Positions 1 through 64,000 of a DNA stretch of 64,000 bases are shown piece by piece. A model generated the notes under the pieces. It had not been told where the DNA came from. It ran no database searches and saw only the letters and a program-made list of their open reading frames with translations. Within the stretch, counting starts at the first letter, position 1. Each line of letters starts with the position of its first letter. The DNA lies in the NCBI GenBank assembly GCA_001898385.1, contig MKTT01000113.1:1-64000 (forward strand). Direction: 5' to 3'. The position numbers and the translations under genes were made by a program. Source of the stretch: Planctomycetales bacterium 71-10. Lineage in GTDB: Bacteria > Planctomycetota > Planctomycetia > Isosphaerales > Isosphaeraceae.

Positions 1-1
1 C

Positions 2-958
2 CCCTACCGCCTGATCGCCCGCCTCGGCCGAGGCGCGCAGGGCGAGGTCTGGAAGGCCGTCGGCGGGGCCCGCCGCGGCTTCCTGGCCCTGAAGGTCCTG
101 AACCCCGGCCTCTCCATCAACCCCCGCCGCCTCGCCCAGTTCCGCCGCGAGGCCGAGCGCGGGGCCCGCCTCGCCGGCCCTTCCCTCCTCCGCGTCGCCG
201 ACGCCGGCGAGGCCGACGGCTGCTTCTACATGGCCATGCCCTACGTCGAGGCCGCCACCCTCTTCGACGTCATCCACGAGCGCCGGATGCGCCGAGACGG
301 CCACGACCCCGAGCCCGTCCACCCGCTCGCCGACCTGGACGACCCGGCGTATTACCTGGAGATGGCCCGCGTCATGGCCGGCGTCGCCCGCGCCCTGCAC
401 CGCGTCCACGCCCACCGCGTCGCCCACCGCGACGTCAAGCCGGGCAACATCCTGCTGGAGCGCCGCGCCCCCTTCGGCGCGTTCCTCTGCGACCTCGGCC
501 TGGGCCGCGACCTCGACCACGCCACGGCCGATCAGATGCGCGACGGCGCCGGCACACCCATGTACATGGCCCCGGAGCGGCTGCTCAAGGCCCCGGCCGA
601 CGAGGTCCTCGCCGACGTCTACTCGATGGGTGCCACGACGTTCGAGGCCCTCACCCTCGGCCGTCGGCTCGACCCGGTCCGCAACGTCCCCCTCCCGGCC
701 CTCGCCCCCCTGCTCGCCAACGCCCGCCCCCGCGCCCCCCGCGCCGTCGACCCCAACCTGCCGGCCGGCCTGGAAGCCGTCCTCCTCCGCGCCCTGGCCC
801 ATTCGCCCCGCGACCGCTACCGGTCGGCCGGCGAGCTGGCCGTCGCCCTCGAAGCGGCCATCCCTCAGGCCCGCCGCGAGCTGGGCCTCAGCGACATCCC
901 CCGGCCCCACTTCCTCGACCCTCGACGCCCCCGGGCCGGGCGTCGCGAAGTCCGGTAG
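2..958 (+). CDS. Serine/threonine protein kinase, 5' end outside window
   Basis: The frame is open from the first complete codon of the window, so the true start lies upstream. The visible part is a Hanks-type kinase domain. The glycine loop GRGAQGEVW is within the first 20 residues, followed by LALKVL with the ATP-binding lysine. The catalytic loop HRDVKPGNILL is the arginine-aspartate form, the metal-binding motif is DLG instead of DFG, and MAPERL is the APE segment. The protein ends about 45 residues after the kinase fold with no visible membrane segment or sensor domain, so any sensor would have to be N-terminal or absent. An alpha/beta hydrolase follows 25 bp downstream on the same strand. 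The substrate cannot be told from sequence. Confidence 0.93.
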   Translation, partial: PYRLIARLGRGAQGEVWKAVGGARRGFLALKVLNPGLSINPRRLAQFRREAERGARLAGPSLLRVADAGEADGCFYMAMPYVEAATLFDVIHERRMRRDGHDPEPVHPLADLDDPAYYLEMARVMAGVARALHRVHAHRVAHRDVKPGNILLERRAPFGAFLCDLGLGRDLDHATADQMRDGAGTPMYMAPERLLKAPADEVLADVYSMGATTFEALTLGRRLDPVRNVPLPALAPLLANARPRAPRAVDPNLPAGLEAVLLRALAHSPRDRYRSAGELAVALEAAIPQARRELGLSDIPRPHFLDPRRPRAGRREVR

Positions 959-983
959 ACTGTCCGCGGGAGGACCCCGGACG

Positions 984-1724
984 ATGCCAGACGCCGCCGA
1001 CCCGCCCTGCCTGGCCATCCACGGCCTGGGCGGCGGCCCCTACGAGCTTCAACCCCTGGTCGACACCCTCCGCGCCTCGGGCCGGCGCGTCAACGCCCTC
1101 ACGCTCCCCGGCCACGACGGCCCCGGCCCCGTCATGCCCGCCTCGACGTGGCCCGAGTGGGTGGCCGCCGCCGAGGCCCGGCTCGACGAACTCGCCCGCG
1201 ACGCCCCCCCGGTCCTGATCGGCTTCTCCACCGGCGCGACGATCGCCCTCCACCTGGCGGGCCGCCGCCCCGTGGACCGACTGGTCCTGATCGCGCCGTT
1301 CCTGGCGATCCGCCACACCGCCCGCCTCCCATTCCGCGCCGCGCCGGTGGTCCGCGCCCTGGCGAGGATCGCGCCCGACCTCCCCCGCCGCCCCCCCGCC
1401 GTCCGCGACCCCGACGCCCGCCGCCGCCTCGCGACGCTCGACCGCTTCCGCACCTTCAGCCTCCCCGCCGCCGCCTCCGCCCTCGACCTGATCGAAGCCG
1501 TCGCGCCGACCCTGCCGACGATCGAAGTCCCCACGCTCATCCTCCAGGGCCGCCTCGACTCCGTCGTCGAACCGTCGCGCGCGCCCTGGCTCCTCGATCG
1601 CCTCGGCTCCCGCCGCAAGCGCCTGGTCACCCTCGACCGCAGCGACCACCTCGCCCCCCACGACCTCGACCGCGACCGCCTCGTCGCCGAGGCGCTGGCG
1701 TTCCTCGACGAGCCCCGCGATTGA
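984..1724 (+). CDS. Alpha/beta hydrolase (esterase/lipase-like)
   Basis: The product has 246 residues. It opens with an oxyanion-hole strand (AIHGLGGGPY). The nucleophile elbow is GFSTG with Ser82. The acid is probably the Asp of QGRLDSVV and the base the His of SDHLAPH near the C-terminus, giving a complete triad. Length and layout fit cytosolic carboxylesterases and monoacylglycerol-lipase-like enzymes, and there is no signal peptide. The ATG at 984 is preferred over longer in-frame options because GGGAGG lies 9 bp upstream and the extra sequence would overlap the kinase gene. The natural ester is unknown. It may be cotranscribed with the kinase. Confidence 0.88.
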   Translation: MPDAADPPCLAIHGLGGGPYELQPLVDTLRASGRRVNALTLPGHDGPGPVMPASTWPEWVAAAEARLDELARDAPPVLIGFSTGATIALHLAGRRPVDRLVLIAPFLAIRHTARLPFRAAPVVRALARIAPDLPRRPPAVRDPDARRRLATLDRFRTFSLPAAASALDLIEAVAPTLPTIEVPTLILQGRLDSVVEPSRAPWLLDRLGSRRKRLVTLDRSDHLAPHDLDRDRLVAEALAFLDEPRD

Positions 1725-1803
1725 CTCCGCGGCCTCTCGAAAACATTTCCAGAATCACAACCCGCGACTGCGCAAGACTTTTCGCCCGAAATTCTTCAGC
1801 GGC

Positions 1804-2210
1804 GATTTTCCAGGCCCGATTTATGGCGCACTACAGGGTAGAGAAGTCCGATTTCCGCGTTCTTTGACAACCCGTAACGGTTCACGAGGTTTACATGCGA
1901 GGCGTCCGCGCCGGTGCTTGCGACATGAGCCGCAGCGGAACGGTGCTGCGTCACGGCTGTTTTTCGGTCGGCCTCGTAGGCTGGGTCGAGACCCAGCCCG
2001 AGCGAGCCGCGGCCTTCTCAGGGCTGGGTCTCGACCCAGCCTACAACGGCGGCCCGAAATTTCGGCCGTGACGAAAGACCAGTCGGAGAAGCTGGGGACG
2101 CGATCGGACCATTCGAAAATGACGACCGAAGCCAGGCCGAAACCGACCCTAAACCCTTTTACCGCAAACTCTTGGACACCAAAATCGAGAGGCGGTCTTC
2201 CCACGAACAA
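1804..2210 (+). repeat. Noncoding composite repeat, copy 1
   Basis: This fills most of the 534-bp gap between two convergent genes. In order it has a weak GATTTTCCAGGCCCG block (1804), CGTTCTTTGACAA ending at 1870, a large palindrome (1949-2073), TTCGAAAATGACGA (2112-2125) and CTTCCCACGA (2197-2206). The same blocks in the same order occur near 32.3 kb (plus) and 61.8 kb (minus). The distance from the TTCGAAAA block to the CTTCCCAC block is 85, 84 and 85 nt in the three copies. No open frame in it has coding character. The function is unknown; a structured RNA or the remnant of a small mobile element are both possible. Confidence 0.75.
1949..2073. repeat. Large palindrome inside noncoding repeat copy 1
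   Basis: The arms 1976-1998 and 2022-2044 are perfect 23-bp inverted copies separated by 23 bp. Imperfect pairing continues outward to about 1949 and 2073 (CGTCACGG against CCGTGACG). Each arm also contains its own small hairpin, CTGGGTCGAGACCCAG. One arm with a single mismatch recurs at 61864-61886. It lies between two convergent genes and could end transcription in both directions, but no T tract follows. Confidence 0.8.
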
Positions 2211-2258
2211 AGCCACTCCGGCCCGGCCGCCGTCGGGGGCGACCGGGCCGGCCGGGGG

Positions 2259-3503
2259 TCAGAGTCTCAGGTAAATGTTACGCTTCTCCAGGGACCGGAC
2301 GAACGCATAGGAGATGATGTAGAAGATCGCCAGGGCGGTCAGGCAGTACCACAGCGGCGAGTCCTTGGGGGTCACGGCCAGGACCGCGCCTTCGACGTAG
2401 TGGTGGATGATGTACGCGGCCAGCGGGTTCTGGCCCAAAGTCCGGAACAGGCCGAGCCTCGCCCCCGCGACGTCGCACGCCGGGATGAACAGCGCGTACA
2501 GGGCCATGGCGAAGCCGGTGGAGAACAGCATGAACGGCAGGCTCACCAGCTTCTTGTTGATCTGCCAGTAGTTCACCGGCAGCACGTCCTTCGGCGGCGG
2601 CTGAACGAACGGCGGCGTCGGGATCAGCGTCGCGATCGGCCGCCCCGAGACGTTCGAGAACGGCGGGATCACGGGCGACGCCGCCACGTTCTTGCCGGCG
2701 ACCTCGACGGTCCCATGCCGCGTGTCGTACAAGGTGGCCAGGCCGTTGAGCCCGTAGCCCAGCGCCGCCAGCGCGAGCCCCCAGGTCAGCAGCTTCTTCG
2801 CCGCGGCCCCCGACGAGTGGGCGACCATCACGTCGTAGACCAGCGTGCCGAACAGCATGGGGACGGCCCAGCTCAGGGGCCCGAAGAACCCGCCGTCCCA
2901 CGCCCCCTTGCCGGACAGCCCCCAGAGGTCGTCCATCCAGTTCGGGAGGCCGTAGATGAAGAAGACGTTGAACGAGTAAGCCATCCCCAGCGCGACCGCC
3001 ATGAACGCGACGGCCGTCCCAAGCCGCACGCGGAAGCTCGCCGCGATCACCGGCATGATCAGGATCTGGGCCACGCCGATGATCGCCAGCGTCTCCCACA
3101 GGTCGGCCTTCAGGATCCCCAGCAGGAACTTCCCGGGCACCTCGGCCAGTTCGTCCCACTTGCCGATTTCGAAGTCCTCCGCCCCGTACATCACCATGGA
3201 GATGAGCACCAGCGCCAGGCAACGCCAGAGGAAGCGGCCGTAGCCGACCGATCCGGCCTTCTCCAGCCGCTTCAGCACCGAGAGGCGGTACGAGAAGCCG
3301 GCGGCGAAGAGGAACGCCGGCATGATGGTGTCGGCATAGCTGAAATAGTGGTCGTGGTGCTTGATCACCTCCGGGAGCGCCTTGAGGCCCCCCACGAAGT
3401 TCACCAAGAACATCCCGGCGACGGTGTAGCCGCGGAACTGGTCCATCGAGACGATCCGCGGCGACGGCGACGTCGGCGGAGCGGCCACGGGGTCGGCGCT
3501 CAT
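2259..3503 (-). CDS. Multipass membrane acyltransferase, HGSNAT/DUF5009-like
   Basis: The 414-residue integral membrane protein has about ten hydrophobic segments. The first cytoplasmic stretch leads into [18 protein letters not shown], the family signature of the heparan-alpha-glucosaminide N-acetyltransferase/DUF5009 group. An [10 protein letters not shown] segment follows, containing His residues of the kind used for acetyl transfer across the membrane in HGSNAT. A periplasmic proline-rich loop lies near the middle. In bacteria such proteins are predicted to acetylate a cell-surface sugar, but the substrate is not known. A promoter TTGCCG-N17-TAGGAT lies 64 bp upstream. The gene appears to stand alone, convergent with the hydrolase. 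Confidence 0.8.
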
Positions 3504-3566
3504 GGGCGGCCCTCGGTCTTTCGGAGCGAGAAGGATTCGCGAAGGGACGGGCGATCGGAGCGAACG

Positions 3567-3595
3567 ATCCTAACGGCCAGCCCTCGCGCCGGCAA
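3567..3595 (-). promoter_or_regulatory. Putative sigma-70-type promoter of the membrane acyltransferase gene
   Basis: On the minus strand TTGCCG (3595-3590) and TAGGAT (3572-3567) are separated by 17 nt. The predicted start of transcription is about 55 nt upstream of the ATG at 3503. Several other genes in this window have the same TTGCCG-like -35 box. Confidence 0.5.
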
Positions 3596-3692
3596 CGGGC
3601 CCGCCCGCCGCGACGTCCGATAGGGCCGCCCAGTCGGCGGCGATGGGCTTCTCCAGGTCTCGTCGGGTATGGTCGAGGAGGACCGGCGGGGG

Positions 3693-4205
3693 TCAGGCGA
3701 AGCGGCGGGCGTCGGGCGAGCCGGGGTCGGAAGACGGGGCCGGGGGGCGGAAGTTCCGGGGGGGGAGCGGCGGCGGGGAGCCCTCGCCGGATTCGGGCCC
3801 GCGACGCCCCAGGGCCTCGCGACCGTCCAGGACGTGCCGGATGATCTCGCCCGGATCCACGGGCTTGACCAGGTGGGCGTCGAAGCCGGCCTCGCGCGAC
3901 TTCCGTATGTCCTCGGGCTGGCCATACGCCGTCTGGGCCAGCAGGATCGGCGGGTCGACGAGGGCCGAACGGATCGCCCTGACCACCTCATAGCCCGACA
4001 TCCCGGGCAGACCGATGTCGATGAACACGACGTCGTGCGGGCGCTGGGTCGCCAGGCGCAGGCCCTCCCAACCGTCGTGCGCGACCTCGACCCGGCAGCC
4101 GTAATATTGAAGGAGGCTGGCCTGCGAGAGCGCCAGGTCCTCGTTGTCGTCGATGATCAGGACGGAGCGACCCGTCATCGCCCCGCCCGTCGTCTTGGTC
4201 TTCAT
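3693..4205 (-). CDS. Single-domain response regulator
   Basis: The product has 170 residues. Residues 12-130 form a receiver domain with acidic pocket IDDNED, phosphoacceptor Asp63 in VFIDIGLPG, switch residue Thr92 (QTAYG) and Lys114 in LVKPVD. No DNA-binding or enzymatic output domain follows. The remaining 40 residues are rich in Pro, Arg and Ser and probably disordered. The start at 4205 is chosen because GGGAGGGAG precedes it; a longer frame to 4310 would overlap the upstream TPR gene. It is the last gene of a minus-strand run and lies 76 bp after that TPR gene. No histidine kinase is adjacent, so the partner is unknown. Confidence 0.9.
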   Translation of the reverse strand: MKTKTTGGAMTGRSVLIIDDNEDLALSQASLLQYYGCRVEVAHDGWEGLRLATQRPHDVVFIDIGLPGMSGYEVVRAIRSALVDPPILLAQTAYGQPEDIRKSREAGFDAHLVKPVDPGEIIRHVLDGREALGRRGPESGEGSPPPLPPRNFRPPAPSSDPGSPDARRFA

Positions 4206-4281
4206 CGTGCTCCCTCCCGCCGTCGGTCTTATGCAAGACTCGCGCCGCCGGGAGGCGGGCCGGGTCCCTCGCGGGCCATTT

Positions 4282-5610
4282 TCAATGGCCGGCGGGAGGA
4301 TGTTGCTCATTGAAGCGGAAGAGGGCCTGCTGGGCGGCGGCGTCCGAAACGTCGCGGGCGACGGCGAGATTGAGCCAGCCGCGGGCCTCGGCGATGAAGC
4401 CGGCGCGGGCGCAGGCGCGGGCGGCCTGGTCGATGATGGCGGGGTCCTTGCGGCCTTCGGGGGTGGCCATGCGCTGGACCAGCGAGTTGAACGCCTCCAG
4501 GGCCTCGGCCTCGCGGCGCAGGGGGGCGGCCTTCTCGGGCTGGCCGCACAGCTCGTAGGCGTGGATCAGGCCGAAGACAGTATCGCGGTTGTCCGACTCG
4601 TGCTCGTAGGCGATCCGGTAGTAGCGCAGGGCCTCGGGGCCGTCGCGGCGGGCGAGGGCCGACCGGCCGCGGAGCCGGGCCAGCTCGGGGTCTTCGGGGG
4701 GGCCCTGCTTCAGCAGCTCCTCGGCGCGGTCCTCCTCGCGGCGGTCCATCAGGATCATGACCCGCTGGGCCAGGGCGCGGACGTCGTCGGCGGGGAGCGG
4801 GGCCAGGATCTCCTCGGCCTCGTCGTACAGGCCGAGGCGGCGGTCGTTGTCGGCCAGGGCCAGGCGGGACTCGCGGTCGTCGGGGTCGGCCTCGATGTAG
4901 CGGCCGAGCGTCTGGGCGACCTCGCCGGCCTCCCAGAGGCAGTTCCGCATAAGGCACCAGTGGAACAGGTTGTCATACTGGAGCGTCGAGATCTGGGACA
5001 GCGCGGCGAACTGGTCGCACAGGTCCCGGCGGCGGAGCTGCATCCCCAGGATGTAGATCAGCTCGCGACGGGCCTGGGCCATGCCGGGGTCCAGTCGGAT
5101 CGCCTCCCGCAGCAGGGCCTCGGCCGACCGGGCGCGATCGCGACGCAGCTCGATCTGGCCGGCGAGCAGCCGGGCCATGGGGGCGCGACGGTCCGAATCG
5201 GGGACCTCCGCCAGCGCCGCGACCGCCTCGTCCGGGCGCTCCCTCGCGACCTCGACCTGGCCCCGAAGGAGCCAGTCCTCGGGCCGGGCGGGCCGGGCCT
5301 CGGAGATGAGGGCGAGGAGCCTTTCGGCCTCGTCGATGCGACTCTGCTGGAGCGCCTCCTGGGCCTCCACCCACAGGCGGTCGGGGTCGACCGCGGGCCG
5401 GCGGGCGAGGATCGCGCAGGCCGCGGCCGCCGCCAGCGCGACCGCGGCGACGCCGACCGCGATCGGGGCACCCCTGCGACGGCCATTCCTGGGCGATGCG
5501 GGGGCCGGGGCCCGCGACGACGCGGCCGTTCGAGAAGGACTGGACATGACCTTCGCCCGTGGGGTGGAAAGACCTGGGGATGCCGCGCGGCGATCGCCCG
5601 CCTCGATCAT
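4282..5610 (-). CDS. Membrane-anchored tetratricopeptide repeat protein
   Basis: The product has 442 residues. A basic Ser/Pro-rich N-terminus is followed by one hydrophobic segment (about residues 47-68), and the rest is predicted helical. The helical part consists of TPR-like pairs with recurring A-x-x-L, DDRES and P-x-x-A patterns (for example LLREAIRLDPGMAQARREL). It probably exposes a long TPR superhelix outside the cytoplasm as a protein-binding scaffold. The ATG at 5610 has GGAGG at good spacing. An alternative ATG at 5547 would only shorten the N-terminal tail. Its position 21 bp after the GNAT gene and before a response regulator suggests cotranscription. No enzymatic motif is present. 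Confidence 0.8.
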   Translation of the reverse strand: MIEAGDRRAASPGLSTPRAKVMSSPSRTAASSRAPAPASPRNGRRRGAPIAVGVAAVALAAAAACAILARRPAVDPDRLWVEAQEALQQSRIDEAERLLALISEARPARPEDWLLRGQVEVARERPDEAVAALAEVPDSDRRAPMARLLAGQIELRRDRARSAEALLREAIRLDPGMAQARRELIYILGMQLRRRDLCDQFAALSQISTLQYDNLFHWCLMRNCLWEAGEVAQTLGRYIEADPDDRESRLALADNDRRLGLYDEAEEILAPLPADDVRALAQRVMILMDRREEDRAEELLKQGPPEDPELARLRGRSALARRDGPEALRYYRIAYEHESDNRDTVFGLIHAYELCGQPEKAAPLRREAEALEAFNSLVQRMATPEGRKDPAIIDQAARACARAGFIAEARGWLNLAVARDVSDAAAQQALFRFNEQHPPAGH

Positions 5611-5631
5611 GCCCGCCCTCCGACCGCCCCG

Positions 5632-6468
5632 TCAATCGGTGATCCGCCTCCGGAGGATGTACCCGCAGCGGGGGTCGGCGTCGCGGAGGAAGCCGGCGGC
5701 CTCGTAGCCCGCGGCGAAGGCGGAGGCCATCGCCTGGCGGACGGCCTTCCGCCAGGCCTCGGCCGCCTCGGGGCGGGACTTCCGCAGCGCGGCGACGTCG
5801 CGGGGGATGGGGAGCCACAGGCGGTCGGTCGCCGGTGCGGCGACGGCCGTCGGCAGGCCGTCGCGGGTCGCGATCAGGCTCGGGGCGTCCCCGGGGTCGG
5901 CGACCGGCTCGGGCTCCACGGCCACGTCCCACTCGGCGATGACGCGGTCGGTCGGCACGCCCGCGTTGAGGGCGTCGGTCCGGGGGCCGTACATGTCGTC
6001 GACGTAGCGGCGGACGCGGGCCCCCAGCTTCGCGAGGTTGAACCGGGCGTTGCCCGACTGGAGCGGGTCGAAGGCCCAGGCGATCGTCTCCAGCCCCTCG
6101 GCGCGGGCGAAGTCGCGCTGGAGCAGCTTCATCTCCCGCCCCAGCCCCAGCGACTGCCGCCCCGGCACGACCCCGGTGAGCTGCGAGTACAGGCAGGTCC
6201 GCCCTTCCACCCGGCCGAGGAACCCGAACGACATGGCGACCGCCGCCCCGTCCGGCTCGAACGCCCCCAGCACCAGGCCGCCGTGCAGGTTGGCCCCGAC
6301 CATGGTGGCCGCCGGGATGACGTACCCGTCCTCGCTGATCCCCCACGCCTTGCGCTGGGCGTCCTGGCAGGCGCGGTAGTCGGCGGGGGTCTCGGCGCGT
6401 CGCAGGACGACGCCCCCTTCCAGCACTCGGCGAAGGCTCGGCATATCGGCGTTCTCTCGCGGGTTCAC
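5632..6468 (-). CDS. GNAT-superfamily acyltransferase (COG3375-like)
   Basis: The 278-residue protein carries a GNAT-type fold in its first half. Residues around LYSQLTGVVPGRQSLGLGRE form the acyl-CoA loop, followed by AWAFDPLQSGNARFNLAKLG and VDDMYG, the hallmarks of the COG3375 predicted acetyltransferases. A COG3375-like transferase acts as the amino-acid N-succinyltransferase in the D- to L-amino acid conversion pathway known from Geobacillus. The next genes upstream are the matching deacylase and racemase, so that role is inferred here. The frame begins with GTG at 6468, only 4 bp after the M20 stop; ATG at 6444 is an equally possible start. The acyl donor is not determined by sequence. 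Confidence 0.8.
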   Translation of the reverse strand: MNPRENADMPSLRRVLEGGVVLRRAETPADYRACQDAQRKAWGISEDGYVIPAATMVGANLHGGLVLGAFEPDGAAVAMSFGFLGRVEGRTCLYSQLTGVVPGRQSLGLGREMKLLQRDFARAEGLETIAWAFDPLQSGNARFNLAKLGARVRRYVDDMYGPRTDALNAGVPTDRVIAEWDVAVEPEPVADPGDAPSLIATRDGLPTAVAAPATDRLWLPIPRDVAALRKSRPEAAEAWRKAVRQAMASAFAAGYEAAGFLRDADPRCGYILRRRITD

Positions 6469-6472
6469 GAGT

Positions 6473-7609
6473 TCAGATTTCCATCAGCAGGGCGGCCAGG
6501 AGCGCCGCGCGTTCGGGGAGGGCCTTGTAGAGGATGTGCTCGTCGTCGGCGTGGGCCCCGCCGCCCGGCGTCCCCAGGCCGTCGAGGGTGGGCGTGCCGA
6601 CGGCCGCGGTGAAGTTGCCGTCGCTGCCGCCGCCCGTCGAGCCCTCCGCCAGCGCCAGGCCGAGCGCCGCCCCGATCGCCCTCGCCCGCTCGAACAGCGC
6701 GGCGACGCCCGGGGTGCGCTCCATCGGCGGGCGGTTGAAGCCGCCGGAGACCGTCACGCGGGTCCCGGGCGTGGCCGCGGCCAGGCCGGCCATGGCCCGC
6801 TCCAGGGCCTCCGCGCCGGCGATCGTCACGGCGCGGGCGTCCACCTGGGCCATGGCGTGCGCCGGGACCACGTTCGGCGTCGTCCCCCCCTGCACCGTCC
6901 CGACGTTCACCGTCGTCCCGGAGGCCGGGTCGTTGAGCGCCTGGATCCGGAGGATCTGATGGGCCAGCTCGACGACGGCGCTGGCCCCCTGCTCCGGCGC
7001 GACCCCCGCGTGCGCCGCCCTCCCCTGCACCTCCAGCCCGAACCGGCCGACCCCCTTCCGCGCCGTCTTCAGCGAGCCGTCGGCCAGCGGCGGCTCCAGG
7101 ACCAGGGCGTGCAGGCTCTCTCGCGCCAGGTCCTCGATCAGCGCCCGCGAGGTCTTGCTCCCCACCTCCTCGTCGGACGTGAACAGGACCGTGACCGGCC
7201 GCCTCGGCGCCAGGCCCAGCGCGGCGAAGGCTTCGAACACCGCCGCGACCAGGACCAGGCTCGCCTTCATGTCGTACGCGCCCGGCCCGTACAGCCTGTC
7301 CCCCTCGCGACGGAACGGCAGCCGGTCGATCGTGCCGACGGGCCAGACGGTGTCGAAGTGGCCGACCACCAGCGCCGGCTTCTCGGCGATCGACCCGAAG
7401 AACCGGCCGACGAGGTGGTCGCCCGCGCCGTTGGCCAGGCGGTCGACCTCGCCGCCGAGCCCCGCCCAGCGCGCGGCGATCGTCCCGGCCAGGGCGTCGA
7501 GCCGCGGCTTGTCGCCGCTGGGGGACTCGTGCTCCACCAGCGCCTTCAGCTCGGCGAGGTAGTCCTCCAGCCGGTCTTCGACGAACGTTCGGACGGCGGT
7601 CGGGTTCAT
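6473..7609 (-). CDS. M20 family metallopeptidase / N-acyl-amino-acid deacylase
   Basis: The product has 378 residues with the two-domain M20 layout. Metal ligands are visible: GHFDTVWP (His), GAYDMKA (bridging Asp), the catalytic Glu with the next Glu in DEEVGS, LEPPLADG (Glu) and the C-terminal HADDEHI (His). The dimerisation insert includes GRAAHAGVAPEQGASAV. The GAYDMKA form places it near carboxypeptidase G2-type and acyl-amino-acid deacylases. There is no signal peptide, so it is cytoplasmic. It sits between the racemase (12 bp) and the GNAT gene (4 bp). This suggests it removes the acyl group from N-acyl-L-amino acids after racemisation; dipeptidase activity remains possible. Confidence 0.9.
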   Translation of the reverse strand: MNPTAVRTFVEDRLEDYLAELKALVEHESPSGDKPRLDALAGTIAARWAGLGGEVDRLANGAGDHLVGRFFGSIAEKPALVVGHFDTVWPVGTIDRLPFRREGDRLYGPGAYDMKASLVLVAAVFEAFAALGLAPRRPVTVLFTSDEEVGSKTSRALIEDLARESLHALVLEPPLADGSLKTARKGVGRFGLEVQGRAAHAGVAPEQGASAVVELAHQILRIQALNDPASGTTVNVGTVQGGTTPNVVPAHAMAQVDARAVTIAGAEALERAMAGLAAATPGTRVTVSGGFNRPPMERTPGVAALFERARAIGAALGLALAEGSTGGGSDGNFTAAVGTPTLDGLGTPGGGAHADDEHILYKALPERAALLAALLMEI

Positions 7610-7621
7610 GGCGGGCTCGGT

Positions 7622-8734
7622 TCAGGCGCCGGCGCGGAGCGTCGCGGCGCGGAGGGTGTTCTTGCGGATGCGGTCGGGGACCGGCTCGACGCCCAGGCCC
7701 GACCCCTCGAAGACGGCGATCGCGCCCCGGGTCGCCAGGATGGGAGGCTCGACGACGTCCTCGCGATAGTACTTGTCCGACCCCGACACGTCGCCCGGGA
7801 GCGAGAAGCCGGCGAGGCTCGCCACGGCCACGTTCGCCGCCCGGCCGATGCCGAACTCGTGCATGCCGCCGCACCAGACCGGCACGCCGCGCGCGGCGCA
7901 GACGTCGTGGATCCGCCGGGCCTCCAGCGGCCCGCCCACGCGGCTCACCTTGATGTTGATGACGCGGCACGCCCCCAGCTCGATCGCCTTGCGGGCGTCG
8001 TCGGCCGAGTGGATGCTCTCGTCCAGGCAGACCGGCGTCTTCAGCGCGGCCTGGAGCTTGACGTGGTCGATGATGTCGTCGTGCGCCAACGGCTGCTCGA
8101 TCAGCAGCAGGTCGAAGTCGTCGAGCTTCTTCAGCAGGTCGATGTCGTCCAGCGAGTAGGCCGAATTCGCGTCGACTTGCAGGGCGACGTCGGGATAGCG
8201 CCCGCGGACCCGGCGGACGACGTCGACGTCCCAGCCCGGGGCGATCTTCAGCTTGATGCGGCGGTAGCCCTCGCCGAGGTACTGGTCGATGTTCTCGAAC
8301 ACCGCGCCGATGTCCGACTCGATCCCCAGGCTGACCCCCGACAGGACCTCCGACCGCGTCCCGCCCAGCAGCCGATGCAGCGGCAGGCCGCGGGACCGCG
8401 CCAGGGCGTCCCAGCAGGCCATCTCCAGGCCGGCGCGGGCGAACCCGTTCCCCTTCACCTTCTTATAAAGGGCCGCGAGATCCTCGATGCTCTCCCAGGG
8501 CTTGCCCAGCGTCATCGGCGCGAGGAAGTCGTGCAGGACGTGCCAGCAGGTCTCGGTCGTCTCGGGGCAGTAGAACGGGTCCGACGGGCTGGCGCACTCG
8601 CCCCAGCCCTCGACGCCGTCGGCGACGACGCGGACCAGGATGTGATCCAGGTGCGCCTTCCGGCTGGAACTCGTCTGGAACGGGCGGATCAGCGGCAAGC
8701 GGACGACGGCGAGGTCGATCTGTTCAATACGCAT
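7622..8734 (-). CDS. Enolase-superfamily enzyme: N-acylamino acid racemase / o-succinylbenzoate synthase
   Basis: The 370-residue protein has the capping domain and TIM barrel of the muconate-lactonizing subgroup. The acid-base lysines are Lys161 and Lys163 (KLKIAPG) and Lys262 (NIKVSRVGG). The metal ligands are Asp188 (QVDANSAY), Glu213 (LIEQPL) and Asp238 (CLDES). These positions agree within one residue with the known NSAR/OSBS enzymes. OSBS acts in menaquinone synthesis, but no other men gene is present here. The neighbouring M20 deacylase and GNAT transferase point instead to N-succinylamino-acid racemisation. The ATG at 8734 is chosen because the family starts with a short IEQIDL strand; a longer frame to 8800 would overlap the upstream glycosylase. 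Confidence 0.9.
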   Translation of the reverse strand: MRIEQIDLAVVRLPLIRPFQTSSSRKAHLDHILVRVVADGVEGWGECASPSDPFYCPETTETCWHVLHDFLAPMTLGKPWESIEDLAALYKKVKGNGFARAGLEMACWDALARSRGLPLHRLLGGTRSEVLSGVSLGIESDIGAVFENIDQYLGEGYRRIKLKIAPGWDVDVVRRVRGRYPDVALQVDANSAYSLDDIDLLKKLDDFDLLLIEQPLAHDDIIDHVKLQAALKTPVCLDESIHSADDARKAIELGACRVINIKVSRVGGPLEARRIHDVCAARGVPVWCGGMHEFGIGRAANVAVASLAGFSLPGDVSGSDKYYREDVVEPPILATRGAIAVFEGSGLGVEPVPDRIRKNTLRAATLRAGA

Positions 8735-8765
8735 GGTCTCAGCTTCGTCCCGCCGCGGGAGGTTG

Positions 8766-9407
8766 TCAAGGCGACCGGCGGCGGCCCTTCGAGGCCCCAC
8801 GGCGAGGGCCCGTCGCGCCCTCGACGGGAGCCGCCCCTTCGACGGCCGGGGGCCTGGGCCGGGAGACGTACGGGTTGCCGGCGATCGAGAATCGCAGCGG
8901 CTCCGCGGCCCACTCCTTGGCGTAGTCGACGCCGACCCGCGGGCTCCGAATGATGTCGAACTTCTCGCGCCGGCCCCGGGGCTTCACCACCGTCAGCTCG
9001 CCGCCGGAGAGGTCGTGGCCGTACAGGGACAGGTCGATCCCCATCGCCCGGCAGAGCCGGCCGGGGCCGCTGGCGGACTCGACGAGCCCCGCCACGGGCT
9101 CCAGCGCCCGGATCAGGACCGCCGAGGCGTGCAGGCCGGGGCCCGTCACGGCGTTCAGGCAGTGGTACATCCCGTAGATGAGGTAGACGTAGGCGAAGCC
9201 CGGCGGCCCGTACATGACGCTCGTCCGCTTCGTGTTCCCCTTCGTCGAGTGCGCCGCGAGGTCGGGCGGCCCCAGGTACGCCTCCGCCTCCACGATCCGG
9301 CCGATCCTCACCTCGTCGCCGATCGTCCGGACCAGGTGCATCCCCAGCAAGTCCGGCGCGACCTCGTCCGCGAGCCTGTCGTAGAACCGATGCGGCAATA
9401 TGTCCAT
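8766..9407 (-). CDS. DNA-3-methyladenine glycosylase (AAG/MPG family)
   Basis: The product has 213 residues; the family fold covers about residues 1-185 and a basic tail follows. The catalytic region is IVEAEAYLGPPDLAAHS, with the active-site Glu and the DNA-intercalating loop. YVYLIYGMYHCLNAVTG and ASAVLIRALEP are the conserved core. The enzyme excises alkylated purines such as 3-methyladenine from DNA. No Shine-Dalgarno sequence precedes the ATG, and the predicted promoter would start transcription on the ATG itself, so the message may be leaderless. It is the first gene of a tightly spaced minus-strand run (31 bp to the racemase). Confidence 0.93.
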   Translation of the reverse strand: MDILPHRFYDRLADEVAPDLLGMHLVRTIGDEVRIGRIVEAEAYLGPPDLAAHSTKGNTKRTSVMYGPPGFAYVYLIYGMYHCLNAVTGPGLHASAVLIRALEPVAGLVESASGPGRLCRAMGIDLSLYGHDLSGGELTVVKPRGRREKFDIIRSPRVGVDYAKEWAAEPLRFSIAGNPYVSRPRPPAVEGAAPVEGATGPRRGASKGRRRSP

Positions 9408-9413
9408 GTGATC

Positions 9414-9442
9414 AGTGTAGCGGCGGGAAGGGCCGTCGGCAA
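9414..9442 (-). promoter_or_regulatory. Putative promoter of the glycosylase-led operon
   Basis: On the minus strand TTGCCG (9442-9437), 17 nt, TACACT (9419-9414). Only six bases (GATCAC) separate the -10 box from the ATG at 9407, so the predicted +1 is the A of the start codon. This predicts a leaderless transcript. Confidence 0.5.
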
Positions 9443-9456
9443 GACGACGCGGGCCG

Positions 9457-9485
9457 TTGCCCGACGCCCGCGCCGGCCGTACCCT
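9457..9485 (+). promoter_or_regulatory. Putative promoter of the 14-15-TM protein gene
   Basis: TTGCCC (9457-9462), 17 nt, TACCCT (9480-9485), about 50 bp before the ATG at 9539. It stands back to back with the minus-strand promoter at 9414-9442. Confidence 0.42.
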
Positions 9486-9538
9486 GGACCCGCCTTCCCG
9501 ACGGTGCGGAGGGCGCTGGGCGCGACGAGGGGGCGACG

Positions 9539-11107
9539 ATGCCGGATGCGAGGCGCGGGCCGGGCGCGGCGTTCTGGATCCTGACGGCGATGGCGCTGTC
9601 GGCGGGCTGGGGCGTGCGCGGCAACTTCGGGCACGAGTCCGGGGCGCTGATGCCCGGGGCCCTGGCGGCGATGGCGGCCGTGCTGCTCTCGGGGCGTCGC
9701 GACTGGTGGGGACGGCTGCCGTTCTTCGCCCTGTTCGGGGCGATCGGCTGGTCGTTCGGCGGCAGCATCTCGTACATGATCGTGATCGGCTACACCCATT
9801 CGGGGCACTCGCCGTCGGTGCTGTACGGGTTCGCCGCGCTGTTCCTCATCGGCTTCCTCTGGGCCGCTCCGGGGGGTGCCGGCACGGCGCTGCCCGCGGA
9901 GGCCGGGCGCGACCGCCTCGTCGAGCTGTTCCCGCCGACGCTGGCCGTGTTCGCGGCCTGGCAGCTCCAGGGATGGTTCCTGGAGCCGTGGCTCCGCGGG
10001 ATGGGCTACTCGCTGGACTGGTACGACACCGACTGGCTGGGCGTCTCGGTCGCGATCGTCGCGGCGCTGGCGTATGCGGGCGTGCGGCGGCGGGTCGACC
10101 GGGCGACGTCGCTCATCCTGCACATGGCGGTCGGCTGGTGGGCCGGGTTCCTGGTCCTCACGGTGATCCTGGGCCTGCGCATGACGCCCCCGCGCGGCGA
10201 CAACTGGGCGGGGATGACGGGGATGGTCGCCGGCCTGCTGGTCTACCTGCTGCGGACCGGCCTCCCCCAGACCGCGAGGGCGACGCTCGTGACCGGCTTC
10301 GTGGGGGGGATCAGCTTCGCCGGCGCGTCGGCGATCAAGCTCGCGGCGGTGACGAGCGGGTACGAGACGAACTGGCACAGCGTCCTGGAGCAGACGACCG
10401 GCCTCATCAACGGCCTGGGTCTGGCCCTGGCGGTCGCCGGGCTGTCGCGCCGGGTCGCGCCGATCGCCGACGAGGCGGTCCCGGCCTCGCGGCGATGGCC
10501 GGAGCGGCTGGCGGTGGCGTTCACGCTGCTGGTCATCCCGCTGGTGAACTTCCGCAAGAGCGTCGGCCACTGGGTCGACGTGCAGGCGGTCCCCGCGATG
10601 ATGTACGGCATCTCCGCACAGGGATGGTTCGACCTGGGGTTCGCGATCGCGACGGTCGCGCTGTTCGCGCTGATGATCCGCCACGACCGCCGGCCGCTCG
10701 CCGTCGTCCCCGAGGACGCGCTCGGGCGGGGTCAGGCGCTCTTCCTCATGTTGCTGGCGATCATCGTCGTGGGGAATTTCGGCAAGGCCGTGGTGAAGTT
10801 CGCCGACCAGCGGCTCATCACCGAGGGCGTCATCTATGCGAACGCCGTCGCCTGCGCGCTGATCCTGCTGCTGGCCTCGCCGGCGCGCGGCGCGGAGGCT
10901 GCGGGCGTCGGGCCGATCCCCGAGGTGATGCGCCCTGTGCGCTGGGGGCGGCTGGTCGCGGCGGGCGTGGCGGCCTCGCTGCTGGCGATCGCGCTCGACT
11001 GGGCGTTGGTGCGAGGGATCTACGGCGACCGCTTCGCCGGCCACGCCAACCTGCACATCCGGTTCGGGCCGAAGGCGACGGGCCACCTCCCCGGACGGGC
11101 GGGGTGA
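9539..11107 (+). CDS. Polytopic membrane protein of unknown function
   Basis: The 522-residue protein has about 14-15 hydrophobic segments spread over its whole length, with short polar loops. I do not recognise a transporter signature. The N-terminal region contains GWGVRGNFGHESGALMPG and later SFGGSISYM, which look like conserved intramembrane motifs with charged residues. Other buried charges occur in LVNFRKSVGHWVD and VGNFGKAVVKFADQR. A secondary transporter or a membrane enzyme are both possible. It is monocistronic: its promoter is divergent from the glycosylase operon, and about 400 bp without a gene follow. The start is the first ATG after the promoter. Confidence 0.75.
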   Translation: MPDARRGPGAAFWILTAMALSAGWGVRGNFGHESGALMPGALAAMAAVLLSGRRDWWGRLPFFALFGAIGWSFGGSISYMIVIGYTHSGHSPSVLYGFAALFLIGFLWAAPGGAGTALPAEAGRDRLVELFPPTLAVFAAWQLQGWFLEPWLRGMGYSLDWYDTDWLGVSVAIVAALAYAGVRRRVDRATSLILHMAVGWWAGFLVLTVILGLRMTPPRGDNWAGMTGMVAGLLVYLLRTGLPQTARATLVTGFVGGISFAGASAIKLAAVTSGYETNWHSVLEQTTGLINGLGLALAVAGLSRRVAPIADEAVPASRRWPERLAVAFTLLVIPLVNFRKSVGHWVDVQAVPAMMYGISAQGWFDLGFAIATVALFALMIRHDRRPLAVVPEDALGRGQALFLMLLAIIVVGNFGKAVVKFADQRLITEGVIYANAVACALILLLASPARGAEAAGVGPIPEVMRPVRWGRLVAAGVAASLLAIALDWALVRGIYGDRFAGHANLHIRFGPKATGHLPGRAG

Positions 11108-11212
11108 GCCGTCGTCCGCTTTCGAAAACCGAGGAGCCGGCATCCCATGCCGAGCCCCCCAGACGCGACCGGCGGGGCCTCGTGAAATTTCCTGGACCAT
11201 GCGGAAATCCAT

Positions 11213-11241
11213 TTGGGATCCCGGGCGTCGCGTGTTAGCAT
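11213..11241 (+). promoter_or_regulatory. Putative promoter for the lipoprotein/DUF1559 module
   Basis: TTGGGA (11213-11218), 17 nt, TAGCAT (11236-11241). It lies in the 404-bp gene-free stretch 11108-11511. A leader of roughly 260 nt would precede the lipoprotein ATG at 11512. I found no convincing riboswitch or other gene in that stretch. Confidence 0.35.
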
Positions 11242-11511
11242 CACCGTCGTCCGTATTCACGGATGCTTGTTCGTCCGGCCTCCCCGCACCGCCTTTCGCG
11301 GGGGAGCCTCGCTGCTGCTCTGCAATCGTTCGATCGTCGTTGGATTGATCCTTGAGAAGATCGACGCGGCCCGAGCCGCCCGCCTTGCCGCTTATGCGCC
11401 ATGGAGGGTTGGAAACCGACCGCATACCGACCATCTTCGCGGCGCGATGGGGCGTCGAAGATCCACAGCACGTCACCATTGCGCCTCCCTCTCCCTGGAG
11501 CCCTGAGCCCG

Positions 11512-11757
11512 ATGGCATTCCGTCGTACATGGAAGGACGCGGCCCTGGCGTCGGCCCTCGCCCTCGCCTGGGTGCCGCTCGGTTGCAGCGAAACGCCGCA
11601 GTCGTCTGCACCGGCATCTGCGGCGACCTCGGAGCCGGCCGCCAGTAAACCGGAGAAGTCGGCCGGCAAGGGGAAGAAGCTTTCGAAGGAGGAGATGAAC
11701 ATGGGCATCAAAGAGTTACGCGAGCAGCGCGCGGCCGCCAGGGCCAAGTCGCCCTGA
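11512..11757 (+). CDS. Small lipoprotein
   Basis: The 81-residue protein has a basic N-terminus (MAFRRTWKD), a hydrophobic core and the lipobox WVPLGCSE with Cys near residue 25. A Ser/Ala/Pro-rich linker and a strongly charged helix ([19 protein letters not shown]) follow. It is predicted to be lipid-anchored outside the inner membrane. No domain is recognised. It lies 95 bp before a DUF1559 gene on the same strand. Elsewhere in this window the lipoprotein follows the DUF1559 gene, so the order here is reversed. The ATG at 11512 is chosen because the signal peptide begins there. Confidence 0.72.
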
Positions 11758-11852
11758 TCGCGGTCCGGCCCAAGATCCCGGCCCGACGCATCGCCAAATC
11801 GCATTTCCCGATCGCTGATCCTATTCGTCATCACTATCGAGAAGGACATCGC

Positions 11853-12956
11853 ATGCACACTTCGCCCCGGATGGGCGCTCGCCGCGGCTTCACGCTGATC
11901 GAGCTGCTCGTCGTCATCGCCATCATCGCCGTCCTCATCGCCCTGCTGCTGCCGGCCGTGCAGGCCGCCCGCGAGGCCGCCCGCCGAGCCCAATGCACCA
12001 ACAACCTCAAGCAGTTGGGGCTGGCCACGCACAATTACGAGAGCACCAACGGCAGCTTCCCCATGGGAGACAGCAACGGCCGCAACAACAACGGCAGCGC
12101 CATGCGGCAGAACTACGGCCCGTTCGTCGCTCTGCTCGCCTATTACGAGGGTGGCACGATCTGGAACGCGTTGAACCAGAATCTCACGATCTGGGTGGGC
12201 GCGAACACGACCGTCGTCGGCATCGGCATGAACACCCTCTGGTGCCCCAGCGACGACGTGAATGGCCTGCGGGCTCCCAACCTCGGCGACGACACTTCGG
12301 GCTGGGACGACTCCTACATGCCGTTCACCTACAGCAGCTACGCCGGTAATATGGGGACCCTCGCCTACCGCTGGGACGACGCCAAGTTGGGACAATCCGA
12401 CGGCATCTTCAACCATTGCGGCGGCACGACGGACAATATCAAATTCGCCGGGGCCTTCCCGCCGATTCGGATCGCCGGCATCACCGACGGCACCAGCAAC
12501 ACGATCCTCTACGGCGAACACGCCCACAGCCGCATGGTTCCGCTCAACGCCGGGGACAACGGCAAGTACACCGCCTGCATCTGGATCTCAGGCGACTGGG
12601 GCGACACCGCCTTCTCCACCTTCTTCCCGCCCAACTACTTCAAGGACAGCCGCCAGGCCGAACCGTCGGTCAACCCCGGCGCCCCGGCCAATAAGTTCCC
12701 CCGCAACGCGGACAAGGGGGAGAACTACAACTACCGCATGACCTCCGCCAGCAACCATTCCGGCGGGGCGAACTTCGCCTTCTGCGACGGCTCGGTCCGG
12801 TTCATCAAGAACTCGGTCAGCTCCTGGAACCCCGGCTCTCAGGGCACCTCCGGCAGCAATAACGCCTGGGTCTATACACCCACCACCCCGGGCGGCGTCT
12901 TCCAGGCCCTCGGCACCAGGGCCGGCGGCGAGATCGTCAGCGCCGATCAGTATTAA
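11853..12956 (+). CDS. DUF1559 protein with type IV pilin-like N-terminus
   Basis: The 367-residue protein starts with a short basic leader, then [20 protein letters not shown]. This is the prepilin cleavage/methylation motif (cut before Phe, Glu at mature position 5) with the hydrophobic assembly helix. [20 protein letters not shown] is the family-typical junction. The globular DUF1559 domain ends with [13 protein letters not shown] and GTRAGGEIV, both characteristic. Planctomycetes encode dozens of such proteins; they are thought to be exported by the type II secretion/type IV pilus machinery, but their role is not known. GAGAAGGA precedes the start and a strong terminator follows the stop. 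Confidence 0.95.
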
Positions 12957-12984
12957 CGTCCGGTCGCCACGAGGCGAATCCAAG

Positions 12985-13023
12985 CGGGCGATCCATCTCA
13001 CATGGGATGGATCGCCCGTTTTT
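12985..13023 (+). terminator. Rho-independent terminator after DUF1559 gene
   Basis: Perfect 12-bp stem (CGGGCGATCCAT 12985-12996 with its complement 13007-13018), a 10-nt loop and TTTTT directly after it. It starts 28 bp past the stop codon. It is the only classical intrinsic terminator I found in the window. Confidence 0.9.
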
Positions 13024-13205
13024 GATTGTCCATCGGCCCTATGATTCGGGCACGCCGAAATAAAGCAATCATACACACCCAAGCGAAACACTGACCATCG
13101 ACCGTTAAAAAATATTATTGTTTTGACATACCGACGACTTCTGCCCAAGTTTGTCACCACTTGACATTGAAGCCTTCTCTTCCAATCACCTTGGAGCTTC
13201 AAGCC

Positions 13206-14258
13206 ATGAAGTTGCATCGAGCATCTTTGCGGCCGTCACGGTCCAACACGCGGTTCACCCCCGGCTCTGATCTCCACATCTCGATATCCCTCGAAGCGCG
13301 TAGCTTGGCGAGTCTACTCTCGGTCGAGATGTTCAGCCCGTCGAGCCCCCCCAGTGCTCGCAAGTTCCAGAAGGGCACCCCAAGCATCTTCGATGGCCTG
13401 TCCTTCGATCAACATATTCTGAACTTCATCCTTGGACAAGAAGCCTTGGCGAGAGAGGCGGTCCTTGGCTCGCCGACCACAGTCGGGACCGGTGTCTTCG
13501 CCACGAACGGCAGCAACGCCGATAGTTGGGTCGGGGTGTTGCCGGCATACAATGCTCAAGATTCTGTCCCGGGCTACCAGACCTATGGGACCGTCACGAA
13601 CATGAGCCCCTACAGCTCATCCCGACCGGTTCCATTCGCCGGCGGCATCGGCACTTACTACTTGAATTACTCCAGAGGGAACAGCGTCAATCTTGGCGCC
13701 GGAAATATCGATGGCACCTATCAGCAGTGGGACGGCTATACCAACAACACCCCCACCCCCCCAGGGCAGATAAATCTGACTTCCACGGACACGGTGTCCG
13801 TCTGGCAGGTCACTGGAAAGTCGAAGGCATTGGACCTTGAGTCCTACGCCAATGTCGAGAGCATGATTTTTGACCTCAACGTGTATGACTTCACCAACGA
13901 CTTGACTTTGGGAGGGCTATCCGGTTCCACCGGTTATTCAGGGTTCTTCACAATCTCTTGGGATCCCTCCTTCAGCTCCACTATGGGCTTTCATTTCAGG
14001 GGGCATGGAATCGAAGTCTTCGCTGGCGGATCATTAACTGCGACATACACCACGAGCAGCGGGCCTGTGACATTCACAGACTCCTCTTTCGGTTGGGCAG
14101 GTGGGACCTATACGTTCAATTTCGACGGCATGACCGACCCCGCCAAACCCTACAATGACGTTCAGTATGGCTGGTTCAACAATATCGCGGCCAGCGAACT
14201 TAGGGCTGGTCAGGGGGAGGCATCGACTCTCAGTTGGGAATATAAGGTGAGTTATTGA
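13206..14258 (+). CDS. Orphan protein with LEPR-XLL-like N-terminal motif
   Basis: The 350-residue protein begins with a basic Ser/Arg-rich stretch and then SISLEARSLASL, a variant of the LEPR-XLL motif found at the N-terminus of planctomycete surface proteins. The rest is rich in Gly, Ser, Thr, Tyr and Asn and predicted to be mostly beta strand; GGLSGSTGYSGFFTISWD and FGWAGGTYTFNFDGM suggest a secreted beta-sandwich or adhesin-like fold. No catalytic motif and no PEP-CTERM tail are seen. Base composition is clearly less GC-rich than the neighbours, and its upstream region is AT-rich, which suggests recent acquisition. The ATG at 13206 has TTGGAG upstream; a longer frame starts at 13161. Confidence 0.7.
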   Translation: MKLHRASLRPSRSNTRFTPGSDLHISISLEARSLASLLSVEMFSPSSPPSARKFQKGTPSIFDGLSFDQHILNFILGQEALAREAVLGSPTTVGTGVFATNGSNADSWVGVLPAYNAQDSVPGYQTYGTVTNMSPYSSSRPVPFAGGIGTYYLNYSRGNSVNLGAGNIDGTYQQWDGYTNNTPTPPGQINLTSTDTVSVWQVTGKSKALDLESYANVESMIFDLNVYDFTNDLTLGGLSGSTGYSGFFTISWDPSFSSTMGFHFRGHGIEVFAGGSLTATYTTSSGPVTFTDSSFGWAGGTYTFNFDGMTDPAKPYNDVQYGWFNNIAASELRAGQGEASTLSWEYKVSY

Positions 14259-14275
14259 TGGCCTTGAGGTCGGCG

Positions 14276-14300
14276 GAGAGCCTGGAGCCTCCAGGCTCTC
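14276..14300. terminator. Hairpin between convergent genes
   Basis: Perfect 10-bp stem (GAGAGCCTGG with CCAGGCTCTC) and a 5-nt loop, lying between the LEPR-XLL-like orphan and the minus-strand lipoprotein gene. No T tract follows on either side, so a role as bidirectional terminator is inference. Confidence 0.5.
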
Positions 14301-14366
14301 GCCCCTCGGCAGCCTAAGGTTTTGACCCTCGGCCGACAAGCGTTTTATTCGAACGCCTCGGGACGG

Positions 14367-14852
14367 TCACGGCCGGCGCGAGGCGACCTTTTTCACGGCG
14401 GCGTCCTTGTCCTTGCCGCCGGTCAGGTCGTACGTAAAGCGGTTCTCGCCCCCTTGCACCACGTCGGCCTTCAGCTCGGAGCGAGTGTTGTACCGGGGCG
14501 GGATCTGTTCGACCGTCTCCTCGACGGGGTTGTCGGGATCGTTGCGGTCCTTCAACGTCTTGCCGGTCGCCTTCTTCGACCAGACGTCGACGCGATGGGG
14601 GCCGAGGCCGGGGCCCTCGGCGCGGGGGAGCGAGAACGCGCCGTCGACGACCAGGCCGCTGACGACCAGGTCGCCGCCGGCCTCGGGCGTGAAGGTGATG
14701 AGCCCCTTCTCCAGCGGCCGGCCGTCCAGCGTCACGACGCCGCTGATGGGCTCGCGCGGGGGGCCCTCCTCGCCGCCGCAGCCGACGGCGAACAGGGCGG
14801 CCAGGGACGAGGCGAAGAACGCGGACGCACGCAAGGCGCTCGGGCGTATCAC
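14367..14852 (-). CDS. Lipoprotein with carboxypeptidase-regulatory-like beta-sandwich
   Basis: The 161-residue protein has a signal peptide ending in the lipobox LFAVGCGG (Cys about 25). [22 protein letters not shown] then opens a transthyretin-like/carboxypeptidase-regulatory domain, common in planctomycete lipoproteins next to DUF1559 genes. The C-terminus is charged and ends in a basic tail. The start is a GTG at 14852, since no ATG lies near the signal peptide and GGAG stands 9 nt upstream. It follows the DUF1559 gene by 56 bp on the same strand and is probably cotranscribed. Anchoring on the outer face of a membrane is predicted; the partner is unknown. Confidence 0.82.
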
Positions 14853-14908
14853 GATCGAGGTCTCCGAAAGGTGATCGAGCGGGCGGGGGCGCGCGGCCCC
14901 CGCGCCGG

Positions 14909-16048
14909 TCAGTAGGAGTCGGACGAGATGATCTCGCCGCCGGCCCGCGTGCCCAGGGCCCAGATGGTCGCGACGTCGACCGAGTCCTTCAGGAACCGGA
15001 CCGAGCCGTCGGCCAGCAGGACGTTCGCCCCGCCCGGGTGCAGGCTGCTCAGCCCCCACACGCCCGGCGACTGGAGCGTCCCCGTCCCGTGGGTCGAGCA
15101 GTTGGGATACCGCGGATTCGGGGGGAGCAGGACGTTGCCCAGCGAATACGCCACCAGGCCGAGCGACCAGTTCTGGCCGAGCGTGGTGCTCTTGCCGTAG
15201 TAGCCGTCGCGGTCCTTGGCCGCCGCCGCGCACTGCGAGGCCCAGGCGAGGAAGGCGCCGCGGGGCAACAGCGGCGAGCCCAGCGTGCCGTCGTTGCGCT
15301 TCGTGCCGGCGGGGAAGGACCCCAGGAAGATGATGTCCGTCGGGATGGTCGTGACGTTCGGGTTGCCGCTGCCGGTCCGCCACTCGCCGAACGCGATCGT
15401 GTTGCTGGATCCGTCGGTGATCTCCCGGAGCCCGTGCGTGCGGCCCTTGTCCCCGACGTACTCGAAGACGCCGTTGGGAGGCCCGCCGCTCTGCTGGCCC
15501 GCGAACTCCATCGTCGCGCCGAGCGAGGCGAAGTAGTTCCCCCCCGGGGCCCGCAGCGCGTTGAAGACGCTCCCCGACCCCTGGTGGTTCCACGACGGCG
15601 GCGTCGACGACGGGCAGAGCATCAGCGACAGCCGCGTCGTCGTCGTGGTCGAGTTCGCGCCGTTGCCGTAGTCGTTGTCGTTGAAGCACGCCAGGTCGAA
15701 GTTCGCCGCGTTGTACAGCGCCGGCTGCTCCGTGAAGCCCAGCAGCCGTACGTGCGCCGAGAAGTCGCGGTTGTTCCCCAGCGTCTTGTCCGCGCGGCGG
15801 CCGAACAGCGCGCCCGGCGGGAACGAATCGAAGACGCTGTGGTAGTTGTGCAACCCCAGGCCGATCTGCTTGAGGTTGTTGCTGCACTGGGCCCGGCGGG
15901 CCGCCTCGCGGGCCGACTGCACGGCCGGCAGCAGCAGCGCGATCAGCACGGCGATGATGGCGATCACGACCAGCAGCTCGATCAGCGTGAAGCCGCGGGC
16001 CTCACGCCCTGCGGCATCCCCTCGCCGCGCGATGGAATTCGTCCTCAT
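14909..16048 (-). CDS. DUF1559 protein with type IV pilin-like N-terminus
   Basis: The product has 379 residues. A 19-residue basic leader precedes [20 protein letters not shown], then [20 protein letters not shown] and a long DUF1559 domain. It closes with [14 protein letters not shown] and [14 protein letters not shown]. The middle contains poly-Thr (STTTTTRLS), LMLCPSS and [14 protein letters not shown], all usual in the family. The ATG at 16048 is chosen because GAGGATCGAG precedes it and the pilin leader becomes normal in length; a frame open to 16171 would add an arginine-rich shadow. The downstream lipoprotein makes a two-gene module. Confidence 0.95.
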
Positions 16049-16170
16049 GGGTCGACTCGATCCTCGGCGCGGCCTCCATCCCCTGTGGTCGGCCCTGCGC
16101 CCGGTTTCGTCGGACACCTCCCGTCGACGGGTCGGCTGGATATGACGCGCGGTCGCGCCCTCGGATCGCA

Positions 16171-16198
16171 ATTATGCACCCGACGACCGTTCGATCAA
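16171..16198 (-). promoter_or_regulatory. Putative promoter of the DUF1559/lipoprotein module
   Basis: On the minus strand TTGATC (16198-16193), 16 nt, CATAAT (16176-16171). Predicted leader about 115 nt to the ATG at 16048. Confidence 0.48.
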
Positions 16199-16251
16199 GG
16201 ACGAATCCCGATAATTCCCGTAGGATTTATCAACTCAAGCCTGCGGCCGCA

Positions 16252-16821
16252 TCATTTGGGCGTGACGGCGAGCAGGCAGGGGGCGTTGACGGCGTTCCAG
16301 AACTGGTAGAGGACGACCGTGGCGCGGACGGAGGGGATGGCGCGGGCCCAGGCGAGGACGGCGTCCTGCTCATCCTTGCCGCCGGCGTGGCCGGGGTAGC
16401 AGACGATGGTGATGATGCCGCCGGGGAGGACGATGTCGAGGGCGGCGGCCAGGGCGGGGAGGGTCGTGACGGGGCGGGTGGCGAACGCGCGGTCGCCGCC
16501 GGGGCGGTAGCCGAGGTTGAACATCACGGCCTTGGGCCGCCGTCCGGGGAAGTGCTGCGCGACGACGCGGGCCATCCCCTCGTGCCCGGTCCGGACCAGG
16601 GTCACGCGGTCGGCGGTCCCGGGCGACGTGAGGCGGGCGGAGGCGGCGTCGAGGGCGTCTTGCTGGAGGTCGAAGCCGATCACCCGGCCGCCGGGCCCGA
16701 CCCGCTCGGCGAGGATCGCCGTGTCGCGGCCGTTGCCGACCGTGGCGTCCACCGCCAGGTCGCCCGGCCTCAGGACCCGCTCGACCCACGCGTGGGCCTG
16801 GTTGAGGATCGGGTGGAACAC
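16252..16821 (-). CDS. mnmM: Class I SAM-dependent methyltransferase, MnmM/YtqB family
   Basis: The 189-residue protein has the glycine-rich SAM motif [15 protein letters not shown], acidic residue FDLQ at the end of strand 2, and [10 protein letters not shown], the signature of the YtqB (PF06962) family. Members methylate nm5(s2)U34 in tRNA to the mnm5 form. [15 protein letters not shown] is also typical. The length matches the family. It follows the sugar-isomerase gene by 4 bp, an unrelated partner, so cotranscription is likely but functional linkage is not implied. Confidence 0.87.
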
Positions 16822-16825
16822 GGCG

Positions 16826-17812
16826 TCACGACCCCGTCGGCGCGGGGACCCGGATCGAATCGACGAGCGCCTGCATCTTCCGGACCCCGGTCGCGGCGAC
16901 GACGGCCGGATCCTGCGCCCAGTATTCCTTGTTGAAGACCTCCAGCGACAGCATGACGTGGAAGCCCCCCGCGGCCAGCGTCTCCAGGATCCAGCGGATC
17001 GGCGCGACGCCGTCGCCGGGGTAGACGCGGTCGGAGTCGTTGAGCGTCCTGGGGTCGGGGACCTGGGGATAGTCGTTGAAGTGGAAGGCCGGGATCGCCG
17101 CCGGCCCCAGCAGCCTCAGGCCCTCGAACGACGAGCCGCCGCGATGGAGGTGGTAGACGTCGGGCAGGACGCACGCCCTGGGGTGGCCGGCGGCCGTCGC
17201 GACGTATACCGCCTCGGCCAGGTTCCCCAGCGTCTTCGAGAAGCCCCAGACCTCCACCTCCGGGACCACGCCGAACTGGTCGCCCAGCGCCAGGACGGCC
17301 CGGTAGCGCTCGGCCAGGCGGGGCAGCTCCACCGGCGCGTCGGTCGCCCCCGAGGCCGGCGCGGCGACCCGCTTCGCCCCGATCTTCTGGAGCGTGTCCA
17401 TCGTCCGCCTCGCCGCCTCGAGGCCCTTGCGACGCCGCTCGGGGTCGTCGACGGCCCATTCGAAGAAGTCGATGGCGCTCTCGACGGAGATCCCGGCGTC
17501 GCGGAGCCGCTTCCCCAGGTCTTCCAGCGAGCCGCCGCCGTCCTTGTAGCGGTTGATCTCGTCGAGCCAGGGCTCAAGGCCGGTATAGCCGGCCCTGGCC
17601 GCGACGTCGACGATCTCCACGATCCCGAGCTTCTGCCCGCGGATCGTCGCCGTGTTCAGCCCCAGCGTGAACGACCCGGGCGCGCCCGGCGCGGCCTGCG
17701 CCGTCGCGCCCGCGATCGACCGCCCGCCGAGGGCCATCGCCCCGGCCAGGCCGGCCAGCGCGGCCCGGCGGTTGATCTCGATCGGTCGGTGGGCGGCGTC
17801 GGTGGGCGTCAT
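16826..17812 (-). CDS. Tat-exported sugar phosphate isomerase/epimerase-like TIM-barrel protein
   Basis: The 328-residue protein has NRRAALAGLAGAMALGG near residue 14, a twin-arginine-like signal, followed by an AP endonuclease 2/xylose isomerase-type barrel. Metal-binding candidates are Glu in VVPEVEVWG, Asp in LPDVYHLHRGG, His in AFHFNDYP and Glu in LSLEVFNKEYW, giving the usual Glu-Asp-His-Glu set. Planctomycetes have many exported members, thought to act on polysaccharide-derived sugars; the substrate is not known. A promoter TTGGCG-N18-TAAAAT lies about 50 bp upstream. Confidence 0.85.
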   Translation of the reverse strand: MTPTDAAHRPIEINRRAALAGLAGAMALGGRSIAGATAQAAPGAPGSFTLGLNTATIRGQKLGIVEIVDVAARAGYTGLEPWLDEINRYKDGGGSLEDLGKRLRDAGISVESAIDFFEWAVDDPERRRKGLEAARRTMDTLQKIGAKRVAAPASGATDAPVELPRLAERYRAVLALGDQFGVVPEVEVWGFSKTLGNLAEAVYVATAAGHPRACVLPDVYHLHRGGSSFEGLRLLGPAAIPAFHFNDYPQVPDPRTLNDSDRVYPGDGVAPIRWILETLAAGGFHVMLSLEVFNKEYWAQDPAVVAATGVRKMQALVDSIRVPAPTGS

Positions 17813-17863
17813 GGGGAGGGTCCGAGGGATGGCCGGGGAGAACGAAGGCCTTCGTCGGTGTGG

Positions 17864-17893
17864 ATTTTAAACCACATCCCCTCACGCCGCCAA
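17864..17893 (-). promoter_or_regulatory. Putative promoter of the isomerase/mnmM pair
   Basis: On the minus strand TTGGCG (17893-17888), 18 nt, TAAAAT (17869-17864). It separates this pair from the G8-protein gene that ends at 17957. Confidence 0.5.
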
Positions 17894-17956
17894 ACGGATT
17901 CCGCCCGCGGGCGCCCCGCCCGCCCGGCGCGATCGGACCACGCGTCACGTCGCGAC

Positions 17957-20083
17957 TCAGCGGCCGTCGGCCCCGGCCGCGACGGGGATCCGGTGCGGCG
18001 TCTTCTCGACGTTCCCCGCCTCGTCCTCGGCGCGGGCCTCGACGCCAGCGACGCCGACCGACGGGACCTCGACCTCCCACTCGGCGAAGTTCGGCCGCAG
18101 CTCGCGGGCCTCGTGGTCGTTGACGACGACGCGACGGACGTCGCCGTCGTCGGCGCACGAGCCGCGGACGACCAGCGGGCCGGAGGGGTCGCGCGCGTCC
18201 TTCGGGCCGACGTATGTCACCACCGTCGAGGGGGGGAAGTCGTCGACGGGGTTCAGGAGGACCATCTCGTCCGGCTTCGCCAGGCCGGGGCGGGGGAAGA
18301 AGATCCCTCGCGAGATGATCTTCTCCATCCTCAGGTCGGCGTACTCGTGGCGGTCCAGGACGCAGCGCCAGACGCCGTACTGGCTGTCGTAGATGTCCAT
18401 GCCGTCGACGCGGACCGAGGGCGAGCCGGCGTGGAACGCCCAGTGCGTATCCCAGGCCCGGAAGCGGCGGATCAGGAACGGGTGCTTCGAATCCGGCCCG
18501 ACCCCCTCCACGTCCTCGACCCGACGACGGCCGCCGTTCTCCTTGTACTCTTCCATCGCCTTCGCGACCGGCGTGGCCTCCGCCTTCTCGCCCGGCTTCG
18601 CGGGGACGCCGCCGTCGTTGAAGCCCCCCAGGTTCAGGCCGAAGAACCGCATGCAATGGGCCTCGTTGTCGTCGAACCGGATGAACGGCAGCGTGCGGAC
18701 GTCCACGGCCTTCCGACGCCCGTCCGGCTGGAGGACCGGCAGCTCCGGCTTGAAGTCGTCGCCGACGAAGACCTCGAAGCGGTAGCCGTCCTGGTCGCAC
18801 TCGGCGGCCGAGTTGTTCGTGAACGAGTTCAGGCTGTTGGACCACCAGAAGCCCGAGCCCAGGTTCTTGTCGAAGGGGAGCACCTGCGCCGGCAGCGGCT
18901 TGCCGCGCAGGGCCATCACCGCCAGGTTGCCGTCCAGGATGTTCCGGGTCTCGGTCCCGTCCTCCAGGAAGAACCCGTGCCCGACCGACTTGTAGCCGAC
19001 GCAGTCCCGGATGACGAGGTAGCTCGCCCCGTGGAGCGTGATCCAGCGGTTCTTGCTGTCCCAGATCGACGCCCCGACGACCGAGGTCCCGCGCATCGTC
19101 TCGCCGATCTGGTGGAAGTGCAGCGCGTACTTGCCGAGCACCCCTTCCTTGCCCAGGTGGCGGAACTCGGCGTAGGAGATCGACCCCGAGGAATTCCGGT
19201 GGTACATCGTATGGCCGCGGACGCCGTCCGGGTCGGCCGACTCGATCACCACGTTGCGGCTGAGGTTGGCGACCTCGGCCCGATAGTCCGCCTCGGCGCG
19301 GTGGTCGCCCTCCAGGGGCGCGTCGAGGAAGAGGCGCGTCATCCGCTCGTCCAGCTCGCGATAGGGCGAGATCTTGACGACCCGCCGGGTCTCGGTCGCG
19401 GGACGCTCGGCGACGCTGTGGGTGCGGGAGTTCTTGTAGCCGACCTGGCGGGTCGTCCCGGCCACGAGGACCTGGTCGCCCGGCTTCCAGCCGACGGCGT
19501 CGGCCTGCGGGACCACGACGACCGCCTCGCCGCGGCCGGCCTCGCGGGCCAGCCGCGTCCAGGTCTTCGGCATGGGCGCGCCGTGGAACTCCATCCGGCC
19601 GCCGCAGTCGATGATCGACGGGCAGGTCTCCTTGTCCATCCCCTCGACGTAGGCCAGGCGGATCGTCGCGGTCTTCCCCGCGGGGATCGGCTCGTCGGCC
19701 GTGCCGACCGTCAGCGTCGGCCGGGGGGCGCCGGGCTCGACGGCCGCGGGGGCGTGGAACTCGCAGTCGAAGCCGTTCTCCGAGGCGTCGTCCCCCGCCT
19801 GGATCTTGATGAGCCCGACGACCAGCCGGGTGTCGCGGTCGCGGGCGAAGTCCAGCGTCCCGGCGACGTGGATCGATCGGATCACCCCATCGTCGGCCAG
19901 GTCGTAGACGACCTTGTGCCCCTCGCGGACCTGGACGCGGGCCCCCGCGCCGGGGACCGCGCCCCCCTCCCACGTCTTCGGGTCGGACCACGTCCCGCTC
20001 GCGGCCGAGCGGATCAGCGGCGGGGCCTGGGCGTCGGGTGCGGAGAAGGCCAGGGCCAGCAGGCAGGCTGTCGTCGCGATCAT
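17957..20083 (-). CDS. Secreted G8-domain / CEMIP-like beta-helix protein
   Basis: The 708-residue protein has a signal peptide (about 1-19). A G8 domain begins GTWSDPKTWEGGAVPGAGA and continues VREGHKVVYD. A long right-handed beta-helix region follows, with YALHFHQIGETMRG, WITLHGASYLVIRDCVGYKS and VGHGFFLEDGTETRN. These are the segments shared with animal CEMIP/TMEM2 hyaluronidases and fibrocystin. An Ig-like domain ends the protein (about 610-708). In animals the G8 plus beta-helix proteins bind or cut hyaluronan; the bacterial substrate is unknown. It follows the lipoprotein gene by 22 bp and probably belongs to the operon behind the Fur-like operator. Confidence 0.85.
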   Translation of the reverse strand: MIATTACLLALAFSAPDAQAPPLIRSAASGTWSDPKTWEGGAVPGAGARVQVREGHKVVYDLADDGVIRSIHVAGTLDFARDRDTRLVVGLIKIQAGDDASENGFDCEFHAPAAVEPGAPRPTLTVGTADEPIPAGKTATIRLAYVEGMDKETCPSIIDCGGRMEFHGAPMPKTWTRLAREAGRGEAVVVVPQADAVGWKPGDQVLVAGTTRQVGYKNSRTHSVAERPATETRRVVKISPYRELDERMTRLFLDAPLEGDHRAEADYRAEVANLSRNVVIESADPDGVRGHTMYHRNSSGSISYAEFRHLGKEGVLGKYALHFHQIGETMRGTSVVGASIWDSKNRWITLHGASYLVIRDCVGYKSVGHGFFLEDGTETRNILDGNLAVMALRGKPLPAQVLPFDKNLGSGFWWSNSLNSFTNNSAAECDQDGYRFEVFVGDDFKPELPVLQPDGRRKAVDVRTLPFIRFDDNEAHCMRFFGLNLGGFNDGGVPAKPGEKAEATPVAKAMEEYKENGGRRRVEDVEGVGPDSKHPFLIRRFRAWDTHWAFHAGSPSVRVDGMDIYDSQYGVWRCVLDRHEYADLRMEKIISRGIFFPRPGLAKPDEMVLLNPVDDFPPSTVVTYVGPKDARDPSGPLVVRGSCADDGDVRRVVVNDHEARELRPNFAEWEVEVPSVGVAGVEARAEDEAGNVEKTPHRIPVAAGADGR

Positions 20084-20105
20084 GGGGGCTCCACTCCAGG
20101 CGGGG

Positions 20106-20603
20106 TCATTCCAGGCCGTCGGGGTCGTCCGGTCGGCCCTTGCGGGCGGCCGACTTCTTCTTGGGTCGAGGGGCGGCCTTCGTCGCCTCGAACGTCGGGA
20201 TGACGTTGTCGCCCTCGGCGATCGTCGCCTCCAGGGGCGTGCTGCGGCCCTGGGCGTAGGCCCCGCCGAGCAGGTCTTCCGCGAGCGAAGGCCCGGGCGG
20301 GCGGTCGGGCCAGAACAGCGTGACCTTGTAGCGGCCGGTCGGCGCGCCGTCGCCCGCCTCGTAGGTCCCCAGGGTGTAGCCGCCGTCCTCGCCCGTCTTG
20401 CCGAACGGGACGAGGGCGTCGAGGGCGTCGGGGTCGGCGGCCGGCCGCAGGCGCACCAGCACGCCCGCCGTCGGCTGGCCGTCCACGATCACCTTGCCCG
20501 ACGCCGGGTGGAGGGCCACCTTCGGCGGGCCGGGCTCGCCGCAACCCGCGGAGGCCAGGGCGGCGGCGACCAGGCCCGCTCGGATCCCGTACCGGCTCAC
20601 CAT
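20106..20603 (-). CDS. Lipoprotein with carboxypeptidase-regulatory-like domain
   Basis: The 165-residue protein has a signal peptide with lipobox [27 protein letters not shown] and [20 protein letters not shown] are typical of the transthyretin-like beta-sandwich of planctomycete lipoproteins. A Lys/Arg-rich tail follows ([12 protein letters not shown]). The ATG at 20603 overlaps the DUF1559 stop in ATGGTGA, so translation is probably coupled. The role is unknown; the pairing with a DUF1559 protein recurs at 14.4-16 kb. Confidence 0.85.
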
Positions 20604-21565
20604 TGCGAGGCGTCCATGATCTCGCCGCCGGCCCGGCTGACGTAAGACCGGATGACCGACTTGGCCGTCGACTCCTTCAGGAACCGCACCGAGCCGTCGC
20701 ACGACAGCACGTCGATCCCGCCCGGGTGGAACGAGTACGCGCCGTTCCAGCCGTTGTGGCAGTTGATGACGCAGGGGCCGTCGTACTCGTACTGCCCGCC
20801 GGTAGAGCTGGTGATCCGCATGTTCATGTAGCTCGCCCAGGGGCCGTGGAACCACTGGCGGTCGATGACGTTGGGCGAGCTGGGCGTGGGGAAGCCGTGG
20901 ACGAACCGCCGGCGCTCGTAATAGTCGGGCTTGCCGGCGCACTCGTAGGCCAGGAGCGTGTTCGACAGCCCGTCGCTCACCGCCGACAGGGGCGTGAACG
21001 TCGTCTGGTCCAGGACCCCGATGTGCTCGACCTGCTGGTTCGTGGGATACCACGGGTCGACGAACGACCGAGCGGTGAAGTAGTCGCCGGCCGCGGCGTA
21101 GATCGTCGGGTCGGGGGTCGCGGCCGTGCCGCTGTACCGCGGGACGTAGTTGATCGGGTTCATCGACCGCGGGCTGGAGGGGCAGATGTAGGTCGGGACG
21201 ACCGTGCGGACGGCCGTCTGGTTCGCGAGGACGTACCACCCCACGTTGAAATTGTAGGCCCCGGAGACGGCCGGCTGCTCGATGAAGGGGAGGATCTGCA
21301 CGCACCAGCCCCCCTGCATCTGCGTGTTTGGCGAGGCCGCGTTCCGGGCCAGGGTGACGGCCGTCGCGGGGAAGCCGTTGTGGACGTCCAGGTAGTTGTG
21401 GAACGCGATCCCGATCTGCTTCAGGTTGTTCGAACACTGCGCCCGGCGGGCGGCCTCGCGGGCCGATTGCACGGCCGGCAGCAGCAGGGCGATGAGGACG
21501 GCGATGATCGCGATCACCACCAGCAATTCGATCAGCGTGAAGCCTCGACGGCTCGGCCGCGGCAT
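20597..21565 (-). CDS. DUF1559 protein with type IV pilin-like N-terminus
   Basis: The product has 322 residues. A very short leader (MPRPSRRG) precedes [20 protein letters not shown] and [20 protein letters not shown]; the domain ends [10 protein letters not shown] and [13 protein letters not shown]. The ATG at 21565 is preferred to a TTG at 21586 because GGAG precedes it at normal distance. A promoter and a 15-bp palindrome resembling a Fur-family operator lie about 100 bp upstream. This is the only DUF1559 module in the window with such a site. Confidence 0.94.
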
Positions 21566-21661
21566 GGGCGACGACTCCAGGGGCAAGGAGTAGGGGCGAT
21601 GTCGAGCCGGTCTCGCCGGGACCTTCGCAAGCGTCGACGACGACCATCGCGGGCGGGAACT

Positions 21662-21676
21662 TGAGATTCAATCTCA
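21662..21676 (-). promoter_or_regulatory. Fur-like 7-1-7 palindromic operator, site A
   Basis: On the minus strand TGAGATTGAATCTCA, a perfect 7-1-7 palindrome, lies 10 nt past the predicted -10 box, over the expected transcription start. A site differing at one base, in the same orientation to its promoter, is at 56468-56482. The geometry matches Fur-family boxes; the actual regulator is inference. Confidence 0.55.
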
Positions 21677-21686
21677 GCAGGCCCCC

Positions 21687-21716
21687 ATCGTAGAGGGGCC
21701 GCCCGCAAGGCGTCAA
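21687..21716 (-). promoter_or_regulatory. Putative promoter of DUF1559-lipoprotein-G8 operon
   Basis: On the minus strand TTGACG (21716-21711), 18 nt, TACGAT (21692-21687). The palindromic operator at 21662-21676 begins 10 nt downstream. Confidence 0.55.
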
Positions 21717-21751
21717 CAGATGTTCGTGGTTCGAGCCGGCCCACCGGGGGC

Positions 21752-22477
21752 TCAGGCCCCCAGGTCGCGGGCGAGGCCCCGGCGGGCCACCTCGACGCAC
21801 TCGGCGATGCGGTCGCGGATCAGGGCCGTGATGGCGCGCGCGTCCAGGCCCTCCAGGTCGGACGGGAGGATGGGGGGGCCGTAGTGGACGCGGATCGGGT
21901 GGGGCCGCGGCAGCAGCCGGCCCCGCGGCCAGGCCGAGAAGGTCCCCGCGACGCCCGCCGGGACCACCGGCACGCCGGCGCGGGAGACCAGCAGCGCGAT
22001 GCCCGGCTTCAGCTCGCCCAGCTCGCCGTCGATGCTGCGCGTCCCCTCGGGGAAGAGGGTGACGACGCCGCCGGAGCGCAGCCGCTTGAGCGTCTCCTTC
22101 ATTCCCGACGCCCCCATCCCCTCGCGCTGGATCGGGAAGCCGCCGACGGATCGGATGAAGGCGCCCAAGACGGGGACGAACAGGGTCGAGCGGGCGACGT
22201 AGTTGAGCGGCCGGCGCACGCCCATGCCCAGGATGAAGACGTCCAGGTAGCTGAGGTGGTTCGAGACGAGGATGACGCCGCCGGCCGCGGGCATGTTCTC
22301 GAAGCCGGAGGTCCGCCAGCCGCCGAACGCGGCGAACGACGTGGTGGCCACGGCCTTCACCAGCTTGTACCAGGCCCGCGCCAGGGGGGATCGGTCGGCC
22401 TCGGGCCGCTCGCGGCGCTCGCGTCGGGGGGTCGGGGTCGTCGGGGTCGGCTGGTCCGCGGGGGCGTCGGCGTTCAT
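21752..22477 (-). CDS. plsC: 1-acyl-sn-glycerol-3-phosphate acyltransferase (PlsC-like)
   Basis: The 241-residue protein has a Pro/Arg-rich cytoplasmic head of about 35 residues. The HX4D catalytic motif is SNHLSYLD, the glycerol-phosphate-binding motif is FPEGTRS, and VPVVPAGVAGT is block IV. It transfers an acyl chain to lysophosphatidic acid in membrane lipid synthesis. Its ATG overlaps the cmk stop (ATGA), indicating translational coupling. A cmk-plsC order is common in bacteria, which supports the assignment. It could also acylate another lysolipid. Confidence 0.92.
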   Translation of the reverse strand: MNADAPADQPTPTTPTPRRERRERPEADRSPLARAWYKLVKAVATTSFAAFGGWRTSGFENMPAAGGVILVSNHLSYLDVFILGMGVRRPLNYVARSTLFVPVLGAFIRSVGGFPIQREGMGASGMKETLKRLRSGGVVTLFPEGTRSIDGELGELKPGIALLVSRAGVPVVPAGVAGTFSAWPRGRLLPRPHPIRVHYGPPILPSDLEGLDARAITALIRDRIAECVEVARRGLARDLGA

Positions 22478-23127
22478 GGGGCGGAGAGGACTTTCCGGAT
22501 GAGGAGGTCGACCACGTCGTCGATCGACAGGCCGGTCGTGTCGACGGTCTCGGCGTCGTCGGCGGCGCGCATGGGGGCGATCGCGCGGGAGGCGTCGCGG
22601 GCGTCGCGGGCCCGCTGGTCGTCCAGCACGGCGTCGAGGGTGACGTCCTGGCCCTTCGCGACCAGTTCCCGATGGCGGCGGCGGGCTCGCTCGACCTCGG
22701 AGGCGGTGACGAAGAACTTGCGGAAGGCGTCCGGGAAGACGATGGTCCCCTGGTCGCGGCCCTCCGTCACCACGTCGTCGGACTCGGCGAACGCCCGCTG
22801 CCAGGCGACGAGCCGGTCCCGCACCGCGGCGCAGTCGGCGATGAACCGCGAGGCCCGCGTGACGGCCACGTCGCGGATCGCGGCCGAGACGTCCTCGCCG
22901 TTCAGGACGGCCAGGCCGGGCGGGAACGAGGCGTCGAGCCCCCCCGCCAGGCGGTCCAGCGCGCCGGCGTCCTCCAGGTCGACCCCGCCCCGCAGCGCGG
23001 CGAGCGTGACGACCCGGTACATGGCCCCGGTGTCCAGGAACCGCCACCCCAGCCGGCCGGCCAGCAGTCGGGCCACGGTGCTCTTGCCCGCGCCGGCCGG
23101 CCCGTCGATCGTCACCACGCGATGCAA
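22474..23127 (-). CDS. cmk: Cytidylate kinase
   Basis: The 217-residue protein begins with P-loop DGPAGAGKST. The CMP-binding stretch FLDTGAMYRVVTLAAL, the catalytic EGRDQGTIVFPDA and the LID-type arginines (ERARRRHREL) follow. It phosphorylates CMP and dCMP to the diphosphates using ATP. Length is normal for the short bacterial form. The gene is translationally coupled to plsC. TTGAAG-N16-GACAAT lies about 50 bp upstream. Confidence 0.96.
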   Translation of the reverse strand: MHRVVTIDGPAGAGKSTVARLLAGRLGWRFLDTGAMYRVVTLAALRGGVDLEDAGALDRLAGGLDASFPPGLAVLNGEDVSAAIRDVAVTRASRFIADCAAVRDRLVAWQRAFAESDDVVTEGRDQGTIVFPDAFRKFFVTASEVERARRRHRELVAKGQDVTLDAVLDDQRARDARDASRAIAPMRAADDAETVDTTGLSIDDVVDLLIRKVLSAP

Positions 23128-23175
23128 GGGATTCGTTCCTGGAGGATGGCGGATCGGTCGGGGGCCCGGGACTCC

Positions 23176-23203
23176 ATTGTCCCGATCCGGCCGGCCGCTT
23201 CAA
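23176..23203 (-). promoter_or_regulatory. Putative promoter of cmk-plsC
   Basis: On the minus strand TTGAAG (23203-23198), 16 nt, GACAAT (23181-23176); predicted leader about 40 nt. Confidence 0.42.
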
Positions 23204-23274
23204 GCGTTCGCCCCGCGAGGCCGGGCCGGCCGCGCGGGGCGATGGGGGTTTCGGGGGTGTCGGGCGGCCTCGCG

Positions 23275-23739
23275 TCAGACGGCGGGGGTCGCACCGGCGT
23301 CGGCCGTGTCGGCGATGCGGCGGCGGCCGGCGAACCCGGCCTCCAGCTCGTGCCAGTGCGCGACGGCCGGCTCGCCGAGCCGCCAGCAGAGGTAGACCTC
23401 GCGGCCGTCCTTCAGGCTGGGGAAGTCGCACAGGCCGTCCATGTTCCGCAGCTCGACGCCCAGGGCCTTCAACTCCTGGTGGAACGTGTCCAGCCGCTCC
23501 TCCTCGGCCTCAAGCTCGCGACGGAACTGGATCATCTCCTCCGAATAGACGTCGTCGGACGAGGCGTTGCGCCGGCGCTCGCGGCCCAGGCGGGCGAGCC
23601 GCTGCTGAAGCTCCTCGACCACGCCGTTCTGCCGGACGATGTCGGAGACGATGGCCCGGACGTAGGGCAACGCCCGGTTGGCGTCCTCGACGGTGTAGTG
23701 TCGCATGCGTGAATCCCGTGCGGGTTTCGTCGCGGCCAT
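23275..23739 (-). CDS. DUF2203 family protein
   Basis: The 154-residue soluble protein has a family-typical opening YTVEDANRALPYVRAIVSDI. A charged helical hairpin follows (about 45-95) and then the core GLCDFPSLKDGREVYLCWRLG with GEPAVAHWHELEAGFAGR. DUF2203 has no known function; the conserved Cys, Trp and His near the C-terminus could bind a ligand or metal. The ATG at 23739 has GAGG upstream, and an internal ATG at 23706 is the alternative. It has its own predicted promoter with a 130-nt leader. Confidence 0.88.
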   Translation of the reverse strand: MAATKPARDSRMRHYTVEDANRALPYVRAIVSDIVRQNGVVEELQQRLARLGRERRRNASSDDVYSEEMIQFRRELEAEEERLDTFHQELKALGVELRNMDGLCDFPSLKDGREVYLCWRLGEPAVAHWHELEAGFAGRRRIADTADAGATPAV

Positions 23740-23875
23740 GGGATCGTCCTCGCTGCCTTATGGATGATGGCGGTATGGGACCGCGGCCTCTCGGCCGGCG
23801 CATCCATGCGGGGGGAGCGAATCGGGCGCCGGGACGCCGCCCGCTGCGGCCGGGCCCCGACGATCCGCCGTCCCA

Positions 23876-23903
23876 ATTATAGATCGACCCCGAATCCCAG
23901 CAA
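23876..23903 (-). promoter_or_regulatory. Putative promoter of the DUF2203 gene
   Basis: On the minus strand TTGCTG (23903-23898), 16 nt, a perfect TATAAT (23881-23876). It lies between polX and the DUF2203 gene. Confidence 0.55.
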
Positions 23904-23926
23904 GGGCGGGCGACGGCCCGTCGGGC

Positions 23927-25681
23927 TCATCGACCCCGCCCGCGCAGGGCCTCCAGGCGCTTCGCCACCTGGGCGACGGGGGCCGTGTTGAAGACGTCCC
24001 CCCTCGTCAGCCAGGCCCGCCGGGCCACGCCCACGCCGTACGACAGGTCCCCCAGGCCGGCGACCGAGTGGGCGTCCGGGTTGATGACGATCGTCACGCC
24101 CTTCTTCCGGGCCCGTCGGCAGTGGACGGCGTCCATGTCCAGCCGGTACGGGCTGGCGTTGATCTCGATCATCGTCCCGTGCTCGGCCGCGGCCTCGATC
24201 ACGGCGTCCAGGTCCACTTCATACGGGGCGCGGGAGAGGAGGAGCCGGCCCGTCGCGTGGCCGAGCATGGTGACGTACGGGTGCGAGATCGCCCGGACGA
24301 TCCGGTCGGTCATCTCGGCCTTCGACATCTTGAAGCGGGAATGCACGCTGGCGACGACGTAGTCGAACCCGGCCAGGACATCGTCGGGGAAGTCGAGCGA
24401 TCCATCGCCGAGGATGTCGCACTCGGTCCCCTTGAAGACGCGGAACTCGCCGGCGTACTTCGCGTTCAGGGCGTCGATCGCCCGCCACTGGTCGCGGACC
24501 CGGTCGACCGTCAGGCCGCGCGCCATGGCCAGGGATTTCGAGTGGTCGCCGATGCCGAGGTACTGCATGCCCAGCGAGCGGGCGCCCTCCGCCATCTCTT
24601 CGAGCGTCGCGTCGCCGTCGCTCCAGTCGGTGTGGCAGTGGAAGGTGCCGGTCAGGTCGCCGGGCTCGATCAGCTTCGGCAGCGTGCCGGTTTCGGCGGC
24701 TTCGAACTCGCCCGCATCCTCGCGCAGCTCCGGGGGGATGAATTCCAGCCCCAGGGCCTTGAACAGGGCGGCCTCGTCGCGGCAGGGGACCTCCTTCGAC
24801 TCGTCCTTGACGCCGGAGAGGGCGTACTCGTTGAGCGACAGCTCGCGCGCCAGGGCGCGCTTGCGCATGGCGATGTTGTGGGCTTTGGAGCCGGTGAAGT
24901 AGTGGAGGGCGAAGGCGAACTGGTCGTCGGCCACGCCGCGGAGGTCGCACTGGACGAACTGGTCGGCCTTGAAGCCCGGGAGCAGGACGCTGGCCTTGGT
25001 CCCGCCGTGGCCGAGGACCTTGGCGACCTGCGGAAGCTTCACGAAATCGTCCAGGACCGCGGCCGGGGCCTTCGAGCTGAACAGGACGTCGAGGTCGCCG
25101 ATGGTCTCGGCGCGGCGACGCAGGCTGCCGCAGGGCTCGGCCCGGATGACGCCGGCGTGGCCGCGGACGAACTCCAGGATCGGCGCGACGAGCGCCAGGG
25201 CCTCGTTCTGGAGGATCCGGCCGCCGGTCGTCTCCAGGAAGCCGATCCCCTCCAGGATGTTGGCCTCGGTCTTGGCACCGAACCCCTTCACCTTGGCGAT
25301 CCGGCCCGACTCGGCCGCGGCGCGGAGGTCGGCGAGGCTCCGGATGTCGAGCGCCTCGTGCAGCGCCTTGATCTTCTTCGGCCCGACGCCCGGCACGCGC
25401 AGCAGCGCCAGCAGCCCGGGCGGGGTCTGGGCGCGGAGCTTCTCGTAGGCCGGCAGCCGGCCGGTGGTGGCGAGCTGGACGATCTTGGAGTAGAGCGTCT
25501 CGCCGATCCCGGGGACCTCGGCGAGGCTGCCGTCGGCGATCATCTCGGTCAGGTCGCCGGGGAGCCCGTGCAGCGCCTGCGCCGCGTTGTGGTACGCGCG
25601 GCAGCGGAACGGGTTCTCCCCCTGCACCTCCAGGATGGTCCCCATGTCGTCCAGGATCTGCGCGATCCGCGCGGTGTCCAT
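23927..25681 (-). CDS. polX: DNA polymerase X with PHP domain
   Basis: The 584-residue protein has helix-hairpin-helix segments (about 50-145: AEVPGIGETLYSKI, RVPGVGPKKIKALHEA). The polymerase palm carries Asp196 and Asp198 (GDLDVLF) and Asp246 (QCDLRG), the three catalytic aspartates. A C-terminal PHP phosphoesterase domain starts near residue 340 (TFHCHTDWSDGDATLEEM, IGDHSKS, EINASPYRLD). Bacterial PolX fills short gaps in base-excision repair, and its PHP domain supplies 3'-5' exonuclease and AP-endonuclease activity. The length is standard and every motif is intact. It starts 13 bp after the membrane patatin gene and is probably cotranscribed. Confidence 0.96.
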   Translation of the reverse strand: MDTARIAQILDDMGTILEVQGENPFRCRAYHNAAQALHGLPGDLTEMIADGSLAEVPGIGETLYSKIVQLATTGRLPAYEKLRAQTPPGLLALLRVPGVGPKKIKALHEALDIRSLADLRAAAESGRIAKVKGFGAKTEANILEGIGFLETTGGRILQNEALALVAPILEFVRGHAGVIRAEPCGSLRRRAETIGDLDVLFSSKAPAAVLDDFVKLPQVAKVLGHGGTKASVLLPGFKADQFVQCDLRGVADDQFAFALHYFTGSKAHNIAMRKRALARELSLNEYALSGVKDESKEVPCRDEAALFKALGLEFIPPELREDAGEFEAAETGTLPKLIEPGDLTGTFHCHTDWSDGDATLEEMAEGARSLGMQYLGIGDHSKSLAMARGLTVDRVRDQWRAIDALNAKYAGEFRVFKGTECDILGDGSLDFPDDVLAGFDYVVASVHSRFKMSKAEMTDRIVRAISHPYVTMLGHATGRLLLSRAPYEVDLDAVIEAAAEHGTMIEINASPYRLDMDAVHCRRARKKGVTIVINPDAHSVAGLGDLSYGVGVARRAWLTRGDVFNTAPVAQVAKRLEALRGRGR

Positions 25682-25694
25682 CGCGATGCCCCCC

Positions 25695-28600
25695 CTACCC
25701 CGCCCGGACCTGTGCGGGGAGCCCGGCGGCCGGCGTCCCCGAATGATCCGTGAACCACCATCTCCAGACGGCCTGCCAGCGATGATAGTTCATCGCCCGT
25801 TCGAACTCGCGGGTGTAGTATTTCCGGCCCTCGTCCGTCTCCGCCGTCGACGACGCCGCCGCCTCCGGGTCGTCGGCGGCCTTGAAGCCCGCCCTGCCGT
25901 TCAACCATTCCGAATGGGCGTACACGAGCACGTCCTCCGACTTCAGCCCGTCGGGGAGCTTGATCTCCCTCAGCGCCGCGACGCGGGGATGGCGGCCGGA
26001 CTCCTTGCCCGCCTTGTTCCGCCGCTCGACGAGATCCTCGCCCTTCTCGTCCGCCAGCTCGACGAGGGCGTTGTAGAACGGCTCGACGACTTCGAGGTCG
26101 TATTTCTCCGGGTCCGGGGCCATCGTCCCCGTCTTGAAGAGCTTGGCGAAGTTGAACGCCATGCAGAGCGGCTTGAAGGCCCCGCCGTCCTTGAAGTCGT
26201 CCCGCCTCTCGCCGAAATTCCGGAGGATCCCGGCCAGGTCGGCGTCCTTCGGAACTTCGGGGAACGCGCGATCGATGGCCTGCATCTCGCTCCGGGTGAG
26301 ATACCAGGACATCGGGACGTCGCCGCCCATCCCGCGGGCCGTCCCCATCCCGCCCAGCCCCGGCCATCGGACCTCGTGCGCCCTCTCGGCCTCGTCCGAG
26401 TCCGTGCTCAGATAGGCCGTATTCTCGAAGACGACCGTGGCCACGAACCCGTCGTCGGCGCCCAGTCCCCGGAAGACCTCGTTGACCTCGACGAACTCGT
26501 GATCGTTGCGGAAGGCGTTCGTGGAGCTGCGGGCCTGCAACAACGCCTGGCCGACGCTGCTGAAGAACTCGGCGCCGCGGAAGAGGCGGGCGAAGAAGCC
26601 GAGCGCCTCCGAGGGGATGCCCACGCGCTCGCGCTTGCTGACCGAGTCGCGCGTCTGCACCACCAGGACGCCCGACGTATTCCTGCTCAGCCACCCGCGA
26701 TTCTGGAGGATCCAGGCGTTGGCCACGTGGACGCCGTAGTTGTCGTAATAGGCGGCGTCCACGATCCGAAGCGGCGGGTCCGTGGGGAGGTTGACCGCGG
26801 GGGAGACGAAGGGGAACGTCGCGTTCATGCGCGCGGCGGTCGCCAGCGTCAGCCGCCGCGCCTCGCGGTCGGGCAGCAGCTTGAACAGCTCCAGCGCCGA
26901 GATGGAGAACCGGTTGCGCAGGTGACCGTCGTTGTCGTTGTCCAGGTCGTTCTGCCGGGCGACGGGGACGGCCCATTCGCTCAGCCGATCCACGCGCTCT
27001 CCCTCGGGCAAGTCGCCCTGGTCGCGGCCGGGCCTCATGTGGGACGCGAGGTCGAGGTTGGAGATCAGGAGCCGCCGGCCGTCGTCCACGATCATCGGGG
27101 AGAAGACCATCGAAGGGATCGCCCCCGCCTTCTCCTGCTCGTAGAGGTCCTCGAAGCGGACGCCCCTCAGATCCTTCCAGGTGTGGTCCAGCACCATCCC
27201 CCGATCGAACGCGCCGCCGCCGGGGATCCGGGGGAGGAGCATCCGCCACGGGGATTGCAGGGCGATGAAGCCGGCGACGTCGCGCAGGCTCTTGGCGGGG
27301 ATCTCGACCTCCTTCACGCCGAACGTCCGCGGGGCCCTCTCTCGGCCCGGGCCGGGCTCCGCCTTCGCCTGCCGATATTGGTCGGCGACGAAGTAGCTCA
27401 TGCCCACCATCCCGCCGGACGCGCCGGTGATGAGGCGGATGTGGTCGTAGAACTCGCCGGCCTTGGCCTTGCCCGCCCCATCCTTGTCGCGCCCGGGGCT
27501 CGACTCCAGCCGATCCAGGACGGTGGTCGCCCAGTAGGCCGACCGGATGGCCCCGCCGGAGGCGCACACGATGACCAGCTTCGGCTTCTCGCACCCCGGC
27601 CGGTCCTTCCAATACCCGGCGACGCGCCCCTTCCAGTTCTCCAGGACCTCGTGATTCTCCAGGAGGCCGTATTCCTTCGTGCTCAGCACGCCGTACGGGT
27701 AGACGGACTCGATCATCGCCGAGAGCCGTTCGCGCGGCGGGGCCACCTCGTCCCCCTGGCGAGGATAGGGCAGCTCCTCGAACCGATTCTTGAACGGATC
27801 GTAGTTGACCAGCAGGACCCAGAACGCCAGCGTGCAGGACAGCAGCACCCAGCGTCGTCGCCCCGCGTCCGCCGAACCGTTGGGGATCGGGCCGGTCGCG
27901 AAGCAGCCCAGCAGGCAGACGGCCGCCGCCAGGACGATCGGCGGCGACGCCCTGAGCCCCGAGAACAGCGCCAGGGCCAGCACCGTCGCGAACGCGGCGG
28001 CGGCCAACACCCAGCGCATCCCGATCGTCGCCCGCGCGTACCACTTCCCCGCGACGTTGAACAGCACGATCGGCATCAACGCCGCCAGCGCCAGCATGTC
28101 CTGGACCGTGATCGGCTCGCGGTACAAGGGCCGCGCGACCACGACCCCGCAGAGCGCGACGAACACCAGGCCCCCGATGAGATAGACCGGCCGGACGTCG
28201 CGCGTCTCGGACACCACCAGGGTGATCGCCAGCACGCCCAGCAGGGAGAAGATCGCGAACGCCGGCGAGACCGGCTCGCCGTGCCAGGACAGGAGGACGA
28301 CCGGCGAGCCCAGCGCCAGGACCAGCACCGCGAGCGCCGCCGACGCCCACACGTCCGCGAGCGTCGCCTTCCCGTTCTTCCTCAGGATCCCCGTGAGGAC
28401 CGGCTGCAACGCGCCGAACCCGATCAGCAGCGCCGCCCCCGCGACCTTCGCGACGGTGACGTCCGACGTGCAGAGCCCCAGGAACAGATAGACCAGGATC
28501 ACGACCAGCAGGTAATGGAAGAACCCCCCCAGGTCCGCCGCCTTCGCCCACATCACCGCCATCGGGGCCGGCCGGCTCCTCGCCGTCGCCCACGCCAGGA

Positions 28601-29474
28601 AGTTGTTGATCGTCGCGTTGGAGCGCAGCAGGAGCTTGACGACGACCGCCCCCAGCGCCAGGCCGACCACCCAGGTCGCCAGCGACCACAGGTGCGCCAG
28701 GGCGTCCGTCCGCACGTCCCCGGAGACGTCGAGCCCCCACGGCGGCTTCACGGGCGGCTCCGGGGCGTTCCAGGGGACGTAGTCGAACAGCACCGGGAAC
28801 AGCGCGGGCAGGCTGATCAGGGTGAAGAACGGCAGCCGCGCGAACCGCAGGAAGATGCTCAATCGCTGCCGATTGATCTCGTCCGGCCGGGGGGCCTGCG
28901 GATTCTGGGGCGTCGGATTCAGCCACGGGAGGAAGTCGACCGAGGCACCATACATCAGCAGGAATCGATTCATATCCCGGACCACGCGCCTCCCCTCGCT
29001 CCGGTCCGGGGTGATCCCCAGGTAGTACGCATTCACCCCCAGCAACGCCAGGAGCAGCGCCGCCCCCAGCGCCGAGCAGGCCCGCCCCAGCAACTCCTCG
29101 TCCCAGATGAGATTCGGGATCCCGAGGCCGACCCCGACGCCCCCCCAGACCAGCAGGAGGAGCAGGAAGAAGATCGTCGTCTGGCCCAGGTGGTCGAGCA
29201 GGAAGCGGCCGAACGGCGGCAAGAACCGAGCGTAGGTCAGCGCCAGCGAGACGAGCAGGGCGGACATCGCCAACCAGTTGTACCAGTAGGAGACCTGGCC
29301 CCAGGACCACGCCACCCAGTCGGACCGGCGCGAGACCTGGTCCACGGCCCCCCCGGCGCGCGCCGCCCCGTCCCATGCCTCGACGATGAACACGCCCGCG
29401 ATCAGGAGCACGTTGACGAGGACGAGCATCCTCACCGCCGGGCGGTTCTTCCACATGCCTGCCAGGCCAGCCAT
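25695..29474 (-). CDS. Giant polytopic membrane protein with C-terminal patatin-like phospholipase domain
   Basis: The 1259-residue protein has two halves. Residues 15-560 contain about 13-15 hydrophobic segments with no transporter signature. The second half is a patatin-like hydrolase. VIVCASGGAIRS (about 635-644) is the oxyanion glycine motif, LITGASGGMVG holds nucleophile Ser686, and IVDAAYYDNYG (about 905-914) takes the place of the catalytic Asp-Gly. A C-terminal extension of about 300 residues follows. A lipid acyl hydrolase acting at the cytoplasmic face is inferred. The ATG at 29474 has GAGGGGG upstream; a frame open to 29612 adds only an Arg-rich shadow. polX follows by 13 bp. Confidence 0.85.
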   Translation of the reverse strand: MAGLAGMWKNRPAVRMLVLVNVLLIAGVFIVEAWDGAARAGGAVDQVSRRSDWVAWSWGQVSYWYNWLAMSALLVSLALTYARFLPPFGRFLLDHLGQTTIFFLLLLLVWGGVGVGLGIPNLIWDEELLGRACSALGAALLLALLGVNAYYLGITPDRSEGRRVVRDMNRFLLMYGASVDFLPWLNPTPQNPQAPRPDEINRQRLSIFLRFARLPFFTLISLPALFPVLFDYVPWNAPEPPVKPPWGLDVSGDVRTDALAHLWSLATWVVGLALGAVVVKLLLRSNATINNFLAWATARSRPAPMAVMWAKAADLGGFFHYLLVVILVYLFLGLCTSDVTVAKVAGAALLIGFGALQPVLTGILRKNGKATLADVWASAALAVLVLALGSPVVLLSWHGEPVSPAFAIFSLLGVLAITLVVSETRDVRPVYLIGGLVFVALCGVVVARPLYREPITVQDMLALAALMPIVLFNVAGKWYARATIGMRWVLAAAAFATVLALALFSGLRASPPIVLAAAVCLLGCFATGPIPNGSADAGRRRWVLLSCTLAFWVLLVNYDPFKNRFEELPYPRQGDEVAPPRERLSAMIESVYPYGVLSTKEYGLLENHEVLENWKGRVAGYWKDRPGCEKPKLVIVCASGGAIRSAYWATTVLDRLESSPGRDKDGAGKAKAGEFYDHIRLITGASGGMVGMSYFVADQYRQAKAEPGPGRERAPRTFGVKEVEIPAKSLRDVAGFIALQSPWRMLLPRIPGGGAFDRGMVLDHTWKDLRGVRFEDLYEQEKAGAIPSMVFSPMIVDDGRRLLISNLDLASHMRPGRDQGDLPEGERVDRLSEWAVPVARQNDLDNDNDGHLRNRFSISALELFKLLPDREARRLTLATAARMNATFPFVSPAVNLPTDPPLRIVDAAYYDNYGVHVANAWILQNRGWLSRNTSGVLVVQTRDSVSKRERVGIPSEALGFFARLFRGAEFFSSVGQALLQARSSTNAFRNDHEFVEVNEVFRGLGADDGFVATVVFENTAYLSTDSDEAERAHEVRWPGLGGMGTARGMGGDVPMSWYLTRSEMQAIDRAFPEVPKDADLAGILRNFGERRDDFKDGGAFKPLCMAFNFAKLFKTGTMAPDPEKYDLEVVEPFYNALVELADEKGEDLVERRNKAGKESGRHPRVAALREIKLPDGLKSEDVLVYAHSEWLNGRAGFKAADDPEAAASSTAETDEGRKYYTREFERAMNYHRWQAVWRWWFTDHSGTPAAGLPAQVRAG

Positions 29475-29680
29475 CCGACACCCCCTCGCCCCGATGCCCC
29501 CGGCGCGGCGCGCAGCGACGCCCGCGCCCGGCGGATCCGCCGAACCTCCACCTCTCCGTGCCGATCGACGCCCGGGGGCCTGAAACACGCCCGGACGACT
29601 CAAGAGACGCACCGCCGGCTCGAAACTTAATCGATCCGAATCGCCTCAATAACTACGTCTACAATAACCGCCATGCGGGA

Positions 29681-31477
29681 TCAACCCCCGATCGCGTCCA
29701 GGGCCTCCCAGCGCTCGTAGGCGGCGGACAGGTCGGCCTCGACGGCCTGGAGGCGGGCGTTGGCCTTGGCGATGGCGTCGCGGTCCTGTTTGTAGAAGGC
29801 GGGATCGGCCATCGTCTCGTGGATCGCGGCCAGCTCGGCCTCCAGCTTCTCGATCTTGCCGGGGAGGGTGGACAGCTCCTTGCGCTCCAGGTTCGTGAGC
29901 TTGGCGACCTTGGGCTTGGCGGCTTCCGCGGACGATGCCGGCTTCGTCGCGGCGGCCGGGGGGGCGGCGGGCTCGGCGGGCTTCTCGGCGGCGCGCTGGC
30001 GGAGGTAGTCGTCGTAGCCCCCCTCGTACTCCTTCACGCGGCCGTCGGGCTCGACGACGAGGACGCTGGTGGAGACGTCGTTGAGGAACGCGCGGTCGTG
30101 GCTGACGATCAGGATCGTCCCCTGGTACTCCACCAGCAGCGATTCCAGCAGCTCCAGCGTCTCCAGGTCGAGGTCGTTCGTCGGCTCGTCCAGGACCATC
30201 ACGTTCGACGGCTTCGTGAACAGCTTCGCCAGCAGGAGCCGGCTGCGCTCGCCGCCGGAGAGGTACTTCACCAGCGTCCGGGCGCGGTCGGGCGTGAAGA
30301 GGAAGTCTTGCAAGTAGCCCAGGATGTGGCGCTCGCGGCCGTCGATCTTCACCATGTCGTAGTCGGTCACGTTCTTCTGGACGGTCTTCTCGTCGTCCAG
30401 GGCCGACTTGAGCTGTTCGAAGTACGAGACCTCCAGGTTCGTCCCCTGGCGGATCGACCCGGCCCGCGGCGTCAGCCGGCCGAGCAGCAGGTTCAGGAGC
30501 GTGGTCTTCCCCGCGCCGTTGGGGCCGATGATGCCCACCTTGTCGCCGCGGATGATGGCGGTGGAGAGGTCGCGGATGATGGTCCGCTCGCCGTAGCCGA
30601 ACTCGACGTCCTCGGCCTCGATCACCAGCATGCCCGACTTCTCGGCCTCCTGCGCCTGGAGGACGGCGGTCCCCTGGCGCTCGCGGCGCTTCTGGTGGGC
30701 GACGCGCATGGCCTCCAGCGCCCGGACGCGGCCCTCGTTGCGGGTGCGGCGGGCCTCGATCCCCTTGCGGATCCACTTCTCCTCCTCGGCCAGCTTCTTG
30801 TCGAACAGCTCGCGCTCGCGGGCCTCGGCGGCGAGGAGCTGGTCGCGGCGGGCGAGGAACGTGGGGTAGTCGCACGCCCAGTCGGAAAGGTGGCCGCGGT
30901 CCAGCTCGACGATCCGCGTCGCCAGCTTCTGGAGGAACACGCGGTCGTGCGTGACGAAGACGATCGTCCCCGGATAGCGCAGGAGGAAGTTTTCGAGCCA
31001 GGTGATCGACTCGACGTCCAGGTGGTTCGTCGGCTCGTCGAGCAGCAGGACGTCGGGCTCGTCGACGATCGCCTGGGCCAGCAGCACCCGGCGCTTCATG
31101 CCCGAGGAGAGTTCGGAGAACTTCGCGTCCGGGTCCAGCCCCACGCGCGAGACGACGGCCTGGACGCGGTGGTCGTCGCCGCCGAAGCCGTGGTCGTCGT
31201 GCGCGAGCCCGGCGGCGACCTCGTCGGCCACCGTCCCGCCGTGACCGGCCGGAACGTCCTGGAGCAGCCGCGCCACCCGCAGGCCCTGCTGGCGGAGGAT
31301 CGTCCCGTCGTCCGGGGCGATCTCGCCGCTGATGAGCTTCATCAGCGTGGACTTCCCCTCGCCGTTGCGGCCCAGGAGGCAGACCCGCTCGTTGGCCTCG
31401 ATCGTCAGGTCGACGCCGTCCAGCAACTTCGGCCCGCCGAACGACAGGCTGATCCCGCGCAAGCTCAGTAACGCCAT
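29681..31477 (-). CDS. uup: ABC-F ATPase, Uup-like
   Basis: The 598-residue soluble protein has two ATPase domains and no membrane segments. Domain 1: Walker A GRNGEGKST, signature LSSGMKRRVLLA, Walker B LLLDEPTNHLD. Domain 2: GPNGAGKTT, LSGGERSRLLLA, MVLDEPTNDLD. An Ala/Pro linker leads to a C-terminal coiled coil (about 525-595), the DNA-binding element of Uup that separates it from other ABC-F proteins. ABC-F proteins act on ribosomes; Uup is also linked to replication and transposon excision. The frame starts at the expected first strand. A TACAAT hexamer lies about 55 bp upstream. Confidence 0.93.
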   Translation of the reverse strand: MALLSLRGISLSFGGPKLLDGVDLTIEANERVCLLGRNGEGKSTLMKLISGEIAPDDGTILRQQGLRVARLLQDVPAGHGGTVADEVAAGLAHDDHGFGGDDHRVQAVVSRVGLDPDAKFSELSSGMKRRVLLAQAIVDEPDVLLLDEPTNHLDVESITWLENFLLRYPGTIVFVTHDRVFLQKLATRIVELDRGHLSDWACDYPTFLARRDQLLAAEARERELFDKKLAEEEKWIRKGIEARRTRNEGRVRALEAMRVAHQKRRERQGTAVLQAQEAEKSGMLVIEAEDVEFGYGERTIIRDLSTAIIRGDKVGIIGPNGAGKTTLLNLLLGRLTPRAGSIRQGTNLEVSYFEQLKSALDDEKTVQKNVTDYDMVKIDGRERHILGYLQDFLFTPDRARTLVKYLSGGERSRLLLAKLFTKPSNVMVLDEPTNDLDLETLELLESLLVEYQGTILIVSHDRAFLNDVSTSVLVVEPDGRVKEYEGGYDDYLRQRAAEKPAEPAAPPAAATKPASSAEAAKPKVAKLTNLERKELSTLPGKIEKLEAELAAIHETMADPAFYKQDRDAIAKANARLQAVEADLSAAYERWEALDAIGG

Positions 31478-31596
31478 GTTTGCTTCTTCGACCCAGCCCT
31501 ACGGACCCGTCCCGGAACGCAGCCGAGTATTGTAACGGAATCGGCCTCGCTTCGGAGGCCGGCCCGGATTCCCGACCGCCTCCGAGAGGCTGACCA

Positions 31597-32040
31597 ATGC
31601 TTGAGCCGGAATCGACGCGGCCTCGCCTGACGATCCTCCTCGTCTACGAGGATCCGCCCGACATGATCCAGGTCGAGGTCCGGGTCGCGGCCGGCGGATG
31701 GGCCGGAGTCGCCTGGGCTTATGCGGCCCCCCACATGCTCGTCGAGGAAACGAGCGGGCTCCTGGAATGGCTCGAACGCCCGCGAGGAGAGTTCGCGATC
31801 AAGGCGTTCGAAGACACGGGCGATGGGGGCGTGACGCTGCGATGGCGCATGGCCGACAAGGCCGGCCATCTGGCCTGCCACGTCCGGATCTCGGACTGCC
31901 CGCACAGGGCCTGGGATGAGATGGGGAGGCTCCTCAATGAAGAGATCCTCACCCACCCCGCGCAGGCGGACCGATTCGCCAGGCACCTACGCTCGCTCGC
32001 GAACAGGTTCGTCGGCGAGGTAAGCCTGGAGGGGGACTGA
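31597..32040 (+). CDS. Hypothetical protein
   Basis: The 147-residue soluble acidic protein has no signal peptide or membrane segment. It alternates beta strands (VEVRVAAGGWAGVAWAYAAP, VTLRWRMADKAGHLACHVRI) and ends in a helical stretch (HPAQADRFARHLRSLANRF). The layout is reminiscent of small immunity-like families such as DUF6228, but I cannot confirm that. Codon use is like its neighbours. The noncoding repeat island follows it. Confidence 0.62.
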   Translation: MLEPESTRPRLTILLVYEDPPDMIQVEVRVAAGGWAGVAWAYAAPHMLVEETSGLLEWLERPRGEFAIKAFEDTGDGGVTLRWRMADKAGHLACHVRISDCPHRAWDEMGRLLNEEILTHPAQADRFARHLRSLANRFVGEVSLEGD

Positions 32041-32170
32041 GGGCGAGCCGCCGGGCTACCCCGATGGTCGGGATTTCTTATGTCGAGTAGGGGGACGACG
32101 ACGCCTCAAAGCCGAGCCCCGCCCCGGCCATCCCCGTCGTCTCATCGACCGAATTCCTTCTTGTCCCGAC

Positions 32171-32491
32171 GATTCCTGAAACCCGGCCCCCGACCTCACG
32201 GACCATACCAGACGAGAGACTCCATCGTTCTTTGACAATCCGGCCGCATCGCAAGATCCCGGAGGCCGGGAATGCGCGAGAGATTCGACCCGGGTCGTCG
32301 CCCGGATGCAGCAAACCCCATCAAGGCGACATCGGGGCGGGACGGAGCCGACCTGGATGGACGACGGGAGGGACGATGGCGGGAGACATTCGAAAATGAC
32401 GAGCGAACCCACTTCGAAAAACCCACAACCTCAATAGCGGCAACAACCTGCAACCCAACCCGAGGAAGTCTCTTTCCCACGATCGAACCCA
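32171..32491 (+). repeat. Noncoding composite repeat, copy 2
   Basis: It lies in the 584-bp gene-free stretch 32041-32624. Blocks are GATTCCTGAAA (32171), CGGACCAT (32199), CGTTCTTTGACAA (32226-32238), TTCGAAAATGACGA (32389-32402) and TTTCCCACGATCGAACCCA (32473-32491). The first three match the copy near 62.0 kb with almost the same spacing (60 against 58 nt from GATTCCTGAAA to TTTGACAA). The large palindrome of copy 1 is missing here. No plausible gene overlaps it. Confidence 0.75.
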
Positions 32492-32624
32492 AGTCGGCCG
32501 CCCCATCCGGATGCTCCGGCCGACGAAGGGCCGGACCAAAGCGGGAAATCGCCTCAACATGGCGGGGATTCGTCGCTTATACTGATGGCATTTCGCGTCG
32601 TCCCGAAGAACCCGGGCCCACCGC

Positions 32625-33023
32625 ATGCTCCTCACGCTCGCCTGCCTGATCGGCCTGACGCTCGCCGGCCAGGACGGTTCGCCCGTCCCGACGGCGGTCG
32701 TCCGCGCGCCGGGGCCCCGGGCGGTCGAGACGACGAGCCCGTTCCTGGGCCGGGCCGACCGGGATGAACTCCGCCCGTCGTCCACCACGTCGACGCCCCT
32801 CGACGACGAGGTCGAGGGGTTCCCCGACGAGCCCGAAGGGGAGGACGAGGAAGACCCCGGCGAGGCGATGGGCTCCAAGGGGACCTCGTCCGCGTCGGCC
32901 CTCCTCGTCGCGCCCGCGTGCATGGACCTGGTCGTCGTCCCGCCCCCCCTCCTCTCCCGGGCCGCCCTCCCCGCGCCCGCCAACGGCTCGCCGCTGAGCC
33001 TCCTCTGCCGGCTCCGATTCTGA
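32625..33023 (+). CDS. Small exported protein of unknown function
   Basis: The 132-residue protein has a short hydrophobic N-terminus (MLLTLACLIGLTLAG) that fits a signal peptide. An acidic, Pro/Glu-rich, probably disordered middle (GFPDEPEGEDEEDPGEAM) follows, and the C-terminus holds two Cys. No family is recognised. Third-base GC is high as in its neighbours, which supports coding. TATACT at 32578-32583 could be its -10 box. It precedes the RND pump gene by 155 bp on the same strand and could be part of that unit; it is far too short to be the missing adaptor. Confidence 0.55.
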   Translation: MLLTLACLIGLTLAGQDGSPVPTAVVRAPGPRAVETTSPFLGRADRDELRPSSTTSTPLDDEVEGFPDEPEGEDEEDPGEAMGSKGTSSASALLVAPACMDLVVVPPPLLSRAALPAPANGSPLSLLCRLRF

Positions 33024-33178
33024 GACCCGGCCCCCCCGTCGGGCGAGCTTGAGGCCGACGAGCCTCGTCGAGCATCCGCGCGCATCGACCGCGCGCCTGC
33101 GCCTCGCGCCCTCCCGACGGCCCCCCGCCGCGTCTCGACACATCCCGCCTTCCCCCCGCTCGGAGGACGTCCGGAGTC

Positions 33179-36100
33179 ATGTTCGATCGCCTCATCGTCG
33201 GATCGTTGAAGAATCGCTCGCTCGTCGTGCTGGCCCTCTTCGCCCTGGTGGCCGTGGGCGCGAACTCGCTGCTGAACCTCCCGATCGACGCCGTGCCGGA
33301 CATCACCAACGTCCAGGTCATGGCCCTCACCAACGCCCCGGCGCTGGGACCGGAGGAGGTGGAGCAGTTCATCACCGTGCCGGTCGAGAACGAGATGAAC
33401 GGCATCCCCTACGTCCAGGAGGTGCGGTCGTTCTCCCAGCTCGGCATCTCGGGCGTGACCGTCGTGTTCGAGGAAGGGACCGACATCTACTGGGCCCGCC
33501 AGCAGGTCAACGAGCGCCTGGGCCAGATCACGGCCGACATCCCCCCGGACTTCGGCCGGCCCGAGATCGGCCCGGTCGCCACCGGCCTGGGCGAGATCTT
33601 CCAGTTCGAGGTCCGGAACGCCCCGGACTCCAAGGACCCGCGCTCGCTGATGGAGTTGCGGACGATCCTCGACTGGGACGTCGCCCGGCCGCTGAAGACG
33701 GTCCCGGGGGTCGTCGAGATCAACCCGTTCGGCGGCGAGCTGAAGACCTACGAGGTCACGGTCGACCCCATGCGGCTGACGGCCCGCAACATCTCCATGG
33801 ACAAGGTGTTCGACGCGCTCCGCCGCAACAACGCCAACACCGGCGGCGGCTACATCGAGCGCAGCGGGCAGCAGCGGGTGATCCGCATGGTCGGCCTGAT
33901 CGGCGACCTGGAGGCGCTCAACGACGTCGTGATCGACTCCAGCCGGACCGGCACGCCGATCCGCGTCCGGGACGTCGGCGAGGCCCGGTTCGCCCCCATG
34001 ATCCGCACCGGAGCCGTCACCCGCGACGGCCGCGGCGAGGCCGCCACGGCCACGGTGCTGATGCTCTCCGGCCAGAACTCCCGCGTGGTCGTGGAGCGCA
34101 TCAAGGCCAAGATCGCCGAGATCCAGAAGACCCTCCCGCCGGGCGTGGTGATCGAGCCCTTCTACGACCGCGCGGCGCTGATCGAGCGGACCATCTCGAC
34201 CGTGGCCCGCAACCTGACGGAAGGGGGCGTGCTGGTCATCGCCGTGCTGCTGGTCCTGCTGGGGAACCTGAAGGCCGGCCTGATCGTGGCGTCGGCCATC
34301 CCGCTCTCCATGCTGTTCGCCGGCAACCTGATGCTGGCCTCGGGGATCGCCGGCAGCCTGATGAGCCTGGGGGCGCTGGACTTCGGCCTGATCGTCGACA
34401 GCGCCGTGATCGTGATCGAGAACTGCGTCAGCCGGCTGTCGCACGCGAACCCGCGGGAGAGGTCGGTGGACGTCGTCCGGCGGGCGACGCTGGAGGTGCG
34501 CAAGCCGGTGGTCTTCGGCGTGGCCATCATCACGATGGTCCACCTGCCGATCCTGGCGCTGGAGGGGGTCGAGGGGAAGATGTTCCGGCCGATGGCCCTG
34601 ACGGTGGTCTTCGCGCTGATCGGCTCGCTGATCCTCTCGCTCACCGCCACGCCCGTCCTGGCGTCGTTCTTCCTCAAGCCCGGGACGTCCGAGCGCGACA
34701 CCCTGCCGATCCGGATCGCCAAGCGGCTGTACCGCCCGACGCTCGACTGGGTCGTGCGGCGGCCGGCGACCATCGCGATCGCCGCGGCGCTGGCCCTGGC
34801 GGCGTGCGTCCCGTTCGCCATGCAACTCGGCGGCGAGTTCATCCCGCAGCTCGACGAGGGGGACCTCGTCGTCGTCCTCATCCGCCCGCCCGACGCCTCG
34901 CTCTCCGAGGGCCTGGAGGGGACGACCCGGTTCGAGGCCGCCCTGCACGAGAAGCTCCCCGACGTGATCCGCACGGTCGTCAGCCGCACCGGCCGGCCCG
35001 AGATCGGCATCGACCCCGCGGGCGTCAACCTCACCGACGTCTTCGTCCTGCTGAAGCCCTCCGACGAGTGGAAGTCGGTCCATTCGAAGGAGGAGCTGAT
35101 CGACCGCATCAACGCGATCGCCGCCGACGTCCTGCCGGGGACGTTCCTCAGCTTCACGCAGCCGATCCAGCTGAGGTTCAACGACCTGCTGGCCGGCGTC
35201 CGGGCCGACGTCGGCATCAGCCTGTTCGGCGACGACCTGGACGTCCTCCAGGAGAAGGCCGACGCGATCGCCGCGGTCCTCCAGAAGATCCCCGGCGCGA
35301 CCGACGTGAAGGCGCAGGTGCTCGGCGGCCTGCCGTTCCTGAAGCTCACCATCGACCGCGACCGCATCGCCCGCTACGGCATCGACGCGGCCGACGTCCT
35401 CGACGTCGGCACGGCGCTCGGCGGCAAGATCGTCGGCCAGGTGGTCGAGGGCCAGCGCCGGTTCGACCTGGTCGTCCGCGTCGCCCCGGAGTCGCGCAAG
35501 GACGCCCAGGCCATCGGCCAGCTCCGCGTCCGCGACTCCCAGGGCCGGCTGATCCCGCTCCAGGAGGTCGCCGACGTCGAGAACGTCGACGGCGTGTATG
35601 AGATCTGGCGCAAGGACCGCCGCCGCCGCGTCATGATCCAGGCCAACGTCCGCGGCCGGGACCTGGCCGGCTTCGTCGCCGAGGCCCAGGAGAAGGTCGA
35701 GGCCCAGGTCGAGGTCCCCCGCTCCTACACCCTCCAGTGGGGCGGCACGTTCGAGAACCTCCAGTCGGCCACGAAGCGGCTGACGATCGTCGTGCCCGTG
35801 GCCCTGCTGGGGATCTTCCTGCTCCTCTACGCCACGTTCCAGTCGGTCGGGCTGGGGCTGCTGATCTTCCTCTCGGTCCCGCTGGGGGCGATCGGCGGGG
35901 TGATGGCGCTGTGGATACGCGACCTGAACTTCAGCATCTCGGCCGGCGTCGGCTTCATCGCGCTGTCGGGCGTGGCGGTGCTCGACGGCCTGGTGCTGGT
36001 CTCGGCCATCCGCCAGCTCATCGAGGCCGGCGAGCCGACCCGCGAGGCCGTCCGCTCCGCCTCGATGTCCCGCCTCCGGCCGATCCTGATGACCGGCCTG

Positions 36101-36325
36101 GTGGCCAGCCTGGGGTTCGTCCCGATGGCGTTCTCGCACGGCTCCGGTGCCGAGGTCCAGCGCCCGCTGGCGACCGTGGTCATCGGCGGCATCCTGACGA
36201 GCACGCTCCTGAAGCTGATCGTCATCCCCGCCATCTACCCCTGGTTCGACCCGGGCCCGCCGAAGCCCGACACCTCGCTCGACGAGGAGAACTTCGGCGA
36301 CGAGGAGACGGGCAACGGCCATTGA
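33179..36325 (+). CDS. Heavy-metal efflux RND pump (CusA/CzcA family)
   Basis: The 1048-residue inner-membrane pump has the usual RND plan: TM1 near residue 13-32, a large periplasmic loop, a TM bundle about 330-540, a second loop and a second TM bundle about 855-1030. LDFGLIVDSAVIVIENC in TM4 is the heavy-metal (HME) subclass signature with the proton-relay Asp. PIDAVPDITNVQV and EEVEQFITVPVENEMNG are also typical. It should export monovalent or divalent metal ions, driven by protons, through an adaptor and an outer-membrane channel. Neither partner gene is adjacent, unlike in most cus/czc operons. The ATG at 33179 fits the family N-terminus. Confidence 0.93.
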   Translation: MFDRLIVGSLKNRSLVVLALFALVAVGANSLLNLPIDAVPDITNVQVMALTNAPALGPEEVEQFITVPVENEMNGIPYVQEVRSFSQLGISGVTVVFEEGTDIYWARQQVNERLGQITADIPPDFGRPEIGPVATGLGEIFQFEVRNAPDSKDPRSLMELRTILDWDVARPLKTVPGVVEINPFGGELKTYEVTVDPMRLTARNISMDKVFDALRRNNANTGGGYIERSGQQRVIRMVGLIGDLEALNDVVIDSSRTGTPIRVRDVGEARFAPMIRTGAVTRDGRGEAATATVLMLSGQNSRVVVERIKAKIAEIQKTLPPGVVIEPFYDRAALIERTISTVARNLTEGGVLVIAVLLVLLGNLKAGLIVASAIPLSMLFAGNLMLASGIAGSLMSLGALDFGLIVDSAVIVIENCVSRLSHANPRERSVDVVRRATLEVRKPVVFGVAIITMVHLPILALEGVEGKMFRPMALTVVFALIGSLILSLTATPVLASFFLKPGTSERDTLPIRIAKRLYRPTLDWVVRRPATIAIAAALALAACVPFAMQLGGEFIPQLDEGDLVVVLIRPPDASLSEGLEGTTRFEAALHEKLPDVIRTVVSRTGRPEIGIDPAGVNLTDVFVLLKPSDEWKSVHSKEELIDRINAIAADVLPGTFLSFTQPIQLRFNDLLAGVRADVGISLFGDDLDVLQEKADAIAAVLQKIPGATDVKAQVLGGLPFLKLTIDRDRIARYGIDAADVLDVGTALGGKIVGQVVEGQRRFDLVVRVAPESRKDAQAIGQLRVRDSQGRLIPLQEVADVENVDGVYEIWRKDRRRRVMIQANVRGRDLAGFVAEAQEKVEAQVEVPRSYTLQWGGTFENLQSATKRLTIVVPVALLGIFLLLYATFQSVGLGLLIFLSVPLGAIGGVMALWIRDLNFSISAGVGFIALSGVAVLDGLVLVSAIRQLIEAGEPTREAVRSASMSRLRPILMTGLVASLGFVPMAFSHGSGAEVQRPLATVVIGGILTSTLLKLIVIPAIYPWFDPGPPKPDTSLDEENFGDEETGNGH

Positions 36326-36331
36326 CCGACC

Positions 36332-36368
36332 CCGGCGGCGGCCGTCACCCCGCGACGGCCGCCGCCGG
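36332..36368. terminator. Perfect 15-bp hairpin at convergent junction
   Basis: Arms 36332-36346 and 36354-36368 pair perfectly around a 7-nt loop, starting 6 bp after the RND stop codon. The right arm lies inside the last codons of the opposing DUF1569 gene. No T tract. A bidirectional terminator is the likely role. Confidence 0.6.
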
Positions 36369-36809
36369 CGCGGCGAAGCTCAGGTGATGGGCGCAGTGGA
36401 TGCACACCAGGCGACGCCACTGGTCGCGATCGAGGGGGCCGAAGATCCGGTGCGGCGCCAGCGGCCCCGGCGCAGCGGCCATCGCGGCGAGGGACTCGCG
36501 GAGCATGCGGGCCCCCTCGCGCGGGTCGACGTCCTCGGGCTGGCCGAGGCCCCCGGGGAGCGGGATCCCCTCCGGCAGCTCGCCGGTGGCGAGGACGTGG
36601 TCGCGCCGCTCCGGCGTGGCGCGCAGGGAGGTGTCGTGCGGCCCGTCGACGGGGGCGGCGAGGACCCGGTTCGTGACCGTCGCCAGGTGGTGGAGGATCT
36701 GCCCCAGCGTCCAGGAGCCGACGGTCGAGCAGCCTCCGACCAGCTGATCGACGTCGGCGTGGATGTCGTCGAAGGTCGCGTACTCCAGCGTGCGTCGTCC
36801 GGGCGTCAT
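36345..36809 (-). CDS. DUF1569 (DinB-like) protein
   Basis: The 154-residue soluble protein has a four-helix DinB-like layout. WTLGQILHHLATVTNRVL carries the first metal-ligand His pair and CIHCAHHLSF carries the last, as in DinB/YfiT-type metal-binding proteins. DUF1569 has no established function; relatives are thiol- or metal-dependent transferases. The 3' end of the gene overlaps the perfect hairpin shared with the RND gene. TTGGCG-N18-TACGAT lies upstream. Confidence 0.82.
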   Translation of the reverse strand: MTPGRRTLEYATFDDIHADVDQLVGGCSTVGSWTLGQILHHLATVTNRVLAAPVDGPHDTSLRATPERRDHVLATGELPEGIPLPGGLGQPEDVDPREGARMLRESLAAMAAAPGPLAPHRIFGPLDRDQWRRLVCIHCAHHLSFAAPAAAVAG

Positions 36810-36844
36810 GTCGGGTCCTCGGAGGGTGGGCTTCGTTCGGCCCC

Positions 36845-36874
36845 ATCGTACATCGGGCCGTCAAGCCCCGCCAA
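36845..36874 (-). promoter_or_regulatory. Putative promoter of the DUF1569 gene
   Basis: On the minus strand TTGGCG (36874-36869), 18 nt, TACGAT (36850-36845). It is back to back with the plus-strand promoter at 36888. Confidence 0.48.
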
Positions 36875-36887
36875 CGAGCCGGGCGCA

Positions 36888-36916
36888 TTGCCCCGCGCCG
36901 ACGCCCCTCCTATCAT
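36888..36916 (+). promoter_or_regulatory. Putative promoter of the GH13-like gene
   Basis: TTGCCC (36888-36893), 17 nt, TATCAT (36911-36916). Predicted leader about 40 nt to the ATG at 36964, with AAGGAG as ribosome binding site. Confidence 0.52.
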
Positions 36917-36963
36917 GGCGGCCGGGCCCCGGCGCTTCGCCGAGGCCCGTGAAGGAGCCCCCG

Positions 36964-39540
36964 ATGTCGCCCGTCCTGCTCGCCGTCTGCCTGCTCGCCT
37001 TCCCCGCCGACCCGCCGCCGACGACGCTGGAGAACGCCCACCTCCGCCTGGAGTTCGACCCCGTCGACGGCGACTGGACCGGCCTGGTCGACCTCCGCGA
37101 CGGCTCGCGGCTGACCTCCGGGGGCCGGTCGACGGTCGTGCCGCAGGGCGGTCGCCGGCTGGACGCCGATCGCCTGAAGGCCGCGGCCGGTTCCTGCGTC
37201 GACCTGGCGGGCGACTGGCTCTACACGCCCGAGCCGCCCGCGCCCGCCGCGAAGGACGATCTCCTCGCCGGTCGCTTCGACGGCGTCGCGTGGAAGCCGA
37301 CGCCGATCCCGAGCCGGATCGACGCCGGCGACGGCCGCCTCAAGGATCGCGCCGGGGACTTCTGGTATCGCCGGACGTTCGACGCCCCGCCGGACCTCGG
37401 CGCGTCCGCGGCCCTGCTGATCGGCGCGGTCGACGACTTCGACGCGGCGTACCTCAACGGCGTCCCCATCGGCCGGACGGGCGTCGAGACGCCCCGCCAC
37501 TGGGAGACGCCCCGGCTCTACCGCTTCCCCGCCCGGCTGCTGAAGGCCGACGCCCCCAACGTCCTGCTGGTCCGCGTGACCAACGGGGCCTTCGAGGGGG
37601 GGATCGCCGGCCCCGTGCTGATCGGGCCGGCCGAGGTCCTGGAATCCGCCGCTCCCGGCGTGGTCGCGGCCGAGGCGGCGCGGCAGGAGCGCGGTCGGTC
37701 GCCCGGCGCGGCGACCCTGGCGACCATCGCCCGCGGCGGCGGTTACGAGTTCCGCGTCGACTGGACGCTCCCCGACGACGCCTCCCGGTTCTCGCGCCGG
37801 CTGACCGTCGCGAACGTCTCCGACCGCGAGCAGGTCTTCGAGTCCGCCGCCTACGCCACGCCGGCCCTGGCGATCGGGACGGGCGCGGTCGCGACCTTCC
37901 CCGGCAGCCTGCCGGTCGGGGACGTGCCGGCCGCGTCGGGGGAAGTCGGCGAGGCGCTGAGGCCGAGGGGGATGGATCCGCTCATCGTCCTCTGGGACGA
38001 GGCGTCCCGGCGCGGCCTGGGGTCGTGGTTCGTGCAGGAGGACGAGTTCAGCCCGGTGCAGGTGGTGCGGACCTCGGAAGGGCCGTCGATCCGGCACGTC
38101 CAGCAGGTGATCGCGAAGCTCAAGCCCGGGGCGTCGGTCGTGCTGGGCGACCAGCATTTCTGGCTCGCCCGCGGCTCGCGCGACGCGGCGCTGGCGGGCG
38201 TGCAGGACGTGTACCGGGCCGTCGGCCTCCGCGCGCCCGACCGGGCGCCGGCCGGGCTGCGGTCGATGGTCCTCTACTGCGGCCATCCCGGCGGCACGCC
38301 CGAGCTGGGCTACATCCGCTACGGCGGCTTCCAGGCGCTGGAGGCGTACCTGCCGACGCTGGCCGATATGGGCGTGGACGTCCTCTGGATGCTGCCGGTG
38401 TGGGAGCACGGCGACGGCTCGAAGTGGAACCTCTACGGGCCGTCCGATCACTTCCGCGTCAGCGAACTGTACGGCGGCGAGGCCGCCCTCTCGCGGCTCT
38501 CGGACGCCGCCCGGGGGCGCAAGATCCGCCTGCTGTTCGACCTCGTCCCCCACGGCCCCCCCGACGAATCGCCGCTGGCGAAGGAGCACCCGGAATGGTC
38601 GGCCTTCACGCGCGAGGGGAAGCCGGCCTACGAATGGGGCCAGCTCGCCTTCGACAACGCCCACCCCGGCTGGCAGGACTACTTCCGCCGCGTCGCCGAG
38701 TCCGACGCCTCGCGGTTCGACGCCCTCGGTGCCCGCGTCGACTGCGCCGCCGGCGGCCCGCTGAACTGGAAGTCCGACCGGCCCTCGCGCTCCGGCCTGG
38801 GGGCCGGTCTTGAGATCACCCGCGCCATCCGCGAGGGCTTCCTCCGCTCCCGCCCCGACGTCCTCATCATCCCCGAGGAATACACGGGCCAGAATATCTA
38901 CTACCGCATATCCGACCTGACCTACGACGCCCAGCTCTACTTCCTGACGACCGACCTCCTGGACCGCAAGGCCCCGCCCGAGGAGTGGGCGGCGTCGCTC
39001 TCGCGATTCCTCCACGACCAGGCCCTCACGATCCCGCCCGGGGCGCTGAAGATGCGATGGATCAGCAACCACGACACGGTCTCGTGGACGTTCCAGAAGA
39101 AGCGCCCGCTGGCGGCCTACGGCGTCGACCGGATGCGATCCCTCATGGCCCTGTGCGCCCTGGTCGAGGGCGTTCCGATGCTCTACCAGGGGGACGAGGA
39201 TCCGGCCGTCTACGGCGGCGAGGGCCCGTCGAGCGTCGCGTTCCTCAAGGCGATCTACACCGCCCGCAAGGGCGTCGCCCCGATCGCGGAGGGGACGGCC
39301 GACTACGCCTCCGTCCGCGCCTCGGGCGGCGTCTTCGCCTGCCTGCGGGCGAGGGGGGAGGAGAAGGCCCTCGTCCTGATCGGCTTCAACCCGGGGCCCG
39401 TCCGGTCCGCGATCGCCGCATCGGCGGGCGTCCTCCCCGCCGGCCCCTGGCGCGACGCCCTGGGCGGCGAGGCGTTCGGCTCGCTCGAAGGCGGCGTCCC
39501 GATGGCCCCGCATCAGGTCCGCATCCTCGTGCGGCGATGA
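36964..39540 (+). CDS. Secreted alpha-amylase-family (GH13-like) enzyme with N-terminal sandwich domains
   Basis: The 858-residue protein has a signal peptide (about 1-16). The first 400 residues are beta-rich; residues 105-225 resemble the galactose-binding sandwich of GH2 enzymes (GDFWYRRTFDAPPDL, DAAYLNGVPIGRTG). From about 430 a TIM barrel follows with GH13-type motifs: LLFDLVPHG (region I), ARVDCAAGG with nucleophile Asp593 (II), IPEEYTG with acid Glu638 or 639 (III) and ISNHDTVSW (IV). It probably cleaves or transfers an alpha-glucan outside the cytoplasm. The combination of sandwich and GH13 barrel is unusual. The ATG at 36964 fits the signal peptide and AAGGAG. Confidence 0.85.
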   Translation: MSPVLLAVCLLAFPADPPPTTLENAHLRLEFDPVDGDWTGLVDLRDGSRLTSGGRSTVVPQGGRRLDADRLKAAAGSCVDLAGDWLYTPEPPAPAAKDDLLAGRFDGVAWKPTPIPSRIDAGDGRLKDRAGDFWYRRTFDAPPDLGASAALLIGAVDDFDAAYLNGVPIGRTGVETPRHWETPRLYRFPARLLKADAPNVLLVRVTNGAFEGGIAGPVLIGPAEVLESAAPGVVAAEAARQERGRSPGAATLATIARGGGYEFRVDWTLPDDASRFSRRLTVANVSDREQVFESAAYATPALAIGTGAVATFPGSLPVGDVPAASGEVGEALRPRGMDPLIVLWDEASRRGLGSWFVQEDEFSPVQVVRTSEGPSIRHVQQVIAKLKPGASVVLGDQHFWLARGSRDAALAGVQDVYRAVGLRAPDRAPAGLRSMVLYCGHPGGTPELGYIRYGGFQALEAYLPTLADMGVDVLWMLPVWEHGDGSKWNLYGPSDHFRVSELYGGEAALSRLSDAARGRKIRLLFDLVPHGPPDESPLAKEHPEWSAFTREGKPAYEWGQLAFDNAHPGWQDYFRRVAESDASRFDALGARVDCAAGGPLNWKSDRPSRSGLGAGLEITRAIREGFLRSRPDVLIIPEEYTGQNIYYRISDLTYDAQLYFLTTDLLDRKAPPEEWAASLSRFLHDQALTIPPGALKMRWISNHDTVSWTFQKKRPLAAYGVDRMRSLMALCALVEGVPMLYQGDEDPAVYGGEGPSSVAFLKAIYTARKGVAPIAEGTADYASVRASGGVFACLRARGEEKALVLIGFNPGPVRSAIAASAGVLPAGPWRDALGGEAFGSLEGGVPMAPHQVRILVRR

Positions 39541-39551
39541 GATGGAATGGG

Positions 39552-39581
39552 GGTCGGCCGGACCTCGTCGTCCGGCCGACC
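39552..39581. terminator. Perfect 11-bp hairpin at convergent junction
   Basis: GGTCGGCCGGA (39552-39562) pairs with 39571-39581 around an 8-nt loop, 12 bp after the GH13-like stop. A second GC-rich stem (CCGCCGCC with GGCGGCGG) follows at about 39586-39610. No T tract. Confidence 0.55.
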
Positions 39582-39626
39582 TTGTCCGCCGCCAGGCGTC
39601 GGCGGCGGCTGGAGCGTGGGATTCGG

Positions 39627-40460
39627 TCAGCAGAACCCGCGAGGCCCGGGGCCGCCGGGCCCGCCGCCGAGGCCGCCGAGGATCAGGTCGAGGTCGCTGG
39701 GCGCGACGCCGGTGATCCCCAGGCGGGTGTAGTCGGCGGCGATCGCCTCGCGCGCCGTCGCCAGGGCCGAAAGCTCGTCGGAATCGACGTCGAGCTTGTC
39801 CGCGACCGTGACGAAGGCGTCGAACGCGGCGTTCACGAGGGCCGTCTCGTCGTCGGTCAGGGTCGAGTCGGTGTCGTCGTCGCCCGTCGCGCCGGCGAAG
39901 GCGGCGAGGAAGGCGTCGCGATAGGACTCGGCCGTGGTGGAGTCGTCGGAGTCGGCCAGCGCCGAGAGGACGCCGTCGGCGACGGTCGCCAGAGCGTCCT
40001 TATCATAGGTGACGCCGGCCTCCCTCAGGGCGTCGAAGGCGTCTCGGAGGGCCTCCCGGTCGGCGTCGGTGACGGACGAGCCCTTGAGGACGGCCGTCGC
40101 GGCCGTCTGGTACGATTTCAGGTCGGCGGCGAGCTGCGTGTCGCGGACGCCGCCGCCCCACCGGCCGCCGGGGCCGCCGAAGCCTCCCGGCCCGCCGCGA
40201 CGGCCTTCGAAGCCGCCCACCTGGGCCGTCGAGGAGACGTCCCCGGAGCTTTCGGACGTCGAGCCGAAGGAGCCGGCCCGCGCGAACATGGCGGCCCGCG
40301 CGGCCATGCCGCCGCCCAGGCCGCCCATCCGCGACAGGACCAGGCGCCCCTCCAGCCCGTCGACCGTGGGCTGCCATTGCTTGTTCCGCCTCGCCGACGC
40401 GCCCGACTTCTCCCCCTTCGGGGGGATCAGCCGCCGCCACAGGCTCTTCGAATGAATCAT
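39627..40460 (-). CDS. LEPR-XLL-like extracellular protein
   Basis: The 277-residue protein has a basic N-terminus (MIHSKSLWRRLIPPKGEKSG) leading to VDGLEGRLVLSRMGG, a variant of the planctomycete LEPR-XLL motif. Gly-rich stretches (GGPGGFGGPGGRWGGG) follow, then an Ala/Asp-rich helical region (about 115-250) with many DxD pairs, such as GDDDTDSTLTDDE, that may bind calcium. It ends in another Gly/Pro-rich stretch. It has no catalytic motif. The ATG at 40460 has GGGAGA upstream; longer in-frame starts exist. It is transcribed away from a second LEPR-XLL gene at 40793, so the two may share control. Confidence 0.75.
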   Translation of the reverse strand: MIHSKSLWRRLIPPKGEKSGASARRNKQWQPTVDGLEGRLVLSRMGGLGGGMAARAAMFARAGSFGSTSESSGDVSSTAQVGGFEGRRGGPGGFGGPGGRWGGGVRDTQLAADLKSYQTAATAVLKGSSVTDADREALRDAFDALREAGVTYDKDALATVADGVLSALADSDDSTTAESYRDAFLAAFAGATGDDDTDSTLTDDETALVNAAFDAFVTVADKLDVDSDELSALATAREAIAADYTRLGITGVAPSDLDLILGGLGGGPGGPGPRGFC

Positions 40461-40792
40461 GCTGCGTCTCCCGGTGGTGCTGAAGGCCCGCTCTGAATAC
40501 CCGAGTGGTTGAGACATGCGATGCCAGGTGTGGGGCGGCCCGGGTGGCGCCTCGGGCCCTCGCCGCCCCGAATGAGGGATCCGACGTGATGCCCCCAAGC
40601 GCGCGCCGCGGCGAGGAAATCGGGGAAATGGCCTCCGCGAAAAACGCCGATGGACGTAGACTGGTCCGGTGGCAGGGAGGCCCCGTCGCGAGGTTCCCTC
40701 TCGCGCCGTGGGCGACGGTCCCATCCCGCCCGCCCCCTTCGCCGCCCGCGCCAGGTCTCCGAACGGATCGTTCGCGCAGGGAGAAGCCGTCG
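40461..40792. other. Intergenic region between divergent LEPR-XLL genes
   Basis: The 332 bp carry no gene I can support, although several frames are open across them. TAGACT near 40660 could be a -10 box for the plus-strand gene, but no matching -35 was found. A GC-rich imperfect hairpin lies near 40530-40560. The region must hold both divergent promoters. Confidence 0.4.
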
Positions 40793-42004
40793 ATGCGGAG
40801 AGATCCTCGACATCCGGGCCGCTTCACGCCCGCCCTCCAGCCCCTGGAGGGGAGGGTCGTGCTGAACTACGGCCCGGGGCCGCCGGTCGCGATCCTGACC
40901 GCGCCGATCGCGGCCCCGACGAGCCTCGCCCCCGAGGCCGACGCGATGATCGCGCCTTTCTCCGGCCCCCACGGCGACAGGCCCGCGACGCCCGGCCTAA
41001 CGAGCGGCTTCAACCTTCCCCCGCTCGCGAATCGAGCCGACTTCGGTGCCGCGCCGTCCGGCTACGGCGGCTACAAGGCCTTCTTCGGCGGGGGCTTCTT
41101 CGGCTTCAGCTTCGGCCGAGGCCCGGGAGGGCCGTGGCGCGTCGGGGGCCGGCCCGATGGCGACGCGTCGTCGTTCGCGACCTCGGACGACTCCCCCTTC
41201 GTCGGACCGCCCGCGCCGGAGAGCCCCGACGCGCCGGCGTCGGCCCAGGCCGGCTCGGCGACGCCGCCTCGCGGCGGCGAGTCGGGATGGGCGCGATTCG
41301 GCCCGTTTGCGCAGCCGCAGTCGGGCCCCGGCCCGACCGCGGCCCAGCCGAGCGAGTACCAGTCCCGGCCGGGGGGCGCGATCCCCAGGGGCCCCTTTGC
41401 GCCGCCGGTCCTCATCGAATCCACGTCCCCGGCCACGCCCGCGGCCCCCGGGCCCCCGGCCCCCGGCCCGCCGCCGCCCCTCGCCGCGGCCGGCGCGCCC
41501 GACCTCGCCCGCCCGCTCGCGGCGACCAACGTGGCCTGGAGCGCGACGGTGGCGTCGTTCAGCCTCGGGACGTCGGCCCCGGCCGACGTCCGGGCCATCG
41601 CCCTCGGAGCCCCCACGACCGCCTCGGGGGCGGGCGGCGAGGCCGTCGCCGCGGCCCCCCAGGGCGAGGGCGATCCCCGGGCGGCGTCGCCCGACGCCGC
41701 GACGGCCGACGCCGACGCCGCCCCCCCGGCCGAGGCCCCGGCCCCGATCGGCGCGGGCGTGCTGACGGGATTCCTGCCGCTCGACCGCGCGACGGTCGAC
41801 CTGGCGCTGGAGAAAGTGATGGGGCAGTTGGACGACCTGGGATCGCCGCTCGCCGGGCCGTCGAGCCGGCTGCCGCTGGTCGTCCCGGTGGCCGCCGCGC
41901 TGGCGACCGCGGAGGCGGCCCGGAGGTGGCGGGCGCGGGCATCGGTCCCGGGGCCGTCGGCCGCCCGGGGCTCGCGGTTCTCCTCGCTCCGCGGACTGTC
42001 ATGA
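40793..42004 (+). CDS. LEPR-XLL-like Pro/Ala-rich protein upstream of sigma/kinase genes
   Basis: The 403-residue protein begins with a basic segment and ALQPLEGRVVLNYGPGPP, an LEPR-XLL variant. The body is low-complexity Pro, Ala and Gly (PAAPGPPAPGPPPPLAAAG), with an early GYKAFFGGGFFGFSFGRGPG stretch. Near the C-terminus RLPLVVPVAAALATAEAARR is hydrophobic followed by positive charge, possibly a membrane anchor with a short cytoplasmic tail. GGGAGAA precedes the ATG. The ECF sigma gene starts 25 bp after the stop, so they are probably cotranscribed. A sensor or anti-sigma-like role is inference from position only. Confidence 0.7.
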   Translation: MRRDPRHPGRFTPALQPLEGRVVLNYGPGPPVAILTAPIAAPTSLAPEADAMIAPFSGPHGDRPATPGLTSGFNLPPLANRADFGAAPSGYGGYKAFFGGGFFGFSFGRGPGGPWRVGGRPDGDASSFATSDDSPFVGPPAPESPDAPASAQAGSATPPRGGESGWARFGPFAQPQSGPGPTAAQPSEYQSRPGGAIPRGPFAPPVLIESTSPATPAAPGPPAPGPPPPLAAAGAPDLARPLAATNVAWSATVASFSLGTSAPADVRAIALGAPTTASGAGGEAVAAAPQGEGDPRAASPDAATADADAAPPAEAPAPIGAGVLTGFLPLDRATVDLALEKVMGQLDDLGSPLAGPSSRLPLVVPVAAALATAEAARRWRARASVPGPSAARGSRFSSLRGLS

Positions 42005-42029
42005 ACGCCCCGCCGCCGGAGGGCATCCC

Positions 42030-42617
42030 ATGAGCGAAGAGTCCCTGGATCGCTGGATCGAGCGGCTGAACGACGGCGACCCCGCGGCCGTCGAGCGCGT
42101 GTTCGTCGCCTACGAGCCGTACCTCCGCATCATCGTCCGGCGCCGCCTCGGCCGCGGCCTCCGCCCCAAGGTGGACTCGGGCGACATCGTCCAGTCCGTG
42201 TTCGTCGACTTCGTCGAGGGGGTCCGCGACGGCGGCTGGCGGTTCGCCGGGCGGGCCCAGCTCCTGGCGTTCCTCCGCCGGGTCGCGGCGCGTCGGCTGG
42301 CCGACCGCTGCCGCAAGCACCGCCATTCGATCGGCCGCGAGCAGTCGCTCGACGAGACCGAGGCCGGCGACCACCCCCGCTCCCCCCTGCCCCGCCCCAG
42401 CCAGGAGGCCCAGGGTCGAGAGTTCTGGGAGCGCGTGCTGCTGGCCTGCCCGCCCGCCCATCGCGACATCGTCCGCCTGCGCCGCGACGGCCTCCGGCTC
42501 AACGAGATCGCCGCCCGCACCGGGCTGCACGAGGGGAGCGTCAGGCGGATCCTCTACGACCTGGCGCGCCGGCTCTCCTTGGGCCGTCGCTCCGAGGCCG
42601 CGGGCGACCCGGACTGA
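42030..42617 (+). CDS. ECF-type RNA polymerase sigma factor
   Basis: The product has 195 residues. Region 2 is visible in AYEPYLRIIVRRRLGRGLRP and VDSGDIVQSVFVDF (the -10-binding helix begins with DIVQ). A Pro-rich linker follows, and region 4 has a helix-turn-helix (LRLNEIAARTGLHEGSVRRILYD is the recognition part). This is the planctomycete-type ECF group usually found beside Ser/Thr kinases. No anti-sigma factor gene is adjacent. The kinase starts 3 bp after the stop, so kinase-dependent control of this sigma factor is likely, as proposed for kinase-linked ECF groups. Confidence 0.92.
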   Translation: MSEESLDRWIERLNDGDPAAVERVFVAYEPYLRIIVRRRLGRGLRPKVDSGDIVQSVFVDFVEGVRDGGWRFAGRAQLLAFLRRVAARRLADRCRKHRHSIGREQSLDETEAGDHPRSPLPRPSQEAQGREFWERVLLACPPAHRDIVRLRRDGLRLNEIAARTGLHEGSVRRILYDLARRLSLGRRSEAAGDPD

Positions 42618-42620
42618 GCC

Positions 42621-45065
42621 ATGGGAGACGAGCCTTCCCGATTCGCCCGCATCTCCGACGAGATCGCGGACATGGCCGCCGCCTTCGGGCGCGGCGAGCC
42701 GATCTCGGCCGCCGAGGTCCTCGCGCGCCGGCCCGACCTCGACCCCGAGGCCGCCATCCGGCTCATCTACGAGGAGGTGAGCCTCCGCCGCGAGTCCGGC
42801 CAGCGGGTCGACACCTCCGAGGTCGTCCGCCGCCATCCCCGCTGGGGGGACGAGCTGCGCGACCTCTTCGAATGCGACCGGCTCATCCGCGCCTCCGGCG
42901 TCGCGCCGGTCGTCGACCTGCCCGACGCCGGCGAGACGCTGGGCTCGTTCGCGCTGCTGGAGGAGCTGGGCCGGGGGGCCTCGGGCCGCACGTTCCTGGC
43001 GACCGACCCGACGCTCGCCGACCGCCCGGTCGTGGTCAAGGTCGTCTCCGACGACCAGGACGAGCACCTGGCCCTGGCCCCGTTGCGACACACCCACATC
43101 GTCCCCCTGTTCTCCGAGCAGTCGATCCCCGATCGCGGCCTGCGCATGCTGTGCATGCCGTACCTGGGCGGGGCGAGCCTGGCGGAGGTGCTGGCGGACC
43201 TGGCGCCGGAGCCGATCGCGCGCCGCTCGGGGGCGCGGATGCTGGAGGCCCTGGAGCGCCGCAGCCGGCCGATCCCGGGCCCGCCGCCGGCCGTCGGGCC
43301 GTTCCGGCGCGGGCTGGAGGAGGCGTCGTACGTCGACGCGATCGCCTGGGTCGCCGCCTGCCTCGCCGACGCGCTGCACCACGCCCACGAGCGCGGGATC
43401 GTCCACATGGACGTCAAGCCGTCGAACGTGCTGGTGACGGCCGACGGCCAGCCGATGCTGCTGGACTTCCACCTGGCCCGCGCGCCGATCCGCGCCGGCG
43501 ACCGCGTGGCCGGACGGCTGGGGGGGACGCCGGGCTGGATGGCCCCCGAGCAGGAGGCGGCGATGCTGGCCGTCTCCGGCGACCGCCCCGCCCCGGCCGA
43601 CGTCGACGGCCGCGCCGACATCTATTCCCTGGGCCTGCTGCTGCGCGAGGCCCTGGGGGCGGCGCCGGCCGGCGAGGACGCCTCGCGGTTCCGGCGGCCG
43701 GCCGGCGTGGGGGTCGCGCTGGCGGACGTCGTGCGGAAGTGCCTCGCCGCCGATCCCCGCGACCGCTACCCCGACGCCGCCCGGCTCGCCGACGACCTCC
43801 GCCGCCAGCTCAACGACCTGCCGCTGAGGGGCGTCGGCAACCGCGACCCCATCGAGCGCTGGGGCAAGTGGCGGCGGCGGCACCCCGGCGCGTTCGCCTG
43901 GGGGATCACCCTGGCGACCACGGCCGCCGCCCTCGCCGTCGCCGGCGGGGCCTATTACGCCTCCGTCGCCCAGGGCCTGGGACGGGCGCAGGCGGCGCTG
44001 GAGGGGGGCCGCCGCGACCTGGCCTCCGGCCGGTTCGACTCCGCCGACCGCCTGCTCCGCGACGGCCTCGCCGAGGCGGAAGCCCTGCCGATCGGCGGCG
44101 ACCTCGCCGCGGAGATCGAGGCGCAGCTCCGGCTGACCGCGCACGCGCGGCTCGCCGCCGACCTCCACGCCCTGGCCGACTCGATCCGCTTCCGCTACGG
44201 CGTCGAGCTGCCCGAAGGCGACGAGGCCCGCGCCCGGGCCGACGCCTGCCGGTCGCTCTGGGACGCCCGCGACCGACTCCTCGACGGCCCCGGCCCCACC
44301 CTCGACGCCGCCGCCGAGGCCCGCATCCGGGCCGACATGGCCGAGTTGGTCGCCCTCCGCGTCGACCTGCTCGCCCGCGAGCCCTCCGACGAGGGCCGCG
44401 CCGAGGCCCTGCGGATCCTGGACGAGGCCGAGGCCGCCCTCGGGCCCGACGCCGCGATCGACGCCCGCCGCGAGCGGCTCGCCGGCCGGGCCGACGGCCC
44501 CCGCGCCCCGCGCACCGCCCGCGACCACGACGAGCGCGGCCGATACCTCCTCCGCTCCGGCCGCGTGGCCGAGGCCGCCGGGGCGTTCGAACGGGCGCTG
44601 GACCTGCGCCCCCAGGAGTTCTGGCCCAACTTCTACGCCGGGCTCTGCGCCTTCCGCCTGGGCCGGTACGAGCCCGCCGCCGCCTGGTTCCACGCCTGCT
44701 GCGCGATCGCCCCCGACATCGCCGCCTGCCCCTACCACCTCGGCCTCGCGCACGAGGCGCTCGACCTGCCCGAGCGGGCGCACCGCGACTACTCCCGAGC
44801 CCTGGAGCTGGACCCGTCCCTGGCCCCGGCCTGGCTCAACCGCGGCGTCCTGGAATACAAGGCCGGCCGGGCCGACCGGGCCGCCGCCGACTTCCGGGCC
44901 GGCGCTGACGCCGGCCCCGATCGCGAGACCCTGGGCCGCCTGCGCTACAACCTGGCCCTGGCCCGCCGCGCCCTCGGCGAGCGCGACGCCGCCCGCGCCG
45001 ACGCCGAGGAGGCCCTCCGGCTGGGGGTCGAGGAGGCGCGGACGCTCCTCGACGCCCCGCGCTGA
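42621..45065 (+). CDS. Membrane serine/threonine kinase with TPR domain, linked to ECF sigma factor
   Basis: The 814-residue protein has an N-terminal helical region of about 100 residues that resembles the conserved head of planctomycete sigma-linked kinases. The kinase domain (about 107-400) has GRGASGRTF, Lys140 in PVVVKVV, HMDVKPSNVL with catalytic Asp264, DFH (282-284) replacing DFG, and GWMAPEQ. HMD instead of HRD means it is a non-RD kinase, so activation-loop phosphorylation may not control it. A single TM segment lies near 430-455. TPR-type helices follow to the end (EAAGAFERALDLRPQEFWPN, YSRALELDPSLAPAWLNRGV). It probably senses by the outer TPR part and acts on the adjacent sigma factor. 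Confidence 0.93.
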   Translation: MGDEPSRFARISDEIADMAAAFGRGEPISAAEVLARRPDLDPEAAIRLIYEEVSLRRESGQRVDTSEVVRRHPRWGDELRDLFECDRLIRASGVAPVVDLPDAGETLGSFALLEELGRGASGRTFLATDPTLADRPVVVKVVSDDQDEHLALAPLRHTHIVPLFSEQSIPDRGLRMLCMPYLGGASLAEVLADLAPEPIARRSGARMLEALERRSRPIPGPPPAVGPFRRGLEEASYVDAIAWVAACLADALHHAHERGIVHMDVKPSNVLVTADGQPMLLDFHLARAPIRAGDRVAGRLGGTPGWMAPEQEAAMLAVSGDRPAPADVDGRADIYSLGLLLREALGAAPAGEDASRFRRPAGVGVALADVVRKCLAADPRDRYPDAARLADDLRRQLNDLPLRGVGNRDPIERWGKWRRRHPGAFAWGITLATTAAALAVAGGAYYASVAQGLGRAQAALEGGRRDLASGRFDSADRLLRDGLAEAEALPIGGDLAAEIEAQLRLTAHARLAADLHALADSIRFRYGVELPEGDEARARADACRSLWDARDRLLDGPGPTLDAAAEARIRADMAELVALRVDLLAREPSDEGRAEALRILDEAEAALGPDAAIDARRERLAGRADGPRAPRTARDHDERGRYLLRSGRVAEAAGAFERALDLRPQEFWPNFYAGLCAFRLGRYEPAAAWFHACCAIAPDIAACPYHLGLAHEALDLPERAHRDYSRALELDPSLAPAWLNRGVLEYKAGRADRAAADFRAGADAGPDRETLGRLRYNLALARRALGERDAARADAEEALRLGVEEARTLLDAPR

Positions 45066-45077
45066 GCCGCCGGCTCA
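45063..45077. terminator. Palindrome containing both convergent stop codons
   Basis: TGAGCCGCCGGCTCA: the left TGA is the kinase stop, and the right TCA is the complement of the histidine-kinase stop. The stem is 6 bp with a 3-nt loop. It may be a minimal bidirectional terminator or a chance result of tight packing. Confidence 0.4.
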
Positions 45078-46370
45078 ATCCTTCGTCGCCCGGCCCTGCG
45101 CCCGGGGGAGGCGGACGGTGAACGTCGACCCGGAGCCCAGGCGGCTGGCCACGTCGACCCGGCCGCGGAGCGATGAGACCAGGTGCTTGACGATCGCCAG
45201 GCCCAGCCCGGTGCCCCCCATCTCGCGGCTGCGGGCCTTGTCCACGCGGTAGAACCGCTCGAAGATCCGCGCCTGGTCCTCGCGAGGGATGCCGACGCCG
45301 GTGTCGGCCACCTCGACGGTCGCCTCGGACGGCGTCGTCGAGCACGTCACCCGCACCGAGCCCCCCGGCGGCGTGTACTTGATGGCGTTGTCGATCAGGT
45401 TGTCGAACACCTGCCGGACGGCCTCCTCGTCGGCGAGGATCGTGGCGTCGCCGTCGGCGCGATCGGCGTCGAACGTCAGGGCCAGCTCGGCGGCCTCGGC
45501 GCGGTCGCGATGGGCCTCGACGCGATCGCGGAGGACGTCGACCAGGCCCAGGGGGCCGTGCCGGAAGAAGTCCTGGTTCGACTCCAGGCGGGCCAGGCTG
45601 AGCATGTCGCGGATCAGGGCGTCGAGCCGGTCGGCCTGCTCGTCGATCCGCTCCAGGTAGCGGCGGTTGAACGCCGGGTCCTCCAGGGCCCAGTCCAGCA
45701 GGGTCTCGGCGTACGCCTTGATGGAGGCGAGCGGCGTCTTCAGCTCGTGCGAGGCGTTGGCGACGAAGTCCTGGCGCATCCGCTCCAGCCGGCGCAGCTC
45801 CGTGACGTCGTGGAAGACCAGCACGGCGCCCGGCGGCCCCCCCGGCAGCGGCGTGCCGCGCACGGCCAGGATCCGCGCCGGCGACCGGAGGACGTCGCGG
45901 CCGGCCAGGGCCAGCTCGGCGTGGTAGGCGTCCGGGTGGGACAGGCGGAACGTCGCCTCGACGGCCTCCTGCACCTGCGGGCTGCGGATCAACTCCGGGA
46001 TCAGCCGGCCGACCGACGAGGCGTCCAGGCCGAACAGGGCGTCGGCGCTGGCGTTGGCGAAGAGGAGCCGGCGGCGGGGGTCGACGGCCAGGACGGCCTC
46101 GGCCATCGCCCCCAGGACCACGCGGAGCTGGCGGCGGTCGGCCTCCAGGTCGCGGAGCCGCTCGTAGACCTCGGGAGCGGCGGCGTTGAAGGCGTCGACC
46201 AGCGAGCCCAGGCCGCCGGACGGCCGGGCGAGCACCCGTCGCGGCCGGGCCCCCTCGGCCAGACGGACCAGGCCCATCGCCACGTCGCCCGCGGCGCGCC
46301 CGCGACGGGCCGCGGACGCGACGACCGCGACGACGAGGGCCAGGGAGAGCGCCGCTGCGACATACACCAT
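45075..46370 (-). CDS. PAS-containing sensor histidine kinase, PhoR-like
   Basis: The product has 431 residues. TM1 is at about 3-20, a HAMP-like helical linker at 30-85, and a PAS domain at about 85-195 (MAEAVLAVDPRRRLLFANAS, LVFHDVTELRRLERMRQDF). The H box is ASHELKTPLASIKAYAETL with His208; then NLIDNAIKYTPPGGSV (N), DTGVGIP (G1), FERFYRVD (F) and GGTGLGLAIVKH (G2). All catalytic boxes are intact. The order of domains matches PhoR, the phosphate sensor, but there is no large periplasmic domain and no response regulator or pst/pho gene beside it, so the signal is not established. Confidence 0.92.
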   Translation of the reverse strand: MVYVAAALSLALVVAVVASAARRGRAAGDVAMGLVRLAEGARPRRVLARPSGGLGSLVDAFNAAAPEVYERLRDLEADRRQLRVVLGAMAEAVLAVDPRRRLLFANASADALFGLDASSVGRLIPELIRSPQVQEAVEATFRLSHPDAYHAELALAGRDVLRSPARILAVRGTPLPGGPPGAVLVFHDVTELRRLERMRQDFVANASHELKTPLASIKAYAETLLDWALEDPAFNRRYLERIDEQADRLDALIRDMLSLARLESNQDFFRHGPLGLVDVLRDRVEAHRDRAEAAELALTFDADRADGDATILADEEAVRQVFDNLIDNAIKYTPPGGSVRVTCSTTPSEATVEVADTGVGIPREDQARIFERFYRVDKARSREMGGTGLGLAIVKHLVSSLRGRVDVASRLGSGSTFTVRLPRAQGRATKD

Positions 46371-46477
46371 CGTCGGCCATCGAGGACGGAGGTCCGGTCA
46401 TCCCATCATCACGTCATTTCAGTATCAAGTCTTCGGCCGATCCGGTCAATCGTCGACGGCCGGGCCTCCGGGCCGAT

Positions 46478-47290
46478 TCAACTGCTGGCGCTGCGATAGG
46501 AGCGGAGGGCGACGTGGAAGAACCGCCGGCTGACCCAGAGCGAGGCCGCCGCGACCGCGACCGTCCAGGCGATCATCCCGGGATCCAGCACGCGGACCAT
46601 CACGTCCGCCGGCACGTTGGAGACCAGCAGGATCGGCACGACGAACGTGAAGAATCGGCCCAGCATCTCCGCCCCGCGGCCCGAGAAGATCTCGCGCGGG
46701 TAGCGGACGAGGCTGGAGAACAGCCACCACATCTCCATCAGGCTCTGGTTGCGGACCATCCAGACCGAGACCGACGTCAGCATCATCATGAAGCTGTACG
46801 CGATCGCCACGCCGCACGCGAACGTGACGACGAACGCCGCCACCCGGCCCGGGTCGAACGTCCACCCCTTCTGCACCAGGGCCACGGCCATGAGGATCGC
46901 CCCCATCAGGAGGTTCGGCGCGGTCCCCCAGTCGATCTTGCGGCAGGAGATCAGGAACTGCTCGTCGATCGGCTTGAGGAGCAGGAAGTCGAGGTCGCCG
47001 GTCCGGACCAGCTCGGCGAACTCGTTGCAGTTCTCCAGGAACAGGGTCTCGATCAGGCCGTTGATCGCGAAGAAGCAGCCGACGAAGAAGAAGTAGTCGG
47101 GCTCGCTCCAGCCGGCGATGGTGCTCGTCTTCGCGAACACGACCCGGTAGAAGGCGACGAGGATCCCCATCCAGAGCAGCTCGACGGAGACCTTGACCAG
47201 GAAGTTGCCCCGGAAGGCCATCTCGCGGGCCAGCGTGTAGCGGGCCAGCCCCCCCATCATCCGCGCGTAGCGGGCGACGCCTGCGACCAT
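46478..47290 (-). CDS. ABC-2 type transporter permease (COG3694-like)
   Basis: The 270-residue protein has about six TM segments. FRGNFLVKVSVELLWMGILV opens the membrane part, and ENCNEFAELVRTGDLDFLLLKPIDEQFL is the conserved cytoplasmic loop of the COG3694/COG4587 permease family. It is the last gene of a three-gene exporter operon: the ATPase gene, then the other permease, then this gene (4-bp gap). The two permeases probably form a heterodimer. The exported substrate is not known. Confidence 0.9.
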   Translation of the reverse strand: MVAGVARYARMMGGLARYTLAREMAFRGNFLVKVSVELLWMGILVAFYRVVFAKTSTIAGWSEPDYFFFVGCFFAINGLIETLFLENCNEFAELVRTGDLDFLLLKPIDEQFLISCRKIDWGTAPNLLMGAILMAVALVQKGWTFDPGRVAAFVVTFACGVAIAYSFMMMLTSVSVWMVRNQSLMEMWWLFSSLVRYPREIFSGRGAEMLGRFFTFVVPILLVSNVPADVMVRVLDPGMIAWTVAVAAASLWVSRRFFHVALRSYRSASS

Positions 47291-47294
47291 CGGT

Positions 47295-48152
47295 TCAGCC
47301 TCCGAATGCGCTGTAGCGCTTGAGCCCCGCGCGGTAGAGCGTGCGCGCCAGCACGGCGAAGGCGACCGCCCAGAACAGCTCCAGGGCGAGGTGGAGCAGC
47401 AGCTCCGTCCCGCGGACCTTCCCCTGGAACACGACGGCCGGGAAGTACGCCATGTACTGGAACGGCAGGACCTTCAGCAACCCGGACCACGGCTGCGGCA
47501 GCAGGTCGAGCGGCAGCATGTGCCCCGAGATGAAGAAGTTGAGCGTCATCACGATGTACAGGACCGACGTCACCTCCAGGAACCAGAAGCCCACCATCCC
47601 CACGCTGGCCTCGAAGTAGAACCCGACGACGAACGCCAGGACCAGCGAGACGACGAACGCGAGCATCTGGAGCGGATCCGGGAAGCCGTCGAAGTAGCCG
47701 CGGCAGAGGTAGAACAGGCCGGCGTAGGGCAGGAACGACATCGTGATGTAGGCGACCTTGTGCGCCACCCGCGACGACAGCAGGTAGCCGAGCAGGTCGA
47801 GCGGCTGGATCAGGTAGCGCTTGAGCGTCCCCTCGCGGACCTCGCGGGCGATCCCGCCGGCGAGGCCCGGCATGCTGGAGAACATCCGGCTGATGTTCGT
47901 CAGCAAGAGGTACGCGATCATCTCCCGATAGTTGAACCCGCCCAGCTCGGCCTGGCCGGAGCCCTCGTAGATCGCCCGCCAGAGGAGGACCGTGGTGACG
48001 ATGGGCAGGAAGCGCAGGATGGTCCCCAGCAGGAAGTCGCTGCGATACGTCATGCGCTCGATGAGCGCGACGCGGAAGATCCGCGCGTACTTGACCAGCG
48101 ACGGCAACGGCCCCGGGCGGGGCGGGGCGAGGGCGACGTCAGGCGGCGTCAT
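47295..48152 (-). CDS. ABC-2 type transporter permease (COG4587-like)
   Basis: The 285-residue protein has about six TM segments. RMTYRSDFLLGTILRFLPIV precedes the first, and IAREVREGTLKRYLIQPLDLLG is the coupling-helix loop that matches the motif in its partner permease. Its start overlaps the ATPase stop by 14 bp, indicating tight coupling. Function as the second half of a membrane exporter is inferred from the pair. Confidence 0.9.
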   Translation of the reverse strand: MTPPDVALAPPRPGPLPSLVKYARIFRVALIERMTYRSDFLLGTILRFLPIVTTVLLWRAIYEGSGQAELGGFNYREMIAYLLLTNISRMFSSMPGLAGGIAREVREGTLKRYLIQPLDLLGYLLSSRVAHKVAYITMSFLPYAGLFYLCRGYFDGFPDPLQMLAFVVSLVLAFVVGFYFEASVGMVGFWFLEVTSVLYIVMTLNFFISGHMLPLDLLPQPWSGLLKVLPFQYMAYFPAVVFQGKVRGTELLLHLALELFWAVAFAVLARTLYRAGLKRYSAFGG

Positions 48153-49137
48153 GGGCGAGCCGGGCCTCCTCGAAGACCTTGGCGATGACCTCCTCCAGCG
48201 GGGGGTCCTCCACGCTGACGTCGGCCAGCGCGTGGCGGTTGAGCACGTCGGCGAGCGCCCCGGCGATGCGGGACCGCTCGATCCGGACGTCGGCGAACGG
48301 CCCTTCCAGCCGCGAGACCTCGCCGTAGCGCTCCATCTCGCGACGTTCGGGCGCGGGGCCCTCGAACTGGAGCCGGACCAGCTTCGATTCGCCGAACCGC
48401 TCCACGATCCCGGCGAGCGGGCCGTCGTAGACGAGCGTGCCGTGGGTGATGACGATCACCCGGTCGCACAGGGCCTCGACGTCGCGCATGTAGTGGCTGG
48501 TGAGCAGCATCGTCACGCCGCGGCTGGCGTGGTAGTCGCGCAGGCATTTCTGGATGGCGGCCTGGGCGACGACGTCGAGGCCGATGGTCGGCTCGTCCAG
48601 CAGGAGGACCTGCGGGCCGTGCAGCAGGGCCGCGATCAGCTCCATCTTCATGCGCTCGCCCAGCGACAGCTCGCGGACGGCCTGGCGGGTCAGCTTCTCG
48701 ACGCCCAGAAGCTCGGCCAGTTCGCCGAGCGTGCGGTCGAACTGGTCCCTGGGGATCGAGTAGATCTCGCGGTGGAGCTGGAAGCTGTCGCCGGCGGGGA
48801 GGTCCCACCAGAGCTGGTTCTTCTGGCCCATCACCAGGGCGAACCGGCGGCGGTAGGCGTCCTCGCGCCTCCAGGGGACGTGGCCCAGGACCGTGGCGTC
48901 GCCGGCGGTGGGGTAGATGAGGCCGGAGAGCATCTTGAGCGTGGTCGTCTTCCCCGCCCCGTTAGGGCCGAGGAAGGCGACCATCTCGCCGGGCTCGATG
49001 GAGAAGTTGATGCCGGCGACGGCCTTCACTTCCTTGTATTCGCGGCGGTACAGGCCGCGGAGGGCGCCGAGGAGGCCCTCCTTCTTCTGGAAGACGCGGT
49101 ACGTCTTCGTCAATCCCTCGACCTCGATGATCGGCAT
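48139..49137 (-). CDS. ABC transporter ATP-binding protein (COG4586-like)
   Basis: The 332-residue protein has Walker A GPNGAGKTT, a Q-loop in VMGQKNQLWWDLPAGDSF, signature LSLGERMKMEL, Walker B VLLLDEPTIGLD and switch His in LTSHYMRD. NQLWWDLP is characteristic of the COG4586 group, whose genes always pair with two ABC-2 permeases like those that follow. A C-terminal domain of about 100 residues follows the ATPase core. It powers export of an unknown substrate. It heads the operon. Confidence 0.93.
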   Translation of the reverse strand: MPIIEVEGLTKTYRVFQKKEGLLGALRGLYRREYKEVKAVAGINFSIEPGEMVAFLGPNGAGKTTTLKMLSGLIYPTAGDATVLGHVPWRREDAYRRRFALVMGQKNQLWWDLPAGDSFQLHREIYSIPRDQFDRTLGELAELLGVEKLTRQAVRELSLGERMKMELIAALLHGPQVLLLDEPTIGLDVVAQAAIQKCLRDYHASRGVTMLLTSHYMRDVEALCDRVIVITHGTLVYDGPLAGIVERFGESKLVRLQFEGPAPERREMERYGEVSRLEGPFADVRIERSRIAGALADVLNRHALADVSVEDPPLEEVIAKVFEEARLAHDAA

Positions 49138-49183
49138 GGACGGCGGTCCCTGGGGTGCGATGCGGTGCGGCCCGGTCGATCGA

Positions 49184-51112
49184 TCAGATGTCGATGTCGG
49201 TGGCCGTGTAGGCCTCTTCCATGATGAACTTGAAGCGGGCCTCGGGCTCCTTGCCCATCAGGTCGGAGACGGTCCGCTCGGTGTAGGGGCGGTCCTCCTC
49301 CGGGACGACGACGCGGAGCAGCCGCCGCGAGTCGGGGTCGAGCGTCGTCTGGAACAGGAGCTTGGCGGGCATCTCGCCCAGGCCCTTGAAGCGGGTGATG
49401 TCGGGCTTCGCGTTGGAGGGGAGCTTGGCGAGGATGCGGTCGCGGTGGCCGTCGTCGGAGGCCCAGTAGGTCTCCTTGCCCCAGGTGATCTTGAACAGGG
49501 GCGGGCAGCCGAGGTAGACGCGGCCGTCGCGCATCAGGCCGGGCATGTGGCGGTAGAAGAACGTCAGCAGGAGCGTGGCGATGTGGTGGCCGTCGCTGTC
49601 GGCGTCGGTCAGGATCACGACCTTGCCGTAGCGGAGCCGCGCCGGGTCGTACTGGTCGTCCATCCCGCAGCCCAGGGCGCTGACCAGGTCGGACAGCTCC
49701 TTGTTGTCGAGCATCTTGGACCGGCCGGCCTGCTCCACGTTCAGCACCTTGCCGCGGAGCGGGAGGATGGCCTGGACGTCGCGGTCGCGGCCCTGCTTGG
49801 CCGAGCCGCCGGCGCTGTCGCCTTCGACGATGAACAGCTCGGTCTCCTCGGGGTCGGAGCTGTCGCAGTCGGCGAGCTTGCCGGGGAGGTTGAGCCGGCC
49901 GGAGACGGCCGTCTTGCGACGGACCTGCGTGGCCGCGGCGCGGCTGGCCTCGCGGGCGCGGGCCGCCTGGATCACGCGGGCCGCGATGGCGTCGCCGACG
50001 CTCTTGTTCTGGTGGAGGAACGCCTCCAGGCTGGGTCGGACCAGCGACTCCACCTGGCCGCGGACCTCCGGGTTGTTCAGCCGGCCCTTCGTCTGGCCCT
50101 GGAACTGGGGCTCGTGGACGCAGACCGAGAGGACGGCCGTCAGCCCCTCGCGGACGTCCTCGCGCTTGATCTCCAGCCCCTTCTTGACCAGGTCGTGCGT
50201 CTCCATGAACCGCTGCACGGCCGAGCCCACCGCGGAGAGCATCCCCATCTCGTGGGTGCCGCCGTCGCGGGTGGGGATCGTGTTGACGAACGACAGGACG
50301 TCCTCGTCGGTCGACTCGGTCCAGGCCAGGGCCAGGTGGAGCCGCAGGCCGTCGTCCTCGACCTCGCGCTCCAGGACGAACGGCGTCGGGGCGACGCGGA
50401 CGTCCTCGCGACGCTTGTTGACGTGGTCCAGGAAGTCGGCGACGCCGCCGTCGTGCCGCAGCTCGACGCTGGTCTTCGCCTTCTCGTCGACGAATTGGAT
50501 CACCAGCCCTTTATTCAGGTACGTCTTCACGTCCAGCCGCTCGGCGATCAGGGCCGAGTCGTAGTCGAGCGCCTGGAAGATCTCCGGGTCGGGCGTGAAC
50601 GTGACCGTGGTCCCCGTCCCGCGGGAGGGGTCGCCGGCCTCGACGGGGCCCAGCGGCTTGCCGCGCTTGTAGAGCTGGCGGTAGGTACGGCCGTCGCGGC
50701 GGACCTCGGCGATGAGGCTCTTGGACAGGGCGTTGACAACGCTGGCGCCGACGCCGTGGAGGCCGCCGGCCACCTTGTAGGCGTCGTTGTCGAACTTGCC
50801 GCCGGCGTGGAGGGTCGTGAAGATGACCTCCAGCGCGCTCTGGCCGGTCTTGGGGTGCTTGTCGACGGGGATGCCGCGGCCGTTGTCGGCCACGGACAGG
50901 GTGCGGCCGTCGGCGTGCAGGGTGACGACGATCCGCGAGGCGTGGCCGTTCATCACCTCGTCGACCGCGTTGTCGACGATCTCCCAGACGAGGTGGTGCA
51001 GCCCCGCCTTGTCGACGCCGCCGATGTACATGCCGGGGCGGCGGCGGACGGCCTCCAGCCCCTCCAGGACGGTGATCGACTTGGCGCTGTACGTCGCGGA
51101 TCCGTTCGACAT
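49184..51112 (-). CDS. Type IIA topoisomerase subunit B (GyrB/ParE family)
   Basis: The 642-residue protein has the GHKL ATPase: EIVDNAVDE (Mg-binding Asn), VADNGRGIPVD, and the lid GGLHGVGASVVNAL. The transducer domain is followed by TOPRIM with EGDSAGGSAKQGRDR (Glu) and TDADSDGHH (DxD). RFKGLGEMPAKLLFQTTLDP closes the domain, with PAK where most gyrases have NPE. ATP hydrolysis drives DNA strand passage together with the subunit A gene immediately upstream (75 bp). Whether the pair is gyrase or topoisomerase IV cannot be decided from sequence; the short B subunit without an insert is compatible with both. Confidence 0.93.
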   Translation of the reverse strand: MSNGSATYSAKSITVLEGLEAVRRRPGMYIGGVDKAGLHHLVWEIVDNAVDEVMNGHASRIVVTLHADGRTLSVADNGRGIPVDKHPKTGQSALEVIFTTLHAGGKFDNDAYKVAGGLHGVGASVVNALSKSLIAEVRRDGRTYRQLYKRGKPLGPVEAGDPSRGTGTTVTFTPDPEIFQALDYDSALIAERLDVKTYLNKGLVIQFVDEKAKTSVELRHDGGVADFLDHVNKRREDVRVAPTPFVLEREVEDDGLRLHLALAWTESTDEDVLSFVNTIPTRDGGTHEMGMLSAVGSAVQRFMETHDLVKKGLEIKREDVREGLTAVLSVCVHEPQFQGQTKGRLNNPEVRGQVESLVRPSLEAFLHQNKSVGDAIAARVIQAARAREASRAAATQVRRKTAVSGRLNLPGKLADCDSSDPEETELFIVEGDSAGGSAKQGRDRDVQAILPLRGKVLNVEQAGRSKMLDNKELSDLVSALGCGMDDQYDPARLRYGKVVILTDADSDGHHIATLLLTFFYRHMPGLMRDGRVYLGCPPLFKITWGKETYWASDDGHRDRILAKLPSNAKPDITRFKGLGEMPAKLLFQTTLDPDSRRLLRVVVPEEDRPYTERTVSDLMGKEPEARFKFIMEEAYTATDIDI

Positions 51113-51187
51113 CGGGGTCTGGTCCCTCTCGACTCCGCCCGGCGGCCGGGGCCGGGACGCGGTATTCTTCGCGGGCGTCGGGGTTCG

Positions 51188-53689
<2,502 letters not shown>

Positions 53690-53769
53690 CGCTGGGCCCC
53701 GGCTCCGTTCCCATCCCTCGCCCGATCGGCATCCTGCGCCGACAGATCAGACCAAATCTCGCGATCGCC

Positions 53770-53799
53770 ACAATACCAATTGTCGGCCGGGCGCCGCAA
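53770..53799 (-). promoter_or_regulatory. Putative promoter of the topoisomerase subunit pair
   Basis: On the minus strand TTGCGG (53799-53794), 18 nt, TATTGT (53775-53770); predicted leader about 75 nt to the ATG at 53689. Confidence 0.4.
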
Positions 53800-53817
53800 G
53801 GCGAATGGTGTACAAAT

Positions 53818-54648
53818 TTACAAAGACGTGACGGCGGCCAGGTTTTCGCGGAGGCATTCGATGGAGCGGCGGGCGGTCTCCTCGGCACCGGGGGAGAAGT
53901 CGAAGACCTCGACCGAGACCCAGCGGTCGTAGCCGGATGCGACGAGGGCCTTGAGGATCGGGCCGAAGTCGACGTCGCCCATGCCGGGGCCTTGCAGGTT
54001 CACGTCCTGGGCATGGAAGTGGCCGGCGGCGCGGGCGTGGCGGCGGATCAGGTCGGGGACGGGCTCGGCCTCGGAACTTTGGGCCTTCACGTCCATGTGG
54101 AGCTTGAAGTTGGGGTGGGCGACCTGCGCGATGACGGCCTCGGCCTGGGCGCAGGTGTTGAGGAAGTCGGTCTCGGACGGGGCGAGGGGTTCGAGGCAGA
54201 GGTCGATCCCCAGGTCGCCGATCGCCGGCATGATGCGGCGGAAGACCTCGACGGCGTAACCTTCGGCTCCCTCATACGAGACGCCCGGGAGGAGGTCGCG
54301 CTGCTTGGGGGAGCCCAGGACCAGCAGCGAGCCGCCGAGGTCGCGGGCGGCCTCGGCGAGCGCGACGAAGTAGTCGCCGGTGCGGCGGCGGACGTCGGCG
54401 TCGGGCGAGGTCAGGTAGAAGCCCTCGGTCTTCGCCAGCAGCCAGTGCAGGCCGATCGTCGCCAGGCCGGCGTCCTCGATCGTGGCGCGGACCTCCCGGC
54501 GCTCCTCCCGGGAGAGGTCCGTGATGAGCGGCGCGAGGGTGAACGGGGCGATCTCCAGGCCGTCGTACCCCAACGCCTTCACGACGCGGCAGACGTCGGC
54601 GAGGTCCCAGCCATCGAACAGTTCGTTGCAGATTCCCAGCTTGATCAC
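53818..54648 (-). CDS. Sugar phosphate isomerase/epimerase-like TIM-barrel protein
   Basis: The 276-residue protein has no export signal, unlike the homologous-fold gene at 16.8 kb. It starts directly with the first barrel strand (KLGICNELFDGWDLAD). The probable metal ligands are Glu in LCLEPLAPSETDFLN, Asp in LHMDVKAQSSE, His in GHFHAQDVN and Glu in VSVEVFDFSPGAEE. This matches xylose isomerase-like/hydroxypyruvate-isomerase relatives. It begins 4 bp after folD and is probably cotranscribed. The substrate is unknown; a link to one-carbon metabolism is not shown. Confidence 0.85.
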   Translation of the reverse strand: MIKLGICNELFDGWDLADVCRVVKALGYDGLEIAPFTLAPLITDLSREERREVRATIEDAGLATIGLHWLLAKTEGFYLTSPDADVRRRTGDYFVALAEAARDLGGSLLVLGSPKQRDLLPGVSYEGAEGYAVEVFRRIMPAIGDLGIDLCLEPLAPSETDFLNTCAQAEAVIAQVAHPNFKLHMDVKAQSSEAEPVPDLIRRHARAAGHFHAQDVNLQGPGMGDVDFGPILKALVASGYDRWVSVEVFDFSPGAEETARRSIECLRENLAAVTSL

Positions 54649-54652
54649 GGGG

Positions 54653-55528
54653 TCAGCCTCGGCTCTCGGCGGCGAGCTTGGCCGCGGCCAGGGTGTTCTT
54701 GAGGAGCATGGCGACGGTCATCGGGCCGACGCCGCCGGGGACGGGGGTGATCCGGCCGGCGATCGGGACGACCTCGGCGAAGGCGACGTCGCCGCAGAGC
54801 TTGCCGTCGGCCTTGCGGTGGATGCCCACGTCGATCACGACCGCGCCCGGCTTGATCCAGCCGGCCTTCACGGCCTCCGGGACGCCCATCGCGGCGATGA
54901 CGACGTCGGCCTCGCGGGCGAAGCGGGCGGGATCCTTGGTGCCGGTGTGGCAGACGGTCACGGTGGCGTCGGCCCCCTTCCCCTTCTGGAGCAGCAGGAG
55001 CGACACCGGCTTGCCGACGACCTGCGAGCGCCCCAGCACGACGACGTGCGCGCCGCGGGTCTCGACGCCGGCGTCCTTCAGCAGCTCCACGATCCCCAGC
55101 GGCGTGCAGGGGACGAACCGGGGCCGGCCCTGGGCCAGCAGGCCGACGTTCTCGGTGTGGAAGCCGTCGACGTCCTTCCGCGGGTCGACCCGGTCGATGA
55201 CCTCGGTCGCGTCGAGCCCCTTCGGCAGCGGGAGCTGCACGAGGATGCCGTGGACGGCCGGGTCGGCGTTGAGCCGGTCGACGACCTCCAGCACCCGCGC
55301 CTGGCTCGCGTCGGCCGAGAGGCGAACGACGGAGCCGTCCATGCCGGCCGCCTTGACGGCGTCCTCCTTGTTGCGGACGTAGACCCGGCTGGCCGGATCC
55401 TCGCCCACCAGGACCACGGCGAGGCCGGGGGTGATCCCGGTCGACGCGCGGAAGCTCGCGACTTCGCCCGCCAGGTCTCCGCGAATCCGCCCCGCCAGGG
55501 CCTTCCCGTCCAGGATCTCAGCAGGCAC
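54653..55528 (-). CDS. folD: Bifunctional methylene-THF dehydrogenase/methenyl-THF cyclohydrolase
   Basis: The 291-residue protein has YVRNKEDAVKAAGMDGS with the catalytic Lys of the cyclohydrolase/dehydrogenase site. ILVQLPLPKGLDATEVID, the dinucleotide-binding VVLGRSQVVGKPVSLLLL and the C-terminal GRITPVPGGVGPMTVAML follow. It interconverts 5,10-methylene-, methenyl- and 10-formyl-tetrahydrofolate with NADP for purine and formyl-Met synthesis. Length and motifs are standard. Confidence 0.97.
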   Translation of the reverse strand: MPAEILDGKALAGRIRGDLAGEVASFRASTGITPGLAVVLVGEDPASRVYVRNKEDAVKAAGMDGSVVRLSADASQARVLEVVDRLNADPAVHGILVQLPLPKGLDATEVIDRVDPRKDVDGFHTENVGLLAQGRPRFVPCTPLGIVELLKDAGVETRGAHVVVLGRSQVVGKPVSLLLLQKGKGADATVTVCHTGTKDPARFAREADVVIAAMGVPEAVKAGWIKPGAVVIDVGIHRKADGKLCGDVAFAEVVPIAGRITPVPGGVGPMTVAMLLKNTLAAAKLAAESRG

Positions 55529-55766
55529 GTCGGGCGTCCTTCATTCGGCTGGTTTCGAGTGGCCGGGCTTGCGCCCCCGGCCCGCCATTATGCCGGACGA
55601 GGGGCGTCGGGGGCGAGCCGGAAACGGGGACGCGCCCCCATCGCCGCCATCCCGATGAACGAGGATGGGCGGGGTGGCGGGGTGCCGCGGAAGCCGATAG
55701 AATCCCCGGTATCGCGGCGTCCGGCGCACGCGAGGTCGCCGTCCGTTCCAGGAGCCCGATCGTTTC

Positions 55767-56384
55767 ATGAACATGCGCCCGGCCCTGCAGGCTTGCCGAA
55801 GCCTCCTGTTCGCGATCCGCTCCATCAGGCTCCTCCCGCACCTCCTTCTCTGGCACCTCTCCCCCCGCCGAGACCTCATCACCCTGGACATCCTGCGCTG
55901 GAGCGAGGCCTTCCTGAGGCTCCCGGAGAATCACGCGGACGCCCGAACGTTCTTCGTCCTGATGATCCGATTCAAGGAATATCGCTCGCTCTTCTACCTC
56001 CGCCTGGGCGCGGCGGCGGGCCTCGTGCGGTTCCTCTGCCCGCCGATGGAATCGCTCCTCCTGTTCTGCGAGGACATCGGCCCCGGGCTGATCATCCAGC
56101 ACGGGCACGGCGCGGTCATCGTCGCCGAACGGATCGGGGCGTATTGCTGGATCAACCAGCAGGTCACGCTCGGCACGGGCCCCAGGCCCGGGTCCCCGAT
56201 CCTGGGCGACCACGTCCGGATCGCCCCTGGGGCGAAGGTCCTCGGCCACATCCGGATCGGCGACCGTTCGATCGTCGGCGCCAACGCCGTGGTGACGAAG
56301 GACGTCCCCCCCGACGTCACCGTCGTCGGCGTCCCGGCCTACATCATGCGCCGCGACGGCGTGAGGGTCCGCGAAGAACTCTGA
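55767..56384 (+). CDS. Left-handed beta-helix (hexapeptide) acetyltransferase, serine acetyltransferase-like
   Basis: The product has 205 residues. An N-terminal helical part (about 1-95) is followed by hexapeptide repeats: GLIIQHGHGAVIVAERIGAY, ILGDHVRIAPGAKVLGHIRI and SIVGANAVVTKDVPP. HGHGAV contains the catalytic His as in CysE, and VVGVPAYIM is the typical coil ending. It could make O-acetylserine or acetylate a surface sugar; the hydrophobic, Arg-rich start (LLPHLLLWHLSPRR) suggests membrane association and favours the latter. TAGAAT at 55698-55703 may be its -10 box. Confidence 0.82.
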   Translation: MNMRPALQACRSLLFAIRSIRLLPHLLLWHLSPRRDLITLDILRWSEAFLRLPENHADARTFFVLMIRFKEYRSLFYLRLGAAAGLVRFLCPPMESLLLFCEDIGPGLIIQHGHGAVIVAERIGAYCWINQQVTLGTGPRPGSPILGDHVRIAPGAKVLGHIRIGDRSIVGANAVVTKDVPPDVTVVGVPAYIMRRDGVRVREEL

Positions 56385-56423
56385 CCGCCCCGCTCGATCG
56401 TCCCCACCTCCGCCGACGACGCC

Positions 56424-56453
56424 TTGACAGGCGCACGCCGGTGGAGGGATGAT
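56424..56453 (+). promoter_or_regulatory. Putative promoter of the TPR/cupin operon
   Basis: TTGACA (56424-56429), 18 nt, GATGAT (56448-56453). A Fur-like palindrome begins 14 nt after the -10 box, an arrangement almost identical to the promoter at 21687-21716. Confidence 0.52.
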
Positions 56454-56467
56454 AGATGCAGTCGAAT

Positions 56468-56482
56468 TGAGACTGAATCTCA
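56468..56482 (+). promoter_or_regulatory. Fur-like 7-1-7 palindromic operator, site B
   Basis: TGAGACTGAATCTCA, extended by flanking AT and AT to a 19-bp inverted repeat (56466-56484) with one mismatch. It differs from site A by one base when both are read in the direction of transcription. Repression by a Fur-family protein is inferred. Confidence 0.55.
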
Positions 56483-56521
56483 ATCGCACTATCGTCAAGC
56501 CATCGCGGGGGGACGGCGACC

Positions 56522-57250
56522 ATGAATCAGGGCGGGGACATCCTGAGCCGTTGTTTCGAGCTGGCCGGGGCGGGGCAGCTCGACGAGGCGGGGGACCTGG
56601 CGGAGCAGGCGCTGGAGTGGGAGGGGGACAACGGGGGCCTGTGGCGGTTCGTCGGGCTGCTGCGGCACCGGGCGGGCGACTTCCGGGGCGCCCGCGACGC
56701 GCTGGAGACGGCCCAGGCGCTGGTCCCGTTCGACCCGACGACGAGCTGCGTCCTGGCCGAGAGCCTGGCGCGGACCGGCCACGCCGGGCCGGCGCGGGAG
56801 GTCTACGACGCGCTGACGGCCGACGAGCGGTGCCCGGACAAGCTGATGCCGGCGATCGCGGCCGGGCTGGGATACCTGGGCGAGAACGGCCGGGCGCTGG
56901 ACGTCTGCGTGGAGCTGATCCGCCGCCGCCCGGATCATGCCGAGGCCCATTTCGGGGCGGCCTTCTACCTCCGCCGCCTGGGCCGCCCGCCCGAGTCCGC
57001 CCTGTCGTACGTCGCCCGGGCCCATGAGCTTGCGCCGGACGTGGTCCTGTACCGGATCTCGCTGGCCACGCTCCTCGACCACGCCGGGCGTCGCGACGAG
57101 GCCTACGACCTGCTGCGCGGGGTGGACCTCGACGGGGTATCATGCCGATGCTGCTTGCGTCGGATGACCACCATCTTCCTCGCCGCCGGCGATTCCGGCC
57201 GGGGCGAGACCTGCCGCCGCCGGGCCGGTTCCGGGCCCGAGGCTTGCTGA
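56522..57250 (+). CDS. TPR protein with C-terminal cysteine cluster
   Basis: The 242-residue cytoplasmic protein has five or so TPR-like helical pairs (AGQLDEAGDLAEQALEWEGD, DHAEAHFGAAFYLRRLGRPP, LATLLDHAGRRDEAYDLLRG). It ends with CRCCLRRMTTIFLAAGDSGR, then two more Cys, a spacing suited to binding a metal or Fe-S cluster. The TPR part probably binds a partner protein. It is the first gene behind the Fur-like operator, and a cupin gene follows 13 bp later. A role in iron or metal handling is inference. Confidence 0.82.
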   Translation: MNQGGDILSRCFELAGAGQLDEAGDLAEQALEWEGDNGGLWRFVGLLRHRAGDFRGARDALETAQALVPFDPTTSCVLAESLARTGHAGPAREVYDALTADERCPDKLMPAIAAGLGYLGENGRALDVCVELIRRRPDHAEAHFGAAFYLRRLGRPPESALSYVARAHELAPDVVLYRISLATLLDHAGRRDEAYDLLRGVDLDGVSCRCCLRRMTTIFLAAGDSGRGETCRRRAGSGPEAC

Positions 57251-57263
57251 AGGGGATGCGACC

Positions 57264-57569
57264 ATGTCGAGCCCGATCGAACTGACGGCCCCCGTCCCCG
57301 CCGAGGGGCGTCGCGTGGAGACCCTGGCGAAGGCCGACGGCTTCGAGCTGAAGCGGCTGTCGCTGGCCAAGGGGGCCGAGATCCCGGAGCACCACGCCCC
57401 GGGGCCGATCACGGTCCAGTGCCTCGTCGGCCGCGTGGCCTTCACCGCCGGAGGGGTCGCCCACGACCTCCGCGCCGGCACGCTGATCCACCTCCCCCCG
57501 CGCGAGCCCCACGCCCTGACGGCCGAGGAGGACTCGATCGTCCTGGTCACGAAGATCGACCCGCGCTGA
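57264..57569 (+). CDS. Small cupin-domain protein
   Basis: The 101-residue single cupin barrel has motif 1 PEHHAPGPITVQCLVGRV with two His, and motif 2 LRAGTLIHLPPREPHALTA with the last His. The fourth metal ligand is less clear. It probably binds one divalent metal, and its role may be sensing or dioxygenase-like chemistry. Cotranscription with the Cys-rich TPR gene suggests shared metal-related regulation. It ends convergent with def, 12 bp apart. Confidence 0.85.
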   Translation: MSSPIELTAPVPAEGRRVETLAKADGFELKRLSLAKGAEIPEHHAPGPITVQCLVGRVAFTAGGVAHDLRAGTLIHLPPREPHALTAEEDSIVLVTKIDPR

Positions 57570-57581
57570 GGTCCGGTCGGG

Positions 57582-58112
57582 TCAGCCCTTCGCGACCCGC
57601 CGGGCGTACTCGCGCTCGCAGGCGAGGTCGCGGAGGTCGTCCATCCGGTCGAGGAAGACGACGCCGCGGAGGTGGTCGTCCTCGTGCTGGAAGATCCGCG
57701 CCGGGAAGTCCTCGAACTCGCGGACGACGTGCTCGCCCCGCACGTCCTGGTAGCGGGCCAGGATGCGCCGGTGCCGGGGAACCTCGCCGCGGAGGCCGGG
57801 GATGCTGAGGCATCCTTCCCAGCCGCGGACCATCTCGGCCGACCGCTCGACGATCTCCGGGTTGATCGCCACGATCGGCGGCCCCTCCACGGCGTCCGGG
57901 TAGCGGGGGTTGGGACGCGGGGCGACGATGAAGATCGCCAGGGATTGATGGACCTGGGGGGCGGCGATCCCCACGCCGTCGGCCTCGCGCATCGTGGCCA
58001 GCATGTCGTCGATCAGCTCGCGGACCTCGTCGGAGAGCGGGAACGGCACGGGCCGGGCCGGCGTCCGGAGCACGGGGTTCCCCAGCAGGGCGATCTGCCT
58101 GAGCACGGGCAT
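57582..58112 (-). CDS. def: Peptide deformylase
   Basis: The 176-residue protein has all three motifs: GVGIAAPQV (1), EGCLSIPG with the metal Cys (2) and QHEDDHLRGVVFLDR with the two metal His and catalytic Glu (3). It removes the formyl group from new proteins. ATG at 58112 is chosen by its family-like start (PVLRQIALLGNPVLR) and a GGAGG upstream; the same frame stays open beyond, opposite the GH9 gene, without meaning. It stands alone, between a cupin and a GH9 gene. Confidence 0.96.
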   Translation of the reverse strand: MPVLRQIALLGNPVLRTPARPVPFPLSDEVRELIDDMLATMREADGVGIAAPQVHQSLAIFIVAPRPNPRYPDAVEGPPIVAINPEIVERSAEMVRGWEGCLSIPGLRGEVPRHRRILARYQDVRGEHVVREFEDFPARIFQHEDDHLRGVVFLDRMDDLRDLACEREYARRVAKG

Positions 58113-58187
58113 GGGTCGGGAGCCTCCGGGATCGGGTGGGGCCTTCCGGGTCGATGATCCCCTCCCAGGGCCCGCGGAACAAGGCGG

Positions 58188-58216
58188 TTCGCCGCGGGGC
58201 GTGGCTCTGCTATCCT
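58188..58216 (+). promoter_or_regulatory. Putative promoter of the GH9 gene
   Basis: TTCGCC (58188-58193), 17 nt, TATCCT (58211-58216), about 45 bp before the ATG. Confidence 0.4.
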
Positions 58217-58259
58217 CGGGGTTCCATCGCCATCCCCTGAAGGAAGCCGGGAGGACCCC

Positions 58260-59921
58260 ATGAGGATCGCCGTCACGGCGCTGCTCCTGTCCGCCGCCTG
58301 CGTCGCCCGCGCCGAGCCCCCCGCCCCCGGCCCCGGGCCCTGGATCCGCGTGAACCAGGTGGGCTACCTGCCGGGCGACCCCAAGGTCGCCGTCCTCTCC
58401 GGGCCCGAGCCGCTCACCGGGAGGTACACCGTCGTCGACGTCGCGTCCGGAATGGGTGTCGAGGGGGATATCGGCCCGGACGAGGGCCCTTGGGGCCCGT
58501 TCGCGCACAACTACCGTCTCGACTTCTACGCTATCCGCGGGCCGGGACGGTTCCGCGTCCGCTTCGGCGACGTCGAGTCGCCCGAGTTCGCCGTCGGCCC
58601 CGACGCCTATGCGAAGGTCCCGGACGCCCTGCTCCGCTTCATGCAGATCCAGCGATGCGGCGACGACCCGATCGCCGGCGAGCCGAAGTGCCACCTCCAG
58701 GACGCGATCGACGTCGTCACGGACGAGAAGGTGGACCTCGTCGGCGGCTGGCACGACGCGGCCGACCGGCTCAAGCACATGATCACGACCTCATACTGCG
58801 TCGGGGCGCTCCGGCTCGTGAAGGGCGAGGCCGCCCAGGCCGAGGCCCGCCACGGGGCGGCCCTCGTCAAGAAGCTGCACCCGAAGCCCGACGTCATCTA
58901 CGTCCAGGTCGGCGACGATCGCGACCACCGCCCGCCGGCGACGCTCTGGCACGACGACCGGTCCGACTACGGCCACGGCCCCGGCGGCCCGCGCTCGGCA
59001 TGGCCGGCGACCGGCAAGCCCGAGGGCCCGAAGTACAAGAACGCCTCCACCGGCAAGGCCAGCCTCGCCGCCCGCTGCGCCGCGGTCATGGCCCTGATGG
59101 GGGACGTGGAGACCGCCCGGTCGATGTACCGGCTCGCCCAGGCCAGCCCCGGCGTCGCGATGTCCGTCCCGGTGCTGGCCCCTCATTATTACGGAGAGAG
59201 CAGCGACCAGGACGACCTGGAATGGGGGGCCGTCGAGCTGTACCGCGCGACGAGGGAGCCGAAGTTCCTGGCCGACGCCGTCGCCCACGCCGACCGCGCC
59301 GGCGACAACGCCTGGATGGGCCGCGACGCCCACGGCCACTACGAGTTCTTCCCCTATGTCAACCTGGCCCACTGGCGGCTGTACGATCTGGTCGGGCCCG
59401 ACGTCCAGGCCCGGCTGGCCGGCTACTACCGATCGGGGCTGGAGCGGATCCGCGACCGGGCGTTGAAGAACCCTTATCGGATCGGCACGCCGATCGTGTG
59501 GTGCTCGACGAACGACGTGATCGCCTTCGCCACCCAGGCCCGGATGTACGAGGCGATGACCGGCGACGACCAGTTCCTCGATCTGGCCGCCGAGGCCCGC
59601 GACTGGATCTTCGGCCGCAACCCCTGGGGCGTCTCGTTCGTGATCGGCGTCCCCGAGGGGGGCGTCGCTTCGAGCCGTCCTCATCATATGTTCCACCGCC
59701 TTGCCAAGCGCCTGCCGGTCGGCGGCCTGGTCGACGGCCCGGTGACCAGGGCGATCAACGACTCGCTGAAGTTCTCCCCCTTCGAGGACGACCCCCTCGC
59801 CCCGTTCCAGTCCGACTTCGCCGTCTTCCACGACGAGTTCGCCGACTTCTCCACGAACGAGCCGATCATCGACGGCACGGTGTCCCTTTTGCTACTGCTG
59901 GACGTCTGGGATCCCAGGTGA
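58260..59921 (+). CDS. Secreted glycoside hydrolase family 9 (endoglucanase-like)
   Basis: The 553-residue protein has a signal peptide (about 1-18). An N-terminal Ig-like CelD domain opens with IRVNQVGYLPGDPKVAVLSG. The (alpha/alpha)6 barrel has catalytic base pair Asp166/Asp169 in GGWHDAADR, FGRNPWGVSFVIGVP, substrate His in SRPHHMFHR, and DFSTNEPIIDG with acid Glu534. The full GH9 set is present, so it should cut beta-1,4-glucan or a related polymer outside the cytoplasm. It has no carbohydrate-binding module. It lies 22 bp before guaC and could be cotranscribed. Confidence 0.92.
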   Translation: MRIAVTALLLSAACVARAEPPAPGPGPWIRVNQVGYLPGDPKVAVLSGPEPLTGRYTVVDVASGMGVEGDIGPDEGPWGPFAHNYRLDFYAIRGPGRFRVRFGDVESPEFAVGPDAYAKVPDALLRFMQIQRCGDDPIAGEPKCHLQDAIDVVTDEKVDLVGGWHDAADRLKHMITTSYCVGALRLVKGEAAQAEARHGAALVKKLHPKPDVIYVQVGDDRDHRPPATLWHDDRSDYGHGPGGPRSAWPATGKPEGPKYKNASTGKASLAARCAAVMALMGDVETARSMYRLAQASPGVAMSVPVLAPHYYGESSDQDDLEWGAVELYRATREPKFLADAVAHADRAGDNAWMGRDAHGHYEFFPYVNLAHWRLYDLVGPDVQARLAGYYRSGLERIRDRALKNPYRIGTPIVWCSTNDVIAFATQARMYEAMTGDDQFLDLAAEARDWIFGRNPWGVSFVIGVPEGGVASSRPHHMFHRLAKRLPVGGLVDGPVTRAINDSLKFSPFEDDPLAPFQSDFAVFHDEFADFSTNEPIIDGTVSLLLLLDVWDPR

Positions 59922-59943
59922 CGGACCGGAGACGAGCGATTCG

Positions 59944-60975
59944 ATGCGCATCGACAACGACCCCAAGCTGGACTTCGACGACGTCCTGATCCGCCCCAAG
60001 CGGTCCGAGGCCCCGAGCCGGGCGTCGGTGGAGTTGGAGCGGGAGTACACGTTCCTCAACGGCGGCGGGACGTGGCGGGGAATCCCGATCGTCGCGGCGA
60101 ACATGGACACGGTGGGGACCTTCGCCATGGCGAGGGCCATCGGGCCGCCGATGCTCACCTGCCTGCACAAGTACTACCCCGAAGACGCCCTCGTCGACTT
60201 CTTCCGCGACGAGGCCCGCGCGTCGTCCGCGTTCTTCACCCTCGGCCTGAAGGACGACGAGTTCGACAAGCTCGTCGCCGTGAAGAAGAAGGCCGACGTG
60301 AGGATGGCCTGCGTCGACGCCGCCAACGGCTACACCAAGTACTTCGTCGAGCGCGTGAAGCGGATCCGCGACACCTTCCCCGGCATGACCATCATGGCCG
60401 GCAACGTGGCCACCGGAGACATGGTCCAGGAGTTGCTCATCTCCGGGGCGGCCGACATCGTGAAGATCGGGATCGGCCCGGGGAGCGTCTGTACCACCCG
60501 GCGCACCACCGGCGTCGGCTACCCCCAGCTCTCGGCGATCATCGAGTGCGCCGACGCCGCCCACGGCCTCCGCGGGCTCGTCTGCGCCGACGGCGGCTGC
60601 CGATATCCCGGCGACGTCGTCAAGGCGTTCGCCGCCGGGGCCGACTTCGTGATGCTCGGCGGGATGCTCGCCGGGCACGACGAATGCGAGGGGGATTGGG
60701 TCGAGGAGGACGGCCGTCGGGTCGCCCTGACATTCTACGGGATGTCCAGCCGGGAGGCCCTCGACAAGTACGCCGGCGGCCGTCGCGACTACCGCGCCTG
60801 CGAGGGCCGGGCCGTCTCCGTCCCGTACAGGGGCCCCGTCCTCGAAACCATGCAGGAGATCACCGGCGGGATCCGCAGCGCCTGCGCCTACGTCGGCGCC
60901 ACCCGGCTGAAGGACCTGTCGAAATGCACCACCTTCGTGATCTGCCAACGCCCCCACGGCAGCATGTTCGCGTAG
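59944..60975 (+). CDS. guaC: GMP reductase
   Basis: The 343-residue protein is an IMPDH/GMPR-type barrel without CBS domains. KLDFDDVLIRPKRS at the start, IVAANMDTVGTFAMA, and the active-site loop IGIGPGSVCTTRRTTGVGYP with the catalytic Cys are all GuaC-specific. GGMLAGHDECEG and YRGPVLETMQEITGGIRSAC further mark the class. It deaminates GMP to IMP with NADPH in purine salvage. The length matches GuaC and not IMPDH. Confidence 0.96.
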   Translation: MRIDNDPKLDFDDVLIRPKRSEAPSRASVELEREYTFLNGGGTWRGIPIVAANMDTVGTFAMARAIGPPMLTCLHKYYPEDALVDFFRDEARASSAFFTLGLKDDEFDKLVAVKKKADVRMACVDAANGYTKYFVERVKRIRDTFPGMTIMAGNVATGDMVQELLISGAADIVKIGIGPGSVCTTRRTTGVGYPQLSAIIECADAAHGLRGLVCADGGCRYPGDVVKAFAAGADFVMLGGMLAGHDECEGDWVEEDGRRVALTFYGMSSREALDKYAGGRRDYRACEGRAVSVPYRGPVLETMQEITGGIRSACAYVGATRLKDLSKCTTFVICQRPHGSMFA

Positions 60976-61066
60976 CGATTCGTGAACATTCGCACAAGGC
61001 CGCCGGGACGGGCGTAGGATAAGATCCTGAAAGATCATCGAATCGCTCGCCCAGGCGGCCACACCC

Positions 61067-61630
61067 ATGAATCACCCATCGCTGAAGGGACAACTGCTGA
61101 TCGCCTCGCCCCAGGTGGAAGCCCCGCTGTTCGCGAGGGCGGTGGTCCTCGTGCTGGAGCACGACGAGGACCAGGGGGCGAAGGGGATCATCCTGAACCT
61201 CCCCACGAACGCCACCATGACGGACCTCGCCGGCAAGCTGTTCGACGAGGACTTCGCCTGGGACAAGCCCCTGCACCTGGGCGGCCCGGTCGCCGGCCCG
61301 CTGCTGGTGCTGCACACCCGCCCCAAGATGGCCGACCTGGAGATCGCCTCGGGCGTCTACGTCGCGCTCGACGCGGCCAAGTCCCAGCACCTGATCACCC
61401 AGGAGATCGAGCCCTCCCTGGTCGTCGCCAACTTCTCCGGCTGGGCCCCCGGCCAGCTCGAACGGGAGATCGCCGACTCCGTCTGGGTGGTGGCCCCGGC
61501 CGACACCCGTCGCATCTTCGCCGGCGTGGACCAGGACCTCTGGTGGACCTCCATGCGCGACGTCCGCGCCCAGGTCCTCCGCTCCATCGTCAACCTGCCC
61601 CACTTCCCCCGAGACCCCGGCCTGAATTGA
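61067..61630 (+). CDS. YqgE/AlgH family protein (DUF179)
   Basis: The 187-residue protein has the family core KGQLLIASPQVEAPLFARAV, VVLVLEHDEDQGAKGIILN and LHLGGPVAGPLLVLHTRP. VVANFSGWAPGQLEREI and WVVAPADTR close the domain. The family is widespread and of unknown biochemical function; AlgH was first linked to alginate regulation. The frame starts where the family starts. The large noncoding gap with repeat copy 3 follows. Confidence 0.95.
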   Translation: MNHPSLKGQLLIASPQVEAPLFARAVVLVLEHDEDQGAKGIILNLPTNATMTDLAGKLFDEDFAWDKPLHLGGPVAGPLLVLHTRPKMADLEIASGVYVALDAAKSQHLITQEIEPSLVVANFSGWAPGQLEREIADSVWVVAPADTRRIFAGVDQDLWWTSMRDVRAQVLRSIVNLPHFPRDPGLN

Positions 61631-61649
61631 CCGAGGACTCCGGCCGGAT

Positions 61650-62004
61650 TGGGTTCGACCGTGGGAAGCGACGCTCCCGACTACAAACCCCAAACCATTG
61701 CAACACCAACGGTTAAGTCGATCGAAACAGTGGGTTCGATCGTCGTTTTCGAATACGTTGTGGATCGCTTCAGCCGGCCGGACGCGGGAAGCTCGATTCG
61801 GGACCTCAGGCCAGCAACCAAGCAACCACACGATCGCCACCTCCTACCTGGGCGACTTCACCCGTAGCCTGGGTCGAGACCCAGCCGGATTGCGCGACTC
61901 CTCCTTACCGGCCCCGGCCTCCGATTTCCGCCTTCGACTTGTCAAAGATCGAGGGACCTTCCATCGGCATGGTCCGCGTGGCGAGGGCCGAGATTTCAGG
62001 AATC
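61650..62004 (-). repeat. Noncoding composite repeat, copy 3
   Basis: It occupies much of the 620-bp gene-free stretch 61631-62250. Read on the minus strand the order is GATTCCTGAAA (62004), CGGACCAT, TTTGACAA (from 61946), one CTGGGTCTCGACCCAG hairpin (61884-61869), TTCGAAAACGACGA (from 61753) and CTTCCCACGGTCGAACCCA (61668-61650). The spacing of the last two blocks is 85 nt, as in copies 1 and 2. The remaining 62005-62250 holds the promoter of ndh. Confidence 0.75.
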
Positions 62005-62161
62005 CGACGGATTCCTTGAGGATCCGTCGCCCGACCCGACGCCGGCGCAAGTGCTTGCCATGAAATTCCCTGCCGCGCGGCATCGGGCGTCGCGAGGAAA
62101 TCGGCCCGCTGTTTCTGCTGAAACTTTTGTTTGAACTGAAAATTTCAACCGCCTCAGCTCC

Positions 62162-62167
62162 TATAAT
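62162..62167 (+). promoter_or_regulatory. Putative -10 element of the ndh promoter
   Basis: Perfect TATAAT 84 bp before the ATG at 62251, in an AT-rich stretch (62120-62165). No good -35 hexamer is found at 16-18 nt. Confidence 0.42.
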
Positions 62168-62250
62168 CCCTTCGAAGGACTCCTCAATGGAGGAGGCGGG
62201 GGCGTCCGGCCAGGGAAGAGACGCCCCCATCCGACGGGAGCAAGCCGAAC

Positions 62251-63603
62251 ATGTCTATATGGGGCGATGACTCGAAGCGACCGAATTGGGGGCGATGCCC
62301 GGTCCGGGTGGTCGTGATCGGCGCGGGGTTCGCGGGGCTGGCGACGATCCAGGGGCTACGGAAGTCCCGGGCGTGCGTCTCGGTGATCGACCGGCAGAAC
62401 CACCACCTGTTCCAGCCGCTGCTGTACCAGGTGGCGACGGCGTCGCTGAATCCCAGCGACATCGCCGCGCCGATCCGTCGGATCGTGCGCGGGCAGAAGA
62501 ACGCGGAGATCCAGCTCGCGGACGTGACGGGGATCGACGTGGAGCGTCGGGTCGTGTCGCTGGCGGACGGCGAGGTGCCGTACGACTACCTCGTGCTGGC
62601 GGCCGGGGCGACGCACTCGTACTTCGGGCATCCGGAGTGGGAGGAGTTCGCGCCGGGGCTGAAGTCGATCGAGGACGCGCTGGAGATCCGCCGCCGGATG
62701 CTGCTGGCGTTCGAGGTCGCGGAGCGCGAGACGGACGAGGCCCTGCGCCGCGAGTGGCTGACGTTCGTGGTGGTGGGGGGGGGCCCGACGGGGGTCGAGC
62801 TGGCGGGGACGCTCCGCGAGGTCGCCCGGATGACGCTGACGAAGGACTTCGCGCACATCGACCCGTCCACGGCCCGGGTGATCCTGGTCGAGGGCTCGGA
62901 CCGCGTCCTGCCGCCGTACAGGCCCGAGATGTCCGCGAGCGCGAAGCGGCAGCTCGAAGCCCTGGGCGTGGAGGTCCGGACGGGCCAGCACGTCACGCGG
63001 ATCGACGCCGAGGGGGTCATGATCGGCGACGAGCGGATCGCCTCGAAGACGGTCCTGTGGGCCGCGGGCGTGGCCGCCTCGCCGCTGGGCCGCGCGCTCG
63101 GCGTCCCGCTCGATCGCGCCGGGCGGGTCATGATCGCGCCCGACCTGACCATCCCGGGCCATCCCGAGATCTACGTCGTCGGCGACCTGGCGCACCTGGA
63201 GCAGGACGGCGCGGCCGTCCCGGGCGTCGCCCCGGCCGCCGCCCAGATGGGCAAGCACGCCGCGAGGAACATCCTCCGGGCGATGGACGGGAAGCCGACG
63301 CTGCCGTTCAAGTACGTCGACAAGGGCTCGATGGCGACCATCGGCCGGGGGGCGGCCGTCGCCCAGATCGGCAAGCTGAAGATCTCGGGGTTCGTCGCCT
63401 GGCTGATGTGGATGTTCGTCCACGTCTTCTTCCTGGTCGGCTTCCGCAACCGGGTGCTGGTGACGATCCAGTGGGCCTGGTCGTACTTCAGCTACGATCG
63501 CGGCGCCCGCCTCATCACCGGCCGCGCCGAGGGCCCCCTCGTCCAGGGCCTGACCGAGCGGCGGCTCCCCTCGACCGAAGGGGCCGAGCCCATCCACGGC
63601 TGA
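62251..63603 (+). CDS. ndh: Type II NADH dehydrogenase (NDH-2)
   Basis: The 450-residue protein has an FAD-binding site VVVIGAGFAGLATIQGLR, the quinone-side motif NHHLFQPLLYQVATASL, the NADH site FVVVGGGPTGVELAGTL and the second FAD site IYVVGDLAHLEQDG with AAAQMGKHAARNI. A C-terminal amphipathic/hydrophobic part (FVAWLMWMFVHVFFLVGFRN) anchors it to the membrane, as in NDH-2. It passes electrons from NADH to quinone without pumping protons. All motifs are intact. The ATG at 62251 gives a short polar head; the fold itself starts at residue 17. Confidence 0.94.
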   Translation: MSIWGDDSKRPNWGRCPVRVVVIGAGFAGLATIQGLRKSRACVSVIDRQNHHLFQPLLYQVATASLNPSDIAAPIRRIVRGQKNAEIQLADVTGIDVERRVVSLADGEVPYDYLVLAAGATHSYFGHPEWEEFAPGLKSIEDALEIRRRMLLAFEVAERETDEALRREWLTFVVVGGGPTGVELAGTLREVARMTLTKDFAHIDPSTARVILVEGSDRVLPPYRPEMSASAKRQLEALGVEVRTGQHVTRIDAEGVMIGDERIASKTVLWAAGVAASPLGRALGVPLDRAGRVMIAPDLTIPGHPEIYVVGDLAHLEQDGAAVPGVAPAAAQMGKHAARNILRAMDGKPTLPFKYVDKGSMATIGRGAAVAQIGKLKISGFVAWLMWMFVHVFFLVGFRNRVLVTIQWAWSYFSYDRGARLITGRAEGPLVQGLTERRLPSTEGAEPIHG

Positions 63604-63639
63604 GCCCATATCCGAGGACGACGTCCACGATCCGGCGCC

Positions 63640-64000
63640 TGCCGTCCCCCGCCGCCTCATCGCCGGATTGTTCATCCGCGACGCGTCCCTTCGGATCGAG
63701 CAGGTTCATGGCGGCATTCACGATGAGCTTGGCCCCGATCCCGACGTGGGCCCGCCCGGGGATGCGGGCTCACTGCGGCGGCATCGCCCCCTGGCGGACG
63801 GTCAGGTCGCCGAGGTGGCGCTCGGTAGAGAGACCGACCGTAGGGGGTCTTCAGCTCCACGCCGTGCAGCCGCGCCTCGTTCCGGGGCTGGCGGCCCCGC
63901 TCCAGAGCGATATCGAAGAGGGCGTTGCAGTCGAAGGTCGCGTCGCCCAGGACGTAGCCGAAGCCCTCCAGGCGCGCCCGGAGGCGGCGGGCGACCGTCG
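63640..64000 (-). pseudogene. Degenerate DDE-type transposase remnant, continues beyond window
   Basis: Read from 64000 downward the conceptual protein has GYVLGDATFDCNALFDIALE, then ELKTPYGRSL. A shift to another frame gives TERHLGDLTVRQGAMPPQ, a stop codon, and ARIPGRAHVGIGAKLIVNAAMNL. These fit the second half of IS4/IS5-like DDE transposases (D-x-x-F-D-x-N-x-L, the ERxxG motif and the final helical tail). At least one frameshift and one in-frame stop are present, so it is inactive. No terminal inverted repeat was identified, and its remaining part lies outside the window. Confidence 0.65.

Follow-up and report, generated by a model that had tools for sequence, protein, structure and literature searches.

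Planctomycetes have many ECF sigma factors that are linked to kinases, and few of the signals, promoters and targets of these factors are known. The closest described systems are the ECF43 pairs EcfP-PknT of Vibrio and EcfK-PknS of Xanthomonas, where the ECF gene, as in the locus described here, adjoins the gene of a transmembrane Hanks-type kinase and where, also as here, no anti-sigma gene is present according to the excerpts of the two accounts used for the comparison (PMC8999054, PMC13147305). The ECF43 factors have lost the acids of sigma2.2 and, in the same excerpts, regain the charge by phosphorylation of Thr (PMC8999054), while EcfK also has phosphosites in the linker (PMC13147305). 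The hallmark of ECF promoters is AAC in the -35 and CGT in the -10 element (PMC8103513). The planctomycete export tag PF07595 has the Studholme consensus RRLxxExLExRxLLA (PMC8567305), and the TPRs of planctomycete membrane Ser/Thr kinases are predicted to be periplasmic (PMC11032199).

The stretch of DNA analysed here, the window, is 64,000 nucleotides long and belongs to the 7.7 Mb genome of Planctomycetales bacterium 71-10, which its named relatives place in the Isosphaeraceae. It contains a three-gene operon for the tagged protein P0002, an ECF sigma factor and a kinase, with the gene of a second tagged protein, P0001, diverging from it (Table 1). A sequence-only reading had described this divergent pair, with 332 bp between P0001 and P0002, 25 bp between P0002 and the ECF gene and 3 bp between the ECF and kinase genes, which agrees with the gene coordinates, and both tags were found where it saw them, at residues 36-43 in P0001 and 18-25 in P0002. 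The sigma factor and the TPR-bearing kinase that it placed behind P0002 are backed by Pfam matches (Sigma70_ECF 1.9e-10, Pkinase 6.8e-19, TPRs 2.3e-18); domain scans of P0001 and P0002 gave nothing significant. Its possible C-terminal anchor could only partly be retained, being plausible for the right-hand protein P0002 (RLPLVVPVAAALATAEAARRWR) and not for the left-hand P0001, which is without a convincing anchor since its best 19-residue hydrophobicity is 1.15 (LGITGVAPSDLDLILGGLG) and its C-terminus reads ...GPRGFC.

Table 1. Features of the locus (positions in the window).
Feature	Position	Strand	Description
P0001, 277 aa	39627..40460	-	Divergently encoded; carries the tag LEGRLVLS, a stretch rich in Gly and an all-helical domain
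P0001 helical domain	39660..40175	-	
Candidate ECF promoter directed at P0001	40579..40606	-	-35 GCGCGCGC 40606-40599, N16, -10 GGAT 40582-40579; based on its orientation, the constant spacer of 16 bases and co-variation with sigma2.4
P0002, 403 aa	40793..42004	+	Tagged (LEGRVVLN), predicted to be membrane-anchored; gene 1 of operon
P0002 conserved C-terminal module (VLTGFLPLDRATVDLALEK..), with weak TM stretch and tail rich in Arg	41735..42001	+	A1 profile match
ECF sigma factor, 195 aa	42030..42617	+	sigma2.2 DSGDIVQS, linker PRPS
Membrane Ser/Thr kinase, 814 aa	42621..45065	+	N-terminal kinase (HMDVKPSN, DFH)
Kinase parts			TM at about residues 422-445, then helical region, C-terminal TPRs 633-811

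The ECF factor was sought in relatives and in 45 Isosphaeraceae genomes, 31 of which carry it at 42 places (E <= 1e-40), and the DNA around these places was read by means of six-frame profiles and a gene caller based on codon usage. A tagged P0002-type gene lies immediately 5' of the ECF gene in 42 of the 43 Isosphaeraceae loci of the ECF clade, a count that includes a few loci at contig ends where the P0002-type gene is only partly visible, and nearly all of the loci that extend far enough have the kinase gene next. The three-gene unit was also found in Gemmataceae and in Pirellulales MAGs, and among the named carriers are Singulisphaera acidiphila DSM 18658 (L152), Singulisphaera sp. GP187 (L146), Aquisphaera insulae (L141), Limnoglobus roseus (L183) and Planctomycetes bacterium TBK1r (L176). 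The sequence-only reading would have been refuted by a lack of conservation in relatives, but the gene order is kept, and this supports its proposal of a single signalling unit made up of surface protein, kinase and sigma factor. Chance adjacency can be ruled out, since the genome carrying the window has only about 30 weak PF07595 matches, all of them sub-threshold, and yet nearly every ECF orthologue has a tagged gene upstream. The tagged gene is absent where an ECF-kinase pair lies outside the clade and has a DFN kinase (L058, L196, L197, L204), and also from the ECF-kinase paralogues of the same genome as the window (L059-L061). The one exception among the 43 loci has a lone clade ECF gene without P0002 or kinase, followed by a P0001-type tagged gene (L041, G009:C234, relative 0 to +1837); it is a rearranged or orphan copy, and complete copies are present in the same genome.

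Among the 45 Isosphaeraceae genomes, 30 have both the ECF factor and the P0002 module, 13 have neither and two are discordant (Fisher 2.6e-9, on counts that ignore phylogeny), and in one of the discordant genomes a diverged P0002-like gene could be recognised by eye (L057). The two states occur even within a single genus (g1), both genes being present in four genomes and both absent in two. Five loci, for which no ECF gene was found, keep a P0002-type gene immediately 5' of the same type of kinase (L103, L104, L105, L106, L108), which argues that the constant partner of the tagged protein is the kinase. These five loci could be a form of the system that has two genes and a different output.

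The start of P0002 is backed by GAGAAGCCGTCGATGCGGAG, which is conserved in three species. P0002-type proteins are Arg-rich at the N-terminus, with the tag LExRxLLS, and a linker that varies leads to the conserved module, a weak hydrophobic stretch (in P0002 with a 19-residue mean hydrophobicity of 1.34) and an Arg cluster, and the stop codon of their genes frequently overlaps the ECF start in the family loci. The C-terminal module, with the consensus xLLTxFLPFDRxxLexAIDxFL..LG, is conserved while the rest of the protein is not, the middle being variable and of low complexity. Neither P0001 nor P0002 matched the PF07595 and LEPR profiles above threshold, and the export tag was called by its consensus, an Arg-rich N-terminus followed by LExRxLLS, which is present in the window genes and in 42 of 43 family operons; a search of the genome with NF012209 (LEPR-8K) gave no match, but its positive control was silent too. 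That the tagged proteins would be located at the surface is taken by analogy from the published reading of the tag as an export signal (PMC8567305). The single C-terminal anchor, the short inner tail and the position next to the ECF gene might point to a membrane anti-sigma factor, whose inner tail would hold the ECF factor until the kinase releases it, and anti-sigma factors are the commonest partners of ECF factors (PMC8103513). We consider this highly improbable, as domain scans found no anti-sigma domain in P0002, the tail of about 25 residues is poorly conserved, and the pairing with the ECF factor is not obligatory, five P0002-type loci having no ECF gene.

The sigma factor has the sigma2 and sigma4 regions only, as ECF factors do, and scores above the cut-off for PF07638 (1.9e-10) and TIGR02937 (56 bits against 42.9). 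Its sigma2.2 follows the pattern D-S/T-x-D-x-V-Q-S, with QS in place of the usual QE, and D49 and D52 are invariant in a 13-row alignment. Like an ECF43 factor it has a Hanks-type kinase next to it, 3 bp downstream and kept in nearly all loci, but it has not lost the acidic residues that are missing from the sigma2.2 DAED motif in that group, and because both Asp are retained the clade does not belong to ECF43 and the charge-restoring mechanism does not apply as such. The linker Ser (PRPS[EQ]) is nearly invariant in the clade, and the conserved S50 and S56 of sigma2.2 and S124 of the linker are candidate phosphosites.

All clade kinases that are covered over the catalytic region have HxDxKxxN without Arg, and DFH replacing DFG, and the window kinase is indeed non-RD, as had been noted from the sequence, where its DFH had gone unremarked. 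It could on these grounds be a pseudokinase that only serves as a scaffold. Degenerate pseudokinases usually lose their catalytic and metal-binding residues, whereas an alignment of 34 kinases shows no variation at the catalytic Lys140, Asp264, Lys266 and Asn269 or at the metal-binding Asp282, and the residues expected of an active Hanks-type kinase (the catalytic Lys K140, D264 of HxD, N269 and D282 of DFx) are all in place. An active enzyme is for this reason likelier than a dead one, and we find the scaffold improbable. An AlphaFold model of the kinase (pLDDT 87.6, pTM 0.48) has a kinase domain, a TM helix, a helical region and TPRs, and its best match in the PDB is PknG.

An alignment of the divergent intergenic regions revealed one element that is kept in five loci. 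It was at first read as CATC/ATCC-N-GCGCGC toward the operon, a reading that was dropped because the opposite strand gives GCGCGCGC-N16-CGAT/GGAT toward the divergent gene, an orientation that is shared with unlinked genes, and it was resolved to GCGCGCGC-N16-[CG]G[ACT]T reading toward P0001. The sequence-only reading had pointed to 40461-40792 as the place to look for the motif of the sigma factor, and a candidate is present there, about 120 bp before the P0001 start. The site is found in forward orientation before 5 of 9 linked and 10 of 24 unlinked P0001-type genes and in reverse before none of either (shuffles of the unlinked set gave 0.17, and the mean of the shuffle controls was at most 0.2). 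The spacer is 16 in 28 sequences, while any other spacer from 6 to 29 occurs in at most six, and the strict form is present in only 22 of the 43 linked loci, about half. The upstream regions of the operons have the site pointing away in 13 of 44 cases and toward the operon in one, which rules out a general autoregulation of the operon; the promoter of L042 is a rare case that points at P0002.

This orientation also bears on whether P0002 serves purely as output, as a structural protein of the surface that is co-transcribed with the regulators and has no part in signalling. The variable, low-complexity middle of P0002 would fit such a role, and so would the fact that the other predicted ECF targets are likewise tagged surface proteins. 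The promoter however rarely faces P0002, the C-terminal module is conserved when the rest of the protein is not, and P0002 stays with the kinase where the ECF factor is gone, which together make a pure output role unlikely.

The -10 element co-varies with region 2.4 of the neighbouring sigma factor, and this ties the promoter to the ECF clade: [AC]RRxADR goes with GGAT (4/4), TYNH with CGAT (4/4 intergenic sites), ARNR with CGCT (12/15 sites) and THNR with CGTT. Direct recognition predicts such a covariation, although the clades are not independent of each other. The suggestion that the ECF factor controls the divergent tagged gene gains support from this conserved and P0001-directed promoter. 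The element might instead be read by another sigma factor, the link to the operon being historical only. Next to the AAC -35 and CGT -10 that mark ECF promoters (PMC8103513), a CG-rich -35 is unusual, and the contrast between genomes is weak: 51 sites were found in ECF-positive genomes and one in ECF-negative genomes, an excess that is suggestive but against the spacing control not significant (P = 0.16), with background rates that differ between the genome sets. Against another sigma factor speak the -10 variant that tracks sigma2.4 of the neighbouring ECF factor, the CGTT form, which fits the ECF -10 hallmark, and the occurrence of sites on either flank of the operon, and we give this explanation very little credence.

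The family-wide form GCGCGCGCTT-N14-SGMT gave 52 sites, at least 14 of which precede tagged surface genes, whereas none of the 18 sites of a wrong-spacing control (the same words with an 11-base spacer) does. Since the motif was defined from linked as well as unlinked loci, only the sites after the kinase and the targets not of the P0001 type are independent tests. Six tagged targets lie outside the discovery set (L218, L240, L245, L230, L232, L049). In eight loci the promoter is not divergent but located immediately 3' of the kinase, where it leads to a short tagged gene (L049, L069, L081/L230) or to a P0001-type gene (L071), and no tagged gene was recognised behind the site in L045, L050, L051 and L072. 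The divergent site can also lead to another short tagged gene (L048, L074, L078) or to a sulfotransferase-like gene (L063, L064). In L218 and L240 the promoter is followed by genes of tagged proteins whose start is TPxQVRxAYG-like and which resemble S53 (sedolisin-type) peptidases, and an S53-like tagged protein adjoins a P0001-type gene in L039 (-3949 to -2711). Two genomes (L225, L226) have a CsrA-like gene (MLVLTRKIRETIIIGG.., MLVLSRKVNEAIVIGG..) that is preceded by a GCGCGCGC-N16-CGAT site, and CsrA may belong to the ECF regulon. Two acyltransferase-type membrane genes in the same genome as the window have promoter-like sites before them (L115 and L124, contigs C3 and C17) and are candidate targets. 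Two ECF-negative genomes (L113 in G002, L114 in G004) have a common GCGCGCGCATTTTTG...CGAT site before an apparent B12-dependent ribonucleotide reductase gene, which is probably unrelated to the clade ECF factor.

P0001 is the predicted target in the window. Members of its family adjoin the ECF gene in nine more of the loci examined (L036-L041, L055, L057, L073) and lie 3' of the kinase in L071. Strong matches to its domain (E < 1e-17) are present in 26 of the 31 ECF-positive genomes and in none of the 14 ECF-negative ones, a contrast that ignores phylogeny and is partly biased by a profile built from linked members; a strict linkage of the family to the ECF factor is ruled out by unlinked and distant members. 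The domain forms a family of its own without significant Pfam match, and is a tandem duplicate in L040, L071 and others. Its model is all-helical (pLDDT 77), and a comparison with the PDB gave no match (best E 2.3).

The conserved operon, the anatomy of its three proteins, their joint presence and absence, and a promoter that is oriented, has a fixed spacer and co-varies with the sigma factor are the base for a model that we hold with moderate confidence, a three-protein surface-signalling cassette where the ECF factor turns on tagged surface proteins. P0002 would be exported by its N-terminal tag, and its C-terminal helix would anchor it in the membrane, the Arg-rich tail being inside and the juxtamembrane module (FLPFDRxxL...) outside, beside the outward TPR and helical part of the kinase, which it would tune. 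Inside, the kinase would modify the ECF factor, most simply by phosphorylating one of the candidate Ser or a Thr in sigma2.2 or the linker, and the active factor would then read its promoter and activate tagged surface proteins, in the window the divergent P0001. A more speculative idea, to which we give a rather low probability, is that P0002 senses the state of export, because its tag is that of the proteins activated by the ECF factor; the outer TPR part of the kinase would read the arrival or assembly of P0002 at the surface. If so, the cell could match the production of tagged proteins to the capacity of the export route, in a surface-export feedback loop via a kinase and an ECF factor. 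The cassette offers a concrete model for the control of the planctomycete cell surface, and for one ECF clade it predicts a promoter, targets and a partner that would act as sensor; the FLPFDR module and the DFH kinase are a sequence handle for spotting the system in other genomes.

In comparison with ECF43, the present factor keeps both Asp where that group is without the acidic DAED motif, the kinase differs in its DFH, and there is a tagged surface protein, which the excerpts of the ECF43 accounts do not describe (PMC8999054, PMC13147305). ECF59, ECF61, ECF62 and ECF217 are, like the factor here, planctomycete ECF factors encoded with kinases (PMC8999054); they were compared by description only, and an upstream tagged membrane protein and the promoter go unmentioned in the excerpts concerned. 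P0001, P0002 and their orthologues resemble PF07595 proteins in the Arg-rich N-terminus followed by LExRxLLS (PMC8567305), but the profile matches of P0001 and P0002 are below threshold, and known carriers of the tag are frequently giant proteins whereas P0002 has about 400 aa and a C-terminal anchor. Mycobacterium PknG with GlnX/GlnH is similar in that a TPR-bearing Ser/Thr kinase is fed by a membrane protein relaying an outside signal (PMC11032199), but PknG is soluble with an inner TPR, while the present kinase has its TPRs after a TM helix and a sigma factor as its output. In this comparison, outside of which the main ECF classification literature lies, kinase-linked ECF factors are known already, while the surface-protein partner and the promoter seem new, and the cassette joins such factors to the export tag of planctomycete surface proteins.
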